The notes below the pieces were generated by a model, which was not told the DNA's origin, ran no database searches, and worked only from the letters and a program-made list of their open reading frames with translations. Made by a program: the position numbers and the translations under genes. Of a stretch of DNA of 64,000 nt, positions 1 to 64,000 are shown piece after piece. Source of the DNA: Ezakiella massiliensis (GTDB lineage: Bacteria > Bacillota > Clostridia > Tissierellales > Peptoniphilaceae); the NCBI RefSeq assembly GCF_900120165.1, contig NZ_LT635475.1:930001-994000 (forward strand), given 5' to 3'. Position 1 is the stretch's first letter; each line of letters begins with the position of its first letter.

Positions 1-1360
1 ATACCTCTTCCAAAAATACGAAAACGACCTTCTAACATTCAAGCCTGAAATTGTTGACGACTTGGTAGAAGAAGCCAAACTCACAACCGAATACCAAAAG
101 CTCTTGGCCTCCTGCCAAAAGGACTGGGACGGGGAAAAATTAAATCTCACCCAACTTGGCAAGTACACCCAAGACAAGGACAGAAATGTAAGACAAAAAG
201 CAACCAAGCTAGTAGCTGAATTCTTTAACGAAAACACAGCAAAGCTTGATGAAATTTATGATAAACTCGTAAAGGTTAGAAATTCTATGGCCAAAAAACT
301 GGGCTACAAAAACTATGTAGAACTCGGTTACAAGAGAATGGGCAGGGTTGATTACGACGCAAATGACGTTAAAAATTACCGCGAACAAATCATCTCTGAA
401 ATCGTTCCACTTGCAACAAAACTTCGTGAAAGACAAGCCAAACGCCTTGGCCACGAATTGAAATTCTACGACGAAGGCCTACAATTTGAATCAGGCAACG
501 CCAAACCACACGGCGACAAGGATTGGTGCCTAGACAAGGCCAAGAAAATGTACGCTGAGCTCAGCCCAGAAACAGACGACTTCTTTAGCTTTATGTTAAA
601 GCACGACCTCTTTGACCTTGACTCCAAACCAGGCAAGGCAGGCGGCGGCTACTGCACATACATGTCCAAGTGGAGAAGCCCATTTATCTTTGCCAACTTC
701 AACGGCACAACCCACGACGTGGAAGTTCTAACCCACGAAGCTGGCCACGCCTTCCAAGTTTATAATTCACGCGATTATATCTCAGAATATATTTGGCCTG
801 GCATGGAATCAGCAGAAATTCACTCCATGAGCATGGAATTTTTCACCTGGCCATGGATGGAACTCTTCTTTGAAGGAGAAACTGACAAATTCAAATTCTC
901 CCACCTCCAAGGAGCAATTCTCTTCCTCCCATACGGAGCCCTCATCGACGAATTCCAACACTTCGTTTACGAAAATCCAGACGTAAGCCCTGAAGAAAGA
1001 AGAAAAACTTTCAGAGAACTGGAAAAGAAATATTTACCACACCGCGACTATGATGGAGTAAAAGTCCTCGAAGACGGCGGATATTGGTTTAGACAAGGCC
1101 ATGTATTCAGCGTGCCATTCTATTATATAGACTACACCCTGGCCCAAGTCTGCGCCCTCCAATTCTGGAAGAAAGACCGCGAAGACCACGACAAAGCCTG
1201 GGAAGATTATCTAAACCTATGCAGGGCTGGCGGTACAAAACCATTCCTACAATTAGTTGAACTAGCAAATCTGGAAAACCCATTTGTGGATGGAACGATT
1301 AAGAAGACGGTTGCACCAGTAATCGAGTATTTGGACCAAGTAGACGACAGCAAATTCTAA
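1..1360 (+). CDS. M3 family oligoendopeptidase, 3' part (partial at window start)
   Basis: Zinc endopeptidase of the M3 (PepF/thimet oligopeptidase) family, which degrades short peptides in the cytoplasm. The frame is open through base 2, so the gene begins upstream; the TTG at 62 is only an internal codon. The zinc-binding HEAGH motif lies at about residues 225-229 counted from that TTG. The downstream GMESAEIHSM segment supplies the third zinc ligand (Glu), as in the family. The C-terminal helical part, with Tyr/His-rich substrate residues near YDGVKVLEDGGYWFRQGH, is intact. About 150-170 N-terminal residues are probably missing from the window. The stop is followed within 10 bp by a dispersed repeat and then by a strong hairpin terminator. 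The family is certain; I do not separate PepF from other M3 subgroups. Confidence 0.93.
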   Translation, partial: YLFQKYENDLLTFKPEIVDDLVEEAKLTTEYQKLLASCQKDWDGEKLNLTQLGKYTQDKDRNVRQKATKLVAEFFNENTAKLDEIYDKLVKVRNSMAKKLGYKNYVELGYKRMGRVDYDANDVKNYREQIISEIVPLATKLRERQAKRLGHELKFYDEGLQFESGNAKPHGDKDWCLDKAKKMYAELSPETDDFFSFMLKHDLFDLDSKPGKAGGGYCTYMSKWRSPFIFANFNGTTHDVEVLTHEAGHAFQVYNSRDYISEYIWPGMESAEIHSMSMEFFTWPWMELFFEGETDKFKFSHLQGAILFLPYGALIDEFQHFVYENPDVSPEERRKTFRELEKKYLPHRDYDGVKVLEDGGYWFRQGHVFSVPFYYIDYTLAQVCALQFWKKDREDHDKAWEDYLNLCRAGGTKPFLQLVELANLENPFVDGTIKKTVAPVIEYLDQVDDSKF

Positions 1361-1370
1361 ATTTGTGGAA

Positions 1371-1493
1371 TTTGTGGTTAATTTCGCGACATTCTTGTGA
1401 AAAAATTTTTTAGTCCTCGATGTACACTTGAGTACACCTGCGTCCTAAAAAAATTTATTTCACTTCGAATCTCATCGAAATTCCCTCACAAAA
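1371..1493 (+). repeat. Dispersed repeat element A, copy 1
   Basis: About 123 bp running from TTTGTGGTTAATTTCGCGAC to TTCCCTCACAAA. The reverse complement of 7182-7302 matches it almost base for base. The core is an imperfect hairpin: TTTTTTAG, a GTAC half, a short loop, GTACACC, then CCTAAAAAA. It sits directly behind the peptidase gene. No coding potential is seen. Confidence 0.85.
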
Positions 1494-1526
1494 TATATGT
1501 ATAAAGATTATGTAATTTATAAAATT

Positions 1527-1566
1527 AAAAAAATCTTGCAGGAATAATATCCTGCAAGATTTTTTA
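1527..1566. terminator. Bidirectional intrinsic terminator
   Basis: A perfect stem AATCTTGCAGGA / TCCTGCAAGATT with a 6-nt loop. It is followed by T runs on both strands, so it can end both the peptidase transcript (+) and the small membrane-protein transcript (-). Confidence 0.88.
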
Positions 1567-1959
1567 TATATCAGATATTCTTAATATCATATTTTTTACG
1601 CCTTGACTCACGACTTCTTTCCACTTATCTGTAATAATCCACGCAGTTATAATACATAATGCCGCAAAAGCTAAATACAATATTTTATCAAATGTATTTA
1701 ACTTGTACCCACGCATCATCATAACCAGAGGTACGATACCTACGGCTAAACAGAAAGAAAAAGATTCGCAAACATCAACAATATTTGCAAATATATCGTC
1801 AAGCTGCACAAGGTTTTTTATATGATAAATCATAACTAATAGGACTATCACATTTAAAACTAGCTTAAGCCTTGACCTATTCTTCTCAAGCGTAACCTGT
1901 GTTTTATCTTGTACTTCGCTTTTATTTGAAGCATTGTTTAATCCATATAATTCATTCAT
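1564..1959 (-). CDS. Small membrane protein of unknown function
   Basis: About 131 aa. I do not recognise a family. A soluble, charged N-terminal 30 residues (Asn/Lys/Gln rich) is followed by three likely membrane segments: around LKLVLNVIVLLVMIY, FCLAVGIVPLVMMM and LYLAFAALCIITAWI. The longest frame starts at a TTG at 1986. I prefer the ATG at 1959 because it overlaps the stop of the upstream gene as ATGA (1956-1959), the usual arrangement for translational coupling. The partner gene encodes a small exported protein, so the two probably act together at the membrane. A secreted peptide with its immunity or anchor protein is one possibility, but nothing in the sequence proves it. Confidence 0.6.
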   Translation of the reverse strand: MNELYGLNNASNKSEVQDKTQVTLEKNRSRLKLVLNVIVLLVMIYHIKNLVQLDDIFANIVDVCESFSFCLAVGIVPLVMMMRGYKLNTFDKILYLAFAALCIITAWIITDKWKEVVSQGVKNMILRISDI

Positions 1960-2435
1960 CTCGTATAGATATTGGGTTTTCCCCAACCCCAGTATTTATC
2001 AAAAGTATATTCAACGACTACATAAGAAATCCTTCCATAATAAAAATCTCTTAATGCATTGTACCAAAAGCTAGCATCTTTTGCATCATAAATTTCTGAT
2101 GCAAGACCTACAATTTTGGCAACAGTTACTATTGGTTCAAGAAACAATTCAGCTACGATTTGAGCGGGTAAAGTTTGAATATCTTTTGCTGCTTGCCCAG
2201 TACCATGCCTTCTATCATACTCACGTAAGACATCATCGAAATATAAATGTCTTACAATCCTTGTCCCATCAGCTGGAACCCCAGGTTCGTCAATTGGACC
2301 TTGCCAAGCACTATTATTAAGTTGCACAGACGGCATTTTTATTTTTCTTTCTACTAATACAGCTTTAGACACGTTTGCAAATACAAATGTAAATGCAATC
2401 ATAATAGCTAAAGCCACAGATGATTTTCTTCTCAT
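1956..2435 (-). CDS. Small exported protein of unknown function
   Basis: 159 aa. Residues 1-25 form a clear Sec signal peptide (MRRK, a hydrophobic core, then cleavage near VSKA). The mature part is about 134 aa, rich in aromatic residues, and ends with a Tyr/Trp-rich tail (FDKYWGWGKPN). No cysteines and no lipobox are visible. A good ribosome site (GGAGGTG) lies 6-7 bp before the ATG. The stop overlaps the start of the downstream membrane-protein gene by 4 bp, so the two form a dedicated two-gene unit bounded by a terminator. Function unknown; a bacteriocin-like secreted product is only a guess based on size and context. Confidence 0.65.
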   Translation of the reverse strand: MRRKSSVALAIMIAFTFVFANVSKAVLVERKIKMPSVQLNNSAWQGPIDEPGVPADGTRIVRHLYFDDVLREYDRRHGTGQAAKDIQTLPAQIVAELFLEPIVTVAKIVGLASEIYDAKDASFWYNALRDFYYGRISYVVVEYTFDKYWGWGKPNIYTR

Positions 2436-2756
2436 CTTACACCTCCGTTATTATTTTCTATAAACTGTCGACTGTTTACTATTTGATGTTACCATATATT
2501 TTATATTTTGTCAACTTTAATTAATAATTTTATATACAGATTATTTGATTTGTATAGTTAAAATTCTTGGCATAATTTGGAAGATAAGAATAAATGACCG
2601 ATATAAAATCAGCACACGAAAATTCATCGATAATTCCTCACAAATTCTATCTAAATAAATTTTATAACAGGTTATAATATTTTTTTGTGTTATTTGTTAG
2701 CAAAATTTTTTTACATATTATTTGCACGTAACGAAAACAAAAAATATGGCCTGGGG
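2436..2756. other. AT-rich intergenic stretch; left arm of a hairpin repeat split by the IS
   Basis: No gene seen. The first ~60 bp carry the promoter region of the exported-protein gene. The last ~30 bp (AACGAAAACAAAAAATATGG) match the left arm of the hairpin element that is intact at 5973-6045. The right arm of this copy resumes after the insertion sequence at 4336. Confidence 0.6.
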
Positions 2757-2776
2757 TGTTCCCAAAAAGTTGGACA
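2757..2776 (+). repeat. IS left terminal inverted repeat
   Basis: TGTTCCCAAAAAGTTGGACA pairs imperfectly with the complement of 4316-4335 (about 16 of 20 positions, with small shifts). Confidence 0.75.
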
Positions 2777-2915
2777 AATAATTTGTTCATCTAAAAGAAT
2801 GCTTTCTACTTGCTAACTAAATTTTTGAATGCGATTGTCAAGGGTTGCGAAGCAACTTGCATAGCCCTTGACATAAAGCTTATTCAAAAATTTAAAATTT
2901 GGCAAGAAAGCTTCT

Positions 2916-3848
2916 TTATGCTCTTTCTTTTTCTTCGTAATACTTGGCCCTTTTTTCATTGGGGCTTAGGTAGTTGTTCTTTTCTTTTATTCTTGTGTTG
3001 TTGTAGTATTCCACAAATTCATCTACTGCCTTTTGTAACTGCTCTAGGCTTTTGAATTTTGTTTTACTTAGTTTTTCTCTTTTAATTACTGACCAGAAGC
3101 TTTCTATGACTGAGTTGTCTAGGCAGTTGCCTTTTCTTGACATGCTTTGGTAGATATTATTTTCTTTTAGTAGGTCTTGGTATTCTTTACTGAAGTATAT
3201 GATGCCTTGGTCTGAATGAAATGTTCTTCTGTATTCTGCATTATTGGTTTTTCTTATGGTTTCTTTTGCTAGATCTATGAAGGGTTCTTTTCTCATGTTG
3301 TCTACTACGTTGTATGAGATTATTTTCCTGTCAAATCCATCTATGAAGGCGTTTAGGTAGGCCCATGTATAGTTTTCTTTGTCTTTATATATTTTTACAT
3401 AGGTTGTGTCTGTAAAGAGTTTTAGATTTGGCATTGTGGAGTCAAATCTTCTTTTTATTCTGTTTGGTATGTCTTTTAGGCTTCCTAGGAATGTGTATGG
3501 TTTTCTGGTTTTCTTGGTTTTTATTTGCATGCCCAGTTCTTTGTATAGTCTATGGACTTTTTTTATGTTTATTTCTTCATCCATCTTTAATACTGCGTGT
3601 ATTCTTCTTAGTCCATAGTTTGGATGAGCTTCTCTTATTTCTAGCATTTTAAGTTTTAGTTCTGAGTCTTTGTCAGGCTCTCTCATTCTGTCTAGATTGT
3701 GGTAGAAGGTGGATCTAGCTAGTCCTATTACTTCAAGAATTGTCTTTAGTGGGTATTGTCTTCGGAGGTCTTCGGCAATCCTTGTTTTTTCTTCGTTTTT
3801 TCTTGAAGTCGAATCCTCCTCAACTCTTTTAAATATGCGTTTTCTATT
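2916..3848 (-). CDS. IS3-family transposase OrfB (DDE integrase), reached by -1 frameshift
   Basis: Catalytic half of the IS3 transposase. The frame has an ATG at 3686 (256 aa) but is open back to 3848. The extra N-terminal part reads ...RIAEDLRRQYPLKTILEVIG..., the normal HTH_21 region of OrfB, so translation most likely enters from orfA by -1 slippage rather than at the ATG. The rve integrase core has D in FTDTTYVKIY, D in FHSDQGIIY and E in NSVIESFWSVIKRE, the DDE triad with the usual spacing. The C-terminal YYNNTRIKEKNNYLSPNEK block is also typical. No stop or gap disrupts it. Confidence 0.9.
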   Translation of the reverse strand, partial: NRKRIFKRVEEDSTSRKNEEKTRIAEDLRRQYPLKTILEVIGLARSTFYHNLDRMREPDKDSELKLKMLEIREAHPNYGLRRIHAVLKMDEEINIKKVHRLYKELGMQIKTKKTRKPYTFLGSLKDIPNRIKRRFDSTMPNLKLFTDTTYVKIYKDKENYTWAYLNAFIDGFDRKIISYNVVDNMRKEPFIDLAKETIRKTNNAEYRRTFHSDQGIIYFSKEYQDLLKENNIYQSMSRKGNCLDNSVIESFWSVIKREKLSKTKFKSLEQLQKAVDEFVEYYNNTRIKEKNNYLSPNEKRAKYYEEKERA

Positions 3849-4300
3849 TCAAGTCTTAGTAGCTTCTCATCTTTTTCTTCTAATTTTTTTATGAATTCGT
3901 TCTTGTCATCTATGTTTGAATATTTGCTTTTCTTAAGGTTTTTATCTTTACTCAATTCTTGGCCTTCCCTTCGTATATACTCAGGAAGGAGCCTTTGGTA
4001 GTATTTGTATACCCAGCTTGAAAATGTCATGGCTGGTATGCCATGGCTCTTAGCAAACTTTGTTAGGGCATCTCCCTTCCTTAGGTACAATTCTACTAGA
4101 TTATGTCTTTCTTGTAAAGTTAAGGTGTTTCTTTTGCTTGAGTCCATAAAGGCATCTGGTCCGTATTCGTTGTGTGTTTGGATCCAGCCTTGAAGGGTTG
4201 TTTTGGGGATGTTGTTTATCTTTGTGAATTTTCTAAGTGATAGTTTTGAGTTTAGATATTCTTCTACTTTCTTCTTTTTGTAGTCTTTAGTGTAGTCCAT
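3746..4300 (-). CDS. IS3-family transposase OrfA (helix-turn-helix protein)
   Basis: 184 aa from the ATG at 4300, which has a GGAGGAGAAC ribosome site directly upstream; the longer 206-aa frame starts inside the terminal repeat region and is unlikely. Two helix-turn-helix units (LRKFTKINNIPKTTLQGWI and LTKFAKSHGIPAMTFSSWV) bind the IS ends. They are followed by a Lys/Glu-rich coiled coil with a leucine pattern (EKLLRLEIENAYLKELRRI) used for dimerisation. The two-HTH arrangement is characteristic of the IS150 group. Its 3' end overlaps the orfB frame by about 100 bp. Confidence 0.88.
   Translation of the reverse strand: MDYTKDYKKKKVEEYLNSKLSLRKFTKINNIPKTTLQGWIQTHNEYGPDAFMDSSKRNTLTLQERHNLVELYLRKGDALTKFAKSHGIPAMTFSSWVYKYYQRLLPEYIRREGQELSKDKNLKKSKYSNIDDKNEFIKKLEEKDEKLLRLEIENAYLKELRRIRLQEKTKKKQGLPKTSEDNTH
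3784..3803 (-). promoter_or_regulatory. Probable programmed -1 frameshift site of the IS
   Basis: On the minus strand, orfA reads GAA AAA ACG AAG AAA AAA CAA. Slipping back one base on the second A6 run gives the orfB frame GAA AAA ACA AGG. This agrees with the A6-type slippery sites of IS3 elements; the use of this exact run is inferred. Confidence 0.65.
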
Positions 4301-4335
4301 GTTCTCCTCCTTTTGTGTCCAATTTTCGGGGAACA

Positions 4336-4385
4336 GGACAGCCACCATAAAGGTGGCCGCTACCAACGCTTCGCGTTATTTTTTG
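4336..4385 (+). repeat. Hairpin repeat element (short form), right arm cut off by the IS
   Basis: GCCACC-ATAAA-GGTGGC hairpin followed by CGCTACC and AACGCTTCGCGTTA. It matches the right half of the intact copy at 5973-6045. It belongs to the short ATAAA-loop family described in the findings. Confidence 0.8.
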
Positions 4386-4414
4386 CTTAGTATTTTATTT
4401 ATCTACATGATTAT

Positions 4415-5854
4415 TTATATGAAGAATTGGATTAATTTAAAAATCAGATAAGAAAGGAAAAACTTTGTTTTCTTCCCTCTCTCCACTTTCGGTTCTATGA
4501 AATCCTCTCTTTGGATAAATTCATTATCCCATCCAACTTGTAGGGATTGGTCCAGGGTCGACTGGATTTGGGATATGAAGTCTTGGGTGAAGGCTGGGCT
4601 ATCGACGACGACCATGGTTTCGGTATTTAGATTTACCGACCGGGAATCCATGTTAAAGGACCCGACAAGGGTAATCTGGTCGTCAAAGACCAGGGCCTTG
4701 CCGTGGATTGATTCCTCGCCCAGGTATTCGTAAATATTTATGCCTGTAGCCAAAAACTTTTTCCTTTGAAAGAGATAATTTGGCGAGGCCATGATATTGT
4801 TGGCAGAGTAAAGGGAATTTGTAATGAAGGTCGTGTCTAGGTTCTCACCAAGGGCTGTCAAAAAATCCATAATTGGTTTTGTCCCCGTTGCATAAGGCGT
4901 TTGCACATAGGCGGAAGTCCTCGCCTCCTTAGCCAAATCTGTCAGGTCATTTAGGACCCAGGCTTCGTTTTTGCCAAAGCGGGCTTCAAGGGGATTGTGA
5001 AAGACCTTGATCCTCTTAGCTGTAAAAGTTGCGTCGACAAAATCACTAATAGAACGGTTGTAAAGGTCGCCCTTGTCAGCTAGAAATATTTTGCCATCAG
5101 CCAAGAGCTCTTGAATTTTTTCTGGGTCTGGTCTTTTAACTTTGACTTTCCTGCTAAGTTTATTGGTCCACAGGTCTTCATAATAAGATTCTAAGGCGTC
5201 GACTATACTCAATGGTCCATCGCTTGAATCCTTGACCATAAAAATATCCCAGTCGTGCTTGTTAGCTGCCAATGGATTTGCCAGGGCAAAGTATGGATCT
5301 CCAACATTTCTGCCGCCTGTCAGGGCGTACTTGTTGTCGACCAAAATTATTTTATCGTGGAGGCCTTCAAAAAGTGTCCAGGGCCTGTAAATTTTTACTG
5401 GATTATAACGGCCAAATTCTATATTGGGATGGCTGGCCAGGGCCCGTCTATATTTTTTGGGTAAGCCGCCCATCTTGCCGTCGACCATAAGGCGGATCTT
5501 TACTCCCCGGTCAGCCGCGGCAACCAGCTCACTTAAAAAAGCTTGAGACGAATCGTCAGTATCGATAGCATAATAAACCACGTTCACATAATCCTCAGCC
5601 GCTCGAACCATAGACAGGCGAACCGCAAGTGCATCCGTCGGATCGCCAATGGCCTTGACTCGGTCAGGGCTTATTGAATTTTCTCCTGCTGCCTCCCAGT
5701 CACGGGCCATCTGCAAAGCCGCTTCAGTCCGTGGGTGGTTTTTGGCCGGAATAAAATAAGAAAAAATCCCCGCGACCAAAATATATATTAAAATTATCCA
5801 AAAAATCTTTTTCAAAAATCTAAGCACAAGCGCCATATCAACAAAACCTTTCAT
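4415..5854 (-). CDS. Phospholipase D-like / cardiolipin synthase-like membrane protein
   Basis: About 479 aa. One N-terminal membrane segment (FLKKIFWIILIYILVAGIF) anchors the protein, and two PLD catalytic motifs follow: HDKIILVD in the first half and HGKALVFD with GSFNMDSRS in the second. These are the two HxK(x4)D halves that form one active site in cardiolipin synthases and related phosphatidyltransferases, so the likely role is phospholipid head-group transfer at the membrane. The start is uncertain between two adjacent ATGs (5857 and 5854) behind a GGGGGGAT ribosome site; I take the second, which has better spacing. The gene is alone between repeat-rich gaps. The exact substrate cannot be read from sequence. 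Confidence 0.88.
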   Translation of the reverse strand: MKGFVDMALVLRFLKKIFWIILIYILVAGIFSYFIPAKNHPRTEAALQMARDWEAAGENSISPDRVKAIGDPTDALAVRLSMVRAAEDYVNVVYYAIDTDDSSQAFLSELVAAADRGVKIRLMVDGKMGGLPKKYRRALASHPNIEFGRYNPVKIYRPWTLFEGLHDKIILVDNKYALTGGRNVGDPYFALANPLAANKHDWDIFMVKDSSDGPLSIVDALESYYEDLWTNKLSRKVKVKRPDPEKIQELLADGKIFLADKGDLYNRSISDFVDATFTAKRIKVFHNPLEARFGKNEAWVLNDLTDLAKEARTSAYVQTPYATGTKPIMDFLTALGENLDTTFITNSLYSANNIMASPNYLFQRKKFLATGINIYEYLGEESIHGKALVFDDQITLVGSFNMDSRSVNLNTETMVVVDSPAFTQDFISQIQSTLDQSLQVGWDNEFIQREDFIEPKVERGKKTKFFLSYLIFKLIQFFI

Positions 5855-5969
5855 CATATCCCCCCAAATAAGTATAAAATTACATTTACGAATGACTATT
5901 TGTTTATATATACCCACTTGTCCTATCGACCCCCCACATGTCCATAAAAATTCAGAGTCTAATTAGGAA

Positions 5970-6045
5970 ATGAAAACAAAAAAATATGGCTACCATACAT
6001 AAAGGTAGCCTCTACAACGCTTCGCGTATTTTTTGTTTTGATTTT
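5970..6045 (+). repeat. Hairpin repeat element (short form), intact copy
   Basis: Nested palindrome: outer arms GAAAACAAAAAAATA and TATTTTTTGTTTT enclose GGCTACC-ATACATAAA-GGTAGCC, then TCTACAACGCTTCGCG. This is the intact reference for the copy split by the IS at 2730/4336. Confidence 0.82.
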
Positions 6046-6081
6046 AATAATATAATAGATGTATTTTGTGTGTGAATATTT

Positions 6082-6627
6082 TTAAATGCTTTTCACCATT
6101 TTTATGTCACTATATCGGGAACCGTTCTTTAAGATAATGGCATCGGGAATCTCTCCCACCTGAATGTATCCAAGTTTATCGTAGAGGATCCTGCCTCTTT
6201 CATTTCCTGAATAATAATCCAACTCCAATTGGGAAAGCCCCAAAACCCTTGCATATTCTTCAAGGCAAAGAAGTAGTTTCCTTCCTATTCCTAGATTCCA
6301 AAATTCTTTTAATACCGCCAACGCGACATTTCCTCGATGGCACATCTTCTTTCTACTAAGTCTTGTGATCGTCCCATTTGCGATTAACCTTCCATCCATT
6401 TCAACAACAAGCATAAGGGTGCCCTCGGATTCGTTAAAGCCCTGAATCATTTTTGCCTCATCTTCGGCAGTCATGGTTATTTCTTCTGGATAAGAATTTA
6501 AAAAATCAGATTCCCCCATAATAGTTTTTAGGTATTCAACCATTTGGTCAGCGTCCTTTACCTCAATCTCTCGGATTTTGCAGATTCGACCATCTTTTAA
6601 TTCAAAATTCTCAGCTTTAAATTTCAT
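6082..6627 (-). CDS. GNAT-family N-acetyltransferase
   Basis: 181 aa. Transfers an acetyl group from acetyl-CoA to an amine of unknown identity. The acetyl-CoA pocket motif is [21 protein letters not shown], the Q/RxxGxG/A loop with its helix. It is followed by beta-5 and the [23 protein letters not shown] segment, typical of RimI-like acetyltransferases. The length is normal for a single-domain GNAT. An ATG with a GAGGGA ribosome site gives the start. It stands alone on the minus strand with repeat-filled gaps on both sides, so context gives no hint of substrate. Confidence 0.85.
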
Positions 6628-6664
6628 ATAATCCCTCGCATAGGTTTTTAAAAAATATTTTCAA

Positions 6665-6960
6665 TTGCCAAATATTAAAAATGCCTCACGCATACAAGAT
6701 GCGATCAGCATTTTTCGGTCCACATTCTCCTTAAGATTATTGCAAGCAAGCAGGATTTTTTAATAAGAATCCATAGGAGAAGGAGTTTTTCTCGCCCACG
6801 GGACATCGAGTCTCCGTGTGCGAGGTGTCCACAATAAAGTGGACGGTACATAGCTACACGAACATTGATCAGGATATGAGCAAGGCCGCAAACATCCGTT
6901 ACAACGCTCCGCGTATTTTTTGTTTTTTATTAATATGATAAATTTTTGACTTTTGGGGCA
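6665..6960 (+). repeat. Composite hairpin repeats (5' fragment plus two hairpin types)
   Basis: No gene. Contains, in order: a 5' fragment of the long element (GTCCACATTCTCC...GATTATTGCA, 6698-6725); a CACGGGACATCGAGTCTCCG hairpin (6795-6825, stem CTCGCCCACGG / CCGTGTGCGAG); a short-form hairpin GTCCAC-AATAAA-GTGGAC followed by GGTAC (6828-6850); and the tail ACAACGCTCCGCGTATTTTT also seen at 6013. Confidence 0.8.
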
Positions 6961-6970
6961 AGACTTTTGC

Positions 6971-7147
6971 GGGCGACATTCTCCTCAGATTGTTGTACCC
7001 AATCAAACAAAATTTTTTGGCCGAAATAAATCGGCCGCTACATGAAAATTTTGTTTTCTTGGACAACAAGTTGCGTGAGTCACTGCTAGCCAATCATCTT
7101 CACGCTTTCGCGCTCGATTCTTGGGCAGGGCTGCAAGTCGCCCCTAC
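6971..7147 (+). repeat. Structured repeat, long form, copy L1
   Basis: Outer stem GGGCGAC (6971) / GTCGCCC (7137) plus the CTAC tail. Inside are conserved blocks TCCTCAGA, GTTGCGTGAGTC, GCTAGCCAATC and TTGGGCAGGGCTGCAAG. A second stem TTGTTGT / ACAACAA encloses a nested short-form hairpin GGCCGA-AATAAA-TCGGCC-GCTAC (7019-7041), flanked by AAAATTTT arms. Copies L2 (15391) and L3 (19984) have different stem sequences that remain paired. Confidence 0.8.
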
Positions 7148-7181
7148 AACGTTCTAATGCAAATCCGTTTGATATTAATTA

Positions 7182-7302
7182 TTTGCGAGGAAATTTCGAT
7201 GAGATTCGAAGTGAAAGAAATTTTTTAGGACGCAGGTGTACTCAAGCGTACATCGAGGACTAAAAAATTTTTTCACGAGAATGTCGCGAAATTAACCGCA
7301 AA
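7182..7302 (-). repeat. Dispersed repeat element A, copy 2 (overlaps the hisS stop codon)
   Basis: Reverse-complement copy of 1371-1493. Read on the minus strand, it begins in the last codons of hisS: the shared string TGCGGTTAATTTCGCGAC supplies the final Cys-Gly codons and the TAA. Confidence 0.85.
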
Positions 7303-8611
7303 TAAAGTTATAGATGCCTTCGTAGTCGTCAATATCCTTTATCATTTCTACGCCCGTCTCCATCTGTTTAATATAAATCTGGCCTTTTTCGATTTCATTG
7401 CCGCCGATTACTGTTACAAATGGAATGCCTTCTTTGTTGGCGTAGTTCATGGATTTTTTGACCCTTCTATCCATCTTTTCGATTTCGACTTTGAGGCCTA
7501 GCTTGCGGAGATTTTCCGCCAGGATAAAGCTTGGCACTTGGGTGTCCATTGGAATTATAAAGAGATCAACAAGTGGCTGGTTCTCACCTTCCGACTTGGC
7601 CTTTAGGACTTCATAGATTACGTCGAGTCCAAAGGACATGCCTATGGCTGGATATTCATTGCCGTCGTCGATAAAGGTCCCGATGATCTTGTCATAGCGG
7701 CCGCCACCGCCCAATGACACGTTAAATTCGTGGCCGTTTACAACCCGGTCTTTTAAGAAAATTTCCCAAACTGTGGATGTATAAATGTCAATGCCACGGG
7801 CCAAAAATGGCTTAAAGGCCATGGACTCATTGGCATCTGTGTTTGCTGTTAGAGCATGGAGCTCGTCGAGTTCTTTCAAACCCTCTTGCAAGAGTTCGAC
7901 TTCCGAATCTTTGTATTTGTCTTTGATTTCATCATAGGTCATAGAGAAAGTCGCGTAGAGATTTTCAAATTTGTCAGCCCCAAAACCCAATTCTGCAAAT
8001 TCTTTTGCAAGAGCTTCCTTGGTCATCTTGTCCAGTTTATCCACCAGCATAATGCACTTTCTTAAAGACTCTTCGTCCATTTGGCCCAGGGTTTCAATTA
8101 TGAGTCCGTACAAAAGTTTCCTATTATTATATAAAATTTCCACTTCCAGGCCTAAATCCTTGTAGGCGTGGTGGGTCAGGTTCATAAATTCTGCCTCTTG
8201 GAGCATTGATGAAATGCCGACTGCGTCCACATCACACTGGGTAAACTCGCGGTTCCTGCCGAGCTTTACTGGGCCGTCGCGGTAGACCCTGCCGATTTCG
8301 TGGCGCTTAAAAGGAAGTGTAATCCCCCTGTTAGATGAAATTAATTTTGTCAGGCAAATGGTCAGGTCATAGCGAAGACCCAAAGCCCGCTCGCCTTGGT
8401 CCGACAGCTGATAAATTTCGTCCAAGATATCCGCGTCAGCAGAATATTTTGACGTCAACAAATCAAGCATGCAAACAATTGGCGTTTCCGCTGCAGGAAA
8501 GCCGTACTTAACAAAATTTTTCTTTAAAATATCCTTTATGTGTTCTCTCAACATCTGCTCGTGGGGCAGGTAGTCGTGAGTTCCCTTTAGTGTTTCAAAT
8601 TCTTTAGCCAT
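7292..8611 (-). CDS. hisS: Histidyl-tRNA synthetase
   Basis: 439 aa; charges tRNA-His in the cytoplasm. Class II motifs are visible: motif 2 as GRVYRDGPVKLGRNREFTQCDVD, the His-specific RGIDIYTSTVWEIF block and motif 3 near PAIGMSFGLDVI. A C-terminal anticodon-binding domain starts near residue 330 (VDLFIIPMDTQVPSF...). The length is normal for bacterial HisRS. The ATG lies at the end of the upstream acetyltransferase gene with a 1-bp overlap (TAATG-type), so the two are co-translated. The last codons and stop lie inside a dispersed repeat that also occurs at 1371, which suggests the repeat fixed the present C-terminus. A HisZ-type paralogue is less likely because the anticodon domain is present. 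Confidence 0.95.
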   Translation of the reverse strand: MAKEFETLKGTHDYLPHEQMLREHIKDILKKNFVKYGFPAAETPIVCMLDLLTSKYSADADILDEIYQLSDQGERALGLRYDLTICLTKLISSNRGITLPFKRHEIGRVYRDGPVKLGRNREFTQCDVDAVGISSMLQEAEFMNLTHHAYKDLGLEVEILYNNRKLLYGLIIETLGQMDEESLRKCIMLVDKLDKMTKEALAKEFAELGFGADKFENLYATFSMTYDEIKDKYKDSEVELLQEGLKELDELHALTANTDANESMAFKPFLARGIDIYTSTVWEIFLKDRVVNGHEFNVSLGGGGRYDKIIGTFIDDGNEYPAIGMSFGLDVIYEVLKAKSEGENQPLVDLFIIPMDTQVPSFILAENLRKLGLKVEIEKMDRRVKKSMNYANKEGIPFVTVIGGNEIEKGQIYIKQMETGVEMIKDIDDYEGIYNFICG

Positions 8612-9177
8612 TATTCCGTCCTATCTGTTGTAGTTCCAAGTTCCCAATACTTGTTATTATTAAATTCAAATTCCTTGATCACATCCAGGCCAACCTTGTG
8701 GGTGTGGGCATTAAATGATCTGGGATTGATTTGGTTGACAAAGGTCAGCAGGTATTTAAACCTATCCTTCATGGTTGCCAGGGAAAAGAAAAATAATTTT
8801 TCAAAGGCGCCCGTGGACCTGTATTCCTTTAAAATACAAATGGGTCCGTATTGATAAGAATTTTCCACGCTCATGACCTCGCCCTTGTAAGTATCTTCAT
8901 GTAGTCTATCGATCATGTAATGAAAAAGAGGCCAGACCTTCCAATAATCCCAAGAAGCTGCCAAGGCATAGCCGACAATCTTGTCGTCCTTATCTTCGTC
9001 AATCAAAACACTGACGCCCTTTTCATCTTCAATCAAGCTCTTCCATTGGTCTTCGGTTAATTTTGTTGTAACAAAGCCGTCTGGCTTATCTTCTGGACTA
9101 ATGGTGTCCACATGAAATTTCTTTTGCAAGACCAAAAGTTCGTCTATGTCATTTATCTTTGCAAGTCTGGTTTTCAT
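8611..9177 (-). CDS. GNAT-like acetyltransferase
   Basis: 188 aa from the ATG at 9177. An ideal AAGGAGGATTTT ribosome site precedes it and an ATGA overlap ties it to the preceding gene; the longer frame (from 9201) begins inside that gene. The fold is recognisable from the N-terminal LAKINDIDELLVLQKKFH segment, the central beta-strands with VGYALA and the YGPICILKEYRSTGAFEKLFFFSLATM segment, which replaces the usual acetyl-CoA loop in a divergent form. The substrate is unknown. It sits between a small membrane protein and hisS in a tightly overlapping operon, possibly a housekeeping role. Assignment to the superfamily is fairly secure, function is not. Confidence 0.75.
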   Translation of the reverse strand: MKTRLAKINDIDELLVLQKKFHVDTISPEDKPDGFVTTKLTEDQWKSLIEDEKGVSVLIDEDKDDKIVGYALAASWDYWKVWPLFHYMIDRLHEDTYKGEVMSVENSYQYGPICILKEYRSTGAFEKLFFFSLATMKDRFKYLLTFVNQINPRSFNAHTHKVGLDVIKEFEFNNNKYWELGTTTDRTE

Positions 9178-9440
9178 AAAATCCTCCTTAAATTTCCGCA
9201 ATTAGAATTAGGCATGGTAAAACAGGCAATAGTTAATCCGATGCCTATTATGACGCCGATTATAGAAAGTAGCCGCCCAGCTCTCGCTATGTCGCTGGAT
9301 GAATCTGCTTCTAAGTTAGCGCTGGCCATGGTCCAACCAAGAGCGCCTAGTACAGTCGAGAACAAAGAGCTAAAAGCGAAAATAGATAAAATTCCAAATA
9401 CCAGTGACCATATTCCTGGATCAGTTTTATTTGTCTTCAT
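9174..9440 (-). CDS. Small DUF4190-like membrane protein
   Basis: 88 aa with two hydrophobic segments (SLVFGILSIFAFSSLFSTVLGALGW and LLSIIGVIIGIGLTIACF) separated by a short Ser/Asp-rich loop. This resembles DUF4190-type small membrane proteins of Gram-positive bacteria. A GGAGGGAG ribosome site precedes the ATG. The stop overlaps the next start (ATGA at 9174-9177), making it the first gene of a three-gene operon with the acetyltransferase and hisS. No function is known. Confidence 0.7.
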   Translation of the reverse strand: MKTNKTDPGIWSLVFGILSIFAFSSLFSTVLGALGWTMASANLEADSSSDIARAGRLLSIIGVIIGIGLTIACFTMPNSNCGNLRRIL

Positions 9441-9482
9441 ATCTCCCTCCTTATAATTAAAAACGTCTGCTTAACTATCTTT

Positions 9483-9511
9483 ATATTATCATTTATGCCT
9501 GCATTTTTCAA
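9483..9511 (-). promoter_or_regulatory. Probable sigma-A promoter of the hisS operon
   Basis: TTGAAA, 17-bp spacer, TAATAT on the minus strand, 40-45 bp before the first gene of the operon. Confidence 0.55.
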
Positions 9512-9517
9512 GCTACT

Positions 9518-10243
9518 TTAATCTTCTAAGGCGTTTACAACTTCGCCCACGACAATTATTGCCGGGCTATCGATTTCGTATTCTTTTTCTACAATGGAAA
9601 TTAAATCCGTCCTTATGACCTTTTCTTCGGGCAGACTTGCAGCTGAAATCAAGGCTGCAGGATAATTTTTAGGAAAACCTGCTTCAATTAATTTCTCTGC
9701 AATATTTTTTCTATCTCTTCTCCCCATCAAGAACACTATTGTTCCACCAAGCTCATGGAGGGCGGCAAAATTTATGTGGTCGGCTGACCGCTCCAAGCTG
9801 TGGGCGGTCATAACCGTAAAGCTCCGCGCCATCTTTCTGTGGGTGATGGGAATATTATTTAAACCCAGAGCCGCAATTGAAGACGAAATGCCAGGTACAA
9901 CTTCCGTTTCGATGCCCAGTTTATTTAAATACAAGACTTCCTCTCCGCCCCTGCCAAAGACAAAGGGGTCTCCGCCTTTAAGCCTGACTACAGTTTTGCC
10001 AGCGGCCGCTTGGTCGTAGAGGATTTTACAAATTTCCTCTTGAGGCATAAATTCGCCCCCACCAATTTTCCCTGCGTAAATTTTTTCAGCGGTCGGATTT
10101 AAAGATAAAAATTCCTCACTTATATATTTATCGTAGACGATCACGTCTGCAGCTTCAATTGCCTTAAGCCCTCTTACAGTTACCAGGTCGACTGCCCCCG
10201 GCCCTGCGCCAACTAAAATTACTTTTCCATTTTTATTTTCCAT
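9518..10243 (-). CDS. cobA: Uroporphyrinogen-III C-methyltransferase
   Basis: 241 aa. Makes precorrin-2 from uroporphyrinogen III with two SAM, the branch point to sirohaem and cobalamin. Family marks: VGAGPGAVDLVTVRG at the N-terminus, VYDKYIS, the SAM-binding RLKGGDPFVFGRGGEE, VPGISSSIAA and GIPITHR-like NNIPITHRKMARS. This is the single-domain SUMT form, without a fused synthase or CysG partner. I start at the ATG at 10243, which has a GAGAGGTGG ribosome site; the longer frame adds an unrelated hydrophobic leader. No other tetrapyrrole gene lies nearby. It is divergent from the ABC importer. Confidence 0.92.
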   Translation of the reverse strand: MENKNGKVILVGAGPGAVDLVTVRGLKAIEAADVIVYDKYISEEFLSLNPTAEKIYAGKIGGGEFMPQEEICKILYDQAAAGKTVVRLKGGDPFVFGRGGEEVLYLNKLGIETEVVPGISSSIAALGLNNIPITHRKMARSFTVMTAHSLERSADHINFAALHELGGTIVFLMGRRDRKNIAEKLIEAGFPKNYPAALISAASLPEEKVIRTDLISIVEKEYEIDSPAIIVVGEVVNALED

Positions 10244-10414
10244 GGCCACCTCTCTTCCTATTATTAATATTATAACACAAAAGAAAATCTTTTTGCCTAT
10301 AAGTTTTATCAATAGCAAAAGTCCGCCTATTAATTTTTTTTATAAAATGATTAATAAAAATTTTACAGGGTATAGGTCATTTGTTGGGGAAACCCAAATA
10401 TTAAGGAGGAAAAA

Positions 10415-11551
10415 ATGAACAATAAATTTTTAAAAATTTTTAGCTTAATCCTAGCTGTATTTTTTGTAGCTGGAACATTGGCTGCCTGCCAAAAACCAGC
10501 TGACAAAGCTGAAACAAAGCCAGCTGAAGAAGCTAAGACAGAAGAAAAAACAGAAGAAAAGAAAGATGAAAAGCCAGAAGAAAAGACAGAAGAAGCTAAA
10601 GAAGCCGAATGGCCAGACTTCAATGGTCGCACACTAAACGTTGTTGCAACAAGCGACAAATACGTAAAGCTCTTCGACAAATTCACAGAAAAGACAGGAG
10701 CCAAGGTAGAATTCCTCTCCATGTCATCAGGTGAAGTTATCAACAGAACAAAGGCTGAAGGCAAGCCAATGGCTGACCTATGGTTTGGCGGCGGACTCGA
10801 CGCATTTATGGCTGCAAAAACTGACGGCCTACTAGAAAATTACATTTCACCAAACGCTGCTGACGTTGATCCAGCTTACAAGGATGCAGATGGCGCATGG
10901 ATTGCAAAGGGCCTAACAGTTGCAGGTTTCATCGTAAATCCAGACGTTCTAAAGGAAAAGGGACTTGAAGCTCCAAAGACATGGGCAGAACTTGCTGATC
11001 CAAAATACGCTCACGAAGTTATCATGTCAAATCCAGCAATCTCAGGCACCAACTACGCAGTAGTTAAAGGCCTCTTGGATTTGTTTGGTGATGAGGGTTG
11101 GGATTACATTGAAAAATTAAATGCCAACATCGACTTCTACGGCAAACGCGGCAAGGACCCTCAAGAAAAAACTGCAGCAGGCGAATTTGCTATCGGCATT
11201 ATCCCTGTTGACAACGGTGCTTTCAAAGTTGCTGAAGAACAAGGCCTAGATGTAATTTATCCAGAAGACGGTATTCCATGGGTACCAGAAGGAGTTGCAA
11301 TTTTCAAGGGTTCAGACAATGTTGAAGTTGCAAAATCATTTGTAGATTTCATGCTAACAACAGAAGCCCAAGAAATGATCGCAGAACTCGACGGCAAAGA
11401 CTCAGCTCAAATTATTAAACCGGGCGTAAAGGGTCTAGAACTCGGCCTACCACAAGATAAGCTTATCAAACAAGACCTATCAACCTTTGGTAGCGAAAGA
11501 CAAAACATCTTAGACAAATTCCTTGAAATTTCCAAGGGAAAAACAGAATAA
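10415..11551 (+). CDS. ABC importer substrate-binding lipoprotein (iron-type)
   Basis: 378 aa. The signal peptide ends in a lipobox LAAC with lipid-anchored Cys25. A 45-residue Lys/Glu-rich linker (repeated EEKTEEK-type units) follows, then a family 1/FutA-like binding fold from about residue 70 (TLNVVATSDKYVKLFDKF, ADLWFGGGLDAF, GLTVAGFIVNPDVL, WVPEGVAIFKGS). Such proteins most often bind ferric iron; other small ligands (for example phosphonates) cannot be excluded because the ligand tyrosines are not clear. It has a GGAGG site and heads a four-gene operon with permease, ATPase and glycosyltransferase. A GGG-GAAA-CCC hairpin (10384-10395) lies directly before the ribosome site and could affect translation. 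Confidence 0.88.
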   Translation: MNNKFLKIFSLILAVFFVAGTLAACQKPADKAETKPAEEAKTEEKTEEKKDEKPEEKTEEAKEAEWPDFNGRTLNVVATSDKYVKLFDKFTEKTGAKVEFLSMSSGEVINRTKAEGKPMADLWFGGGLDAFMAAKTDGLLENYISPNAADVDPAYKDADGAWIAKGLTVAGFIVNPDVLKEKGLEAPKTWAELADPKYAHEVIMSNPAISGTNYAVVKGLLDLFGDEGWDYIEKLNANIDFYGKRGKDPQEKTAAGEFAIGIIPVDNGAFKVAEEQGLDVIYPEDGIPWVPEGVAIFKGSDNVEVAKSFVDFMLTTEAQEMIAELDGKDSAQIIKPGVKGLELGLPQDKLIKQDLSTFGSERQNILDKFLEISKGKTE

Positions 11552-11592
11552 TATAAAAATTAATCTCGCTTAAGAGAAAAGAAGGAGCAAGT

Positions 11593-13221
11593 ATGAAAAG
11601 AAGACAGCTATTCCAAGTATTAGATTATTTAATCGTAAGCCTTTTGGTGGTTTCTGTCGTCCTTTTCATCCTTGTTCCTTTTATTTTTGTTTTCAAAGAG
11701 GCGATTATATCCGACCACTCCCTGGATTTTTCGTCCATGGTCACCCTCTTTAAAGACCAGGGCAAAACTATAACCAACACCCTAAAGATGGGTTTACTTA
11801 CTACATTTTTTTCATCTCTGTCGGCACTGGCCACGGCAATTATTATTTACCTGTCCAGCAAAAATATGCAGAGAGTGCTTTTGACTTTACTTAGCATAAC
11901 CCTGATCTCGCCGCCCTTTGTCACAAGTTTATCCTTTATAAATCTCTTTGGCAGGCGGGGGGCTATCACCTACCATCTTTTGGGCTTATCCATGAATCCT
12001 TACGGACTCTGGGGGATTGTCATGATGCAAACCATCAGCAATTTATCTTTGAATTCCCTCCTCCTCTTTTCATTTATAAAATCAATCGACCAAGACATAA
12101 TTAATTCTGCCAGAAATCTGGGGGCCAACACGAGCAGCCTAATTAAGGATATTATTTTACCTGCGGCCAGGCCCGGCCTCAAGGCTGTCGTATTATTATC
12201 ATTTTTTAGGTCAATCGCAGACTTCGGCACCCCTGCCATTATCGGAGGCAACTTCAATGTGCTCGCTGTCGAATCTTATTTTGCAGTTATAGCCGAGGGC
12301 AATTTAGCCAAGGCCTCTGCAATCAATGTTTTATTGTTAATCCCCTCCCTACTCATGTTTTTATTTTACGGGAGGGACTTCAAGTCCATGGCCCCGACGG
12401 CTGCGGGCGTGACTTCGACTTCGGAGATCAAGATAAAAAAATCGGGCAGTCTTTATTATCTGCTCTTGACCATATCGGGATTTTTTCTCTTGGCAGTTAC
12501 AATTCTCTACGCGGCAATTGTCATGTCGGCCTTCACCAAATTTTACCAAGGGCAAATGTACTTTACCCTGGAAAACTTCGTGGAGACCCGGCCATATATA
12601 ACGGGAACTGCAATTCGATCGGTCGTCTACTCGCTGATCTCTGCAATCTTTGGATCTATAATCGGACTCCTCATCGGCTACTATTTAAAAATTAGAAAGA
12701 TGAGGGTCATGAAATACGTAGACTTCTTTGCAAATCTACCCTATATAATTCCGGGAACTTTTTTCGGCCTGGGCTATATACTGGCCTTTAAAAATCCGCC
12801 ACTGGTCTTAACGGGGACGGCGACCATAGTTGTCTTGAACGTTTTGTTTAAGCAGCTGCCATTTTCGTCCCGCATGGGCGTGGCTGCCATGGAGGGGATT
12901 TCAACCGACACCTTAAATTCCATCCGTGACTTGGGCGGGTCGCGTGTTGACGAAATCAAAGATGCGGTTATACCACTTTCGCGTGAGGCCCTTAGCGTTA
13001 GCTTTGTAAACGCCTTTACCACAACCATGACCACCATAGGGTCCATTATATTTTTAATTTATCCGGGCCAAAAGGTCTTGACCCTGGTCATGTTCGACGT
13101 AATTCAATCCGCCAAGTACAATGTAGGCGCGGTTATAGCCCTGTTGATAATTGTAATTTGCCTGACTGTAAACGGACTTTACAGGCTTTGGATGAGGAGG
13201 ACAAATGTTTCTAGAAGTTAA
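11593..13221 (+). CDS. ABC importer permease, two fused domains (FbpB-type)
   Basis: 542 aa with about 12 membrane segments arranged as two homologous halves (1-270 and 290-540). Each half has a BPD-type EAA loop: NSARNLGANTSSLIKDIILPAARPG in the first half and NSIRDLGGSRVDEIKDAVIPLSREA in the second. This fused permease layout is typical of FbpB/AfuB ferric-iron importers. An AAGGAGC site precedes the ATG. Its last 17 bp overlap the ATPase gene, implying coupled translation. It should form the membrane channel for the lipoprotein at 10415. Confidence 0.92.
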   Translation: MKRRQLFQVLDYLIVSLLVVSVVLFILVPFIFVFKEAIISDHSLDFSSMVTLFKDQGKTITNTLKMGLLTTFFSSLSALATAIIIYLSSKNMQRVLLTLLSITLISPPFVTSLSFINLFGRRGAITYHLLGLSMNPYGLWGIVMMQTISNLSLNSLLLFSFIKSIDQDIINSARNLGANTSSLIKDIILPAARPGLKAVVLLSFFRSIADFGTPAIIGGNFNVLAVESYFAVIAEGNLAKASAINVLLLIPSLLMFLFYGRDFKSMAPTAAGVTSTSEIKIKKSGSLYYLLLTISGFFLLAVTILYAAIVMSAFTKFYQGQMYFTLENFVETRPYITGTAIRSVVYSLISAIFGSIIGLLIGYYLKIRKMRVMKYVDFFANLPYIIPGTFFGLGYILAFKNPPLVLTGTATIVVLNVLFKQLPFSSRMGVAAMEGISTDTLNSIRDLGGSRVDEIKDAVIPLSREALSVSFVNAFTTTMTTIGSIIFLIYPGQKVLTLVMFDVIQSAKYNVGAVIALLIIVICLTVNGLYRLWMRRTNVSRS

Positions 13222-14125
13222 AAATCTAACAAAAAAATACGGGGACAAGTACGCCATCAAGGACGTGTCCTTTGAACTGGAAGCCGGCAAACTCATGTGC
13301 TTCCTAGGCCCATCGGGCTGCGGTAAGTCCACAATCCTAAAAGCCATTGGCGGCTTTATAAAATTTGACGGCGACATATTTTTGGACGGGAAAAACATTT
13401 CACATCTACCGCCCGAAGAAAGGGAGGTCTCTACAGTCTTTCAATCATTTGGCCTCTTTCCACATATGACTATAATGGAAAACGTGACCTACGGTTTAAA
13501 GTTCCGCGGTTTCGACAAGGAAGCTCGGATAAAAAAAGGCAAGGACATGCTTGAAAAGGTTGGACTGGCCGGTTACGACAAGCGTAAACCCCACGAGCTA
13601 TCGGGCGGAGAAAAGCAAAGGGTGGCAATAGCCAGAAGTTTGATTGTCGAGCCAAAATTATTACTCCTAGACGAGCCCCTTTCAAGCCTTGACGCCAAAC
13701 TCCAAGTGGAAATGCGGTCGGAGATCAAACGCTTCCAGCACGAATTTGGGATCACGACAATCTTTGTCACCCACAATCAAAAAGAGGCCTTTGAAATTTC
13801 CGACAACATTATGCTTTTAAATAAGGGCGAGATTATGCAAATCGGGACAGCCGAAGAAATTTACAAACACCCAGCCAATGAATTTGTTTTAAATTTCATA
13901 GGCGATTCATCGAGGATCGATTCGTCTTATATCCGCCCCGAAGACATTACAATAGCTGATGACGGCGAACCTGCAAAAATTATCGACTTAATTTACCAGG
14001 GGGAAATCTCAAAGCTTACACTGGACTACCAAGGCCACAAACTGGAAACCATATTTTTAAATCGCGATTCCGATTACAAGATCGGCGACACAATAAATAT
14101 TAAAATCAAAAGGAGGGACTTATGA
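13205..14125 (+). CDS. ABC importer ATP-binding protein (FbpC/PotA-type)
   Basis: 306 aa. Walker A GPSGCGKST, Q-loop STVFQSFGLFPHM, signature LSGGEKQRVAIARS, Walker B LLLLDEPLSSLDA and switch FVTHNQKEAF are all intact. After residue 240 a short regulatory TOBE-like domain (YIRPEDITIADDGEPAKI...) is present, as in the FbpC/PotA/MalK group, but it is shorter than usual. It overlaps the permease gene by 17 bp and the glycosyltransferase gene by 4 bp, so all are one operon. It drives uptake of the operon's ligand, probably iron. Confidence 0.94.
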   Translation: MFLEVKNLTKKYGDKYAIKDVSFELEAGKLMCFLGPSGCGKSTILKAIGGFIKFDGDIFLDGKNISHLPPEEREVSTVFQSFGLFPHMTIMENVTYGLKFRGFDKEARIKKGKDMLEKVGLAGYDKRKPHELSGGEKQRVAIARSLIVEPKLLLLDEPLSSLDAKLQVEMRSEIKRFQHEFGITTIFVTHNQKEAFEISDNIMLLNKGEIMQIGTAEEIYKHPANEFVLNFIGDSSRIDSSYIRPEDITIADDGEPAKIIDLIYQGEISKLTLDYQGHKLETIFLNRDSDYKIGDTINIKIKRRDL

Positions 14126-15324
14126 GAATCTTACATGTGCTCCAGCAATTGCCAATGAAGACAGGATCTGGAGTTTACTATACGAATTTAATTGAAGAAC
14201 TGGACAAGCACGGCCACGAAAATATTATGCTTTATGCAAATCAAAATGAATTTGATTTCCCAAAATCAGACCTGCGCTTTGAAGTAGAATTTAAATCTGA
14301 CCGCCTGCCCTTCCCAATCATGGGCATGTCCGACGTCATGCCCTACGATTCAACGGTCTTTTCCGAGGCCACGGACGAAATGTTTGACAAGGTCCTTGAC
14401 GCTTACAGGGAAAAATTAATTTACATCAAGGAAAATCTAAAGCCGGATATAATCATCTCCCACCACTTATTTTTGGTGACAAATCTTGTCAAGGAAGTCT
14501 TTGCCGACCAAAAGGTCTATGCTTTCTGTCATGGGACCGACCTCAGGCAAATTGGCCAGCACGAAAAATTTAAAAAGATGCTGCCCAACATTCCAAAACT
14601 CGAGAGAATTTTCACAGTTGCACCGGGTGAGGATGCAAAAATTTCTGCAATATTTGATATACCGATGGAAAAAATCACTTTAATTGGCGGCGGCTTCAAC
14701 CAAAATATTTTTAATACTAATTACAAGGCTGAGCCCAGAGATATAGTGAAAATTATGTACGCAGGAAAGATCTCCGAATCCAAGGGCGTCTTTGCCCTGG
14801 CGGATGCTTTACCCTATATAGAAGAGGCCCATCCTGATGTTGAACTCCACCTGGTTGGCCACGCAAACGAAGACCAAAGAGAAAAATTATTTGCTAATGC
14901 AAAAAATTCTGATAAGCTCTTTGTCTACAATTCCCAAACCCAAGAGACCATGGCGGAAAAATTAAAAAATTCAGACATCTTTGTCCTGCCATCATATTAT
15001 GAGGCCCTGGGACTCATTGCAATCGAGGCCCTGGCCTGCGGCAAGCTTGCAGTTACATCTGATATAGCCGGCTTAAAAAACCAATTGGGTGACAAGGTGA
15101 GTGGGTCGGGCGTAATCTTGTACACAGAACTGCCGCGCATCTACGACCTGGACAAGCCAGTGGCAGAGGATATACCAGCCTATGAAAAACGCCTGGCAGC
15201 TAATATCATCAAGCAAATCGAAAAAATAAAAGCCGGCTACAAGATACCGGCAGACATCCAAGAGGAAATCGACAAAAATTCCTGGGAAAAATTGGCCATG
15301 AGGGTCTTGGAATATTTAAAATAA
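14122..15324 (+). CDS. Family 4 glycosyltransferase
   Basis: 400 aa, GT-B fold. The N-terminal acceptor domain starts MRILHVLQQLPMKTGSGVYY with the usual Gly-rich turn. The C-terminal nucleotide-sugar domain has KIMYAGKISESKGVFALADALP, VELHLVGHANED and the E-x7-E motif in PSYYEALGLIAIEALACG. It transfers a sugar from a nucleotide donor; acceptor unknown. It is the last gene of the iron-type ABC operon, with ATGA overlap to the ATPase, so it is co-expressed with importer genes. The functional link is not obvious. A terminator follows within 10 bp. Confidence 0.88.
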   Translation: MRILHVLQQLPMKTGSGVYYTNLIEELDKHGHENIMLYANQNEFDFPKSDLRFEVEFKSDRLPFPIMGMSDVMPYDSTVFSEATDEMFDKVLDAYREKLIYIKENLKPDIIISHHLFLVTNLVKEVFADQKVYAFCHGTDLRQIGQHEKFKKMLPNIPKLERIFTVAPGEDAKISAIFDIPMEKITLIGGGFNQNIFNTNYKAEPRDIVKIMYAGKISESKGVFALADALPYIEEAHPDVELHLVGHANEDQREKLFANAKNSDKLFVYNSQTQETMAEKLKNSDIFVLPSYYEALGLIAIEALACGKLAVTSDIAGLKNQLGDKVSGSGVILYTELPRIYDLDKPVAEDIPAYEKRLAANIIKQIEKIKAGYKIPADIQEEIDKNSWEKLAMRVLEYLK

Positions 15325-15329
15325 AATTG

Positions 15330-15353
15330 AGCAGTCCAATGGGCTGCTTTTTT
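15330..15353 (+). terminator. Intrinsic terminator of the importer operon
   Basis: AGCAGTCC-AAT-GGGCTGCT stem-loop followed by TTTTTATT. Confidence 0.85.
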
Positions 15354-15390
15354 ATTATGTATTTATTCTCTATATAAAAATTTCTTGGAA

Positions 15391-15592
15391 TGCTAATCGG
15401 TTTTGTCCACCATTTTCCTCAGACTCTTGTACTCACTCAAAAAAATTCTTGGCGACCATAAAGGATCGCCCCTACGGGAATTTTTTCTTCGTGAACAAGA
15501 GGTTGCGTGAGTCGCTGCTTACCAATCGAGCGTCGTTATCACTCGCTCTCTTGGGCAGGGCTGCAAGGTTCGACGCTACAGACCGATTAGCA
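15391..15592 (+). repeat. Structured repeat, long form, copy L2
   Basis: Outermost stem TGCTAATCGGT (15391-15401) / ACCGATTAGCA (15582-15592), then GTCCACC / GGTTCGAC. Conserved blocks TTTTCCTCAGA, GGTTGCGTGAGTCGCTGCT and TTGGGCAGGGCTGCAAG. Covarying inner stems are CTCTTGT / ACAAGAG and GAGCG / CGCTC. A nested short hairpin GGCGA-CCATAAAGGA-TCGCC-CCTAC lies at 15451-15475. No gene is seen in 15325-15787. The rest of the gap (15593-15787) is AT-rich, with a GGCGCG...CGCC-type hairpin at about 15664-15690. Confidence 0.8.
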
Positions 15593-15787
15593 AATAAAAT
15601 AAATTTTATATACAAATCACACACATACATGCAAAACAATCAAACAAAATTTTTCCAATGCACAGGCGCGTATGCCAGGCGTATTTTTTCTGTGATTGAA
15701 ATCCCTTTTTTTATTTGTCTTTTGGTGTTATAATCTTAATTACACGAAGGCAGAAATTATCTGTTTATTAATTATAGGAAGGAAAAA

Positions 15788-17149
15788 ATGAGTCAAGTTA
15801 AAAATCACCGTTTGGAGCCAACTAAATACATTACTTTGGGCTTTTTAGCCGTAATTATAATCGGCGCCCTACTTTTAACCACTCCCCTTGCCACAAAATC
15901 TGGCAAGAGCGTGGGATTTTTGAATGCCTTTTTCACTTCCACATCGGCCGTCTGCGTTACGGGTCTGGTGGTTGTGGATACGGCAACCACTTGGAATCTC
16001 TTTGGCAGGATTGTCATCATGACCCTGATCCAAATCGGCGGCCTGGGTTTTATGTCAATCGCGACCTTGATCCCCCTGATTTTAAATAAAAAAATCGATT
16101 TAAAGGATCGTTTGATCTTAAAGGAGCAGCTCAATCAATCCAAACTCCAAGGCATAGTTGTTTTACTCAAAAAAGTTTTTGCAATTACCTTTGCCATCGA
16201 GCTTTTGGGTGCAGCTTTTCTTTCACTGGCCTTTGTCCCCCGCTTTGGTTTTATAAAGGGCCTGGGCTACGGGATTTTTCATTCGATATCGGCCTTTTGC
16301 AATGCCGGATTTGATTTATTTGGCGGCCACTATGGAAAATTTTCGTCCATAACCGGCTTTTCCAATTCGCCCTATGTGCTACTTACCATCTCCACCCTGA
16401 TAATCTTGGGTGGGATCGGTTTCCCAGTTATTATAAATCTGATAAATCACTTTAAAGACGAAGAACGCATTAGTTTGCATTCAAAAATCGCCCTAACTGC
16501 AACTGGAATCCTCTTGGTCTTTGGCACCATAATATTTTTTGCCCTGGAATACAATAACCCAACCTCTCTTGGCCACATGGGTTTTGTGGACAAAGTCACA
16601 AATTCATTTTTGCAATCGACCACCACCAGAACGGCCGGTTTTGCCAGCGTAGACATGAGCCGCCTCCGCGAGGGGACACTCTTTATGATGATCATACTCA
16701 TGTTTATCGGCGCATCGCCTGCCTCAACCGGCGGCGGTATCAAGACGGTCACCCTGGTCGTTTTAATTATGAACATCCATTCCATTATCAAGGGCTCAGA
16801 GGACGTAAATATTTTTAAAAGACGACTCCAATACGGCACAGTCCGTAAGGCCATAGCCATATTTTTAATTGCCATGATCTTTGTACTGGCGGGGACTTTT
16901 ATAATGGTAAATGTCGAACCCGAATATAATCTCTTGAGCTCGCTTTTTGAATGTACCTCGGCCATTGCAACCGTCGGCTGTTCAATTGCAGGCAGCCAGT
17001 ATCTGACAAGCCTTGGCAAGATTTTGATTTCGATCTTTATGTTCGCCGGCCGGGTCGGCATGATCACACTTTTCATCTCAATGGCAGGAATCACCCTGGA
17101 TTCAAACGCCAAGATTAAATACCCTGAAGAAAATATTTTAATAGGATAG
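15788..17149 (+). CDS. ktrB: Ktr/Trk-type potassium transporter, membrane subunit
   Basis: 453 aa integral membrane protein of the TrkH/KtrB superfamily. Four M1-P-M2 repeats carry the filter segments: TSTSAVCVTGLVVVD, HSISAFCNAGFDLFG, TTRTAGFASVDMS and SAIATVGCSIAG, each with the conserved filter Gly. It imports K+ driven by ion gradients and is gated by the cytosolic RCK ring encoded by the next gene, 8 bp downstream. The size fits KtrB rather than the longer TrkH. Its ribosome site is AGGAAGG. No c-di-AMP riboswitch signature was seen in the leader. Confidence 0.95.
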   Translation: MSQVKNHRLEPTKYITLGFLAVIIIGALLLTTPLATKSGKSVGFLNAFFTSTSAVCVTGLVVVDTATTWNLFGRIVIMTLIQIGGLGFMSIATLIPLILNKKIDLKDRLILKEQLNQSKLQGIVVLLKKVFAITFAIELLGAAFLSLAFVPRFGFIKGLGYGIFHSISAFCNAGFDLFGGHYGKFSSITGFSNSPYVLLTISTLIILGGIGFPVIINLINHFKDEERISLHSKIALTATGILLVFGTIIFFALEYNNPTSLGHMGFVDKVTNSFLQSTTTRTAGFASVDMSRLREGTLFMMIILMFIGASPASTGGGIKTVTLVVLIMNIHSIIKGSEDVNIFKRRLQYGTVRKAIAIFLIAMIFVLAGTFIMVNVEPEYNLLSSLFECTSAIATVGCSIAGSQYLTSLGKILISIFMFAGRVGMITLFISMAGITLDSNAKIKYPEENILIG

Positions 17150-17157
17150 GAGAAGAT

Positions 17158-17808
17158 ATGTTAAACAAAGGAAAACAATATTTAGTAATAGGCTGTGGCC
17201 GCTTTGGTTCAACCGTTGCAACCACCCTTGAAGACCTGGGCAACCAAGTTATGGCAATCGACATTGACGAAGACGCCCTGCAAAAAATTGCAGACCGGGT
17301 CACCTACTCTGCCATAGTCGACGTCACTGACGAAAACGCCCTTATAGACATTGGCATCAGAAATTTTGATGCCGTCATCATCGGCATATCCACCGACTTT
17401 CGTGCGGCCATTATGTCAATACTCGTCGCCAAGGAAATGGGCGTCAAACTCGTAGTATGTAAGGTTGCTGACGAAATCCAATCCAAGGTTATGAAAAAAG
17501 TCGGAGCCGATTATACCATCATGCCCGAGCACAGCGTGGGACGCCGCCTGGCCTATAACCTGACATCAGAAAATGTCGTCGACCAAATGATATTGTCTGA
17601 TGAATTATCAATCTACGAAATAAATGTCCCAGAAAAATGGATCGGCAAGTCCATCGGCCAACTCGATTTACGTAAGCAGCACGGGATAAATATTATAGCC
17701 ATAAAAAGAGAAGGCAAGACCATGTTGACGATACGGCCGGATGTTGTATTTGAAGCGGGAGATACGATTATACTCGCCGGCGACAATGAGATTATAAAAC
17801 ATATTTGA
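17158..17808 (+). CDS. ktrA: Ktr potassium uptake regulatory subunit (RCK protein)
   Basis: 216 aa. The RCK_N Rossmann domain has GCGRFGSTVATTLEDLGNQVMAIDIDED (nucleotide-binding GxGxxG and the acidic end of beta-2). The RCK_C domain from about residue 135 ends in FEAGDTIILAGDNEIIKHI. It forms the octameric ring that opens KtrB on ATP or c-di-AMP signals. Normal KtrA length, 8 bp downstream of ktrB with a GGAGAAG site. Confidence 0.95.
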   Translation: MLNKGKQYLVIGCGRFGSTVATTLEDLGNQVMAIDIDEDALQKIADRVTYSAIVDVTDENALIDIGIRNFDAVIIGISTDFRAAIMSILVAKEMGVKLVVCKVADEIQSKVMKKVGADYTIMPEHSVGRRLAYNLTSENVVDQMILSDELSIYEINVPEKWIGKSIGQLDLRKQHGINIIAIKREGKTMLTIRPDVVFEAGDTIILAGDNEIIKHI

Positions 17809-17814
17809 GGTTAA

Positions 17815-17935
17815 AATTGTTTCTTTGACTCGTGCGAATTGTTTGCCCCTTGCGGCGTAGGACCTACTACGCCTCAGGTTCAAAAATTCTGTACTTCGTC
17901 AAATAATTCAATTTTTCCTCTCAAATATTTACTAA
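17815..17935. repeat. Long imperfect hairpin repeat
   Basis: Outer arms AAAATTG / CAATTTT and TTTGAC / GTCAAA, central perfect stem GGCGTAG-GACCTA-CTACGCC. The complement holds GACGAAGTACAGAATTTTTG then AACCTGAGGCG, similar to GACAAAGGACAGAATTTC...ACACCTGAGGTG in the tRNA-Pro leader (57938-57975). Confidence 0.65.
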
Positions 17936-17976
17936 AGATGTTCTGATTGGTAAATCTTACGGCCAAAGCAAATTCA
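17922..17976 (+). repeat. Flanking repeat of the ABC-2 gene pair, upstream copy
   Basis: Two blocks: ATATTTACTAAAGATGTTCT then GATTGGTAAATCTTACGGCC. Both recur downstream of the ABC-2 genes, in swapped order, at 19797-19832 and 19876-19905. The gap 17809-18176 holds no gene. Confidence 0.7.
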
Positions 17977-18055
17977 GAGAGGGATATAAGAAGAGCGAAT
18001 TAAAAAACCAATTTTATTTGCTTATTGTAAATAAAAACATAAAAATTATTAAGAA

Positions 18056-18130
18056 CGTAGGTAGCGTCCGATTTATCTCGGACATTAAAATGCCGATTGC
18101 CCCTTGTGGGCATGAGGCATTTTTTCTTGC
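18056..18130 (-). repeat. Short-form hairpin repeat (reverse) plus terminator-like hairpin
   Basis: GTAGC-GTCCGA-TTTATC-TCGGAC; on the complement the loop reads GATAAA and the tail GCTAC, matching the short-form family. It is followed by AATGCC...GGCATTTTTTC, a hairpin with a T run. Confidence 0.75.
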
Positions 18131-18176
18131 TAAAGTGGCGTATATGTGTTATAGTTTCTTTGAAAGGAGAATGCGG

Positions 18177-18908
18177 ATGGATTATATTTTGCAAACAGAA
18201 AATCTCAGCAAGGCTTATGGAGACAAGCTTGTTTTGGATAATATTAATTTAAAAATAAAAGCGGGATCCATATTTGCCCTTATTGGGGAAAATGGCGCTG
18301 GCAAGACTAGTCTATTAAAAATTTTATCAGGGCTGGCAAAGGCAAGCCAAGGAAACATAGACTATCCGACTTTGGATAGGAGCGATGACAGGCCTGTAAT
18401 GAGTCTGACTTTGGAGGAGCCTGGTGTGATTGAAAACATGACCGCCTATGAAAACTTAAAGGCCAAAGGAATTTTGTGCGGAGCTAGCGAGGAAGAGATA
18501 AGGGAACTTTTGGATAGGGTGTCTTTGACTGAGGCCGCCAATAAAAAAGTTAAAAAATTCTCCATGGGTATGAAGCAGCGGCTGGCAATTGCCCTGGCCC
18601 TTTTAAACAAACCCAGTCTGGTATTTTTCGATGAACCTATAAACGGTCTTGACCCTCAAGGCATCAAGTGGTTTAGAGACTTGGTCCTTGACCTTAATCG
18701 CGATCTGGGCACGACCTTTATTATTTCCAGCCACATTTTAAGCGAGCTAGGCCTAATTGCAAGCGACTTTGCCTTTATGCACCAAGGCAGGCTTATCCTA
18801 ACAGCCACTGGTCCGCAACTGAATGCTTATTGCCAGAAAAATAATATAAGTCTGGAGAATTTCTATTTTAACCTATTGCAAAATCCATTTAAAGGGGTGG
18901 ACTTATGA
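18177..18908 (+). CDS. ABC transporter ATP-binding protein (ABC-2 exporter)
   Basis: 243 aa from the ATG at 18177, which sits 7 bp after AAGGAG; the open frame extends upstream through a repeat and is not coding there. Walker A GENGAGKTS, signature FSMGMKQRLAIALAL, Walker B LVFFDEPINGLDPQG, H-switch FIISSHILSEL. This is the short CcmA/BcrA-type ATPase used by ABC-2 exporters (antimicrobial resistance, lipid or peptide export). It overlaps the permease gene by 4 bp. Substrate unknown. Confidence 0.93.
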   Translation: MDYILQTENLSKAYGDKLVLDNINLKIKAGSIFALIGENGAGKTSLLKILSGLAKASQGNIDYPTLDRSDDRPVMSLTLEEPGVIENMTAYENLKAKGILCGASEEEIRELLDRVSLTEAANKKVKKFSMGMKQRLAIALALLNKPSLVFFDEPINGLDPQGIKWFRDLVLDLNRDLGTTFIISSHILSELGLIASDFAFMHQGRLILTATGPQLNAYCQKNNISLENFYFNLLQNPFKGVDL

Positions 18909-19699
18909 AAAGAAAAATCGACTACCAATTTTATATAGCCTCCAGGTCTAAATTTCCCTATGTAATTTTACTTATTCTGGGAGTTTTTACTATGACCTTT
19001 TACAGCTTGGTCTACCTATCCTCGACTGGCATTTTAGAAGTGCCAGAAATTGCTGAAACTGCAAATCGTTTGGCTCAGATGACGACCTTGGAAATAGTTT
19101 TAAACTTCTACTATTCTGATAAAATAATATTATTTGTTGGAGCCTTCGTGGCCCTATTTTCCTTAATTGAATTTCAAAAGGGTTATATAAAGGCGGTCTA
19201 TGACCCCTTTGCACCCAAGATTCAAACGGTCATTTCAAAACTCCTTGTGATCTTGGCCTACATTGTGATCGCCTTTGTTCTGGTTTTGGTCCTAACCCTA
19301 ATCAGCAGCGCAACATTTTTGCCCCACAAGGGCTTTGGCAATGTCGGAAAATTCATCGGCCTATCCCTGGTTCAAATATTAGTCGAATTTGCCTTCGCTG
19401 GACTCATCATGTTCTTCTCCATAATGGTTAGAAAAACAGTTTGGGCCCTCCTGGGCACCCTCTTTTATATAATGTTTGCGCCCATAAGCATTTACAGCGT
19501 AATCAACCAGCTTGTAAGAATCCTTAGCGGAAATAAAACATTTAAAATCGCAAGATTTATCCCCTACGGCAACACCTATGAGCTATCCATCTACGATTCC
19601 AAGGCGCATTTTATAATGGCCATAGTCTCGTCAATTATATTTATAGGCCTGGGGATTTATTTAAACAAAGCCGCCTATGAGAAGAAAGATATTAACTAA
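18905..19699 (+). CDS. ABC-2 type permease
   Basis: 264 aa with six predicted membrane segments (for example FPYVILLILGVFTMTFYSLVYL, IILFVGAFVALFSLIEF, LLVILAYIVIAFVLVLVLTLI and FAFAGLIMFFSIMV). It has the layout of ABC-2 permeases that partner BcrA-type ATPases. The ATGA overlap with the ATPase gene shows one transporter. The pair is bracketed by repeated sequence blocks, which suggests a cassette that arrived or was moved as a unit. Confidence 0.85.
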   Translation: MKRKIDYQFYIASRSKFPYVILLILGVFTMTFYSLVYLSSTGILEVPEIAETANRLAQMTTLEIVLNFYYSDKIILFVGAFVALFSLIEFQKGYIKAVYDPFAPKIQTVISKLLVILAYIVIAFVLVLVLTLISSATFLPHKGFGNVGKFIGLSLVQILVEFAFAGLIMFFSIMVRKTVWALLGTLFYIMFAPISIYSVINQLVRILSGNKTFKIARFIPYGNTYELSIYDSKAHFIMAIVSSIIFIGLGIYLNKAAYEKKDIN

Positions 19700-19920
19700 T
19701 TTGCCGTTAATTCCGCGATATTTTGCAGCTAGGACGCCGTCGATTGGCTAGCAGGTCTCGTGTCAGAGATTCCCAAGAGAACGAGTGTAACGATGTTCGA
19801 TTGGTGAATCTTACGGCCAAGGCAAATTATGTCAGTGGGATTAATTTAGAGAAGATAAATAATTTTATCAAATATTTACTAAAGATGTTCTGATTGGAGA
19901 ACATCTTATTTTTATATTAT
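19697..19920 (+). repeat. Mixed repeats downstream of the ABC-2 pair
   Basis: No gene. Starts with TTTGCCGTTAATTCCGCGA, a degenerate start of element A. Then a partial long-form element with the blocks GATTGGCTAGCAG and CCAAGAGAACGAG / GTTCGATTGG (the complement gives CCAATCGAAC / GTTCTCTTGG, a covarying stem). Then the two blocks shared with 17922-17976. Confidence 0.65.
19885..19918 (+). terminator. Probable intrinsic terminator of the ABC-2 genes
   Basis: AAAGATGTTCT-GATTGG-AGAACATCTT followed by ATTTTTAT. The arm sequence is also part of the repeat at 17934. Confidence 0.65.
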
Positions 19921-19983
19921 GGAAATTAATATAGAGAAGATAAAAAATAAATTAATTCTCCTACGGATATTTATGTAGCCATG

Positions 19984-20170
19984 TACCGTCCACTTGCAGC
20001 CACGCCCAAGAGGCGAACGCGAAAGCGTGAAGACGATTGGCTAGCGTTGACTCACGCAACCTATTTCTCAAGAAAACGAGCCAAAGGCGATGTTTGATTG
20101 ATTGAAATAGTCTGAGGAAAATTGTGGACACCTCGCACACGGAGACTCAATGTCCCGTGGTCGCGCGCGT
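19984..20170 (-). repeat. Structured repeat, long form, copy L3, with CGGAGACTC hairpin
   Basis: On the minus strand: GTCCAC (20124-20129 complement), AATTTTCCTCAGA, stem CTATTTC / GAAATAG, GGTTGCGTGAGTC, GCTAGCCAATC, TTGGGCGTGGCTGCAA and GTGGAC-GGTAC. It is joined to the hairpin CACACGG-AGACTCAATGT-CCCGTGG. The short-form equivalent of exactly this composite is at 59521-59580. Confidence 0.8.
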
Positions 20171-20187
20171 GGCCATTTTTTGTATTA

Positions 20188-20222
20188 AAAAAGCTGTGGG
20201 TCCTAACCACAACTTTCTATTA
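20188..20222 (-). terminator. Intrinsic terminator of the exporter pair
   Basis: AAAGTTGTGG / CCCACAGCTTTTTT on the minus strand directly after the stop. The same terminator style recurs at 27403, 29082 and 50643. Confidence 0.75.
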
Positions 20223-22007
20223 ATTATAATATTTGGCTTGGGCTTGCCACATTTCCTGGTAAATTGGATTTTCTTTTAAGAGGTCTGTGTGGGTGCCGGT
20301 TGCTATTATTGTTCCATCCTTGAAGATGGCAATCCTATCTGCGAACTTGCAGGCGCTCATCCTGTGTGACACAAAGATTGCGGTCTTGTCTGCGGAAACT
20401 TTTTTAAAGCTTTCGAAGACTTGCATCTCTGCCTTGGGGTCGAGTTTGGATGTGGGCTCGTCAAAGAGGAGGAGGTCTCCGTCCTTGTAGAGAGCCCTGG
20501 CTAGGGCAACTTTTTGAGCCTCACCACCCGACAAATCAATTCCGCTCTCATAGAGGTCCTTGTAAATATAAGTGGTCAGGTCCATGTCCTTGTTAAAGCC
20601 GGCTTTGTCTAAGGCCGACTGGGCTTGGCTTCGATCATAATTTTCCCTGCAGGCAATATTTTCTCCCAGCATAAAGGAGAATAGAAAGAAATCTTGGCTG
20701 ACTGTTCCCAATTTGGATTTTTCCTTTGTTAAGTCTGGCCTTGATCCATTTACATATAAATCGCCAGCAGTCGGCTGGTAGAGCCCGGTCAAGAGATTTA
20801 TAAAAGTCGTCTTGCCCGATCCATTGGCGCCGACAATTGCAATTTTTTCGCCTTTTTTCACTTGCAGGTTCAGATTTTTTAATTGCAAGTCTTTGCTATC
20901 TGGATATGAAAAGCAAATATTTTTTGCATCAATAAGATAATCTGTCGAATTTTCTTGATGGCCTGCAAAAGTTTTTTCTTTTGTAGCCTTTAAATTTATT
21001 ACATCGTAGAGAATATCGATCTTGGGGTCGATGGCCTTTTGGTAGCCAATGGTTTCTATAAGGACCTTGACTCCTTCGACAATTTCTGCAAAGGCGCCCT
21101 TGTATATAAGAAGGGCCTCTATGCCAAAGAGTCCGCCTATGGCCTTGACTGCCAATACCAGCAAGAAAAGAATGTCCACTCCCGTGAGGACCAAATCGTT
21201 TAAGCCCCTGGAGAGGCCGGTCCTTATATTTATTTTTTTATCGTGCTTGAGCCCTTGGTCAACAAAATTTTCCTGGAGCTGGCCCTTAATAAAATCTTTT
21301 TCATCGTAAATTTTTATCTGCTTGAGCCTATCGTAGTCGGAGAAAATCCTCATATAAAAATCATAGATTTTATATTTGTCTGCGTAGAGGCTGCGGTCGA
21401 TTTCATTTTTCTCTTCGACATTTTTTCTAATTTTAACCAGAGCCAAGGCAAGTAAAACAAATATTACGACCACTATTAATGGGAAATATGCCGAGCCCAA
21501 AACTCGTATGTCCACAGCTTTAAAAAGTGTAGGATAAAAAGTCCCCAGGGAGATCAAGCCGATAATTATTGTAAAGATACTGGAGGTAAAGTCGCAAAAT
21601 TGGTAGACCATTTCATTGTAAACTCCGCCCATGCCCTCGGTTTCCTGCCTGTGTCTGGAAATTTTCTTCTGATAATCTTTGCTGGTAAAGTCTTCAAAGG
21701 TCAGGTCAAAAATTCCCCTGATGAGGAGATTTTTCTCCTTGCAATTTAAGTAGTCGGTGATTTCCATCTTATAATTTTCGCTCATAGAAGAGAGAAAATA
21801 AACAATTGCGTATGCGGCTGCACCAATCAGGGCGATGGTAAATATTTCCCTGGCTGACCTACCATTCACCAAACTGTCCACAAGCTTGGATGAAACAAAG
21901 ATTAGTACAAAGGGTTCGATGGCCTTGAGCAAGCAATTCGCAAAGAGTATTGGGAGGATTTTTTTGTCAATCTTGTGGATGTCTTTTAAGACTTGCCTAG
22001 TTTTCAT
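20220..22007 (-). CDS. ABC exporter half-transporter (membrane plus ATPase), second of a pair
   Basis: 595 aa. An N-terminal ABC-type transmembrane domain (about 1-310, six helices) is fused to an ATPase domain (about 350-595). Walker A GANGSGKTT, Q-loop LGTVSQDFFLF, signature LSGGEAQKVALARAL, Walker B LLLFDEPTSKLDPKA and switch FVSHRMSACKF are intact. The start overlaps the preceding gene by 11 bp, so the two probably form a heterodimeric exporter. Heterodimers often have one degenerate site, but here both Walker B glutamates are kept. Substrate unknown; multidrug, lipid or peptide export are all possible. Confidence 0.9.
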   Translation of the reverse strand: MKTRQVLKDIHKIDKKILPILFANCLLKAIEPFVLIFVSSKLVDSLVNGRSAREIFTIALIGAAAYAIVYFLSSMSENYKMEITDYLNCKEKNLLIRGIFDLTFEDFTSKDYQKKISRHRQETEGMGGVYNEMVYQFCDFTSSIFTIIIGLISLGTFYPTLFKAVDIRVLGSAYFPLIVVVIFVLLALALVKIRKNVEEKNEIDRSLYADKYKIYDFYMRIFSDYDRLKQIKIYDEKDFIKGQLQENFVDQGLKHDKKINIRTGLSRGLNDLVLTGVDILFLLVLAVKAIGGLFGIEALLIYKGAFAEIVEGVKVLIETIGYQKAIDPKIDILYDVINLKATKEKTFAGHQENSTDYLIDAKNICFSYPDSKDLQLKNLNLQVKKGEKIAIVGANGSGKTTFINLLTGLYQPTAGDLYVNGSRPDLTKEKSKLGTVSQDFFLFSFMLGENIACRENYDRSQAQSALDKAGFNKDMDLTTYIYKDLYESGIDLSGGEAQKVALARALYKDGDLLLFDEPTSKLDPKAEMQVFESFKKVSADKTAIFVSHRMSACKFADRIAIFKDGTIIATGTHTDLLKENPIYQEMWQAQAKYYN

Positions 22008-23778
22008 AGTCGTCCTCCTTATAGTAGCTGGCTTGGAGATCGTACATGGTCTTGTACTTGCCCCCCTTGGCCATGAGTTCTTGGTGGCTGCCGGCCTCGA
22101 CGATTTGCCCGTCCTCCATGTAAATTATTCGGTCGCAAAAACGAGTTGAATTTATCCTGTGGGAAATAAAAATCGAAATCTTGTCCTTGGAAATTTTTTC
22201 ATAATCCTTGTAAAGATTTTCTTCGCTAATGGGATCCAAGGCGGCTGTTGGTTCGTCCAAGATTAAAATATCGCCGTCCTTGGCCAGGGACTTGGCCAGG
22301 AGAATCCTCTGCATTTCTCCGCCAGAAAAACCAGTGATCTTGTTGTTTTCAAGATTGATAACCTGGCTATCCAGACCGTCTTCCAAATTATTTATCCTTT
22401 TGGCCAGGCCCAGCTGGTCAATCAGAGCAGAAACTTTTTCTTTGTCCCGGTTTTTGTTGTCAATATTGTCAATCAGGCTGCCGGGCAGGAGAAAATAATC
22501 TTGAAATAAAATACTCATCCGTCCATAGACCGATTCCGTGGAATAGGCGTCCAGGTCCTTGCCATTTACATACAAATTGCCAGCGGTCGGGCGGTAGAGG
22601 CCGGACAAAACTTTTACCAAAGTGGTCTTGCCTGCTCCATTTTCTCCGACTATTGCCAGCGAGTCGCCCATTTTTAAGGACAAATTAATATCTTTTAAAA
22701 TCTGCCCGCCTTCCTTGTAGGCGAAGGACAAATCTTTTAATTCAATGGATTCTATTTTTTCGAGTGACGGTCTGGTGTCAACAAAATTGTCTTTGCCAAT
22801 GAAGTCCCGATATTTGCCACAGGCCAGCGAAATCCTCTTTAAACTTGAAATGTGGCCTGTAAAATTGTTCAGCCATTCGGAAAAGCCCATAACAAGCGTC
22901 AGATAAAAAACAAAGTCGCCGACGGAAATCTTTCCAGCCATGGCCATCTTGGTCAAGATAATATATGTAGCCAGGTCTCTGGCAAAACCCAAGCCCGCCT
23001 CGATTCCGGAAGTCGCGTTGGCCTTTCTGGTATATTTTCTCAAGATCTTGTAATAGGACTGGGAAAATTTATCCAAGTAGGCAAAGATAAGTGCCAGAGT
23101 CTTGTTTAATCTGGCCTCCTTTTGTGCCGACTCGTCACCAGCAATCCTATAAAGATAATAGAGCCGCATCTCCTCCAAGGACATTTGGTCGGCAGTCGTG
23201 TTACCAAACTTGATCAGCCTATCTTGCATGTAGTAGCCCAGGGCGGATGTCAAAATTAAAATGGAAATAAGAAGGGGCGAAACCCTAGAAAAAATTACTG
23301 AATAGGTCAAAAAACCTAAAAATGAAGTGAGTAATTTGGAAAATCTAATGGCCGACCAAGCGCCATCAGCCTGGTCACCGTCAAAGGCAAAGGCCTTAGC
23401 CCTTTCAAAGAGGGCCCGCTGGTCTGCGCCCTCAAAGTCCTCCAAGTCCTTGGCCATGACTGCCCCCATAAGGTCCAAGCCGTAGAGCATGGAAACCTTG
23501 GATTGAAAATACCAGGTCCTCTCCTCTGCCCAAACGCTAATAAATTTTAAAAGCAAATACAGGGCAAAGATGGCCATGAGTTTGTATAAAAATTCTCTCA
23601 TGTAAAGGCCATCCACCAAAGAATCGGCCAGGGTCTTTGTGATCAAGGCCTCGACCATGGGAATGAGGACGGCAATAATGGCTGCAAGAAAAACAACCAG
23701 GGCCCCCATCCGGTCCTTGGCAAACCAATTTTTTATTAGAAAAAATAAATTGTCAAAAAAATTCGATTTATGTTTCAT
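21997..23778 (-). CDS. ABC exporter half-transporter, first of a pair
   Basis: 593 aa. Six-helix transmembrane domain followed by an ATPase: Walker A GENGAGKTT, signature FSGGEMQRILLAKSLA, Walker B ILILDEPTAALDPIS, switch FISHRINSTRF. I start at the ATG at 23778, 9 bp after AAAGGGAG; the longer frame (23811) would run through that ribosome site. The promoter at 23810-23837 shares a 20-bp block with the promoter of another exporter operon at 31573-31600. It works with the following gene as a heterodimer. Confidence 0.9.
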   Translation of the reverse strand: MKHKSNFFDNLFFLIKNWFAKDRMGALVVFLAAIIAVLIPMVEALITKTLADSLVDGLYMREFLYKLMAIFALYLLLKFISVWAEERTWYFQSKVSMLYGLDLMGAVMAKDLEDFEGADQRALFERAKAFAFDGDQADGAWSAIRFSKLLTSFLGFLTYSVIFSRVSPLLISILILTSALGYYMQDRLIKFGNTTADQMSLEEMRLYYLYRIAGDESAQKEARLNKTLALIFAYLDKFSQSYYKILRKYTRKANATSGIEAGLGFARDLATYIILTKMAMAGKISVGDFVFYLTLVMGFSEWLNNFTGHISSLKRISLACGKYRDFIGKDNFVDTRPSLEKIESIELKDLSFAYKEGGQILKDINLSLKMGDSLAIVGENGAGKTTLVKVLSGLYRPTAGNLYVNGKDLDAYSTESVYGRMSILFQDYFLLPGSLIDNIDNKNRDKEKVSALIDQLGLAKRINNLEDGLDSQVINLENNKITGFSGGEMQRILLAKSLAKDGDILILDEPTAALDPISEENLYKDYEKISKDKISIFISHRINSTRFCDRIIYMEDGQIVEAGSHQELMAKGGKYKTMYDLQASYYKEDDYEN

Positions 23779-23809
23779 TATGTAAGTCTCCCTTTGTTTC
23801 AATAAGTTC

Positions 23810-23847
23810 ATTATAACACAGATGTGTGGAATGTAAAAATGCTTAAT
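23810..23847 (-). promoter_or_regulatory. Promoter with shared 20-bp upstream block (exporter pair)
   Basis: Minus strand: TTTACA (23832-23837), 16-bp spacer, TATAAT (23810-23815). The plus-strand block GGAATGTAAAAATGCTTAAT at 23828-23847 is identical to 31591-31610 and lies over the -35 in both. A candidate binding site for the response regulator encoded just upstream. Confidence 0.7.
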
Positions 23848-23895
23848 TCTAATATTACTTTATTTTATTGTACCATATATATCAATTGCGTACAA

Positions 23896-23922
23896 AAAAA
23901 GGAGGGTTAATCCTCCTTTTTG
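23896..23922 (-). terminator. Terminator overlapping the response regulator stop codon
   Basis: AAAAAGGAGG-ATTAAC-CCTCCTTTTTTT on the minus strand. The loop contains the TAA stop, so the 5' arm encodes the last residues (KKED). Confidence 0.88.
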
Positions 23923-24515
23923 TTTGCGTATGGGTTGATGTAACCTTTTTCCATGCCGGAATTGTAGGCTTCGACTATATTTTTCACGCCGAATTTTTCA
24001 TAGATTGAGGCTATGTGGTTGTAGAGGGTGCGTTCGCTGATGTGGAGTTTTTCGGCAATTTCCTTTTTGCTATCGCCCTTTACAAGTTCCGTGAGGACTT
24101 CCACTTCCCTGGGGCTGAGTTCATTTACGATTTCCACAGCCTTGGCCTGGGTCTTGCCCTCGTGCACTCTCCTTAGCCTTTCCATCATGTCCCCGATTTC
24201 TATGGACTTGTTGATAAAATCTTTGGCCCCGTATTCAAAGGCCCGCTGCCTATAATTTTCCAAATCATAAGAGGTCAAGATGACTATCTTTTGGTCGGGG
24301 AATTTTTCCAAGATTCCACCTATCATCTCCAGGCCAGTTTTTTCTCCCCGCAGATTTATATCCAGGAGCAAAATATCATAGGCATCTTTTAAATTTGCGT
24401 CCAAGTCTTCCGGCCTAGATATATAGGTGCACATTTCGACCCCCTCCTGCTCTTCCAAGAGGACCTTTATAGATTGGCCCAGAATCTTGTGATCGTCTAA
24501 GAGTAAAATTTTAAT
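23907..24515 (-). CDS. NarL/LuxR-family response regulator with apparent ATT start
   Basis: About 202 aa. Receiver domain: acidic pair in IKILLLDDHKIL, phospho-acceptor Asp52 in DILLLDINLRG, Thr in KIVILTSYD and Lys in DFINKS. The C-terminal LuxR helix-turn-helix (LSPREVEVLTELVKGDSKKEIAEKLHISERTLYNHIASIYEKFGV) is complete. A gene caller would begin at a TTG (24458) inside the receiver domain and lose the acidic pair. The frame is open back to a TGA at 24522-24524 with no ATG/GTG/TTG before the acidic pair. The ATT at 24513-24515 lies 9 nt after GGAGG and overlaps the kinase stop. It is paired with the kinase upstream and probably controls neighbouring exporters. Confidence 0.88.
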   Translation of the reverse strand: MKILLLDDHKILGQSIKVLLEEQEGVEMCTYISRPEDLDANLKDAYDILLLDINLRGEKTGLEMIGGILEKFPDQKIVILTSYDLENYRQRAFEYGAKDFINKSIEIGDMMERLRRVHEGKTQAKAVEIVNELSPREVEVLTELVKGDSKKEIAEKLHISERTLYNHIASIYEKFGVKNIVEAYNSGMEKGYINPYANKKED

Positions 24516-25659
24516 TTTCCCTCACCTCCATGAGTACTTGGGTAAACAACTTGTCCCCCTTCAAATCATAATTTATCTTTCCAGAATTGGACTCAACCAA
24601 AAGGGTCAGAATCAAAATTCCCCTCTTGGAATCCTGAATCTTTTTGAAATCCTCCTTGGTCGCCCCGTCGCTCTCCAAATTTATCAGGACTTTATTATCC
24701 TCCATGCTAAGACTATAATTTAAATACCTACCCTCCGAGTGCTTGTAAATATTGTTGACCAGCTCCTTAGATATCAAAAGCAAGAGGCGTTTTAACTTTT
24801 TATCCTTAAGAGTCGCGGCCTCAGGCTCTATATCCATGTTGAGTTCCAAGTTCTTGTCCTTGTAAAGGCTGGCAATATTTGCGAAGACATGCTCCAAGGA
24901 AGCACCCACATCAATGTCATCGTAAACATTTGATTGATAGTATTTCATAATCCCCCTGGCCTTGTCCTCCAGGTCGGTCAAAATTTCTTTTACGAAGCCC
25001 AAGTCAGGGTCCTTGGTCGACAGGTAATTTTTAGAAGCAAAAATATCCTGGACAATATCGTCGTGGATAACGCGGGCAAATTCTTCCCTCTCTTGACCAA
25101 TGTGATCAGACAGATAATAAAGCTTGTAAATCTTGTCGTAGATATTTTCTTGTTCTTTAAAATACAAGGTCAAAACTAACTCAAAAAATAAATAGGTAAA
25201 ATGATACATCAGGTCTATTGATTTTGGATCAATACCGAATATATAAACTGTAAGGCCAGCAAATACTCCAAAGCCCAGGGCCAAAATTAGCAAAGACCTC
25301 AGTGTCAGTGGTAATATATTAATATTTTTAAAATTTTTTATCTTTAAAAATCTCACAAGATAAATGCAAATAAAAGCATAGATCAGGTAAATAATTTTAG
25401 TATTAAAACTAACATAGTCCAAGGCACCAACGGCAATGGGGACCATAAATAAAATACTGTATATTAAAGAAGTCCTAAAAGAAATTTTATTATTAGACAA
25501 CTCCACTGCAACAAAAATAATAATTACACGCCTAGCTAAATTTAATATTTTTCCCAGAACTACATAGTCTTTTACCAAAAGACCTGTCGCTTGAAGAATA
25601 GCAAAATACATCAGTATAAAAGCATGGATGCTAATATTTTTTAACATTTTCTTGTACAT
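24511..25659 (-). CDS. Sensor histidine kinase (HisKA_3, NarX/DesK-like)
   Basis: 382 aa. About five to six N-terminal membrane helices (1-170) have almost no extracellular loops, an intramembrane-sensing layout common for cell-envelope or antimicrobial sensors. The dimerisation helix with phospho-acceptor His199 is in REEFARVIHDDIVQDIF. The HATPase domain has the N box ISKELVNNIYKHS and a G box KRGILILTLL, somewhat reduced. The GGGGTGAG site precedes the ATG. It is followed directly by the response regulator. Signal unknown; exporters on both sides suggest a response to a membrane-active compound. Confidence 0.88.
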   Translation of the reverse strand: MYKKMLKNISIHAFILMYFAILQATGLLVKDYVVLGKILNLARRVIIIFVAVELSNNKISFRTSLIYSILFMVPIAVGALDYVSFNTKIIYLIYAFICIYLVRFLKIKNFKNINILPLTLRSLLILALGFGVFAGLTVYIFGIDPKSIDLMYHFTYLFFELVLTLYFKEQENIYDKIYKLYYLSDHIGQEREEFARVIHDDIVQDIFASKNYLSTKDPDLGFVKEILTDLEDKARGIMKYYQSNVYDDIDVGASLEHVFANIASLYKDKNLELNMDIEPEAATLKDKKLKRLLLLISKELVNNIYKHSEGRYLNYSLSMEDNKVLINLESDGATKEDFKKIQDSKRGILILTLLVESNSGKINYDLKGDKLFTQVLMEVREN

Positions 25660-25740
25660 ATACTCACCCCAACCCCTCTATAGCTTTATTTTACCATATA
25701 GAATGTAGTTATCACAGCCCTTTAAGAAAATAAGACAAAT

Positions 25741-27315
25741 TTATAAACTTATAACTTGATCAAATCTTTTTAGTGTATTTTCATCATTTACATGGGTAAT
25801 GACGATGACAATCTTATCTTTGATTCCAAATATCAAATCAAAAATAATTTCGCTTGTTTCCTTGTCCAAGTTACTTGTGGGCTCATCAAAAATCATAACA
25901 TCATAATCCTCTACTAGGAATCTTGCAATGTCTATCCTTTGTTTTTCACCTGTAGATACTTGGTTCCTGCTCCCTTCTTCAATAGACTTATCTAAAAAGC
26001 TGTCATTAAATTTCAATTCCCTATAAAGACCATTGTTAGCTTCAAATTTTCTATAGAGCTCTATGTTATCTCTTACAGATCCATCAATATAAAAGTCGTT
26101 TCTTTGTATATAAGCAACTTTCTTATATAGGTCGTCGGTCAAAATTGTATTTATATCTTGCTTGTTTAGCTGGATCTCGCCTCTATACTGGTCTGAGCCA
26201 TAATATTTCATTATTAGCTTAGCAAGAGTGGACTTTCCTCGCCCGGATTCTCCTACTATGGCGTAGGTTTTTCCTTTTTCAAATTTTGTATTAAAGTCTT
26301 CAAAAATTATCTTATCTTCTGCAAACTTAAAATCCAAGTCTTTAATGTCTATGGTTGAAATATTGTTTTGAATTAGTTGACCTTTATTTTTCTCTGTTGA
26401 TAAAATTTCATCAAAACTTTTCATGATGTCGCTAACTGTCCCCATCAAGTTTTTATTATAGGCTAATTGTTGCAAGGGATTAAACACGCCATTTAACAAG
26501 TTTATTGCAGAAATTAATAAACCAACTGTAATATCTCCCCTAAGAGCAAACCATACCCCTATTGACATGCAAGCCAATTGGGCAAAAAAGCTGAAAAAAA
26601 GTCCAAGGTCATTGGCAAGTCTAGATACAAATATATATGAAAACCTGCTTTTTTCATATTGTTTATCCCTATCAAGGTATTTTTTCAAAAAAATATCAGA
26701 TACGCCAAGTAGTTTAATTTGTTCAAAGCCTTTTAGATGATTATTTATTACCTTTAAGTAGTTCGCACTTTCCTCTGAAAATTCATTGGTTTTTTTAGCC
26801 ATTATTACTCCCGGCAATTGGGATAAAATTATCGTAACAAGGGAAACCCCAACGAATGATAAACCCAATTTCCAATTGATAAAAAATATTGTTCCAATAC
26901 TAACCAAGGCCGATATAAAGTTCGCAACAATCTCGCATCTAGGTGACAAATAGTTTGTTTGCAATAGATCAATGTTTTTTGTAAAATTGTTCAAATAATA
27001 TTCATTTGACTTTGATACATAATCGTTCATTTCCTTTTTATTGACAGACACATAAAGGTCTCTTTTGGCATCTCTAATTATGTCTGATACATTTTTACTC
27101 TTTATATACGTGAATAAAAGGGAAACAATAAACCATCCGATTACAACCTTAAGACATGCTAATATTTTTGAAACAAAGTCTACATCTTGGTTAACTACAA
27201 CGTCAACAACTGTTCCTAGTCTAACAGAAAACATTGCAAATAAAACCGCTGACCCTATACTTAAAATCACCGCCAAAACATATGTCAACCAATGTTTTTT
27301 GATTATTTTATTCAT
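25741..27315 (-). CDS. ABC exporter half-transporter with atypical signature
   Basis: 524 aa, short for the class. Six-helix transmembrane domain (1-300), ATPase 315-524. Walker A GESGRGKST, signature VSTGEKQRIDIARFL (S-T-G replaces S-G-G), Walker B VMIFDEPTSNLDKET, switch IVITHVNDENTL. The C-terminus ends soon after the switch (QVISL), without the usual extension. A GGAGG site precedes the ATG. It follows another half-transporter on the same strand across a 134-bp gap that holds a terminator, so the pair may be separately transcribed. Resembles exporters found next to peptide-synthesis or immunity genes, but no peptide gene is seen. Confidence 0.86.
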   Translation of the reverse strand: MNKIIKKHWLTYVLAVILSIGSAVLFAMFSVRLGTVVDVVVNQDVDFVSKILACLKVVIGWFIVSLLFTYIKSKNVSDIIRDAKRDLYVSVNKKEMNDYVSKSNEYYLNNFTKNIDLLQTNYLSPRCEIVANFISALVSIGTIFFINWKLGLSFVGVSLVTIILSQLPGVIMAKKTNEFSEESANYLKVINNHLKGFEQIKLLGVSDIFLKKYLDRDKQYEKSRFSYIFVSRLANDLGLFFSFFAQLACMSIGVWFALRGDITVGLLISAINLLNGVFNPLQQLAYNKNLMGTVSDIMKSFDEILSTEKNKGQLIQNNISTIDIKDLDFKFAEDKIIFEDFNTKFEKGKTYAIVGESGRGKSTLAKLIMKYYGSDQYRGEIQLNKQDINTILTDDLYKKVAYIQRNDFYIDGSVRDNIELYRKFEANNGLYRELKFNDSFLDKSIEEGSRNQVSTGEKQRIDIARFLVEDYDVMIFDEPTSNLDKETSEIIFDLIFGIKDKIVIVITHVNDENTLKRFDQVISL

Positions 27316-27402
27316 AATAAACCTCCTTTAACATTTTTCATTCTAGCATGAGTTAAAAAAGATTACATGAGTAAATACTGCAATTTTTATTTTTTCAACA
27401 AA

Positions 27403-27434
27403 AAAATTGTGGGTTTTTAGGCCCACAACTTTAT
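27403..27434. terminator. Hairpin terminator between the two exporter genes
   Basis: AAATTGTGGG / CCCACAACTTT with flanking A and T runs, just downstream of the stop at 27450. Confidence 0.78.
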
Positions 27435-27449
27435 TTTTTATCTTAACTT

Positions 27450-28997
27450 TTACAATTTAATTTCTTTATTGGATATTTCTCCCGGCAGGTCATCGTGGGA
27501 GATTATAAAGGTTATCCTCTTATTCCTCTCTTCGTTTACCCGGGCGTAGATTTCACGGGCTGACTTGTCGTCTATGTTGGATGTAATTTCGTCTAGGATC
27601 AAGACATCTGGGTCTCGGTAGATGGCTCTGGCGAAGGCTATTCTTTGTTTTTCTCCGCCAGATAGGTTGGCGACCGCTGGATTTATAATTGTGTCCACAG
27701 TTTTGTTTGCAAAGATTGGGGCCAGGAGTTTTTCATTTTCAATTTTATTTCTCATTTGCCCTTGCTTATTTTTATCTATGATTATATTGTCCAAGATGCT
27801 TGCGTTGTAGATCGAAGATTGCTGGCTGAGGTAGATTACCCTTTCTCTTAAGTCCTCATTGGCCAGATCCATCATGTCCACGCCGTTGTATTTGATGGTT
27901 TCGATTGGCCTAAACTTGGTCAGGTATTTTACCAGAGTCGACTTGCCAGTTCCGCTGTCGCCCTTGACCCAAACTATGTCGCCTTTGTTGAAAGTTTCGT
28001 TAATATTTACTGTTCTTAAAAATTCTCCGGCGCCAATGTGGTCTAGGTCGATTTCCATATTTTGAACTGGGTCTAAAGTCTTTTTGCCATTGGCTTCTGC
28101 CAGGCTTTTTACTTCGTCAATAAATCCTGTAGCGACTTTATAGTCTCTCTTGTTTAAATTTGAAGAGACGATTGATGATACGGCTGAAAAATAAACCGGG
28201 ATAAGGAATATTACTATCATTATAACCCCTGCTTGGTATTCGCCCTTGGTCGCCATAAAGAGCATGTAGAGCATGATTATAGACCTGACGACCTCGTTAA
28301 AGCCGTGGATTATATAGCTGACACTTTGGGCGTAGACATTTACATCTGCCATGGATTTAAAAATCTTGTGGACGTCGTCATCGATTAAATTTTCTATATA
28401 GGAAAACTTGGATAGCTGTTTGAAATCATCCACATTATCTATAAAGGACAAGACCTTTTGCCAGCCGGCGCTCGTCTGTTCTTGCATGACCTTGGATTTT
28501 TCAAAGAGCTTTTTGTTTAGGGCCTTGTAACCCAAGATATTTATGGGGAGAACCACAGCCATGGCAAGGGCGATGACCCAATTTACCTTAAATAAAATGG
28601 CGAGGGCTCCCAAAATTATAATTATATTTGACCAAATATTTATGTAATCTCCGGTCATAAATGAATAAGTCGAGTTGACGCTCATTATAATTCTTTCAAG
28701 GACGTTTAATGGGCCACGATTGGTGAGTTCATCATATTGCATCTTGTGGGCTTGGCCAAGTGAGTTAAAGAAATTATTCTTGTTAAACTCCAGGGCAAAT
28801 TTCTCCCTAACATAAATTAAAAGCACCCTAATCAAGTAAGAGGCCACAATAATTCCTGCCAGAGTGTAGATCATAGCGTTGTCAATGTTGATGTTGTTGG
28901 CCTTCCAGTATTGGATAAGGGCCGGCGGCACCAAAGTAATTACCGCACCAATAATTGCAATCAAAAGCATGGTTATAAAAAATTTTTTATATTTCAT
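27450..28997 (-). CDS. ABC exporter half-transporter
   Basis: 515 aa. Transmembrane domain with six segments, then a compact ATPase: Walker A GDSGTGKST, Q-loop VIYLSQQSSIYN, signature LSGGEKQRIAFARAI, Walker B VLILDEITSNIDDKS, switch FIISHDDLPGEI. As with its neighbour at 25741 the C-terminus stops just after the switch (KEIKL), so the two are probably relatives and may pair. A GGGAGG site precedes the ATG. Substrate unknown. Confidence 0.87.
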   Translation of the reverse strand: MKYKKFFITMLLIAIIGAVITLVPPALIQYWKANNINIDNAMIYTLAGIIVASYLIRVLLIYVREKFALEFNKNNFFNSLGQAHKMQYDELTNRGPLNVLERIIMSVNSTYSFMTGDYINIWSNIIIILGALAILFKVNWVIALAMAVVLPINILGYKALNKKLFEKSKVMQEQTSAGWQKVLSFIDNVDDFKQLSKFSYIENLIDDDVHKIFKSMADVNVYAQSVSYIIHGFNEVVRSIIMLYMLFMATKGEYQAGVIMIVIFLIPVYFSAVSSIVSSNLNKRDYKVATGFIDEVKSLAEANGKKTLDPVQNMEIDLDHIGAGEFLRTVNINETFNKGDIVWVKGDSGTGKSTLVKYLTKFRPIETIKYNGVDMMDLANEDLRERVIYLSQQSSIYNASILDNIIIDKNKQGQMRNKIENEKLLAPIFANKTVDTIINPAVANLSGGEKQRIAFARAIYRDPDVLILDEITSNIDDKSAREIYARVNEERNKRITFIISHDDLPGEISNKEIKL

Positions 28998-29038
28998 GTT
29001 TTCCTCCCATTGTTTTATTGTTTTATCTTATTATATCA

Positions 29039-29057
29039 TAAAAAAAAAAAAAAAAAT
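29039..29057. repeat. Poly-A tract
   Basis: A run of about 17 A in the promoter region upstream of the exporter at 28997; length variation could change promoter strength. Confidence 0.6.
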
Positions 29058-29081
29058 AAAGCTACATTTAAATTCTGCAAA

Positions 29082-29116
29082 AAATTGTGGGCTCTTAGGC
29101 CCACAACTTTAAATCT
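29082..29116. terminator. Hairpin terminator after the ABC-2 operon
   Basis: AAAAATTGTGGGC / GCCCACAACTTT just after the stop at 29118; near-identical in style to 27403. Confidence 0.78.
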
Positions 29117-29117
29117 C

Positions 29118-29894
29118 CTATCCGCCTTGGACGGTTTTATTTTTACCAAACTTATAGAGGGCCTGACAAGTAATATACAAGATTATAATCCAAATTATTT
29201 GAATGACTAATCCCTTGCCGTAATTTTGGTCCATGGCCCCTGACAAAATCTTGCTTGGCAGGTAATAGATATAGGCGAAAGGCGAATAGAAGGAAAGTTT
29301 TTGTATAAAGGCTGGAAAGAAATCTATTGGCATGAGCGACCCGCCTAGGATTGCAAAGATTTCAAAGATCAGGTCCCTCATGGTGATGGTCTTTTTCACC
29401 CAAAAACTCAAAAGCCCTATTAGCATTTGTACCAAAAATAAAATTATATAGCCGGCCAGGGCTGACAAAATTCCAAAAAATATGTGCCTGATCTGACCCT
29501 TGTAAAAAATTGTGTAGATCAAAATATAGGCGGCCATGGGCAGGGCTGATGTCGTGATAAAGATGCCCAGCTTTTCAAAAAATTTCATCAATATATAGTT
29601 GACCGGGCGCGATATCCAGATAATTATCTCCCCTGAATTTATGCTGGTCCAGACTTCATAGCAGATGTACATGGCCGGGGTAAAGACAAGTGTCAGTATG
29701 GACAGGGCCAAAAAATACATCATTATGCTGGATAAGGTAAAGTCGCTAGCCAGCTGGTCAATGTTTGCAAAGCGCCAAAAGTAAAAGCTAATAGCAATTT
29801 GGATCCCAATCGACAGGTAGGAAAATTTGTAATTGTGGGCGAAGGCCTTGCGTTCGAGCTTGCCCATTTTAAAAAGTCTCAAATATTTTTTCAT
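29118..29894 (-). CDS. ABC-2 family permease (DUF990-type system), second permease
   Basis: 258 aa with six membrane segments. It starts MKKYLRLFKMGKLERKAFAHNYKF, the form seen in the two-permease ABC-2 systems of Firmicutes (YhaP/DUF990-type). It ends with a short basic tail (KFGKNKTVQGG). The gene begins 1 bp after the stop of the other permease, so they are co-translated. Together with the ATPase at 30668 they form one exporter. Substrate not known. Confidence 0.82.
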   Translation of the reverse strand: MKKYLRLFKMGKLERKAFAHNYKFSYLSIGIQIAISFYFWRFANIDQLASDFTLSSIMMYFLALSILTLVFTPAMYICYEVWTSINSGEIIIWISRPVNYILMKFFEKLGIFITTSALPMAAYILIYTIFYKGQIRHIFFGILSALAGYIILFLVQMLIGLLSFWVKKTITMRDLIFEIFAILGGSLMPIDFFPAFIQKLSFYSPFAYIYYLPSKILSGAMDQNYGKGLVIQIIWIIILYITCQALYKFGKNKTVQGG

Positions 29895-29895
29895 C

Positions 29896-30687
29896 TTAAT
29901 TACCTGCCCCCGAGTATAGGCTCATTGCTTTTTTAGCAAAAATCTTAAATAGGATTTTCATGACTGAAAAGGACAAAAAGCTGACCAGCAAATAAATTTT
30001 GTAATCCACCCTTGCAAAGGCAATCTTGGTCGGCAGAGTGCTCATAAGTGCCAGAGGAATTATATAAATAAAAAACTTGTAAAGGCCCTTGGGGAAAATA
30101 TCCGTGGGATAGGACTTGGCCTTTAAAAATGAAAAAGTCAGGTCTCTGATATAATAAATTTCCCCTAATTTAAATGCTAATAAAGAAAAAGAATTGTACA
30201 TAAATTGCAAGGTCAGGGTCGCAAAAACCGATGTTGTTAAAGCAAGCAAGACTAGAAAAGCAGACAAATTATATGTTATAAACGAATAGATGATAATGGC
30301 GAGACCAAGACCAGCGTTAAGTAAAATATAAATAAAATTCATCCGACTTAAGACCAAAATCGCAAAGGGACTCAGACCCTTGGTCATCATAACATCAAAT
30401 TCGCCAGAGATAATCTTGTATTCCAGGTCCCTAAAGCCAAAAAATATTTCGCTAACAGCCAGCGACACCATATTAAAACCGACCATGAGGCTGATTTCCT
30501 CTACTCCCCATCCGTCAAATCTAACTCCCATGCCCTTGATGGATAGCCAAAAGACCAGGGTCGACATGATGGAAATAAAAAAATCGAAAACGCTTAAAAT
30601 CGCATCGCTTTTAAAAACGGTCTTTTCCTTTATATATAATATAAAATACCTGCGTAAAATTTTTAGCCTATGGCTGATAGTAGTCAT
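29896..30687 (-). CDS. ABC-2 family permease (DUF990-type system), first permease
   Basis: 263 aa, six predicted membrane segments. N-terminal RLKILRRYFILYIKEKTVFKSD is the amphipathic interface helix typical of this group. Conserved LEYKIISGEFDVMMTKGLSPF lies between helices 3 and 4, where the ATPase coupling contact sits. The start overlaps the ATPase gene by 20 bp. Operon of three with 29118 and 30668. Confidence 0.82.
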   Translation of the reverse strand: MTTISHRLKILRRYFILYIKEKTVFKSDAILSVFDFFISIMSTLVFWLSIKGMGVRFDGWGVEEISLMVGFNMVSLAVSEIFFGFRDLEYKIISGEFDVMMTKGLSPFAILVLSRMNFIYILLNAGLGLAIIIYSFITYNLSAFLVLLALTTSVFATLTLQFMYNSFSLLAFKLGEIYYIRDLTFSFLKAKSYPTDIFPKGLYKFFIYIIPLALMSTLPTKIAFARVDYKIYLLVSFLSFSVMKILFKIFAKKAMSLYSGAGN

Positions 30688-31552
30688 ACAAAATATCCTC
30701 CAAGTCTGGCTTAGAAAAAGAGTAAGATCCTATGTCAAAATGAGCGGACAAAAACTCACCTGCGGATTTAGCTTGGTCAGCAGGCAAAATATACTTGTAT
30801 TCGCCTTGGATTTCTTCAACAAAAAATTCTTTTAGGTCGTCCAATTTGATTTGAGATGTCAAAACCATCTTCTCTGCCAACTTTTCCTTGAGCTCCGTCC
30901 GGGTCAGGTCGATTAGCTTGTGGCCCCTGTTGATTAAAATAATTTTATCGCAAAGCTTCTCCACATCCGTTAGGTCGTGGGTGGTGATTAAAATTGTCTT
31001 GCCCTCAGTCCGGATGCTGGATAAAATTTCACGGAAGGCGAGCTTGGCTTGAATGTCGAGGCCCAAAGTCGGCTCGTCATAAATAAGTAAATCGGGTTCG
31101 TGGATCAGGCTGGTCAAAATTTCGATCTTAATCCTCTGACCCAAGGACATGGTCCTAACGGGCTTGTCTAGTAAATCGCCTGCGGATAAAATCTCCACGT
31201 ACTTGTCCAGGGTCCGCTGATAATCTTTGTCGGAAACATTGTAAATGTCCTTCATCAAAAGCAGAGACTCCTTGGCCTTTAGATTAAACCAGAGGGATGA
31301 CCGGTTGCCAAACATAAGTCCATAGTGCTTGGACAAGTCCTTGATGTCGGTGCTGGGTTTATAGCCCATTACGTCTAGGTGGCCAGAGTCCAGCGTCAGT
31401 ATGCCAGCAATCATCTTTATAATTGTGGACTTGCCAGCCCCATTTGGCCCAATCAGACCAGCTATTGTCGCTTGGCCAACGTCAAAGGAAATATCCTCCA
31501 CGCCCAGCTTGCCCTTGTATAATTTTGTAACCCCATCAAAAGAAATAACCAT
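30668..31552 (-). CDS. ABC transporter ATP-binding protein of the three-gene ABC-2 system
   Basis: 294 aa. Walker A GPNGAGKST, Q-loop YGLMFGNRSSLWF, signature MSLGQRIKIEILTSLI (LGQR form, typical of this group), Walker B LLIYDEPTLGLDIQA, switch LITTHDLTDVEKL. A C-terminal 80-residue extension (KMVLTSQIKLDDLKEFF... to the end) resembles the regulatory tail of DUF990-associated ATPases. A GGAGG site precedes the ATG. Its promoter carries the 20-bp block shared with the exporter at 23778. Confidence 0.92.
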   Translation of the reverse strand: MVISFDGVTKLYKGKLGVEDISFDVGQATIAGLIGPNGAGKSTIIKMIAGILTLDSGHLDVMGYKPSTDIKDLSKHYGLMFGNRSSLWFNLKAKESLLLMKDIYNVSDKDYQRTLDKYVEILSAGDLLDKPVRTMSLGQRIKIEILTSLIHEPDLLIYDEPTLGLDIQAKLAFREILSSIRTEGKTILITTHDLTDVEKLCDKIILINRGHKLIDLTRTELKEKLAEKMVLTSQIKLDDLKEFFVEEIQGEYKYILPADQAKSAGEFLSAHFDIGSYSFSKPDLEDILYDYYQP

Positions 31553-31572
31553 AAAGCCTCCTTGTTGAATTT

Positions 31573-31610
31573 ATTATAGCATAAGTGGGAGGAATGTAAA
31601 AATGCTTAAT
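31573..31610 (-). promoter_or_regulatory. Promoter with shared 20-bp upstream block (ABC-2 system)
   Basis: Minus strand: TTTACA (31595-31600), 16-bp spacer, TATAAT (31573-31578). The block at 31591-31610 is identical to 23828-23847, and the spacing from block to -10 is the same in both promoters. Confidence 0.7.
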
Positions 31611-31662
31611 CCATTTTATTCCACACACCCTTAATCTATTTTTATTTTCCCTGCTATATGCT

Positions 31663-33588
31663 TTATTGATAAGAAATATATTCTTTGTTTTTCCTCAAGT
31701 ATTCTTCATATAAATCCCTATAAATCTTAGATTTATCTAACAAAGATTTATGTGAGCCAACTGCTTCAATAGATCCATTATAAATCACAATAATTTCATC
31801 AGTCAATTTGGCCAATAAATCAATTTTATGAGAGACTACCAAACCTCTCTTCCCATCTAGGTATGATTTCAATGCTTTCGCGTCTTTCGATTCACTAATC
31901 AGATCAACGCTAGTAAAAGGTTCGTCTATTAAAAAAGGGACATTGCTTTTTAAAAGCAGCATTCTGGCTAAGCAAATTTTATTCTTTTCACCACCAGATA
32001 TTGTCTTACCTCTTTGTCCAAATTTTCTTCCTTCAAGGTATGTTAAATTAAACTCAGAAACCAGCCTAGAGTAGTCTTCTTCCACATAATAATTATGAGA
32101 TGCTATTATTAAAGATAAGTCCTTGATGGCGTCTGAACTTATTAATTGCAAGTTATTAACAAGTTTATCCCAAAATTCTGCCCCATCATAATCGGTTCTG
32201 GACATTTTTAATGTGTGTATAATTATATCTTTATCCTTTACACTTAAAATGTTTTGACCGCTTTTAATTTCCAATAAAGATTCAAATATTTCCCTTTGCC
32301 TTTGATCAAACCTATCCGCACTTAGAGGATTCTTGCCAAGAGTAATATTGTATCTTAAATCATCGTCAAAAATTTCATTTTCTTGTGGATAATACTTAAA
32401 CATACTCAGTCTTAAATTTAAGTCATATTCGTCTACCTTGTGTCCGCCAACTATAACTTTTCCATCAGTTGGCATCGTTTCTCCTAAAAGCAAATCAAAT
32501 AAAGAAGACTTTCCTTCTCCCGAAAGACCAACAATTCCATACACCTTATCTATATTAAGATTTATATGATCAATTATTTTTCTATCATTATAGTCAAGGG
32601 AGACATCCTTCATGAAAACCTCATAATTATTAGCTAGTAATAGGTTTGGCTTAGCATCAAAAGAAGATTTGTTCCTGTTATATAAAAGTTCTATATTATT
32701 CTTTGAGTCATTAATTGTTTTTATAAAATATAAGGGAAGATATACCGACTGAAAATATGCAGTTATAGCAATAAAGCTAGATATTTCTAGTCTTCCATCA
32801 ATTATTTGATACATAGAAATTATAAAAAATATAACCAAAAATATTTGCTTAACGCTATCAATAAAACCATTGCCCAGCCCAGCTAAAGTCAAAGACTTTT
32901 GAAAACTCCGGTCTCTCAAATCAATTTTATCATTTATCTCTTCTTTACGAGTATTAAAATTTGAGTTATTCATAATTGTCTTTCTGTTTTCTATAGTTTC
33001 TAGCATAATTGGATTTAATTTGAAAATTTCTTCTCTTAGCTTGTCGTAATGATAGCTACGTTTCTTTTGAATAATCTTCACACCAAAAATTGCAATCACA
33101 TAAGATACAAGAATCAAAAGCGGAAAAATTTTCATCCACCTATATGTAATAAACAAAATAACTAAACAAGTAACAATATTTATTACTCCAAAAAATAAAT
33201 TCTTGCCCAAAAGCTGGGTTGAAATTTGCTCTGCATCTCCAAAAACAGAACTCATAAAAGCCCCTGATCCCCTAGTCTGAATAACAGAGCTCTCTTTTAT
33301 GCTAAGAGACTCCAATAAATCCAAACTAATATTTTTTTGAACAATAATTTTAGCCTTGTTCAAAACATAAATCTCTAAAAAACTTACAAGTATTAGAGAA
33401 AATCCAATAATTAAAAATGAGAGTATTTCTTCTTTTAAGAAGCTCCCCTCGCTTATGCTTTGAATCAACTTTTTTTGAACTATAGGTGAAAGGACAAGCA
33501 ATATATTTGTGACCAAAGCCAAAATTAATAAGTTAAAATATCCCCTCTTGTTGTCTTTTGTATATAAAAATCTATAAATTGTTTTCAA
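31663..33588 (-). CDS. Single ABC exporter with an insertion in its ATPase domain
   Basis: 641 aa. Six-helix transmembrane domain, then an ATPase with Walker A GLSGEGKSS, Q-loop FKYYPQENEIFDD, signature ISGGEKNKICLARML, unusual Walker B VPFLIDEPFTSVD and switch LVVSHKIDLLA. Between Q-loop and signature there are about 130 residues (HTLKMSRTDYDGAEFWDKL... included), roughly 70-80 more than usual, so the helical subdomain carries an insert. The start is a TTG behind GGGGAGG. It lies alone between the ABC-2 operon and the BlaI-regulated gene. Could be a homodimeric exporter; substrate unknown. Confidence 0.85.
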   Translation of the reverse strand: MKTIYRFLYTKDNKRGYFNLLILALVTNILLVLSPIVQKKLIQSISEGSFLKEEILSFLIIGFSLILVSFLEIYVLNKAKIIVQKNISLDLLESLSIKESSVIQTRGSGAFMSSVFGDAEQISTQLLGKNLFFGVINIVTCLVILFITYRWMKIFPLLILVSYVIAIFGVKIIQKKRSYHYDKLREEIFKLNPIMLETIENRKTIMNNSNFNTRKEEINDKIDLRDRSFQKSLTLAGLGNGFIDSVKQIFLVIFFIISMYQIIDGRLEISSFIAITAYFQSVYLPLYFIKTINDSKNNIELLYNRNKSSFDAKPNLLLANNYEVFMKDVSLDYNDRKIIDHINLNIDKVYGIVGLSGEGKSSLFDLLLGETMPTDGKVIVGGHKVDEYDLNLRLSMFKYYPQENEIFDDDLRYNITLGKNPLSADRFDQRQREIFESLLEIKSGQNILSVKDKDIIIHTLKMSRTDYDGAEFWDKLVNNLQLISSDAIKDLSLIIASHNYYVEEDYSRLVSEFNLTYLEGRKFGQRGKTISGGEKNKICLARMLLLKSNVPFLIDEPFTSVDLISESKDAKALKSYLDGKRGLVVSHKIDLLAKLTDEIIVIYNGSIEAVGSHKSLLDKSKIYRDLYEEYLRKNKEYISYQ

Positions 33589-33754
33589 AAAAACCTCCCC
33601 GCTATTATACTGATAAAATCTGCCTTAACTGATTATCACTTAATTTTGTAATTAACAATAATGACAATTCAGTCATTTTTTTAGAGTATCTGCACCAGAA
33701 AGGATTTACGTGCAATCGCCTTAATTTTTCACTTTTTGCTTGAAATTATTATAA

Positions 33755-33789
33755 TAAATTAAGAAAAAGTAAATCTTCCTTTTTCTTAG
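33755..33789 (-). terminator. Probable terminator overlapping the stop of the small membrane gene
   Basis: AAGAAAAAG / CTTTTTCTT stem; the TAA stop (33786-33788) is part of the 5' arm. The T-rich tail is weak (TTTATT), so read-through into the exporter at 33588 is possible. Confidence 0.55.
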
Positions 33790-34166
33790 TCTTCTAGGTC
33801 AACAATAATCTCGTATCCAAATGTTCTGATTACTTGCTCTTGTTTTCCATCATAATCTGCCATCGATATTTTAGCTTTTCTTAGCTCTTCACCATCTGCT
33901 CCAAGGATACTTACATCTTTGGTATCCGAGTACTCATCTTCAGACCTTTCTTCTAGAATCTGCCTTGATCCAGATCTTGCTTTGATCTTTTGTCCATCAA
34001 AACTAATTGAATCCATGCGACCAATAATATCATTAAAGGCTGCAAATTTAGCAGTTTTAGAAAAATGCCTATCATATACAGTAACTTTGAGTACTAAGAC
34101 TAAAACAAGGGCAATGATTATAGCCAGAAAAATTTTATTTATTTTATTTTCGCTTTTCTCCCACAT
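33786..34166 (-). CDS. Small membrane-anchored protein under a BlaI-type operator
   Basis: 126 aa, no family recognised. One N-terminal membrane anchor (INKIFLAIIIALVLVLVLKVTVY) and an exported ~100-residue domain, charged, without cysteine. Repeated short beta-type segments (ISFDGQKIKARSG, VSILGADGEELRKAKISM) suggest a small beta domain. Ribosome site AGGAGG. It is the first gene after the promoter at 34346-34374, whose -10 is covered by the same dyad found at the BlaI promoter, so it is a likely target of the adjacent repressor. Confidence 0.65.
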   Translation of the reverse strand: MWEKSENKINKIFLAIIIALVLVLVLKVTVYDRHFSKTAKFAAFNDIIGRMDSISFDGQKIKARSGSRQILEERSEDEYSDTKDVSILGADGEELRKAKISMADYDGKQEQVIRTFGYEIIVDLED

Positions 34167-34215
34167 TCTACTAACCTCCTATGATAAAAATATTTAATTC
34201 TACTTTTTTTACGTA

Positions 34216-34320
34216 TTAATCGATGTGAACTTTTTCCAAGCCCAGATTATAAGCTTCAGTTAGATTTTCACAAAAAATATAACTAATCCTTGATTGTCTA
34301 TTGTATGGATATATACTTCT
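34216..34320 (-). pseudogene. Remnant of a LuxR-type response regulator C-terminus
   Basis: In one frame this stretch reads ...PYNRQSRISYIFCENLTEA then YNLGLEKVHID and stop. It aligns with the end of the intact regulator at 23907 (LYNHIASIYEKFGVKN.. EAYNSGMEKGYIN): the EAYN-x-G-x-EK spacing is identical. There is a stop just upstream and no start or receiver domain. It lies in the leader of the BlaI-controlled gene. Confidence 0.7.
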
Positions 34321-34337
34321 TCATCTGAGTATTATTC

Positions 34338-34374
34338 TCATAATGAGTATATCCTCTTTATCTGTTTTTGTCAA
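34338..34374 (-). promoter_or_regulatory. Promoter overlapped by BlaI-type operator
   Basis: Minus strand: consensus TTGACA (34369-34374), 17-bp spacer, TATACT (34346-34351). The dyad TACTCATTATGAG begins in the -10, and a further TACTCAGATGA half lies downstream. The promoter sits at the 3' end of the blaR-like gene and points at the small membrane gene. Confidence 0.78.
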
Positions 34375-35734
34375 GTTTTTTTGTGTAACTTTTGACTTGT
34401 ATTTTATATTTAAGTTTATGAGATGAGGAGTTCTGTACTAGGAGTTCATAGCTGAGCTTTGGTCTAGTTTCTACTTTAAGATTTACTGAATCACTAAAAA
34501 ATTCTCTGTATATAGTTTTACCAGTTTCTTTTAAAATAACAGTATAGTCTTCTCCTTTTACAGGATATACATCAGATATTTTAATAACGAGTCCATCATG
34601 ATTAGCCCCTCTCCAGGTGCTCATATCAAAAGAGTATGTCTTGTATCCATATCCCTCTATGCTTTCTGATTCGTCAACATTTGCAGATCTAAGTCCAGTT
34701 TGCTTAAATTCCTGAAGATTTAATTTTTCATAGTCTTCATCACTTATGATGCTAACAATTGAATCATTTGTAAAGTCTGCTTCTGTTTTTTCTATAATTA
34801 TATTTACCTCTTCATCTGCAACTAGCTCTGTGCAAATTGCTAGCGATAAAAATATAGCTAGTATAAAAGCGAGCACTCCACTTATCTTTTCTTTCCAATT
34901 TTTTATAATTAGCATTCTTTCCATATTAGGTCTAAATTCTATATTCTGATTATATTTACTTGCTCCTAAGCCTAAGAGTTTACCCATTGATAAGCAATAT
35001 CCCTTTCGATTTTCTATATTATCACCAAGTTTATTGACAACAAGCTTGTCGCATAGGATTTCTATGTCATTTTGTATATATTTGGATGATATCCAAATAA
35101 AGGGATTGTACCAATGAAAGCATATTGCTATATTTTTTATATAAGAGAAAACTATATCGTATTTTTTTATATGGGTCATCTCGTGATAAATTGTGTGTTT
35201 TAATAAGTCATCATCTTTTAAAATTTTCTCCTGTAAAATTATTTTCGGCTTAAATAGACCATAAGTTGCAGGCACTTTTGTATTATCATTTAAATACACT
35301 CTAACCTTTCTTTTTATATTAAAACTTTTAATATAATCTTCAATTCTTTTATCCCCAGTAACTAAAATAGAGTTTTTCATTAACTTGTCTAGTTTTATGA
35401 CTTGTTTTATCAGGTAAATTAAAAATATTATTCCTATAATAACCCTATAGTATTTCCAAAGATATTCACTAAAGCTATTATTTATCGCCCACAGCATTTG
35501 ATCAAAATTAATTAGAGCCTTAATAAATATATTATCTTTAATGGACTCAGGTACTCTTATCATAAGGGTAAAAGGTATAATTAAATAGACAATCATTATC
35601 GTCCACAATATTTTATTAGCTCTTTTTATGCTATTTAAATTTAATTTTTTTCTTATTAGCAGTATTAATGCTAATAAAAATAAGGCTTTCAAACTTCTTT
35701 GCATGCCATTAGATTTGATTATGCTTAAAATCAT
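34358..35734 (-). CDS. BlaR1-type M56 family membrane metallopeptidase/sensor
   Basis: 458 aa. N-terminal membrane helices surround the M56 zinc peptidase domain with HEMTH at residues 184-188 (KHTIYHEMTHIKKYD) and the downstream WYNPFIW segment that follows it in BlaR1. A further membrane helix (VLAFILAIFLSLAICTELV) leads to an outside domain of only about 150 residues. It lacks the penicillin-binding SxxK domain of true BlaR1/MecR1. It should cleave or trigger cleavage of the adjacent BlaI-like repressor on sensing an unknown external signal. It follows that gene by 15 bp with a weak ribosome site. Confidence 0.87.
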   Translation of the reverse strand: MILSIIKSNGMQRSLKALFLLALILLIRKKLNLNSIKRANKILWTIMIVYLIIPFTLMIRVPESIKDNIFIKALINFDQMLWAINNSFSEYLWKYYRVIIGIIFLIYLIKQVIKLDKLMKNSILVTGDKRIEDYIKSFNIKRKVRVYLNDNTKVPATYGLFKPKIILQEKILKDDDLLKHTIYHEMTHIKKYDIVFSYIKNIAICFHWYNPFIWISSKYIQNDIEILCDKLVVNKLGDNIENRKGYCLSMGKLLGLGASKYNQNIEFRPNMERMLIIKNWKEKISGVLAFILAIFLSLAICTELVADEEVNIIIEKTEADFTNDSIVSIISDEDYEKLNLQEFKQTGLRSANVDESESIEGYGYKTYSFDMSTWRGANHDGLVIKISDVYPVKGEDYTVILKETGKTIYREFFSDSVNLKVETRPKLSYELLVQNSSSHKLKYKIQVKSYTKKLDKNR

Positions 35735-35749
35735 TTAAAAATATAAACC

Positions 35750-36118
35750 TTAAAAATTATCAAGCAGGTCTTTTATAGCTTGAGCTTCTTCCTTATCAAT
35801 TCCTTTAGTCTTTAAAAATGTCTGAGCTACATTTAATAGAGAACCTTGAAATAATTTTTCTATAGCGCTTTGTCTTTCGCTTTCTAAGCCTTCTTCTCTG
35901 GTCACTATAGGTTTCAATGTGTATTTTGGATATCTTCTACTGATAGCCCCCTTATCCAAAAGTCTGCTTAAAAATGTGTAGCATGATGTCTTTGCCATTC
36001 CATGTTTTTTATTAAGTTCTTTCCATAACTCTAAGGCTTGAATTTCTCCATTTTCATCCAGGCATTCGCCATCCCATAACATTTCCATTACCATTAATTC
36101 TCCATCTGAAAATTCCAT
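35750..36118 (-). CDS. BlaI/MecI/CopY-family transcriptional repressor
   Basis: 122 aa from the ATG at 36118 with an AGGAGG site (the longer frame starts in the promoter). Winged-helix DNA-binding domain: FSDGELMVMEMLWDGE, then ELWKELNKKHGMAKTSCYTFLSRLLDKGAI and the wing RRYPKYTLKPIV. The C-terminal helix bundle (EKLFQGSLLNVAQTFLK...) makes the dimer. Repressors of this family bind TACTA-type dyads and are inactivated through an M56 partner, here the next gene. A dyad overlaps its own -10, so it is autoregulated. Confidence 0.92.
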   Translation of the reverse strand: MEFSDGELMVMEMLWDGECLDENGEIQALELWKELNKKHGMAKTSCYTFLSRLLDKGAISRRYPKYTLKPIVTREEGLESERQSAIEKLFQGSLLNVAQTFLKTKGIDKEEAQAIKDLLDNF

Positions 36119-36143
36119 TTGATTCCCTCCTTTTATTGTTTTT

Positions 36144-36180
36144 TCATCATGAGTATATAACATTTTTGAATTTTAATCAA
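36144..36180 (-). promoter_or_regulatory. blaI promoter with overlapping operator
   Basis: Minus strand: TTGATT (36175-36180), 17-bp spacer, TATACT (36152-36157). The dyad TACTCATGATGA starts in the -10 exactly as at 34338-34351. Confidence 0.75.
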
Positions 36181-36253
36181 GACTTAAATTTATTTTCTTT
36201 TTTAATTGTACTCAACAAAAATATTAACCGTTTATAAAAATCACAAATTTTTC

Positions 36254-36282
36254 TTGCATTTTTCGGGCTTTAGTATTAAAAT
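36254..36282 (+). promoter_or_regulatory. purC promoter
   Basis: TTGCAT, 17-bp spacer, TAAAAT, about 20 bp before the start codon. The leader is too short for a purine riboswitch and none is seen. Confidence 0.65.
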
Positions 36283-36300
36283 ATATTCGAGGTGATATTG

Positions 36301-36978
36301 ATGAAGAAGTTATACACTGGCAAGACCAAGGATGTATATGAAATTGATGACAAGACTGTTCTTTTAAAGTTTAAGGACGATGTAACTGGCAAGGATGGAG
36401 TTTTTGATCCAGGCGAAAACCACGTTGGCCTAACTATGGAAGGCGCTGGCAAGAGTGCTGTTACTATGACAAAATATTTTTATGAAAAATTAAACGCTAT
36501 GGGCGTTAACACTCACTTTGTTTCAGCTGACATTGACAAGAACGAAGCCGTTGTTAGAAAGGCTAAGGTTTTTGGCAAGGGCGTAGAAGTTATCGTTCGT
36601 TACAGGGCTGTGGGTTCTTTCATTAGACGTTATGGTCTCTATGCTGAATCTGGCGACAAGCTTCCTACTTATGTTGAAATTACTTTGAAGGACGACGATA
36701 GAAACGATCCTCTCATTACAAAAGATGCTCTAGCAATTTTGGGCATTATGTCTAATGACGAATACGAAGAGCTTGTTAAGCTTGCTGCAAAGACTGGCGA
36801 TTTTGTTAAGGAAGAGCTGGCCAAGAATGGTCTTGAACTTTACGATATCAAGTTTGAATTTGGTATGGTCGATGGCAAGGTTGCCTTGATCGACGAAATT
36901 TCAGGCGGCAATATGCGCGCTTACAAGGACGGAGAATACGTTGAACCTTTGAAACTCGAAAAGATTTTCTTGGGTTAA
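36301..36978 (+). CDS. purC: SAICAR synthetase
   Basis: 225 aa. Joins aspartate to CAIR with ATP in de novo purine synthesis. Family marks: KKLYTGKTKDVYEIDD (nucleotide loop), EVIVRYRAVGSFIRRYG, and C-terminal LYDIKFEFGMVDGKVALIDEISGGNMR, the substrate/Mg site. I start at the ATG at 36301 with GAGGTGAT 4-5 bp upstream; the GTG at 36292 lies in the ribosome site. It stands alone, without other pur genes, and is followed by its own terminator. Confidence 0.95.
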   Translation: MKKLYTGKTKDVYEIDDKTVLLKFKDDVTGKDGVFDPGENHVGLTMEGAGKSAVTMTKYFYEKLNAMGVNTHFVSADIDKNEAVVRKAKVFGKGVEVIVRYRAVGSFIRRYGLYAESGDKLPTYVEITLKDDDRNDPLITKDALAILGIMSNDEYEELVKLAAKTGDFVKEELAKNGLELYDIKFEFGMVDGKVALIDEISGGNMRAYKDGEYVEPLKLEKIFLG

Positions 36979-37003
36979 TATTACATTTATATTAAGTAGA
37001 TAA

Positions 37004-37031
37004 GACTAGCGTTTACGGACGCTAGTTTTTG
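37004..37031 (+). terminator. purC terminator
   Basis: GACTAGCG-TTTACGGA-CGCTAGTTTTT stem-loop with T run. Confidence 0.85.
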
Positions 37032-37086
37032 GTTATATATGTAATATAAATACGAATATGTATTATAAGATACGAGGAGGTATATT

Positions 37087-39510
37087 ATGAGAAAAACTTT
37101 AAGCATTATGCTGGTTAGTTTGCTTGCTATTTTTGCTTTTATGTCAACCGACGTTAAGGCAAATGATATGGTAGATTACCTAGTAGAAAAGAAAATCGTT
37201 GAAGGTGATGGAAGTGGCGATTTGAAATTGGATTCACCTATCGACAGGGCTTCTTTTGCAAAGATCGTTGTCTATGCAATTGACCAAGTCGAACTTGCAG
37301 AAAAATTAAAACCTGCTGCTCCTATTTTTAAGGATATGAAGGCTGGCGGCTGGGCAAATGGTTTTGCCAATGTTGCAGCTACCAAGGAAATCGTAAATGG
37401 TTACCCAGGTGGACTTTTTGGTCCAAGTGATTTGGTTACTTACGAACAAGCCATCAAAATGCTAGCAGTTGTTGCAAACGGATCTGACCTTCCAAAGGTT
37501 GAAAAGGCTCCTGGTCAAACTTGGGCTACTCCTTACATTGAAAAGGCTAGCGAACTTGGAATTTTAAAACACTTAAATGTTACAGACTACAAGGCAAACG
37601 CAAAACGTGAAGACGTTTTCAACATGCTTTATGAAGTTTTACAACTTAAAAATCTGGCACCACAAGCTTTAAATATCAGAGCTATCGTTACTGAACTTAC
37701 AGATGAAGGCGCTAAGCTCCAAATTTTAAATGCTGGCGATGCCAAAGACCTCAAGGTCGGCGACAATGTAGCCTTCAAATTTGCTAAGGAAATTAATCCT
37801 GCAAATTATTTAGGCAAGGCTATTGATTTTAAGTTTGAAGGAAGCGAAGTCAAGGAAGTCAAAGTTGCCAAGGAATACGAAACTCTAATCGGCTCAATCG
37901 CAATCGGCAAGGACGGCAGCCTTTACATGAACGGTGAAAAACGCGGCTATGTTATCGACGAAAAAGAAAATGCCGAAGACAGGCTACTAAACATTGTTTA
38001 TAATGGAAAGAATTATTCACTTGCAAACTTTAGAGCTGATGCAAATGACAAGGCCGACTTTGGTCAAGTTACTGTTCACAACTCAAAGGTTGTATTTATC
38101 AACGCTTTCAACTTCAAAGATGCTGCACCTGTTGTAGATTTCAAGGGCAGAGATATCTATGTTGTTAGAGATGAAAATCCTAATCAAAGAAAGAAATTAA
38201 ACCTAAGCGAAATTTGGGTTTATGACCGCAACGAACTTACAAAGGGAACTGACACTTCAATTTCTATTGACGACGTTCTCCACTTCTATGACAATGACAA
38301 GGTTGTCGTTTCCAAGAAGACTTTAAGAGATGTTGAATTTAGAATTCAAAACGGTATTATCATGGTTGACGGCAAAGAATTCCCACTTGCTGACAAGGAT
38401 GGATTCAGAGCTGTTCTAAACCTACAAGACAACACATATGACACAGTTGTTCCTACCAAGATTAATTCTATGCCAACACTGCTTTCAATGGCAGGTCAAA
38501 AGAACACAATCGCTGTTGATATCTTTGACAATGTCCAACTTATCAGGGGCGACCTATCACAAAAAGAAGAGTTCATGATCGTTGATGCTTTGACAGCTAG
38601 CGAGGTTCGTCTAAAAGATATGACTAACCGCACTATCGAAGTTAAAGACAGCCTAGGCATGTCAATCAAAGATGGCAACAGAGTTATCAAACTTTCAGAC
38701 TTAAATGTAAATGATTTGGTTTACGTTTTCTCAGACAAAGATGGCGTTAAGAAGATTGCTAAGGTTTCAACTCTAGGCGAATCAGCCAAAGTTGACAAGG
38801 CTGGAGACAATTTCAAGATTGACCTTGCTCCAAGTCGTGGACGTTTTGCTCTAATCAATGTTAATGGCAAGACCTATGAACTCAGCAAAGACAGCTTTGT
38901 CCTAATTAAATCAGGCAACACTTACAAGTTTACAGACCTAGACTTTGTAAGCAAATACGCCAACAAGGACAAAGACCTAATGGCATCAATCGTTACAACT
39001 GCTGATTTCGAAGCTGCAAACACAGGAGTTAAGCTCCCACTATCAGCTCGTAATGATTTAATCTACGCTATCCTCTTTGACAACTTTGAAGAAACTCAAA
39101 GCGTTAAGGAAAAAGTTGTTGTAAGAATGAAAAACGGCTTTGACCAAAAGCTAGACAAGGCAATTATTGCTGAAGACGCAAAGGGCAATGCTGTTTCCTA
39201 TGAAATTTTCAAAAACGCTAATATCGAAATGCTAAATCCAAACGATATCGTCAAACTATCGCTTGGCGAAAATGGCACAGTTGTTAGCGCTGAAAAGGTA
39301 ATTACTCCAGACATGAGAGTTTACCTAATCAAATCTGTTTCAGAAAAAGACGGCATTACAACTATCGAATTCACACGCGAAGAAACAAAAGAAGACTTCA
39401 CAAAAGTCTTGGCAAGAGATGCAAAAGTATTTGGTCGCCTCGAAGAAGGTGCCAAGATGCGTATGATGGTTGTAAACGACGACATCGCAGTTCTTGAAAT
39501 CGTAAAATAA
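37087..39510 (+). CDS. SLH-domain cell-surface protein
   Basis: 807 aa. Signal peptide 1-25 (cleavage near VKA-ND). Residues 26-200 hold S-layer homology repeats: PIDRASFAKIVVYAI...AGGWANGFANVAATKEIVNGYPGGLFGPSDLVTYEQAIKML and a weaker following copy, which anchor the protein to cell-wall polymers. The remaining 600 residues are repeated beta-type units with the pattern V.xxxGKxY.L (for example RGYVIDEKENAEDRLL, NVNGKTYELSKDSFV, GDNFKIDLAPSRGRF). They have no catalytic motif and look like a structural surface array. Good AGGAGG site. Followed by a terminator and a second exported protein gene. Confidence 0.86.
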   Translation: MRKTLSIMLVSLLAIFAFMSTDVKANDMVDYLVEKKIVEGDGSGDLKLDSPIDRASFAKIVVYAIDQVELAEKLKPAAPIFKDMKAGGWANGFANVAATKEIVNGYPGGLFGPSDLVTYEQAIKMLAVVANGSDLPKVEKAPGQTWATPYIEKASELGILKHLNVTDYKANAKREDVFNMLYEVLQLKNLAPQALNIRAIVTELTDEGAKLQILNAGDAKDLKVGDNVAFKFAKEINPANYLGKAIDFKFEGSEVKEVKVAKEYETLIGSIAIGKDGSLYMNGEKRGYVIDEKENAEDRLLNIVYNGKNYSLANFRADANDKADFGQVTVHNSKVVFINAFNFKDAAPVVDFKGRDIYVVRDENPNQRKKLNLSEIWVYDRNELTKGTDTSISIDDVLHFYDNDKVVVSKKTLRDVEFRIQNGIIMVDGKEFPLADKDGFRAVLNLQDNTYDTVVPTKINSMPTLLSMAGQKNTIAVDIFDNVQLIRGDLSQKEEFMIVDALTASEVRLKDMTNRTIEVKDSLGMSIKDGNRVIKLSDLNVNDLVYVFSDKDGVKKIAKVSTLGESAKVDKAGDNFKIDLAPSRGRFALINVNGKTYELSKDSFVLIKSGNTYKFTDLDFVSKYANKDKDLMASIVTTADFEAANTGVKLPLSARNDLIYAILFDNFEETQSVKEKVVVRMKNGFDQKLDKAIIAEDAKGNAVSYEIFKNANIEMLNPNDIVKLSLGENGTVVSAEKVITPDMRVYLIKSVSEKDGITTIEFTREETKEDFTKVLARDAKVFGRLEEGAKMRMMVVNDDIAVLEIVK

Positions 39511-39531
39511 ATCTAAGATAAAAAATATAAA

Positions 39532-39579
39532 CGGGGCGAAATTTTAGGCCAGCTTTTCTGGCCTAGCCTCGTTTTTTGT
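39532..39579 (+). terminator. Terminator after the SLH protein gene
   Basis: AGGCCAG-CTTTT-CTGGCCT nested in ACGGGGC / GCCTCGT, then TTTTTT. Confidence 0.88.
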
Positions 39580-39612
39580 CAGAAAAATTAAAACGCTTTA
39601 AAGGAGGAAATT

Positions 39613-41556
39613 ATGAAAAAACTATTAGCCATAGCTCTAGCCAGCCTCATGGTCTTTAGCCTCATGATACCAGTCAAGGCTGCCAAAGAGGACTCGGCCA
39701 AGCTGGAAGAGCTAATCAAATTCACAAAAAAAATATTCCAAATCGCCAACGACTTTGACGATATATCAACAAGTGTAAAAGATGATTCCTATTCCATCGT
39801 CTGGGCTTACAAGGATGAGAAAAAGCCCGAACGAGTCCGGGTTCAATACGACAAAAAAGGAAATCTCATCGACTTTTATAATTACATGAACACTGACGCC
39901 AAGACCAAGTCAGTAATAAATAGGACCGACGCGGAAAAAATGGCCACAAAAACCTTAAATGCCCTTTATCCAAAGAAGGCCTACGATTTTTACCTGACCG
40001 ATTCCCAAGCGACTGGCGAGACTTTTACTTATGAATATGGCTACAAGTACAAGGATACTCCGATTTATATGGCCAAGATATATGTGGAAGTCAACAGAAA
40101 AAACGGAAAAATCCGATCGGTCTACACCCAATCTTTGGGCAGGCTGGTAAATGAGATTGACTTCAAAGACCTTGAATTTAAAAACCCTGCAGACAAGGCC
40201 TATGAAAAAATGCTAGAGAAAAATCCCCTTTATCTTTTCTTGGAAAGAAATGACGAGGACAAACTTTATCCTTACTACAGATTTTTAAATACGACTCCAA
40301 TTGTCGACGCAAATACCCTCGACCTCTTGGATATGCCAATGTACTTTGACTACGGGGCATTCGAAAAGGCAAAGGATGCAAACGCCATGGATGGCCTTAG
40401 CAAGGAAGAGGTCAAGGAGCTGGACAAGGTTAAAAATTTAAAATCCAAAGACCAAGCCATTAAAAAAGCTCAGGACTTTTTCAATATTAAATACGACAAG
40501 ACCAAGTACCTGAACCTTTGGAAAAATTATATGTCAGATATGTATGAATACAATATTGAATTTAACACTGGCAAAGACGCCAAGGAATATATTTCCGCTG
40601 GCATCCGCGCAAACGACTTGCTGCCCATCTCCTACCACAAAAATGTTTACGAAGAAGGAGGCAAAAAGGCCAAGGTCGACAAGAAAAAAGCCGCAGATAT
40701 TATTGAAAAGTTCAACAAAAAACTGGACTTAAATTACGACATGCTTATCGAAAACACAAGCGACTACAATGTCAGCCGTGAATATTACAAGAAACGCGAC
40801 GAATATTATCTGATGGGCGAAAACTATACGCTGATGGCAAACGACAAATTCCTGACCGAATATAGGCTATCTTATTCCAAGGACGACACGACCGCCCCTT
40901 ACACCAAGAAAAAGATCGACCAAAAAGCAGCCGAGGCCGACATCAAAGACAAGGGCAAATGGCAAAAGGTCATTTATGTAGAAACTTATAGGGACGATGA
41001 CAAAGGGCCAAACAACAAGGTCAAAGGCATCAAGGCCGCATACGCCTTTATGGAAAAAATAAATCCTTACGACGCAGTTACCGGAGACTTTAAGACTTAC
41101 GAATACAAGAAACCTTTGAACGAGCCCAGTGGAGATGTGCCTAAAGACTTGGTCGACATTATCGACGCAGGCTTTGGGGTTGCCAGCGAAAAATCCTACG
41201 ACGACTACTTCGATTACAAGGATTTGCTCTTAAATGTCTATAAGCTGGCCAATGACTTTGTGCCTGACCTAGACAAAGCCATGGAAGACCTGGCCTTTAC
41301 AAAAGTTTTTGATGAGAAAAAGCTCGACAAAAATATCCCATCAGGCGAAATCTTTAGGGCCTATTACAAGGCAAAACTAGATTTATCCGACGAACTCGAC
41401 GCGACCTACTTTGCAAAGACAAATGAAGACGCAAAATTCGCTTCATATTTGCAAATCGCCCGAGCTTCCAAAATCATCGATAAAAACTACAAGGCCACCG
41501 ACAAAATCAAAGTCAAAGATGCATTAAAAATAATCTCAAAAATATATTTCAAATAA
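39613..41556 (+). CDS. Exported YcdB/YcdC-like protein
   Basis: 647 aa. Signal peptide 1-24 (MKKLLAIALASLMVFSLMIPVKAA). Two YcdB-like units, about 30-290 and 300-500, contain PepSY-type strands (DKAYEKMLEKNPLYLFLERNDEDKLYPYYRF; AEKMATKTLNALYPKKAYDFYL; KKAADIIEKFNKKLDLNY). The C-terminal 130 residues end in a degenerate SLH-like motif (FASYLQIARASKIIDKNYKATDKIKVKDALKIISKI), so it is probably wall-associated. In other bacteria the YcdB family is exported and of unknown function. A GGAGGAAATT site precedes the ATG. A strong terminator follows. Confidence 0.78.
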   Translation: MKKLLAIALASLMVFSLMIPVKAAKEDSAKLEELIKFTKKIFQIANDFDDISTSVKDDSYSIVWAYKDEKKPERVRVQYDKKGNLIDFYNYMNTDAKTKSVINRTDAEKMATKTLNALYPKKAYDFYLTDSQATGETFTYEYGYKYKDTPIYMAKIYVEVNRKNGKIRSVYTQSLGRLVNEIDFKDLEFKNPADKAYEKMLEKNPLYLFLERNDEDKLYPYYRFLNTTPIVDANTLDLLDMPMYFDYGAFEKAKDANAMDGLSKEEVKELDKVKNLKSKDQAIKKAQDFFNIKYDKTKYLNLWKNYMSDMYEYNIEFNTGKDAKEYISAGIRANDLLPISYHKNVYEEGGKKAKVDKKKAADIIEKFNKKLDLNYDMLIENTSDYNVSREYYKKRDEYYLMGENYTLMANDKFLTEYRLSYSKDDTTAPYTKKKIDQKAAEADIKDKGKWQKVIYVETYRDDDKGPNNKVKGIKAAYAFMEKINPYDAVTGDFKTYEYKKPLNEPSGDVPKDLVDIIDAGFGVASEKSYDDYFDYKDLLLNVYKLANDFVPDLDKAMEDLAFTKVFDEKKLDKNIPSGEIFRAYYKAKLDLSDELDATYFAKTNEDAKFASYLQIARASKIIDKNYKATDKIKVKDALKIISKIYFK

Positions 41557-41561
41557 AAAAT

Positions 41562-41598
41562 AAAAGGAGGCGGAAAGTAAAAACCGCCTCCTTTTTTG
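41562..41598. terminator. Bidirectional terminator
   Basis: AAAAGGAGGCGG-AAAGTAAAAA-CCGCCTCCTTTTTT between convergent genes. Confidence 0.9.
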
Positions 41599-41607
41599 TG
41601 AAATTTG

Positions 41608-42936
41608 CTATAGAAATTGTGCCATATAAAATGGAATTTTAATAATATTTCCATCCTTCCTATAATCCTTGGTGTGAATTATATATTCTTTACCAATCCT
41701 ATCTGAATATTTTTTTGAAAATTCATCCAGTGATCGGTGGGCCCGATAATTTGACGACTTTACTTCTATAGGATTTATTTTATTTTTATCGGTCAAAAGA
41801 AAATCTACTTCAAAAGTTCGTTTTTGGTCTTTGTCATAATAGGAATTAAAATAAAGCTTATGCCTATTAAAAGCCAGGGTCTGGGCAATAACATTTTCGT
41901 AAACCATTCCCAAATTTTTTGATAAATTATTTGCCAAAAGTTTTTTATAAATAAGATTTTCTGTGAAATCCTTATCCTTAAACATAAGACTTACCATAAG
42001 GCCCGTATCTGCTAGGTAGATTTTAAACTTATCCAAATTTAAATTGCTGGACAGGCCTACATTTGGATCGTCAGCATTGTAGGCAAAGAGGACAGTTTTT
42101 GAGGCCTTAAGCTCAGCCAATTCCTCCATAATTGAACTGGCCCTATGGTTGTTAAGGACGCTTGACACCTGGTATCTAGAGGAATTTCTGGCGAGTTCAG
42201 CTGGTATGGACTCAAACAAAAGCGATATCTTACCTGTTGGATCAATCTTATAAAAATCCTCCAGATACAAATTCAAAATATCCCTTTTTACATCATCAAC
42301 AATCCTAAAATTATTTTCTTCTACATAAGCCTTAACGGCCTGGGGCATTCCGCCCACCAAGATATAAAGCCTAAATTTTTTCATCATATTATGGTTTTGA
42401 TCATCTCCCAAAGAAATCCCCTGGTCAAAGGCCTGCTTTAAGAGATTGTTGGTAGTCTCATCGCCAATTGCCCACAAAAATTCCTCAAAATCCATGGGAA
42501 ACATTTCAATCCGCCTCTCCTCGCTAGGAATCAAAATATCCTGAACATTTTTCTTAATAGAAATCAAAGACCCCGTCTCAATGTAATCGTAACGTCCGTC
42601 TGCAACTAGTCTTTTAACAGCCTGTCTGGCCAAAGAATTAAATTGAACCTCATCAAAAATTATCAGAGAATCTCTCTCGTGCAAGTCTACACCATATTGC
42701 AATTGCAGTTGGAGAAAAAAATAATCCAAATCATGCAAATCATCAAACAAATCCTTGATAGCCTTTGGAGCAAAAGCAAAATCAATTAAAATATAAGACC
42801 TATATTCATTTTTTGCAAATTCTTCTACGATTGTGGACTTGCCAACCCGTCTGGCCCCCTCTACCAAGAGGGCAGTCTTGCCATTAGAGTTTGTTTTCCA
42901 TTCCATCAGGTCTTTATAGATTTTTCTCTTAAACAT
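41608..42936 (-). CDS. AAA ATPase with C-terminal DUF4143 domain
   Basis: 442 aa from the ATG at 42936 (GGAGGTGAAGG upstream). N-terminal AAA_14 domain: Walker A LLVEGARRVGKST, Walker B SLIIFDEVQ, sensor ETGSLISI. C-terminal DUF4143 nuclease-like domain with EVDFLLTDKNKINPIEVKSS, which resembles the acidic E/D...ExK core of PD-(D/E)XK folds. Proteins of this type are common in anaerobes and usually of unknown role, with suggestions of defence or mobility. It lies alone behind a tandem 33-bp repeat array carrying promoter-like sequences. Confidence 0.86.
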   Translation of the reverse strand: MFKRKIYKDLMEWKTNSNGKTALLVEGARRVGKSTIVEEFAKNEYRSYILIDFAFAPKAIKDLFDDLHDLDYFFLQLQLQYGVDLHERDSLIIFDEVQFNSLARQAVKRLVADGRYDYIETGSLISIKKNVQDILIPSEERRIEMFPMDFEEFLWAIGDETTNNLLKQAFDQGISLGDDQNHNMMKKFRLYILVGGMPQAVKAYVEENNFRIVDDVKRDILNLYLEDFYKIDPTGKISLLFESIPAELARNSSRYQVSSVLNNHRASSIMEELAELKASKTVLFAYNADDPNVGLSSNLNLDKFKIYLADTGLMVSLMFKDKDFTENLIYKKLLANNLSKNLGMVYENVIAQTLAFNRHKLYFNSYYDKDQKRTFEVDFLLTDKNKINPIEVKSSNYRAHRSLDEFSKKYSDRIGKEYIIHTKDYRKDGNIIKIPFYMAQFL

Positions 42937-42964
42937 GCGCCCTTCACCTCCATATACTAGAAAA

Positions 42965-43085
42965 AAACAAATCCGCACTTCATTTACCTACATTATACCA
43001 CAAATCCGCATTATAATATAGGTCGTTTTACCACAAATCCGCATTATAATATGGCCCGTTTTACCACAAATCCACATTATAATTC
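42965..43085 (-). repeat. Tandem 33-bp repeats with promoter-like boxes
   Basis: Units start at 42998, 43031 and 43064, plus a degenerate one at 42965. The core is CCACAAATCCGCATTATAAT. On the minus strand each unit gives TATAAT and TTGTGG; the unit nearest the ATPase gene gives an extended -10, TGGTATAAT. No spacers, so not a CRISPR. Confidence 0.8.
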
Positions 43086-43117
43086 TGTAATTTGCTGTCT
43101 AATTTGCGAAATTCTTG

Positions 43118-43178
43118 GGAAATTGAATCGGTTTGTCTACCATAAATGTAGACGCTACATGACCGATTCAATTTCCCC
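43118..43178 (+). repeat. Short-form hairpin element with long outer stem
   Basis: Outer stem AAATTGAATCGGT / ACCGATTCAATTT, inner GTCTAC-CATAAAT-GTAGAC then GCTACA. It is the short-loop counterpart of the long copy at 15391-15592, which has the same AATCGGT...ACCGATT outer stem. Confidence 0.82.
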
Positions 43179-43219
43179 CAACGAATCTCATCAAATTTTC
43201 CTGCGAAATAACATTATAA

Positions 43220-43254
43220 AACCCCCAGGCATATTTTTTCCTGGGGGTGTTTTA
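43220..43254. terminator. Bidirectional terminator
   Basis: AAAACCCCCAGG / CCTGGGGGTGTTTT stem-loop between the ATPase and MATE genes. Confidence 0.85.
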
Positions 43255-43267
43255 AATTACCAATGAT

Positions 43268-43384
43268 TTTGACTCAGAATCTCGCTCTGCGGGTAGCGGC
43301 GATCCTGAAATGGTCGCCATTCCACAAGCCTGATCCTCCTTGTTGGGTGAAGGTTTGTGGGTCATGCATGCACAAATGTTTTTA
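43268..43384 (+). repeat. Hairpin repeat fragment
   Basis: Contains GGCGATCC-TGAAA-TGGTCGCC (43298-43318), the reverse of the short-form GGCGACC..GGATCGCC, followed by AAGCCTGATCCTCC. A related copy at 57571-57655 has another hairpin inserted in the loop. Confidence 0.65.
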
Positions 43385-43385
43385 C

Positions 43386-44762
43386 CTAATCTTCTCCGTC
43401 CCAAGCTTCTTTTTGGTCCATCATTTGGAAAACTTTTTTAGCTAAAATTATGGCTAGTACAAATGATAAAAAGTCCGATATTGGTCCTGTGTAGACCAAT
43501 CCCATTATGCCAAAGAATTTTGGAAGTATTAGTGCCAAGGGGATAAAAAATATTACCTGCCTGGTCAGGGACAAGAAGGCCCCCCACTTGGCTTCACCAA
43601 TCGAGGTTAAGAGATTTGTCGTGATAGGTTGGATTGGTATTAAAAAGGTCATCATTAGATTTATCCTAAAATAATATCTGCCAAATTTAAAATATTCTTC
43701 GCTGCCGTCTCCAAATAAATGTAATATTTGATTTGGAGCAAATTGGAAGAGCAAAAATGCAAGAGTAAGGATCCCCATTGCCCACTTGGCACTTGTGAGA
43801 TATGCTTCCTTGACCCTCTTGTAATTGCCGGCCCCGTAATTGTAAGAAACAATTGGTTGCATGCCTTGGGAAATGCCAAGGGCAAAGGCAAAAAATATCA
43901 TAAAGACCTTCATGCAAATTCCCACAACTGCCAGGGGAATCACAGGACCAAATTCACTTTGGGCCCCATAGTGGACCATGGAGTTGTTCATAATTATTTG
44001 CACGAAGAGCATGGAAACTTGGTTTATAAAGGGTGCTATGCCCAGCTTTAAAATATTTACCATATAATCTGGCCTGAATTTAAAATCATCTTTTGTTAAA
44101 TCAACCGATTTAAAGTGGCGGCTGTAGGAAATTACCATAAGGGCCGAGAGGACTTGGCCAATAACGGTTGCCCAGGCGGCTCCAGCCATACCCAAATCCA
44201 AGGCAAAGATAAAAATTGGATCCAAGATTATATTTGCAAGGCAGCCCACAAGAATGGCATACATAGAATACTTTGGCGATCCATCTGCCCTGATTAGGGC
44301 CGTGCCTGCATTAGTCAGGATTAAAAATAAAAATCCATAGGAAGTTATATCCGTGTAGGTTTTGGCGTACTCATAATTTTCTGCTGTCGCCCCAAAAATT
44401 GTTAATAGAGTTGGCAAAAAAATTTTTACTAGAACAGTTAATAATAATCCTGAAATTATAATCATCAAAAAGCCAGACCCCATATACTTGCCTGCCTCTT
44501 CTTCTTTTTTCTCGCCCAAAGATAAATTAAATCTGGCCGCAGCGCCAATGCCGATTAAAAGCGACAGGCCAATGCACATGGTGGTTAAAGGAAAGGACAC
44601 ATTGGTCGCAGAATTTCCCACAACACCTACGCTGTTTCCTATGTAAATCTGATCGACGATATTATAAAAAGCCCCCACAATCATTGCAATGACAGATGGC
44701 AGGGTAAATTTAAAGAGCAGCTTTGAAATTGGCTCCGTGGCCAAAACATTTTCTTTTTTCAT
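43386..44762 (-). CDS. MATE-family multidrug/cation antiporter
   Basis: 458 aa from the ATG at 44762 (GGAGGCG upstream; the longer frame runs through the promoter). Twelve membrane segments in two MatE halves: PISKLLFKFTLPSVIAMIVGAFYNIVDQIYIGNSVG opens the first and LKLGIAPFINQVSMLFVQIIMNNSMVHYG the second. SQGMQPIVSYNYGAGNYKRVKEA is the conserved DinF-type loop. It exports drugs or organic cations driven by Na+ or H+. Single gene, no regulator adjacent. Confidence 0.92.
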   Translation of the reverse strand: MKKENVLATEPISKLLFKFTLPSVIAMIVGAFYNIVDQIYIGNSVGVVGNSATNVSFPLTTMCIGLSLLIGIGAAARFNLSLGEKKEEEAGKYMGSGFLMIIISGLLLTVLVKIFLPTLLTIFGATAENYEYAKTYTDITSYGFLFLILTNAGTALIRADGSPKYSMYAILVGCLANIILDPIFIFALDLGMAGAAWATVIGQVLSALMVISYSRHFKSVDLTKDDFKFRPDYMVNILKLGIAPFINQVSMLFVQIIMNNSMVHYGAQSEFGPVIPLAVVGICMKVFMIFFAFALGISQGMQPIVSYNYGAGNYKRVKEAYLTSAKWAMGILTLAFLLFQFAPNQILHLFGDGSEEYFKFGRYYFRINLMMTFLIPIQPITTNLLTSIGEAKWGAFLSLTRQVIFFIPLALILPKFFGIMGLVYTGPISDFLSFVLAIILAKKVFQMMDQKEAWDGED

Positions 44763-45005
44763 ATTCGCCTCCGTGAAAGTATTATAGGAAGTATTATAAC
44801 ACAATTAGATCTTTTAAAAAAGTCATGTCCACCTTTATATTTGCAGGATAAAAAAGATCATCCGCACAGAGGCTCTGGCAAATTATTATCTAAAAAAATC
44901 TTTATAATCTTTTCTATACTTTTATACTCAGCACATATTGTACAAGCAAAAATTTCCAACAAAAAAAGATGGCCGCCGCCATCTTATGATTTACATTATT
45001 TGTTT

Positions 45006-45854
45006 TTATTTCAATGCTAGGTAGGTATTTCCTAGAGTGTGGTTAAAGGCTGCTTGATTTAATTTAGCATCCATTTGATTTAACTCGTTAAAGTTAAGGT
45101 TAAAGTAGAGTTTTTCTTGATTTAGATAATCGTTCCAAGTTGTATCAAAGTGTCTCCATTCGCCATTAATCTTGACTACGTTCCAAGCGTGGACATCATT
45201 GCTGACAACCTTGGATTCAAGACTAGCGAGCTTTGCCATTAGGTCAAATAGTTCTGCGTATCCGCTGCAAAGAGCTGTGTTCATTTCGTAGGCAGCTGGC
45301 CAAGTATTTTGCCAATAGCCAGATGGCGATTGCAACTTATAAACGTCTTGGGTTAATCCCACTTCGTTGTAGGTCAGCTTGTCAATTATAAAGCGATTAA
45401 TTTTTTCTAGCTTTTGTAGGTCTGTCAAGCCTGGTCCCCAAGAATTGATGACTGCTTGCATTTCTTTTTTGTAGCCCCTGGTTTGATTTTGCAGGGCTTT
45501 GGTCTTTTCTTCATCGTGAGGAGAGTGGAAGCAGTAGTAATAGTTTCCATTTTCTTCCCTAATGCTGTATGTTTTAAAGAGACCAGCTGAATCGACTTGG
45601 TTTAAATTTTCCTTAAGGCATTCAGCTATTTCTTTTTTATCTTTTTTATCTAGACTTACACAATGCATGTTGTCCTTTGATCCTATATAATACTTTTCAA
45701 CATAAACGCCTTCAGGTTTGCCCTTTATATTGTATTCAACACCACACTCAACCTTGCCAGCCTTGGCTGTGTAATCTTTTATTACATTTTTATATGCAGT
45801 TTGACTAAAACTTAATAATATCGATGCATAGAATAATACAAATTTGCCTAACAT
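45006..45854 (-). CDS. Secreted transglutaminase-like (papain-fold) protein
   Basis: 282 aa. A short signal peptide (MLGKFVLFYASILLSFSQTA) precedes an all-exported body. The C-terminal half is a transglutaminase-core fold with the catalytic triad Cys196 (TALCSGYAELFDLM), His222 (DVHAWNVVKING) and Asp237 (RHFDTTWND). In bacteria such domains act as extracytoplasmic proteases or transferases on cell-wall proteins. The N-terminal 100 residues match nothing I know. Ribosome site GGAGGAG. It stands alone. Confidence 0.85.
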   Translation of the reverse strand: MLGKFVLFYASILLSFSQTAYKNVIKDYTAKAGKVECGVEYNIKGKPEGVYVEKYYIGSKDNMHCVSLDKKDKKEIAECLKENLNQVDSAGLFKTYSIREENGNYYYCFHSPHDEEKTKALQNQTRGYKKEMQAVINSWGPGLTDLQKLEKINRFIIDKLTYNEVGLTQDVYKLQSPSGYWQNTWPAAYEMNTALCSGYAELFDLMAKLASLESKVVSNDVHAWNVVKINGEWRHFDTTWNDYLNQEKLYFNLNFNELNQMDAKLNQAAFNHTLGNTYLALK

Positions 45855-46400
45855 CCTTAACTCCTCCTTACTTAAACACTATATATTGTGCTTACCCTTT
45901 CTTTAGTTATTACTTTATTTCTTATAATATATATGTCGTCTGAATTTTGTAGTTATTGTTCATATTTTTTAGAAAATCCTTGTAAAGCTTTATTTATAGC
46001 TCTTTTATTAGTTTAATCTTACCCTTTTATTCTGGTAAAGTCAAACGATTTTCCTAATTTTTTCTTTAAAAAATTAGATTTTCTTTGGATAATCTCCTAT
46101 CATTTGTCCCTAGATTAATTTTTTAGTAAGGAGATAATTAAGAACTAATTCTAGATATAGTACTATATATTGTGGTAAGTTTTTTTAAAAAATACTTTCC
46201 TTTTATCTTAAAACACGGGATCTATTTCCCGGTTTGGACTTTGTTTTTCTTCAAGTTTTCTTTAATATTTGATTTTTATTTCAAAAATTCTCTTGATTTT
46301 ATATAAATATAGATGTTTTTAAGATTATCCTATGTTTTTGCCTAAAAATAAAATCATGTTAGCAGTTAAATAAAGATTCGCCTAGCATTTATTTTCCCAA
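45855..46400. other. AT-rich intergenic region with a repeated dyad
   Basis: About 550 bp, no gene. The near-palindrome CACTATATATTGTG (45877-45890, in the leader of the transglutaminase-like gene) recurs as TACTATATATTGTG at 46161-46174. A small GGGA-TCTAT-TTCCC hairpin lies at about 46218. The rest shows nothing I can interpret. Confidence 0.45.
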
Positions 46401-46403
46401 TAA

Positions 46404-46480
46404 AAAAGAGCCAGGGGATCCTGGCTCTTGCCTATAAATATTAAATTCAAAAAACGAGGCGGTTTTTATTTTCCGCCTCC
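46404..46480 (-). terminator. Tandem terminators after alaS
   Basis: Two stem-loops: GGCGG-AAAATAAAAA-CCGCC then GTTTTTT (46450-46478), and GAGCCAGGATCCCCTGGCTC then TTTTTT (46404-46430), both with T runs on the minus strand. Confidence 0.85.
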
Positions 46481-46506
46481 TTTGTTTTTTATATATTAGA
46501 TTCTAT

Positions 46507-49134
46507 TTATAAATAAGATGTGATGTCATCAAAGACGGATGATAATTTTTCTGTGTCCTTGGCGCCTGCCATGGCCATATCTGGTTTGCCACCGCCGTTA
46601 CCACCTAGGGCTTGGGCGATTTTCTTGACGATTTGTCCAGAGTTTACCCCTTCCTTGACCAGCTTTTGAGTTGTTGAGACGAGGAGGTTGACCTTGTCGC
46701 CGTTTTTGGCGCCGAGGATTACCAAGATGTCATCAAACTTGCCCTTCATTTCGTCGGAAATGCTTCTGAGCTCATTGGCATCCACATCTTCAAATGTTGC
46801 AGCAAGGAGTCTGTGGCCCTTGTAGTCGACAATCTTGGATTCCAAATCGCCTGCAGCTCCAGCGAGAAGTTCTGCCTTTAGGCTTTCGATTTCCTTCTTG
46901 AGTTCGCGATTTTCGCCTACAAGGTCTTCGGTCTTTTGCAAGAGGTCACTTGGCTTTGTCTTTAATTTGCCCGCAAGATCTTCGATTAACTTTTCCCTAT
47001 CCAAAACATATTTGTAGGCAGCGTGACCTGTGATGGCTTCAATCCTGCGAACGCCTGCGGCTGTGCCTGTTTCCATAACGATTTTGAAGAGGCCGATTTC
47101 GGATGTGTTTTTAACATGGGTTCCCCCGCAAAGTTCCATGGAGAACTTACCCATCTTTAGAACGCGGACAATTTCCCCGTACTTGGATTCAAAGAGGCCC
47201 ATAACGCCTTCTTCTTTGGCTTCCTTAAGAGGTTTTTCTTCAGTGACAACTGGGATTGCTTCCAAGACTTTTTCATTTACAATTCTTTCAACCTTGGCAA
47301 TTTCTTCCTCGGTCATGGCTTGGTAATGGCTAAAGTCAAAACGCAAGCGGTCAGCTTCTACCAGTGATCCAGCTTGGTGAACGTGGGTGCCCAAGACTTG
47401 ACGAAGGGCTGCGTGCAGCAAGTGGGTGGCAGAGTGGTTGCGTCTGATGTCTTCCCTGCGGAAATTGTCGATCTTTGCAAAGACCTTGTCTCCGACCTTG
47501 GCTGAGCCATCTGTAACCTTGACGCTGTGGAGGAAGAGGCCGCCCTTGGTTTTTTGTGTGTCGATAACGTCCATAGCAAAGCCGTCGCCTGTAAGAGTTC
47601 CGATGTCGCCAACTTGGCCCCCGCTTTCCCCGTAGAAGGGAGTGTTAGCAAGGACAACTAATGCCTTGTCGCCAGATTTAATGGAGTCGACTTTTTTGTC
47701 ATCCATAAAGATATTTGTAATCTCTGTATCGCCTTCAACTTCGCTGTAGCCAGAGAAATCGTTTGACAGGCCTTTGAAGATTTCGTCGTTGCCATCCTTC
47801 TTCCAACCTGAGTCGGACTTGTCGATGGCTTCGCGTGCCCGGGTCTTTTGCTCTTCCATGGCGGTGTCGAATTCTTCCTTATTATATGTTAATTTATTTT
47901 CGCTTAAGATTTCCTCAGTAATTTCAGCTGGGAAACCGTAAGTGTCGTAGAGTTCAAAGACGTCTGCCCCTGACATTTCAGTTTTATTTTGAGCTTTTAG
48001 GTCTTCCATCTTGGCATCTAGAAGTTCTGAACCTGTAAAGATGGTGCGTTTAAATCTTTCTTCTTCAGTTTGGACAACTTCCAGGATAATTCTCCTGTTT
48101 TCGTCAAGTTCTGGATAGGCTTCCTTCCAGTCATCGATGAATTTGTTGATAATTTCAACCAAGAACATATCCTTGATGCCAAGGAGCATGCCGTGTCTTA
48201 CCGCCCTTCTCATAAGTTTGCGCAAGACATAGCCGCGGCCTTCGTTTGAAGGGACAACCCCGTCTGAGATGAGGAAGGTCATGGCCCTGGTATGGTCAGC
48301 GATGATCCTCATTGAAGTGTTGGTCTTTTCTTCGACGTCGTATTTTTTGCCCGACAGCCTTTCAACTTCGGTGATAATCTTTCTAATAGTAGAAATATCG
48401 TAGACTGATTCTACATTTTCCATTACGCAGGCAATTCTTTCAAGGCCCATGCCCGTATCGATATTTGGATTTGGGAGGGGATTGTAATTGCCATTAGCGT
48501 CCTTGTCAAATTGGGTGAAGACCAGGTTCCAAACTTCTAGAAAACGGTCACAGTCGCAGCCAGGTTTGCAGTTTGGATCTCCACAACCAAATTCCACGCC
48601 CTTGTCGTAGTGGATTTCAGAGCAGGGACCGCTGGGTCCAACTTCTAGCTCCCAGAAGTTGTCTTCCTTGCCCAAGCGGACAATGCGTTCTTCTGGGATT
48701 CCGACCTTGTCCTTCCAAATGTTGAAGGCCTGGTCGTCGTCCTTGTAAACGCTAACCCAAAGTCTGTCCTTGTCAAGGCCCATAACCTCAGTCAAAAATT
48801 CCCAGGCCCAAGTGATGGCTTCTTCTTTGAAGTAATCGCCAAAGGAGAAGTTGCCCAACATTTCAAAAAATGTAAGGTGCCTGAGGGTCTTGCCAACGTT
48901 ATCTATATCGCCAGTGCGAACGCACTTTTGCGAAGTGGTCATCCGTGAAGCTGGCGGTGTGGCCTCCTTGGTAAAATATTTTTTAAGTGGTGCCATACCA
49001 GCCCCAATCAATAATAAGCTCTTGTCGTCTTTTGGTATTAGTGAATATGATGGATGAACGAGATGGCCCTTGGATTCAAAAAATTTTAAAAATCTGCGTC
49101 TTATCTCGTGCATACCAATTTTATTTTCTGTCAT
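46507..49134 (-). CDS. alaS: Alanyl-tRNA synthetase
   Basis: 875 aa, full length. Aminoacylation core at the N-terminus (IGMHEIRRRFLKFFESKGH, PSYSLIP). Editing domain zinc ligands HSATHLLH and CGGTH (MELCGGTHVKNTSE). C-terminal C-Ala/DHHA1 domain ending GGGKPDMAMAGAKD. It charges tRNA-Ala and clears mischarged Ser/Gly. The CNPDC-like CGDPNCKPGCDCD zinc cluster near residue 190 is a lineage-typical insert. Its start overlaps the permease gene by 14 bp. No T-box leader is seen, consistent with being second in an operon. Confidence 0.97.
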   Translation of the reverse strand: MTENKIGMHEIRRRFLKFFESKGHLVHPSYSLIPKDDKSLLLIGAGMAPLKKYFTKEATPPASRMTTSQKCVRTGDIDNVGKTLRHLTFFEMLGNFSFGDYFKEEAITWAWEFLTEVMGLDKDRLWVSVYKDDDQAFNIWKDKVGIPEERIVRLGKEDNFWELEVGPSGPCSEIHYDKGVEFGCGDPNCKPGCDCDRFLEVWNLVFTQFDKDANGNYNPLPNPNIDTGMGLERIACVMENVESVYDISTIRKIITEVERLSGKKYDVEEKTNTSMRIIADHTRAMTFLISDGVVPSNEGRGYVLRKLMRRAVRHGMLLGIKDMFLVEIINKFIDDWKEAYPELDENRRIILEVVQTEEERFKRTIFTGSELLDAKMEDLKAQNKTEMSGADVFELYDTYGFPAEITEEILSENKLTYNKEEFDTAMEEQKTRAREAIDKSDSGWKKDGNDEIFKGLSNDFSGYSEVEGDTEITNIFMDDKKVDSIKSGDKALVVLANTPFYGESGGQVGDIGTLTGDGFAMDVIDTQKTKGGLFLHSVKVTDGSAKVGDKVFAKIDNFRREDIRRNHSATHLLHAALRQVLGTHVHQAGSLVEADRLRFDFSHYQAMTEEEIAKVERIVNEKVLEAIPVVTEEKPLKEAKEEGVMGLFESKYGEIVRVLKMGKFSMELCGGTHVKNTSEIGLFKIVMETGTAAGVRRIEAITGHAAYKYVLDREKLIEDLAGKLKTKPSDLLQKTEDLVGENRELKKEIESLKAELLAGAAGDLESKIVDYKGHRLLAATFEDVDANELRSISDEMKGKFDDILVILGAKNGDKVNLLVSTTQKLVKEGVNSGQIVKKIAQALGGNGGGKPDMAMAGAKDTEKLSSVFDDITSYL

Positions 49135-50359
49135 TTTCTATCCTCGATTCTTCTTTAATTTTATTTTTCCTATAATCCTTGTATTCGTTGTAAACAACCT
49201 GGCCAATAATCACAATCGGCAGGGCAAAGATCATGCCCACAAAACCGAAGAGGAAGCCCCCAATCAGTATTGCTATAAGCACTGTAAAGGGGTGCATGCC
49301 CAGAGTGTCTGCAAAAATCTTTGGCATAATAATGTTATTTTGTAGCCAGTTAGAAACTGGGAATATAATTATAACAGCCAGCGCCTTGGCAGGGCTGTCT
49401 ATAATTGCAAATATAAAGGCTGGTATAAATCCAACCAGGGGTCCAATATAGGGAATAATATCCGCAAACATGGAGATAATCCCGATTACAAAGGCAAAGT
49501 CTACTCCAGCTATGGTTAAGAAAATGCTAATCATAATCCCTAGGGCCAGGCAAGACAGGAGTTTACCCTTTACATAATTGCCGACCTGTTTATCGATCTT
49601 GGATAAGACTTGCAGGGTCTTTTCCTTGCGTTTTTCTGGAATCAAAGCCTTGGCCTTTGCCACAAACAATTCCTTGTCCTTCAAAAGATAAAAGACAAAT
49701 AGAGGAATCAAAACGATCATCAGAGTCTTGGAAACAGTTGTCTTAACCCCAGACAAAACTCCTCCCATGTTCTTCCTGGCCGTTTGAATCATATTTTGTA
49801 TAAATTCTCCCCAATCAACCGTCTTGATATCAAAAAGCTCCTTGCCAGCAATTTTGACAGACAAGTCATTTACCAGCTGTTGGGCTTGGTTTACATATGA
49901 AGGTAGGTTATTTATAAGCTTTTTAAATTCTTGGACCGTCTTTGGCAAAATTGTAAGAGAAAAAATTACCAAGATAACCAAAACTATCAGATAAATAGCA
50001 GCAATAGCCCGGGTCCTATTCATATATTTTCTCTTCTCCAAGCGCCTAACCGCCGGATTTAATACATAGGCTATGATGAGCGATGCAATAAAGGTGTTAA
50101 ATAAATACCTCAGGCTCGCATTGGTCTTTAAAATCAAATAAAAAATAAAAACTGCCAGGGCAATTAAAAACCATTTAAAAACCTTTTTTGTCGAGACCCT
50201 AATCTGCTTATCCTCATCCACGTGCTTGTTGGCAATCTGTATCAGATAATACAAGCTCGTCAGCATTAAAATGCCAAGGATAATCCAAATCGCCCTTTGA
50301 ACCACAACGTCAAAGGTGAGTTTGTTAAGAGATTCTCTTATCAAATCCAAAGCGTCCAT
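49121..50359 (-). CDS. AI-2E-family (PerM-like) membrane transporter
   Basis: 412 aa from the ATG at 50359 with AAGGAGGTAACG upstream. Eight membrane segments with the conserved VDFAFVIGIISMFADIIPYIGPLVGFIPA block and the GMHPFTVLIAILIGGFLFGFVGMIFALPI block of the UPF0118 family. Members export AI-2 or act as Na+/H+ antiporters; the role here is unknown. It forms a two-gene operon with alaS, a common neighbour in Firmicutes. Confidence 0.87.
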   Translation of the reverse strand: MDALDLIRESLNKLTFDVVVQRAIWIILGILMLTSLYYLIQIANKHVDEDKQIRVSTKKVFKWFLIALAVFIFYLILKTNASLRYLFNTFIASLIIAYVLNPAVRRLEKRKYMNRTRAIAAIYLIVLVILVIFSLTILPKTVQEFKKLINNLPSYVNQAQQLVNDLSVKIAGKELFDIKTVDWGEFIQNMIQTARKNMGGVLSGVKTTVSKTLMIVLIPLFVFYLLKDKELFVAKAKALIPEKRKEKTLQVLSKIDKQVGNYVKGKLLSCLALGIMISIFLTIAGVDFAFVIGIISMFADIIPYIGPLVGFIPAFIFAIIDSPAKALAVIIIFPVSNWLQNNIIMPKIFADTLGMHPFTVLIAILIGGFLFGFVGMIFALPIVIIGQVVYNEYKDYRKNKIKEESRIENDRK

Positions 50360-50642
50360 AACCGTTACCTCCTTAAACTCAATATATAGGTAAATTATAC
50401 TCCATAAAAGGCTTTCCGTCAACAAAAAACCAATGGCCAATCGCCTTTTGCTTTGCTTTTAGCAAAAAATTAGTAAAACTTTAAAAAATAAAGTCCCAAA
50501 CAAATGGCAAAATAATTTTAAAAACAATTTTAAAAAAAATAAAGCAAAATAATTTTAAAAATAATTCACAAAATACAAAGCAAAAAATTTGTAAAAATTT
50601 TCTCACATAAAATTACAAACAATTTCAAAAAAATTCCACAAA

Positions 50643-50672
50643 AAAATTGTGGGCGTCGCCACAATTTAAATT
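50643..50672 (-). terminator. Terminator of the HAD phosphatase gene
   Basis: AAATTGTGGCG-ACG-CCCACAATTTTTTT on the minus strand. Confidence 0.8.
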
Positions 50673-50682
50673 TAAATTATTT

Positions 50683-51315
50683 TTACTTTTCCAAGAGCTT
50701 TAAAATATCAGCCGGCCCTTTTAAAAGAATCTTGTCGTGATTTAAATATTCGTCAGTCCCCCACTCCGAGGCCCCGTAGGCTATGCCGGCGTCGATTGCA
50801 GCCAGATGGTCGCTAAGGGCGTTTCCTATATAAATGGTCTGGTCGGGATTTAAATTATTTTCCTTCATCAAAAGGACCAACATGTCACCACTAGGCTTAG
50901 GATTTTCGACATCGTCCTTGCAAACAAAAGTATCAAAAAATTTATCCATGCCGTTTTGGTCTAGTACAATATGGCTGCCAGTTCGGTCGCGGTTGGTAGC
51001 AAATCCCATAAAATTCGCCTTACTCTTAAGCTCTGTCAAGACCTCCTCCATGCCAGCGAACATTCCAATCCCGTGGGCCAGCTCGTCAAAATGCGCAAAA
51101 AGCTCTCCCATATTTTCTGCATTTGCCTCGATCTTAAGGGCCGCTAAAACATCTATAACTGGAAGGTGTAGTGTAATGGCCTTCTCCTCTGCAGTCAAAG
51201 GCCGGCCGATTTTTTTCATAGTCATCCGCTCAAAGGCCTCAATGGTAGCAAAACGCGAATCCAAAATCGTCCCGTCTATATCAAAAATAAAATTCTTAAA
51301 AAATCTCTGGTCCAT
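50683..51315 (-). CDS. HAD-family hydrolase (phosphoglycolate phosphatase-like)
   Basis: 210 aa. HAD motifs: I FIFDIDGTILDS, II GFATNRD (Thr), III Lys in NPKPSGD, IV YIGNALSDHLAAIDAG. The helical cap between residues 15 and 85 is of the beta-phosphoglucomutase/Gph type. It dephosphorylates a small metabolite, exact substrate not readable. Single gene with a hairpin terminator. The 240-bp gap between this gene and the AI-2E start (50360-50682) is A/T-rich and otherwise empty. Confidence 0.87.
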   Translation of the reverse strand: MDQRFFKNFIFDIDGTILDSRFATIEAFERMTMKKIGRPLTAEEKAITLHLPVIDVLAALKIEANAENMGELFAHFDELAHGIGMFAGMEEVLTELKSKANFMGFATNRDRTGSHIVLDQNGMDKFFDTFVCKDDVENPKPSGDMLVLLMKENNLNPDQTIYIGNALSDHLAAIDAGIAYGASEWGTDEYLNHDKILLKGPADILKLLEK

Positions 51316-51712
51316 AAAAACTCCAAAATAAAAATTTCAGTAAAAATAAAAATTACAATATAAAAACTATAGTCTAAAAGCCATCAAAAAACTTTCTATA
51401 CACACTTTATACACTTTTCATATAATAATAAATAAGAAAAGACTCCTGCTAATTCAGCAATTGAAAATTTTTATCAATTGCCTGACTAGAACTCTTTTGT
51501 TTAATAAAATTATTTTATTTGAATTTTTTTACATATAGAAAGCATGAATTATTTATGCTTGAAAAATAAAAAGCTTAAACTGTAAACAAATTATATCTAC
51601 AACTAGCAATTTCTAAAAATATATACGAAATCAATATCTTAAATCATCTTATGCTTTTCTTCTTTCACAAATAGCTGAGTTAAAATTTTTAAAAATAATA
51701 AAAAATTAACTC
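51316..51712. other. AT-rich intergenic region
   Basis: About 400 bp, no gene. A hairpin GCAATTG-AAAATTTTTAT-CAATTGC lies at 51458-51482, and a weak AT-rich stem-loop after the NYN gene (GAGTTAA / TTAACTC, 51676-51712) may be the operon's terminator. Confidence 0.45.
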
Positions 51713-52219
51713 TTACTCGCCCTTGCCTTCCAGCCATTTTTTGAGTTCTCTTTCCATTTCGCTTTCTTCTACTAAATGGTCGTTTTTGATTTTTTGCCTT
51801 TGGTGCATTTTTTTCTCCAGCTCTAGGCTGTCTTCGATCATTGCAAAAAAGGCCCTTGACCCCATCCGACTTGCGCCTTCGTTAAAGGCAAGCGTAGACT
51901 CGGCAAGGTCATTGGTCACCACGACCATTTTGTAGCGGTCAGCGTACTTGTAGGTCGCGGCCTCTATAAAGGAGTCGGCGGTTTCGTTTTCACGTGTAAA
52001 GACAATGGTGAGATCATCCTTCTCGTAGGTCTCACCCCGATTGTCCTTGACCATGTGGCCATCGTAGACCACGATAATCTTTTTACCGATGTATTTGCCG
52101 TAGCTCGATAGAATGGTCTCCAGCGACCGCCTGCTCTCTTCCAAAGATATTTCCAGGAGGTCTTTTAGGTGACTTGCGTGTATTAAATTGTAGCCATCAA
52201 CTATAAAAACTTCCTTCAT
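51713..52219 (-). CDS. NYN-domain (YacP/Rae1-like) ribonuclease
   Basis: 168 aa. Starts VFIVDGYNLIHASHL, the YacP/NYN signature with active-site Asp. Further acidic residues in IVVYDGHMVKDN, ETADSFIEAATYKYADRYKMVVVTNDLAE complete the PIN-like metal site. In Bacillus subtilis the homologue Rae1 is a ribosome-associated endoribonuclease; orthology here rests on the same gene order (cysS-mrnC-rlmB-yacP). Last gene of the operon, 8 bp after rlmB. Confidence 0.9.
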   Translation of the reverse strand: MKEVFIVDGYNLIHASHLKDLLEISLEESRRSLETILSSYGKYIGKKIIVVYDGHMVKDNRGETYEKDDLTIVFTRENETADSFIEAATYKYADRYKMVVVTNDLAESTLAFNEGASRMGSRAFFAMIEDSLELEKKMHQRQKIKNDHLVEESEMERELKKWLEGKGE

Positions 52220-52227
52220 AAGCTATT

Positions 52228-52935
52228 TTAGATTTGTTTTTTGTGGTATTCGTAAAAAACTATTGAGGCGGCAACTGCAGCGTTTAAGGATCCAACACTC
52301 GATTTTTTATCCATGGGTATGGTTAAGATTTTGTCGCATTCCTTTTTTACGCCCGGCCTCATGCCCGAGTGCTCGCTGCCAATTACCATGACCACGTCCG
52401 AATCAAAGACCTCGCCGACGTCGTCCCCCTCCATATCAGTCCCCAGGATAAAATAACCTGCGTCCTTTAAATCTCTAAGGGCACGGGATAGATTAACTAC
52501 CATTATAATAGGCAGGTCCTCAAGTCCCCCTTGGGCAGTCTTAATAACGGCCGGTGTAATGTGGGCCGACCTGTCCTTGGTAATAATAATTGCGCTTATG
52601 CCAAAGACCGATGCAGATCTAATTATAGATCCAAAGTTGCCCACGTCTTCAACTCCATCCAGGGCAACTATAGCCTTTCTGTCTTCTTTTGGCCTTGATA
52701 AAAATTCGTCCAAATCCATGTACTCATATTCGGGTACTTCCAGGCAAACGCCTTGGTGGGAGGACTTGAATTTATAAAAATAATTCCTGTCTTCTCTTAC
52801 TTCTATACCTTGATCGTAAGCCATATCCAAAATTTCCCTTAGCTTTGGGGCTTTTTTATCTTGAACTATTAAGCGAATTTTTTTACCGTCTGCTTTCAAG
52901 GCTTCGCTAACAGCTCTAATTCCAATTATCTCCAC
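52228..52935 (-). CDS. rlmB: 23S rRNA (guanosine-2'-O-)-methyltransferase
   Basis: 235 aa, SPOUT/TrmH family. N-terminal L30e-like substrate domain (1-75) and a C-terminal knotted SAM domain with NFGSIIRSASVFGI, VIGSEHSGMRPGV and IPMDKKSSVGSLNAAVAASIVFYE. It methylates G2251-type positions in 23S rRNA. Overlaps mrnC by 1 bp (TAATG-type junction), within the conserved cysS-mrnC-rlmB-yacP cluster. Confidence 0.94.
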   Translation of the reverse strand: MEIIGIRAVSEALKADGKKIRLIVQDKKAPKLREILDMAYDQGIEVREDRNYFYKFKSSHQGVCLEVPEYEYMDLDEFLSRPKEDRKAIVALDGVEDVGNFGSIIRSASVFGISAIIITKDRSAHITPAVIKTAQGGLEDLPIIMVVNLSRALRDLKDAGYFILGTDMEGDDVGEVFDSDVVMVIGSEHSGMRPGVKKECDKILTIPMDKKSSVGSLNAAVAASIVFYEYHKKQI

Positions 52936-53318
52936 TATCTTCTCCTTTTTATCTCCTCATAAAGATATTCCAGTCTGTCCTCTGCCCCCGACAAATACAG
53001 GGCGCCAACTAATGCTTCAAAGCCAGTTGCAATCCTATAGACCTGAATCTTGGTGTGCTTGGGCGGGTGCTGGCTCTTGTTTCTGGCCCTTCTAACCAGG
53101 TCCAGCTCCTCTTCGGTCAAGAGCTCTTCGATGTTTTTAAAGTCTCTGCACTGGGCGTTGGCGGATACATAGCGAACGGCCTCCTTGTGGAGGTCGGCCA
53201 CGTGCCGGTCCTCTTCGACCAGGTCCCGCCTAACCATGAGCTCGTATACAGCATCGCCCAAAAATGCCAAGTTAAGAGCATCCATTAGGGCATATTCTTT
53301 CTTTAAAGCCTCTGCCAC
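52935..53318 (-). CDS. mrnC: Mini-ribonuclease 3
   Basis: 127 aa. RNase III catalytic domain without a dsRNA-binding domain. LAFLGDAVYELMVR holds the metal-binding signature, and the C-terminal FEALVGALYLSGAEDRLEYL the second acidic pair. It matures 23S rRNA ends. It overlaps cysS by 16 bp and is the standard neighbour of cysS. Confidence 0.94.
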   Translation of the reverse strand: MAEALKKEYALMDALNLAFLGDAVYELMVRRDLVEEDRHVADLHKEAVRYVSANAQCRDFKNIEELLTEEELDLVRRARNKSQHPPKHTKIQVYRIATGFEALVGALYLSGAEDRLEYLYEEIKRRR

Positions 53319-54691
53319 TTAACACCGTCCTTGGTATCCTTGAGGACAATCCCCTCAGCCTTGAGCTGGTCTCTGATCTCATCAGCCCTGGCGTAGTCCT
53401 TATTTTTCCTAGCCTCTTCTCGTTCTTGGATGAGGGCGTCTATGTCCGCATCAATCGTTGTTTCTTCGTCTTCGATAACGCCAAAGATCAAAACAAAATC
53501 GTCAAAGGCTGACTTTAGGTATTTTAAATCTTCAAGAGATGAAGATTCATCCAAGCTTGTGTTTATTAATTTTGCCAAGCTGAGCCAGTCAGTCACAGCG
53601 TCTGGCGTATTTAAATCGTCGTCCATGTGGGTTCTTAAATCATTTTTAATTTGATCAACAGAAGCCCTTAGGTCCTTGTTTTCTGGTCCTTCACTTGCTT
53701 TTTCAATCAGGCCTTTTAGCCTGTCCTTGGCGTTTCTCAAACGACTTATCATGGCCCTTACAGAATCGATGGCCTCCTTGGAATAGTTTAGGGGCTTCCT
53801 GTATTGGGCGTTTAAAATGAAAAATCTGAGGAGCTCGGCCCCTTCTTTTTCTATAAATTCATGGGCGTAGAAAAAATTGCCCAGGGACTTACTCATCTTG
53901 ACATCGTCGATATTTATCATCCCGTTATGCATCCAGTAATGGGCCAGTGGCGCGTCGTTTAATGCCTCTGATTGGGCGATTTCGTTTTCGTGGTGGGGGA
54001 ATTTCAAATCCTCTCCACCAGCGTGAATGTCAATGGTCGACCCAAAGCGAGACCGAATCATGGTCGAGCACTCGATGTGCCAGCCCGGCCTACCCTGGGA
54101 CCATGGGCTATCCCAATAGGGTTCGCCCTCCTTCTTTTCCTTCCACAGGGTAAAATCGAGCGGATCTTCCTTCTCGGTGTTCTCCTCAATGCGGGCGCCG
54201 ATTTCCAGGTCTTCGATATTGCGGTTGGACAAGCGGCCGTAGTCTTTTAACTTGCGGACACGAAAATAAACCGACCCGTTGGCTTCATAAGCAAAGCCCT
54301 TGTCAATGAGCCCTTGGATAAAATCAATAATATCGTCCATGTGGTCCGTGCAAGTTGGGTGCTCGATTGGATATTCGTAAAGCCCTAAGTCCGTGTAATC
54401 GCGTTCGACCGATTTGATATAGCGGTCGGAAATAGTCTTGATATCAACGCCTTCTTCGTTGGCCTTATTTATAATCTTGTCATCCACGTCAGTAAAATTG
54501 GAAACATAAGTTACATCGTAGCCCTTGAAGATAAAATACCTTCTCAAAACATCAAAGGCAACTTGGGGTCTGACATTGCCCAAGTGCATGTCATTGTAGA
54601 CGGTTGGCCCGCAAACATACATGGTCACTTGGCCTTCTTTTATGGGTTTAAAATCTTCTTTTTTTCCACTATAAGAGTTGAAAATTTTCAT
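53303..54691 (-). CDS. cysS: Cysteinyl-tRNA synthetase
   Basis: 462 aa. Class I marks: HIGH-like MHLGNVRP, zinc-binding Cys in MYVCGPTVYND and GWHIECSTM, KMSKS loop VKMSKSLGNFF. Full length with the C-terminal anticodon/stem-contact domain (VIEDEETTIDADIDALIQEREEARKNKDYARADEIRDQL). Eight bp separate it from the second mgtE gene, so it is expressed with the magnesium transporters. Confidence 0.96.
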   Translation of the reverse strand: MKIFNSYSGKKEDFKPIKEGQVTMYVCGPTVYNDMHLGNVRPQVAFDVLRRYFIFKGYDVTYVSNFTDVDDKIINKANEEGVDIKTISDRYIKSVERDYTDLGLYEYPIEHPTCTDHMDDIIDFIQGLIDKGFAYEANGSVYFRVRKLKDYGRLSNRNIEDLEIGARIEENTEKEDPLDFTLWKEKKEGEPYWDSPWSQGRPGWHIECSTMIRSRFGSTIDIHAGGEDLKFPHHENEIAQSEALNDAPLAHYWMHNGMINIDDVKMSKSLGNFFYAHEFIEKEGAELLRFFILNAQYRKPLNYSKEAIDSVRAMISRLRNAKDRLKGLIEKASEGPENKDLRASVDQIKNDLRTHMDDDLNTPDAVTDWLSLAKLINTSLDESSSLEDLKYLKSAFDDFVLIFGVIEDEETTIDADIDALIQEREEARKNKDYARADEIRDQLKAEGIVLKDTKDGVKWQRL

Positions 54692-54699
54692 AATTCCTC

Positions 54700-56073
54700 C
54701 TAAAATCCTATAATGTTAGATGCTAGGGTAAAGTAAACTACAAGGGTCGTCGCGTCTGCGATTGTCGTAATAAGGGGCGATGCCATAATAGCCGGATCCA
54801 TCTTGAGCTTGTAGGCTACAAGCGGCAAAAGGCCGCCCAAGAGCTTGGCCGCAGTCACTGATCCAATAAGTGTCAGAGAAACTGTGAGGGCAATATTTGC
54901 CGGGGCCCCGTCGATGTAGATAATCTTGAAATAATTTACCACAGCTAGGGCCAGGCCACAGATTATGGCCACCTGGAGTTCCTTAAAGACGATTTTTAGC
55001 CAGTCCCTGGTTTCGATCTCCCCAGTTCCCAGGCCACGAATAACAAGGGTCGACGATTGTGAACCCGAGTTACCGCCGGCGCCCATTAGCATGGGTATAA
55101 AGCCGGATAAAAATGCAGTCGAGGCCAAAAGCCCTTCGTAGCCGTTGATAATCCTCTGGGTAATAGAAGCCGAAATCATGAGGACAAAGAGCCAAATAAT
55201 CCTGTGCTTAGCGTGAGTTACGACCCCCGTTTCCAAATACTTATCGTCAGTTGGCGTAATAGCAGCCATGATTTGGAAGTCTTCATCAGCCAATTCTTGC
55301 ATCAAATTAAGGATGTCATCAACAGTGATAATGCCGACGATCTTGTTTTCTTTATCGCAAACTGGCAGGGCCTCAAAGCCATATTTTCTAAAGGTCTCAG
55401 CAACCGTCTCTTCGCTGTCATGGGTATTTAAATAAATCACATCTGGATTCATCAGATCTTTGATATGTGTCTCTGGTGAGGCGACAATTAGCTCACGCAA
55501 GGAAACAATTCCCTCTAGCTTGCGATTTTGGTCAGTAATATATAGGGTATAAACTGTTTCCTTCTTGATGCCCTCGGTCTTGATTTTGTGGAGGGCCTCC
55601 TTCACCGTCATTTCCTTCTTTAATGAAATATATTCTATTGTCATAATCGATCCTGCAGAATCTTCAGGATATTGCAAGAATTGATTTATAAGCTTGCGGT
55701 CTTCGGGTGATGAATACTTTAAAATCCTATCCACCAGATCAGAGTCAACCTCTTCCAAGAGGTCCACCTTGTCGTCCATGTACATGTCCTCGATAATGCT
55801 CTTGAGCTCAGTATCTGAAACAGTGCGGACAATTTCCTCCTGCTGGTCGTAGGACAGATTATAAAAAACCTCGCCAGCCATATCCTTGGGCAGGGTCCTA
55901 TAAATAATTGCCCCCGTCTTGTCGTCCAAGGTGTCGATCAAATCTGCCACGTCAACCTCGTTTAAAACCGAGAGTAAAACGCGGACGCCTTTGAAATCCT
56001 TGGCCTCCACAAGCTCCTTTAATCTCTTCTCTATCCTGTCAAGCTCTACAGTTTTGTTGTGTAAGTTTGACAT
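54700..56073 (-). CDS. mgtE: MgtE-type magnesium transporter, second copy
   Basis: 457 aa. N-terminal MgtE_N helical domain (1-130), two CBS domains (about 137-255, EDSAGSIMTIEYISLKKEMTV and GFEALPVCDKENKIVGIITVDDI), then five membrane helices with the channel motif GGNSGSQSSTLVIRGLGTGEI and the Mg-binding Asp in PAIMASPLITTIADATT. The CBS/N domains close the pore at high Mg. It shares the same architecture as the copy directly upstream (8-bp gap), a tandem duplication that has diverged. Confidence 0.95.
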   Translation of the reverse strand: MSNLHNKTVELDRIEKRLKELVEAKDFKGVRVLLSVLNEVDVADLIDTLDDKTGAIIYRTLPKDMAGEVFYNLSYDQQEEIVRTVSDTELKSIIEDMYMDDKVDLLEEVDSDLVDRILKYSSPEDRKLINQFLQYPEDSAGSIMTIEYISLKKEMTVKEALHKIKTEGIKKETVYTLYITDQNRKLEGIVSLRELIVASPETHIKDLMNPDVIYLNTHDSEETVAETFRKYGFEALPVCDKENKIVGIITVDDILNLMQELADEDFQIMAAITPTDDKYLETGVVTHAKHRIIWLFVLMISASITQRIINGYEGLLASTAFLSGFIPMLMGAGGNSGSQSSTLVIRGLGTGEIETRDWLKIVFKELQVAIICGLALAVVNYFKIIYIDGAPANIALTVSLTLIGSVTAAKLLGGLLPLVAYKLKMDPAIMASPLITTIADATTLVVYFTLASNIIGF

Positions 56074-56081
56074 AAAAACTC

Positions 56082-57449
56082 CTATTTAATAATTATTTGA
56101 GCGAATATAAAATACGCAGTTAAACTCGTCGCGTCAGCAATAGTCGTAATAAGTGGCGAGGCCATAATAGCCGGGTCCAGCTTGAGGGCTGCAGCCGCTA
56201 TAGGAAGTAGTCCTCCCACCAGCTTTGCACCAAGCACAGCCACCACCAGCGAACAAGAAACGGTCATGGCCACATCTGCCGGAACCCCGTCAAGGTAAAT
56301 AACCTTAAAATAATTTACAATAGCCAGGGTGAGGCCACACAAAAGTGCAATCCGCATTTCCTTCCACAAAACCTTGAGCCAATCCTTGCCCCTGATGTCG
56401 CCAGTGGCCATACCGCGGATAACCAGAGTCGACGATTGGGACCCCGAGTTACCACCCGTATCCATTAGCATGGGGATAAAACCAGCCAAAAACGGAATCG
56501 AAGACAAGAAATGCTCATAGCCGTTAATAATATTTTGCGTAATAGTCGATGAAATCATCAGAACCAAAAGCCAGGGAATCCTGTGCTTGGCCAGGGTAAA
56601 TGGCGAAGTCAAAAGGTATGGAGTCTCGTTTGGTGTGGTAGCAGCCATCTTTTGGAAGTCTTCCGTGGTCTCGCTTTCCATAACATCCATAATATCGTCA
56701 ACAGTAACGATCCCAACCACCCTGCGTTCATTGTCTACAATAGGCAGGGCCTTGAAACCATACTTCCTAAAAAGATTAGCAACATCCTCCCTGTCGTCGT
56801 GTGTGTGGGCGTAAATAACATCCGACTCCATCAAGTCTTCAATCACATCGTCATCATTTGCCACCAAAAGCTCTCTTAAGGACAAAATCCCCTCTAAACG
56901 ACGCTCCTTGTCAGTTACATAAAGAGTATAGACAGTCTCCTTATCAATGCCCTCGCGGCGGATCTTTTCCAAAGCATCGGCAACAGTCATCTTCTTCTTC
57001 AAAGACACATACTCAATAGTCATAATAGAACCCGCAGAATCCTGAGGGTACTTCAAAAACACATTAATCAGATTTCTCTCCTCTGGAGAAGTATATTTTA
57101 AAATCTTGTTGACAACAGAAGCCGGCATCTCTTCAAGCATATCGACCATATCGTCCATATTCAAATCGTCCAAAATATCCTTGATTTCAACATCAGTCGA
57201 CACATCTATAATGGCCTTTTGTTGCTCAGAGTCAAAGTATGCAAAAACCTCAGCCGCCAAATCCTTGGGAAGCATCCTATATAAAACAGCACCCGAAACC
57301 GGGTCCATCTCGTCAATAAGATCAGCAATATCAATCTCATTTAGAGAAAGCAAAAGCTCACGGGCCGCCTTTAAGTCCTTCTTTTCAATCAAAGCCCTAA
57401 ACTCATCTGAAAGCTTCTCTAATTCTAACATTCTCTTGTTTTCACTCAT
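56082..57449 (-). CDS. mgtE: MgtE-type magnesium transporter, first copy
   Basis: 455 aa from the ATG at about 57449, which follows AAGGAGGTGCACA; the longer frame runs through the promoter. Same domain order as the next gene: MgtE_N, CBS pair (EYVSLKKKMTV; GFKALPIVDNERRVVGIVTVDDI), channel GGNSGSQSSTLVIRGMATGDI and PAIMASPLITTIADATS. First gene of a six-gene operon. The short leader has no M-box (ykoK) riboswitch. Confidence 0.95.
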   Translation of the reverse strand: MSENKRMLELEKLSDEFRALIEKKDLKAARELLLSLNEIDIADLIDEMDPVSGAVLYRMLPKDLAAEVFAYFDSEQQKAIIDVSTDVEIKDILDDLNMDDMVDMLEEMPASVVNKILKYTSPEERNLINVFLKYPQDSAGSIMTIEYVSLKKKMTVADALEKIRREGIDKETVYTLYVTDKERRLEGILSLRELLVANDDDVIEDLMESDVIYAHTHDDREDVANLFRKYGFKALPIVDNERRVVGIVTVDDIMDVMESETTEDFQKMAATTPNETPYLLTSPFTLAKHRIPWLLVLMISSTITQNIINGYEHFLSSIPFLAGFIPMLMDTGGNSGSQSSTLVIRGMATGDIRGKDWLKVLWKEMRIALLCGLTLAIVNYFKVIYLDGVPADVAMTVSCSLVVAVLGAKLVGGLLPIAAAALKLDPAIMASPLITTIADATSLTAYFIFAQIIIK

Positions 57450-57473
57450 TGTGCACCTCCTTCTTATCATATC

Positions 57474-57502
57474 ATTATAACATATAGAAGAAAGGCATTC
57501 AA
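57474..57502 (-). promoter_or_regulatory. Promoter of the mgtE-cysS operon
   Basis: Minus strand: TTGAAT (57497-57502), 17-bp spacer, TATAAT (57474-57479), about 25 bp before the start codon. Confidence 0.75.
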
Positions 57503-57540
57503 TCAAAATATTTTTAAAAATATAGTTTTATCCGAGATTT

Positions 57541-57670
57541 TGCACTTTCTCAAAAATGGCTGTGGCGTAACGGCGATCCTTGCACGCGAGGCGGTGGTTA
57601 CCATAAAGGTAACCCCTACAACTTCCGCCTCGCATGCAAATGGTCGCCACTCGACCACGAAGCTGGTCGA
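57541..57670 (+). repeat. Nested hairpin repeat (hairpin inside a hairpin)
   Basis: Outer GGCGATCC / GGTCGCC, then TGCA / TGCA, then GCGAGGCGG / CCGCCTCGC, then the short-form GGTTACC-ATAAA-GGTAACC with the CCTACAACTT tail. The outer pair with a simple loop is seen alone at 43298-43318. Confidence 0.78.
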
Positions 57671-57708
57671 GATTTATAAAACGTAATTTTTATTTGTAAG
57701 CGTGCGGG

Positions 57709-57840
57709 CGGACAATTTGAAAAATAAAATGCAATTTGCATTTCAAAACGCAAGGCCGGACAATTTGAAAAATAAAATGCAATTTAAATTTAAAAATGCA
57801 AGGCAAAGCAATTTGAAATATAAAATGCGATTTAAAAATA
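57709..57840 (+). repeat. Tandem 48-bp repeats
   Basis: Units start at 57709, 57757 and (partial) 57805: CGGACAATTTGAAAAATAAA, then ATGCAATTT, a variable middle and CGCAAGGC. Unit length is divisible by three, so the minus strand stays open (a 16-residue repeat), but that frame runs into the promoter and lacks a credible start. Confidence 0.8.
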
Positions 57841-57864
57841 TTTTTTATTCTTTGTAAAAACTGC

Positions 57865-57893
57865 TTGACAAAGACCAATTTCTTATGTATAAT
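57865..57893 (+). promoter_or_regulatory. Consensus sigma-A promoter of the tRNA-Pro unit
   Basis: TTGACA, 17-bp spacer, TATAAT with TG upstream of the -10. A perfect match to consensus. Confidence 0.88.
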
Positions 57894-57899
57894 AGTTTT

Positions 57900-58010
57900 T
57901 GTTGGTTGGGAAAACTAACCAATGGCAATGAGACGAGCCGACAAAGGACAGAATTTCTTTACACCTGAGGTGTAAGAATTCTGAATTTGTCAAAATAAAT
58001 ATTAAACTAT
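57900..58010 (+). ncRNA. Structured leader upstream of tRNA-Pro (candidate)
   Basis: About 110 nt between the promoter and the tRNA. Hairpin 1: GGTTGGG-AAAA-CTAACC. Hairpin 2: CAGAATTTCTTTACACC-TGA, then GGTGTAAGAATTCTG, followed by AATTTGTC. Part of hairpin 2 resembles the repeat at 17850-17900. It will be cut off by RNase P; whether the released RNA has a function is unknown. Confidence 0.4.
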
Positions 58011-58087
58011 CGGGGTGTAGCGCAGTTTGGTAGCGCACGTGCTTTGGGAGCATGGGGCCGGGGGTTCAAATCCTCTCACCCCGACCA
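58011..58087 (+). tRNA. tRNA-Pro (anticodon TGG)
   Basis: 77 nt with encoded CCA. Acceptor CGGGGTG / CACCCCG. D arm GCGC / GCGC. Anticodon stem CGTGC / GCATG with loop TTTGGGA, so anticodon TGG. T arm GGGGG-TTCAAAT-CCTCT. All stems pair. The next CDS starts 20 bp downstream without an intervening terminator. Confidence 0.96.
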
Positions 58088-58107
58088 TTTTTTTATAGGG
58101 GGTATTT

Positions 58108-58923
58108 ATGAAAAAATTTCTAAAATTTGTTCCCCTATGTCTCTTGGTAATTTTAGGATTATTTATCCATAGTTCAAACACCCGCTTTGTGAATGAAGCA
58201 CTTGCAAAAGGCCTTGAGGTTAAAAATAGCCTTGACCTTGAAAAGACCTACGGCATAGTTTTAAAAAAATCTGTGCAGGCAAGTCAAAGAGAGCAAAAAT
58301 CCGCTGAACAAAGCGTAAAGAAAGCTAATATACTATTACAAGCTGAGGGTTCTGGTCCGAATTACGATGTAAATCCGTCAGATGGGACGGATTTCAAGGA
58401 GGTCTACAAGGACTCTTTATTTATTGGAGATAGCATTTCAAACGGCTTGATGTACTACAAGCACGTAAAGGCCGAAAATGTTTTAGCCGATATCGGACAA
58501 GACCTTAAAAAATCTTTAAGAAGTATAGATAAAATTACAAAGAAAAATCCCAAGTATATTTATATAATGCTTGGCATGAACGATTCAATTTACGTGGATG
58601 ATGTAGATGTCTTTATCGAAAGGTACAGGAGCCTGATTAGTCAGATCAATCAAAACTTGCCCAAGACCAAGGTTGCAATCACGAGCATCCTGCCAGCTGA
58701 CAGCTCAAATAAAAAAGCTATGGCCAGGATCAACAACCAAAGGATCAGCGCCTACAACGCAGGGCTGGCAGATTTGGCAAATGAATTTGGCATCCCTTTT
58801 ATCGACCTAAGACCCTACCTCAAAGCCCATCCCGACTTTTACGAGGGAGACGGCATCCATCTTAATAGAAATTTTTACCGCTATTGGTTGAAGTTTATCC
58901 AAGAAAATTACAAGGAGGCATAG
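58108..58923 (+). CDS. Exported SGNH/GDSL-type hydrolase
   Basis: 271 aa. Signal peptide or anchor at 1-35 (FLKFVPLCLLVILGLFI). SGNH blocks: I DSLFIGDSISNG with nucleophile Ser109, III IMLGMNDSI (Gly and Asn for the oxyanion hole), V EGDGIHLNRNFY (Asp and His). Related enzymes de-acetylate or de-esterify cell-wall or polysaccharide substrates outside the cell. It follows tRNA-Pro by 20 bp and has a GGGGG site, so it may be co-transcribed with the tRNA. The next gene starts immediately after its stop. Confidence 0.87.
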   Translation: MKKFLKFVPLCLLVILGLFIHSSNTRFVNEALAKGLEVKNSLDLEKTYGIVLKKSVQASQREQKSAEQSVKKANILLQAEGSGPNYDVNPSDGTDFKEVYKDSLFIGDSISNGLMYYKHVKAENVLADIGQDLKKSLRSIDKITKKNPKYIYIMLGMNDSIYVDDVDVFIERYRSLISQINQNLPKTKVAITSILPADSSNKKAMARINNQRISAYNAGLADLANEFGIPFIDLRPYLKAHPDFYEGDGIHLNRNFYRYWLKFIQENYKEA

Positions 58924-59439
58924 GTGAGAAAAACAGCACTATTCTTGGCAATCCTGCTAGGATTATTCACACTTGGCTGCGGCAACAAGACCGCCAGCAA
59001 TCCAGAAGATAAAGCAGAAAATCAAGCTGAAGACAAATCCGAAAAGCCAGCTGAAAAACCTGCAAAGACAATCGACGAAATCTTCGAACTCGCCAAAGAA
59101 AATATGGACACAGCCACCATGGACGACAAGGATTCAGACATGTTATCCCTTGTTATTGGCCTGGACGAAAGCCTCTACAGCGAATACAAGTACATGTATC
59201 CAGAGACAAACTTAAACAACAACCAAATCCTGGTCATCAAAGGCTCAGACAAAAAAGCCCTCAAAGATGCCCTGGACAAATTTTTGAAAAACCAAATCGA
59301 ACTCTATTCCAGCTACCTGGCAGCCGAAGCCGAAAAGCTCAAGGCCGCCGAAGTCTTCGAAGTAGACGACTACGTGGTCCTCTTAGTTGGCGACACAAAG
59401 GAAGAAGTTCAAAAAGCCAAAGCGGCAATAATAAAATAA
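58924..59439 (+). CDS. DUF4358-like lipoprotein
   Basis: 171 aa from a GTG start (GGAGG six bp upstream) that abuts the stop of the hydrolase gene. Lipobox LGCG with Cys19, a Lys/Glu/Ala-rich linker to about residue 45, then a compact alpha/beta domain (IDEIFELAKENMD, MLSLVIGLDESLYSEY, ILVIKGSDKKALKDALDKFL, DDYVVLLVGDTKEEVQKAKAAI) like the DUF4358 family. In related bacteria DUF4358 lipoproteins sit beside SGNH hydrolases or MBOAT acyltransferases, so a role in extracellular acylation is plausible but unproven. Confidence 0.8.
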   Translation: MRKTALFLAILLGLFTLGCGNKTASNPEDKAENQAEDKSEKPAEKPAKTIDEIFELAKENMDTATMDDKDSDMLSLVIGLDESLYSEYKYMYPETNLNNNQILVIKGSDKKALKDALDKFLKNQIELYSSYLAAEAEKLKAAEVFEVDDYVVLLVGDTKEEVQKAKAAIIK

Positions 59440-59460
59440 AAAATATAATATATGTATTCA

Positions 59461-59487
59461 AACAGCCTGATAAGGGCTGTTTTTTTG
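59461..59487 (+). terminator. Terminator of the tRNA-Pro / hydrolase unit
   Basis: AACAGCC-TGATAA-GGGCTGTTTTTTT. Confidence 0.9.
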
Positions 59488-59504
59488 TGGGGTTTTCCCA
59501 CGGA

Positions 59505-59715
59505 TATTAATATAGCCATGTACCGTCCACTTTATCGTGGACACCTCGGTCACGGAGACTCGATGTCCCGTGACCGAGATTATGTGGACCGAATTTTTTC
59601 TAAGTGAGGACAAGAATCTCAAGGAAAATGTGGAGCGAATTTTTCTTAATTGCCTGCAACAATTCTAAAGGAGAATGTCTCCCAAGATTCTTGCCCCATA
59701 TATTTTTCAAATCAC
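59505..59715 (-). repeat. Composite hairpin repeat, short-loop form, plus two 5' fragments of the long element
   Basis: No gene in 59440-59786. GTCCAC-TTTATC-GTGGAC (59525-59542, reverse short form) is followed by the hairpin CGGTCACGG...CCCGTGACCG with loop AGACTCGATGT (59547-59578). Then, on the complement, two partial long-form starts (ATTCTCCTTTAGAATTGTTGC and CCACATTTTCCTTGAGATTC) lie one after the other. Confidence 0.78.
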
Positions 59716-59732
59716 AAATTTAACTACAAAAA

Positions 59733-59775
59733 GGCGGTGGCTACAATAAATGTATCCACCGCCTCGGTTTTTCTT
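59733..59775. terminator. Terminator of arsM built from a short-form hairpin
   Basis: GGCGGTGG-C-TAC-AATAAAT-GTA-T-CCACCGCC with T runs on both sides. The AATAAA loop marks it as a member of the repeat family now placed as a terminator. Confidence 0.75.
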
Positions 59776-59786
59776 TTGTATTTACT

Positions 59787-60632
59787 TTAGCAGCAGCCTC
59801 CTCCACAGCAGCCGCCTTCTTCTTGGTCGTATGTTGATGGGGCTGTAGAGCATCCTTGGAAGGCTCCAAAGTGCTTTGTCCTATCTCCAATAATGTCAAA
59901 GTATTTGGCCAGACGGGTGTTTTCGATCATGGCAGAGGTATTGCCACAGACGGCCAGGGGTAGGTCCTTGTAAAACCTGTGGTGGTCGTCCAAATCAAAG
60001 TAGTTTTCCATGCCGGTTATGCCGCCCCTGTAGATGGCAACTTGCCCGTAATTTTCGCAGATGTCTTCTATCATGTCTGGGAGTTTGACAGCCTTGATGG
60101 TGTGGGAGTAAAATTCTACATTACCCACCATGTCTTCGATTTCTGGATTGTCTATAATGGACTTAAAGGATTTGATATACCTAAAGTCTTCCCAGCCGAT
60201 TTTTTTGAGCAGGCGCCTAAAGTCCTCTATATACATGGCTCCACCCAGGCATTCGCCCCTGAGAATCAAATCCATAGAGATTTCTTCGCCAAAGCGTCTA
60301 TCGGCAAATATATCTGAGAAGAATAGTTCGCCACCTGGCTTTAAGACCCTCCAAATTTCCTTGAAGACTTGTTCCTTGTAAGGGCTGAGGTTGATAACGC
60401 AATTTGAAACTACAATATCCACGCTGGCGTCCTCTATGCCAATGGATTTGAGGTCCTCGATATAGCCTTTTTTAAATTCCACATTGGATTTTTTGTAGGC
60501 CAATTTTTCTGCCATCTGGTCTTGGTATTTTCTGGCTATAGCAAGCTGGTCGTCGTTCATATCAACGCCAATTACCCGGCCATTTTCTCCGACTAACTTG
60601 GCCAAGGTGTAGACATCATAGCCTGTCCCCTC
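59787..60632 (-). pseudogene. arsM: Arsenite S-adenosylmethyltransferase, 5' end lost
   Basis: AS3MT/ArsM-type methyltransferase that methylates As(III) with SAM. What remains: the end of SAM motif I (GTGYDVYTLAKLVGENGRVIGVDM), IVVSNCVINLSPYKEQVFKEIWRVLKPGGELFFSDI, LRGECLGGAMY and IYRGGITGMENYF, and a Cys-rich tail ending GGCCGGGCC. The frame meets a TGA at 60633 just before the GTG of motif I. About 70-100 N-terminal residues, including the first half of the SAM site and the N-terminal catalytic Cys, are missing. What follows is the end of an element carrying serine recombinases, so the gene was most likely split by its insertion. A TTG at 60605 could start a 272-aa product, but it would lack SAM motif I. 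Confidence 0.82.
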
Positions 60633-60645
60633 TCATGTCAAGCTT
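60615..60645. other. Probable attachment junction of the serine-recombinase element
   Basis: Coding similarity to arsM stops here (about 60627-60632, GAG-GGG-ACA-GGC on the minus strand) and recombinase-side sequence begins. The exact crossover bases cannot be fixed from one end. The other half of arsM and the other junction lie outside the window. Confidence 0.55.
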
Positions 60646-60705
60646 ATGACAAAAAAGGGTTTATAGTTATGTAATTTAAAAGAGAGTGATTGCTCACTCC
60701 CTTTG

Positions 60706-62199
60706 CTACTTCCATATTATGTTCAACACTTCGTTTCCTTCACAGAATACTGATTCTATATATTTCTCCATCAGTTCTCTGGTAAGTTTAGTGTTGTCTA
60801 TTACTTCTTTTTCTTCTTTTGCTTTTTGTATTTTTTCTTTTATTGCTTGTATTTCTTCATCTATCAAATTTTTAGAGTCAATGAATTTTTGTCTATTCAT
60901 CTTGCCTAATTTATACTTCTCAAAATTTTGCATTTTTTTAGCTTCAAGATCTTCGATAGATTTTTCCATAGGTTTAACTTTTACTTTTTCATCCTTGTTT
61001 GGAGCTTCTAGACCATATTTTTCCTTTATTGCTTCAAATACTTGCTCTTCAAGGATTCCTGCTCTTGAGTTCTTATGTTTTACATTATTACACTTACATA
61101 TCCTACAAGAAAAATATGTGTGAACTCTTATAGTGCCATCTTGCCTTTTTCTTTTTGATTGAGTACATCCTAGAATGTGATTGCAAGTTGGACATTTTGC
61201 AAAACCTTGTAGTGGAGATTTTTTTCTCCATTCATAATCGGTATTTTTACCTTTCATAAATAGATTCTTCTCTTTAATCTTCTGAACTTTTTCAAAGTCT
61301 TCCTTAGATATAATAGCTTCATGGTTATTTTCAACTCTTCCCCATTCTTCTTTTGGTTTGAATTTAAAAGAAGATGGATTTAATACTGACTTATCTTGCA
61401 TATTGAAAGTGTAAGTTCCAGTATAATTTTCATTTGCTAATACATCTATTACATTGCCATTAGTCCAAGTTGGTCTAGGCTTTTTCGCAGTTCTAATTAT
61501 TGAATACTCAAAATCAAGATTTGTTAATTCACTCTTTCTTTTTGATGGTGTCGGAATTTTTTCCTCATTTAATATCTTAGCTATATTTCTTGAAGATATA
61601 CCATCAAGTGCAAGTTTGAAAATCTTCTTTACTATCCAAGCTGTTTCTTCATCAACTATGATTTTGTGTCTATCATTAGGATCTTTCATATATCCCAATG
61701 GTGGACTCCATGCTAAAAACTTTCCTTGTTTTTTAAGTGTGGTCATAGATGACTTTACCTTTTCAGAAATATCTTTTGTGTAGAAATCATATAATAGTCC
61801 CTTGAATTGAATGTCTAAATCTGTTCCATTTCCTTTTTCTTTGTCACTATCATAGCCATCATTTATGGCGATAAACCTTACTCCTAGGAATGGAAATATA
61901 TTTTCAAGATAATCTCCAAGTGTTATATAATCTCTCATAAATCTGGACAAGTCTTTTACAATTATCGTCTGGATATTATTTTTCTTTACATCTTCGAGCA
62001 TTCTTTGAAAGGCTGGTCTATTTTCATTTGTTCCAGAATATCCGTCATCAACATATTCTTCTCTTGTGAAGTTTTTAAATTCTTCATTCTTGTCGATATA
62101 ATCATTTAGATAAGCTCTTTGATTTATGATACTTTCACTTTCATCAGTCTTTATCATATCTTCAACAGATAATCTAATATAAAGAGCAATCTTACTCAT
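60706..62199 (-). CDS. Large serine recombinase (Tn4451/TndX-type), distal gene
   Basis: 497 aa. Resolvase catalytic domain with nucleophile Ser11 (ALYIRLSVED), then IIVKDLSRFMRDYITLGDYLE. Recombinase domain (PPLGYMKDPNDRHKIIVDEETAWIVKKIFKLALDG). Zinc ribbon CPTCNHILGC ... FSCRICKC. Then a C-terminal coiled coil (KKMQNFEKYKLGKMNRQKFIDSKNLIDEEIQAIKEKIQ). It cuts and joins the element ends. It lies next to the junction and overlaps the second recombinase by 8 bp, so the two are made together. Confidence 0.93.
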   Translation of the reverse strand: MSKIALYIRLSVEDMIKTDESESIINQRAYLNDYIDKNEEFKNFTREEYVDDGYSGTNENRPAFQRMLEDVKKNNIQTIIVKDLSRFMRDYITLGDYLENIFPFLGVRFIAINDGYDSDKEKGNGTDLDIQFKGLLYDFYTKDISEKVKSSMTTLKKQGKFLAWSPPLGYMKDPNDRHKIIVDEETAWIVKKIFKLALDGISSRNIAKILNEEKIPTPSKRKSELTNLDFEYSIIRTAKKPRPTWTNGNVIDVLANENYTGTYTFNMQDKSVLNPSSFKFKPKEEWGRVENNHEAIISKEDFEKVQKIKEKNLFMKGKNTDYEWRKKSPLQGFAKCPTCNHILGCTQSKRKRQDGTIRVHTYFSCRICKCNNVKHKNSRAGILEEQVFEAIKEKYGLEAPNKDEKVKVKPMEKSIEDLEAKKMQNFEKYKLGKMNRQKFIDSKNLIDEEIQAIKEKIQKAKEEKEVIDNTKLTRELMEKYIESVFCEGNEVLNIIWK

Positions 62200-63862
62200 C
62201 GTGTGTTCCTCCTACCAAATTATCTATATTGAATTTAAAGACTATTTCAAATTCGTGTTTATCATAAACTATTATTTTTTCAATTAAGCTATGGATTAAA
62301 TCTCCAGGTAGCTTATTCAAATTCTTTGAAGCATATAAATCATTTATCCATTTTGTTGATTTTAATCTTTCTTTTTTAAGTTTTGATATATTAACTTCAA
62401 TTGCTGAAATCTCGTTATCAAATGTAGCCATATGACTTTGAGAAATCTCTCTTTTTAATAGATACTCGTCCCTATCAATCTTACCTAAACTATATTCTTC
62501 ATAGGATCTTTGAATGATATTTTCTTCATTTAGATTTTTTCTTTTAAGATTTTCAATGTCTTTCTTAAAAGTATCTATCGCTTTATTAAATCTAGCTTTA
62601 ATTCGATTAACAAATTTTGTCTTGCTAGTTGTCTTCATAATAAACTCAGAAATCTTATCACTAATAGCCTGATCCAAATCTCTTTCCATAATGAATACTG
62701 ATTTTTCGGGTTTTATACTTCCACTAAATCTCTCATTCTGAAATGAATAGTAAAGTCTATCTCTATTTTTACCATAGATACGAGTTCTTCTATTAAGTTC
62801 TTTGCCAGTATTATCATTGATTACAAGACCTTTAAATCTGTTCTCATAGTCCCTATTTTCAAAATTGTGCATTGGCGAACTGAAAACATGATTTTTCTTT
62901 CTTTCTCGTCTTTCTCGTAAGATTCTTTCGTGAACTTCCTTAGAAATGATTGCTTCATGTGCATTCTCACAAATTATATACTGACTTTCATCTACAAAAT
63001 GTTGCTTAATTCCTTTTGCAAGATTTTGTTGCTTAACTCCTTGTACTAAAGTCCCCGTATAAGCTGGGTTTGTAAGCATTTTAGAAATTGTCCCTTTATT
63101 CCATTCAGGATCATCATCTTCTCTGTAAACTCTCCCAGTTTTATAGTAAATCATTCCAGGAGCATAGCCTTTTTCATTAAAATGCTTTGCGACTTCATAT
63201 TGGCTTTTGCCTTGAAGAGTCAAATCAAACATCTCTTCCACAATAAATCTAACATTTTCATCAATTACAAGTTTTTGACCTTCTTTAGATTTTTTAATCT
63301 TGTAGCCATAAGGTGGAACAGAACCAATAAAGTATCCATTTCTTGCTCTATTGTGTTTTGAGGTTTTTATCTTAACTGAAATATCCTTAGCATACATATC
63401 GTTGATAATATTTTTAAGAGTAACCTCAAAAGATTTCTTTGAATCTGTTTCTTTGACTGTATCCAATTTATCATTAACTGAAATAAATCTAACACCTAAA
63501 AATGGAAACACTTTATCAATCAATCTTCCCATTTCAAGATATTCTCTTCCAAGTCTTGATAAATCTCTGATAATAATACAATTGATTCTTCTATCCCTAA
63601 TATCTTGCATCATATTCTGAAATGATGGTCTTTCAAAGTTTGTCCCACTATATTCATAGTCGGTGTAAACTTCTAAAACATCTATATTTTCTTTTAATGC
63701 ATATTCTTTACAAGATAGTATTTGAGTTTCTATTGAGTATGATTTTTCTCTCCACTCTTCTGTTCTTTCATTAGATAGTCTTGTATAAATTCCGGCCTTA
63801 AAGACTTTTCTTTCTATCTTTTCACTTTTCTTTTCAATATATCTTTTGGAAGTTCTTGCCAT
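62192..63862 (-). CDS. Large serine recombinase lacking zinc-ribbon cysteines
   Basis: 556 aa. Catalytic Ser30 in AGIYTRLSNERTEEW, IIIRDLSRLGREYLEMG, recombinase domain PPYGYKIKKSKEGQKLVIDENVRFIVEEMFDL. The position of the zinc ribbon (RFKGLVINDNTGKELNRRTRIYGKNRDRLYYSF) has the usual length and strands but no cysteines. A coiled coil follows. It starts 1 bp inside the stop of the gene upstream. Two unlike recombinases in tandem recall CcrA/CcrB or two-recombinase integrative elements, and they may act as a pair. Confidence 0.9.
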   Translation of the reverse strand: MARTSKRYIEKKSEKIERKVFKAGIYTRLSNERTEEWREKSYSIETQILSCKEYALKENIDVLEVYTDYEYSGTNFERPSFQNMMQDIRDRRINCIIIRDLSRLGREYLEMGRLIDKVFPFLGVRFISVNDKLDTVKETDSKKSFEVTLKNIINDMYAKDISVKIKTSKHNRARNGYFIGSVPPYGYKIKKSKEGQKLVIDENVRFIVEEMFDLTLQGKSQYEVAKHFNEKGYAPGMIYYKTGRVYREDDDPEWNKGTISKMLTNPAYTGTLVQGVKQQNLAKGIKQHFVDESQYIICENAHEAIISKEVHERILRERRERKKNHVFSSPMHNFENRDYENRFKGLVINDNTGKELNRRTRIYGKNRDRLYYSFQNERFSGSIKPEKSVFIMERDLDQAISDKISEFIMKTTSKTKFVNRIKARFNKAIDTFKKDIENLKRKNLNEENIIQRSYEEYSLGKIDRDEYLLKREISQSHMATFDNEISAIEVNISKLKKERLKSTKWINDLYASKNLNKLPGDLIHSLIEKIIVYDKHEFEIVFKFNIDNLVGGTHDE

Positions 63863-64000
63863 TATAAAACACCTCCAACTAATTGCATTGGCGTCTTATT
63901 TTCAAGAGCATTTCCAAATACCTTATTTATTGAAATCAAATTTTTCTTTACTTCGGACTTGTTTCCACTTTCTTCTTTTATAAGGGTCTTCAGTAAGTTA
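63862..64000 (-). CDS. C-terminal end of an unidentified element-borne protein (partial)
   Basis: The frame is open from the window edge to the TAA at 63862-63864, which overlaps the next ATG. The last 45 residues include KKNLISINKVFGNALENK and end TPMQLVGGVL. It is probably the first of three coupled genes with the recombinases; I do not recognise the family. It has the charged, helical look of small accessory proteins found before paired recombinases. Confidence 0.6.
   Translation of the reverse strand, partial: NLLKTLIKEESGNKSEVKKNLISINKVFGNALENKTPMQLVGGVL

Follow-up and report, generated by a model that had tools for sequence, protein, structure and literature searches.

Ezakiella carries a small dispersed element of about 100-125 nt, which we regard, with a probability of roughly 0.6, as a structured mobile DNA that probably moves as a folded single strand and has been amplified together with REPs in this genus. 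The element has a covarying structure, is dispersed in many copies, is met at filled as well as at empty sites, and in at least one case has inserted exactly and without target duplication. Its usual seat in Ezakiella is the loop of a REP, and REPs are in turn nested in its arms. The material comes from a window of 64,000 nucleotides, by which we mean the whole stretch of DNA analysed, in an Ezakiella genome of 1,741,785 bases (1.74 Mb; G000), together with searches of that genome and of its relatives.

Copies in the window and their fold

An earlier note on this window had described three copies of a structured repeat (L1-L3). All three are recognised at the places given there by model R1, which was derived from alignment A3 of 13 G000 copies without nested inserts (L3 included, L1 and L2 not), and the blocks, stems and coordinates it had claimed are all present in the window sequence. 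The partial copy suspected near 19750-19800 corresponds to a related element, but one of a second subtype, here called type II. The features are as follows.

6971..7148 (core 6981-7136), plus strand: L1, type I element in a REP hairpin (R1, 108.2 bits)
6971-6977 and 7137-7143: half-stems GGGCGAC and GTCGCCC of the REP hosting L1, with the tag CTACA at 7144-7148
G000 840197: empty REP with the stem of L1, GGGCGACATAAAGTCGCCCCTACA
6990-6996 and 7063-7069, plus strand: covarying arm 2 of L1, TTGTTGT/ACAACAA (helix 2 of A3)
7019..7042 (G000 937026), plus strand: simple REP within arm 2 of L1, GGCCGA-AATAAA-TCGGCC-GCTACA
7070..7081, plus strand: conserved block GTTGCGTGAGTC of L1
15391..15592 (core 15415-15566), plus strand: L2, type I element in a REP (R1, 103.9 bits)
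15405-15411 and 15567-15574: imperfect half-stems GTCCACC and GGTTCGAC of the REP hosting L2
15391-15401 and 15582-15592: palindrome outside the REP of L2, TGCTAATCGGT and ACCGATTAGCA
15451..15475, plus strand: simple REP within arm 2 of L2, GGCGACC-ATAAA-GGATCGCC-CCTAC (read from the sequence)
19984..20129 (core 19994-20119), minus strand: L3, type I element (R1, 127.0 bits), seated in the loop of a GTCCAC/GTGGAC REP, itself part of a longer composite repeat
19708..19821, minus strand: type II element with degenerate 3' part (model R2, 70.1 bits, E 1.8e-13)
17943..17966 (approximate), minus strand: left-end fragment of type II, GGCCGTAAGATTTACCAATC (from the sequence, duplicate D19; no model match)
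6790..6865 (stretch 6785-6880), plus strand: empty host composite GTGTCCACAATAAAGTGGACGGTACAT, REP loop without element (repeats I3, I5)
59504..59579 (stretch 59490-59600), minus strand: second empty host composite, a close variant (repeat I3)
7169..7303, plus strand, and 1370-1505, minus strand: third palindromic repeat family (repeats I1, I4)

The window contains the block GTTGCGTGAGTC in three exact copies and in five with up to two mismatches (shuffle mean 2.0); in G000 the block is found 22 times exactly and 26 times with up to one mismatch, as against four places for the reversed control pattern. These 26 places are our loci L001-L026 (L011 being L1 and L012 being L2), two of which, L025 and L026, are non-members as judged by eye; the incomplete L003, L023 and L024 were left out of alignment A1, and the start points of L001, L015, L016 and L021 were corrected by hand. 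Of 568 candidates in G000, 150 were scored with R1, giving at least 35 matches at E<=0.1 and at least 33 at E<=0.01.

A copy in Ezakiella consists, from left to right, of a REP half-stem, ATT, a C or T followed by TCCTCAGA or a similar string, arm 2 (CTnTTGT.../...ACAAnAG with the inner slot CAATC...TTG), GTTGCGTGAGTC, arm 3 (CTGC-ATA-CCAATC...TCTTGG-GCAG or ACGC-TAG-CCAATC...TCTTGG-GCGT), GGGCTGCAA, the second REP half-stem and CTACA. Fixed blocks (TTGCRTGAGWC, GGGCTKCAA, CCAATC...TCTTGG) thus join two covarying arms, and beneath the third stem lies a further one overlooked earlier, CTGC/GCAG in some copies versus ACGC/GCGT in others.

Covariation was judged by alignment shuffles and column slides, and in A3, A6 and A8, which comprise genome copies and relatives, it exceeds the shuffles, as the earlier note had expected. 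In A3, 96.6% of 416 cells are paired and 9 of 32 pairs vary at both positions; two-sided changes number 40 versus 11.8 in shuffles. Paired fraction, two-sided cells and covariation score were reached by none of the 500 shuffles, the count of pairs with two-sided change was matched by 49 and that of further pair types by 497, and sliding the partner by 1-3 columns lowers pairing to 32-43%. The covariation proposed for the inner stem is confirmed in helix 2 of A3, where two-sided change affects 4 of 7 pairs and 100% of the cells are paired (L1 not being a row of A3). The outer stem, said to covary as well, is indeed variable, but it belongs to the REP hairpin of the host and not to the element itself. 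In A6, made of type II copies and relatives, two-sided change is seen in 12 of 22 pairs, in a sample leaning towards structure since its rows were picked by R1; in A8 (72 matches, 70 distinct rows) it is seen in 20 of 22 pairs and 323 cells, and 94.6% of 1475 cells are paired, the rows having been fitted to the structure. CTCA/TGAG is invariant and TTGC/GCAA nearly so within Ezakiella (A3), the latter being lost in most other genera by eye; jointly these two pairings would form a pseudoknot. Whether taken as RNA or as DNA, each strand of L018, the sole copy that was folded, folds better than shuffled sequence (z -3.2 to -3.7), and the two do about equally well. A hint only is given by the loops: on the TGTAG strand many small arm loops in the Ezakiella slots have the form G..A (GNA, GNNA) and internal TC/TC loops become GA/GA, with 7 of 44 cores misfitting the script and left out, and across all genera G..A was found in 3 of 15 triloops and 15 of 24 tetraloops (automatic folding, overlapping cuts).

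Host hairpins, empty sites and turnover

Eighteen of the 21 complete copies fill the loop of a GTAG-tagged REP hairpin (stem-ATAAA-stem-CTACA), with half-stems on both sides, and among these the half-stems of L001, L005, L006 and L012 are imperfect and no longer match. L008 and L014 have flanks of other kinds, and L004 combines a REP left flank with a right flank of the L008 type, a sign of recombination between copies. A further REP sits inside an arm in 8 of the 21 copies (L001, L006, L010, L011, L012, L016, L017, L019), so that REPs lie in elements, which lie in REPs, which lie in larger palindromes. REPs, as characterised in parts of PMC6006769, carry a GTAG or GTGG tag 0-2 nt 5' of a hairpin, measure 21-65 nt and have loops of 2-5 nt or one further short stem. 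In 144,568 G000 bases (the window plus loci chosen mostly around copies) we counted 40 simple hairpins with ATAAA loop, 35 with CTAC and 5 with GTAC; CTAC just 3' in 35 of 40 is the REP tag on the opposite strand, which is not a free test since the script demanded CTAC or GTAC. The filled units are larger than REPs, with inserts of 119-172 nt, and about one base of the REP loop is lost on filling. Filled and empty composites are both present in the window, the host of L3 being empty at 6785-6880 and, in a variant, at 59490-59600.

At all four collinear places of Ezakiella peruensis examined (those of L1, L2 and the copies at 883,887 and 884,341) the element is absent, but these are not clean single insertions, the two genomes differing over entire intergenic stretches. 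The reverse case is the E. peruensis copy at C1:14125-14246: it falls in an interval collinear with window 1364-4415, in which no match was obtained. The flanks of L001, L003, L005, L006, L015 and L016, among others, align to E. peruensis stretches with an R1 match; some copies are therefore probably shared between the two.

One insertion was found in a relative, G154 (L204, identical with L215), where the element lies in frame and open throughout in a protein gene. The filled site reads GAACAACTG[GCCG...TTCA]ATGGTTATGG versus GAACAACTGATGG-like empty sites, the empty junction being GAACAACTG^ATGGTT; the insert of 102 nt (34 codons) is exact, and at this empty site in one gene there is neither a target duplication, as would be expected of MITEs, nor were simple terminal inverted repeats seen. 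Among 20 loci scanned for this gene site, 11 have an uninterrupted frame (L218, L221-L225, L229-L233) and two rows are filled (L204, L215); the remaining seven gave no row with the expression used by the script. The same place is also filled in G190 (L216), G237 (L217) and G209 (L208/L220), the frame in these three being not open throughout or the insertion out of frame. The right junction, TTCA^ATG, is identical in all four filled genomes; the left one is exact in one, one base shorter in L208 and L217, which produces a stop at the element start, and not seen in L216. The uninterrupted gene itself (L229, 1003-1725, minus strand) is a 240-aa frame of unknown function beginning MLKNRKKGLGTMSKLFMYGTSLEGIEQLM, and several genomes have it more than once.

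Other seats are diverse. Copies of the third palindromic repeat elsewhere in G000 hold type II elements, and type II copies of Ezakiella lie at two places of this repeat: in L050, L053 and L250, at the first of these, the element again has the ends GCCG...TTCG, and in L016 and L021, at the second, some few bases have been replaced. The gene rlmD offers another seat at its 3' end (L179 and L207, whose frames pass TIGR00479 with 350.9 and 304.1 versus the required 183.55 bits; L177 and L180 by eye). In L177, L179, L180 and L207 the relatives of the element follow directly after the HVE codons of rlmD and provide a new protein tail. Further copies lie beside a serine recombinase (L173, with Resolvase and Recombinase domains; L169-L172 and L178 by eye) and near tRNA genes or partial copies of them (tRNA-Leu in L055, tRNA-Phe in L063, tRNA-Asp in L067 and L069; pieces by eye). 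In L055 (1389-1660) a type II copy is placed between an intact tRNA-Leu and a duplicate of its 5' part, which by eye ends in the anticodon loop, and tRNA pieces also flank the copies in L063 and L067. Two oppositely oriented matches per 3-kb locus were observed in L204, L065, L074, L165 and L177. Outside the genus the complementarity of the flanks is modest (permutation 1/2000; 10 of 36 loci below p 0.1).

Distribution and a candidate mover

R1 finds matches in 14 of 130 genomes of the family (own genome included), weak ones outside the genus. With the broader model R2, built from 13 relatives and type II copies (A6), the element was detected in 61 of 130 genomes and 24 of 39 genera of the family (E<=0.001), in 85 of 249 genomes and 42 of 92 genera of the order (E<=1e-4), in 31 of 391 genomes of the class, 12 of them from the own order, and in 7 of 398 genomes drawn across the phylum, 4 of them outside the class. 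Ranks are those of GTDB, the order being taken as Tissierellales, the E-values of such purpose-built models are rough, and R2 copy numbers are lower bounds, given that 28, 14 and 9 candidates were scored per genome. Plasmid and phage records gave no match to a type I or R2-type query. Spread by viruses was considered and dismissed: an exact pattern occurs in seven stretches of viral contigs, but these all contain one kind of unrelated sequence that looks coding, and none was matched by R1.

On the G000 chromosome dnaA lies at 1,150,680, and GC skew, sampled in 20 stretches, switches sign there and between ~194 and 281 kb. All 35 R1 matches listed lie within 600 kb of dnaA, a span that makes up 69% of the chromosome (p 2e-6, copies next to each other not being independent); beyond this distance there is one R2 match, a weak one at about 110 kb (E 0.0039). 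Orientation with respect to replication, which in IS200/IS605-type elements favours the lagging-strand template, is not significantly biased (22 of 35, p 0.18).

G000 has a single Y1_Tnp gene (~891,403-892,083), 38 kb before the window and with REPs on both sides; domain, single copy and REP flanks are those of a RAYT. Its NF047646 score of 68.2 bits lies under the NCBI cut-off of 80, which is passed by 3 of 130 family genomes, and it matched none of the PDB sequences. The best relative is that of E. peruensis M6.X2 (NZ_LT962469.1, 94% identical); there the RAYT is followed, at distances of ~0.4 and ~0.6 kb, by the starts of two type I copies. Within the genus, the two genomes with Y1_Tnp, G000 and G046, have 26 and 27 R1 matches, the four without it 0, 0, 1 and 3. 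Within the family, a RAYT of at least 45 bits is present in 8 of 17 genomes with at least five R2 matches versus 13 of 113 others (Fisher p 0.0012, the test ignoring kinship and both thresholds being those of this analysis). Of 20 RAYT loci, 3 have an element at a distance of up to 1.5 kb (the G000 locus is not among them), versus none of the 30 loci with the strongest Y1_Tnp hits, in genomes unmatched for copy number. The single RAYT of Ezakiella would act on REPs, and would amplify the element as cargo of the REP loop or insert it into such loops; the element itself would move as folded single-stranded DNA by an IS200/IS605-like (HUH, Y1) route.

A RAYT is nevertheless not a general mover, as 9 of the 17 high-copy genomes lack one of at least 45 bits. 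G040 has at least 23 matches and no Y1_Tnp, G122 at least 28 matches, one weak Y1_Tnp and no NF047646; like G004 and G087, both have high copy numbers, and in none of the four does an NF047646 match reach E<=0.001, so a RAYT of the G000 type cannot be the only mover. No Y1_Tnp match was found in 56 of 130 family genomes, some of them high-copy (G040, G004). Among the genomes searched here we found no autonomous element with these ends. That the element is the end of an IS200 copy was rejected: in G096 it adjoins an IS200-type gene but by eye lies outside the IS, and none of the 30 loci of the strongest Y1_Tnp hits contains an R2 match.

Competing explanations and related systems

The earlier note had left the choice between structured RNA and mobile element. 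Covariation, the lack of an Rfam family, the empty sites and the absences in E. peruensis speak for mobile DNA, and RNA is not favoured. An RNA is expected to tolerate G-U pairs; the stems of A8 contain 1380 Watson-Crick, 16 G-T and 26 A-C pairs, and the rarity of G-U, not enriched over A-C on either strand, argues for folded DNA. For comparison, 27 tRNAs from the fetched loci have 38 G-T in 579 bracketed pairs, a control uninformative on A-C since ARAGORN brackets contain allowed pairs only. A structured non-coding or cis-regulatory RNA that became multi-copy by chance would account for the strong covariation, the fixed unpaired blocks and the folding of L018 beyond shuffles, on both strands and as RNA and DNA; we nevertheless consider it improbable in view of the G-U counts, the flanks that by eye vary from copy to copy, the nesting in REPs and other palindromes, the position once in a reading frame, and the Rfam check, which as predicted gave no match (in the window only a tRNA, in the loci of 18 relatives only a THF riboswitch elsewhere). 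What we see looks like jumping DNA folded as a single strand rather than an RNA gene, though transcripts of the element may play some role. Most simply, what is preserved or rewritten is the pairing as such, at the level of DNA. Mobile folded DNA can, it seems, produce covariation, which is usually taken as proof of a structured RNA, and counting G-U against A-C pairs is a simple test separating the two.

There are two further explanations. The unit could be a passive variant of REPs, with loops lengthened by slippage and template switching and then spread with the REP by the RAYT, and not a separate unit; the REP-loop seat of 18 of 21 Ezakiella copies and the 323 two-sided cells with few one-sided changes, which fit templated copying, are in line with this, but a protein gene and a different family of palindromes also contain the unit, with no REP around it, and it is present in genera without RAYT hit, so we think this explanation unlikely. 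We equally doubt that it is a MITE of an ordinary DDE or other transposase. Small size, multiple copies, presence in 85 of 249 genomes of the order and the 56 of 130 family genomes (G040 and G004 with high copy number) without Y1_Tnp match would suit a MITE, against which stands the exact empty site without target duplication or visible simple terminal inverted repeats. Compared with these, a mobile DNA moved as a folded single strand remains our preferred reading. Going beyond it, we tentatively entertain a class of minimal mobile DNA, present across the order and scattered in the taxonomic class, which has a single-strand fold as its main conserved feature, recursively enters other hairpins and receives them in turn, and has RAYT-type amplifiers in some lineages; stems would here be rewritten by intrastrand templated copying, giving compensatory changes without wobble intermediates.

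IS200/IS605 elements insert without target duplication. The element described here likewise has a single strand that can fold (L018) and, in one gene, no target duplication; unlike them it contains no internal transposase gene. Folded ends and single-strand processing, set out in parts of PMC6006769, are further common traits, and according to the same parts TnpA-REP requires single strands. With the REP/BIME/REPIN systems and their RAYT it shares the many GTAG-tagged hairpins and the REP-flanked RAYT gene (passages of PMC6006769 and PMC3733652), but differs in the two-armed unit of 119-172 nt in the loop and in its occurrence outside REPs and in genomes without RAYT hit. REPs within larger palindromes, with long self-complementary loops (some GTAG families) and in genes are on record in passages of PMC3733652; the GTAG-15 dimers in long palindromes of A. 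variabilis resemble our case in such nesting, whereas here nesting occurs in both directions and the insert folds into a conserved set of several arms. The words Firmicutes, Finegoldia, Peptoniphilus and Anaerococcus are absent from the portion of the PMC3733652 text drawn on here. The in-frame palindromic elements of Rickettsia (RPE), reviewed in PMC10969869 and there in part described as ~150 bp elements entering genes in frame, are similar in this respect, but belong to another phylum, and the in-frame case here concerns one gene in one genome, G154; the comparison is by description. PMC9302094 deals with another Ezakiella genome. As far as a limited literature search and Rfam show, the present family appears undescribed; it is in the style of known REP, RPE and IS200-type systems, but not of their size and structure. 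It hints at a REP/RAYT biology among Gram-positive anaerobes whose loops are far larger, and its filled and empty sites are a tractable set for studying how hairpins enter hairpins and what domesticated transposases carry.

Some further features of the window should be mentioned. A GNAT acetyltransferase gene (6082-6627, minus strand; PF00583, 39.0 bits) lies between direct repeats TACAACGCTYCGCGTATTTTTTGTTTT (window 6013-6926), and the collinear place of E. peruensis is without this gene and has in its stead an apparent insertion sequence, seated in a REP. Tandem repeats lie at 57676-57819 (48 nt) and 42993-43091 (33 nt), and two near-identical terminator-like hairpins at 27401-27433 and 29079-29111.
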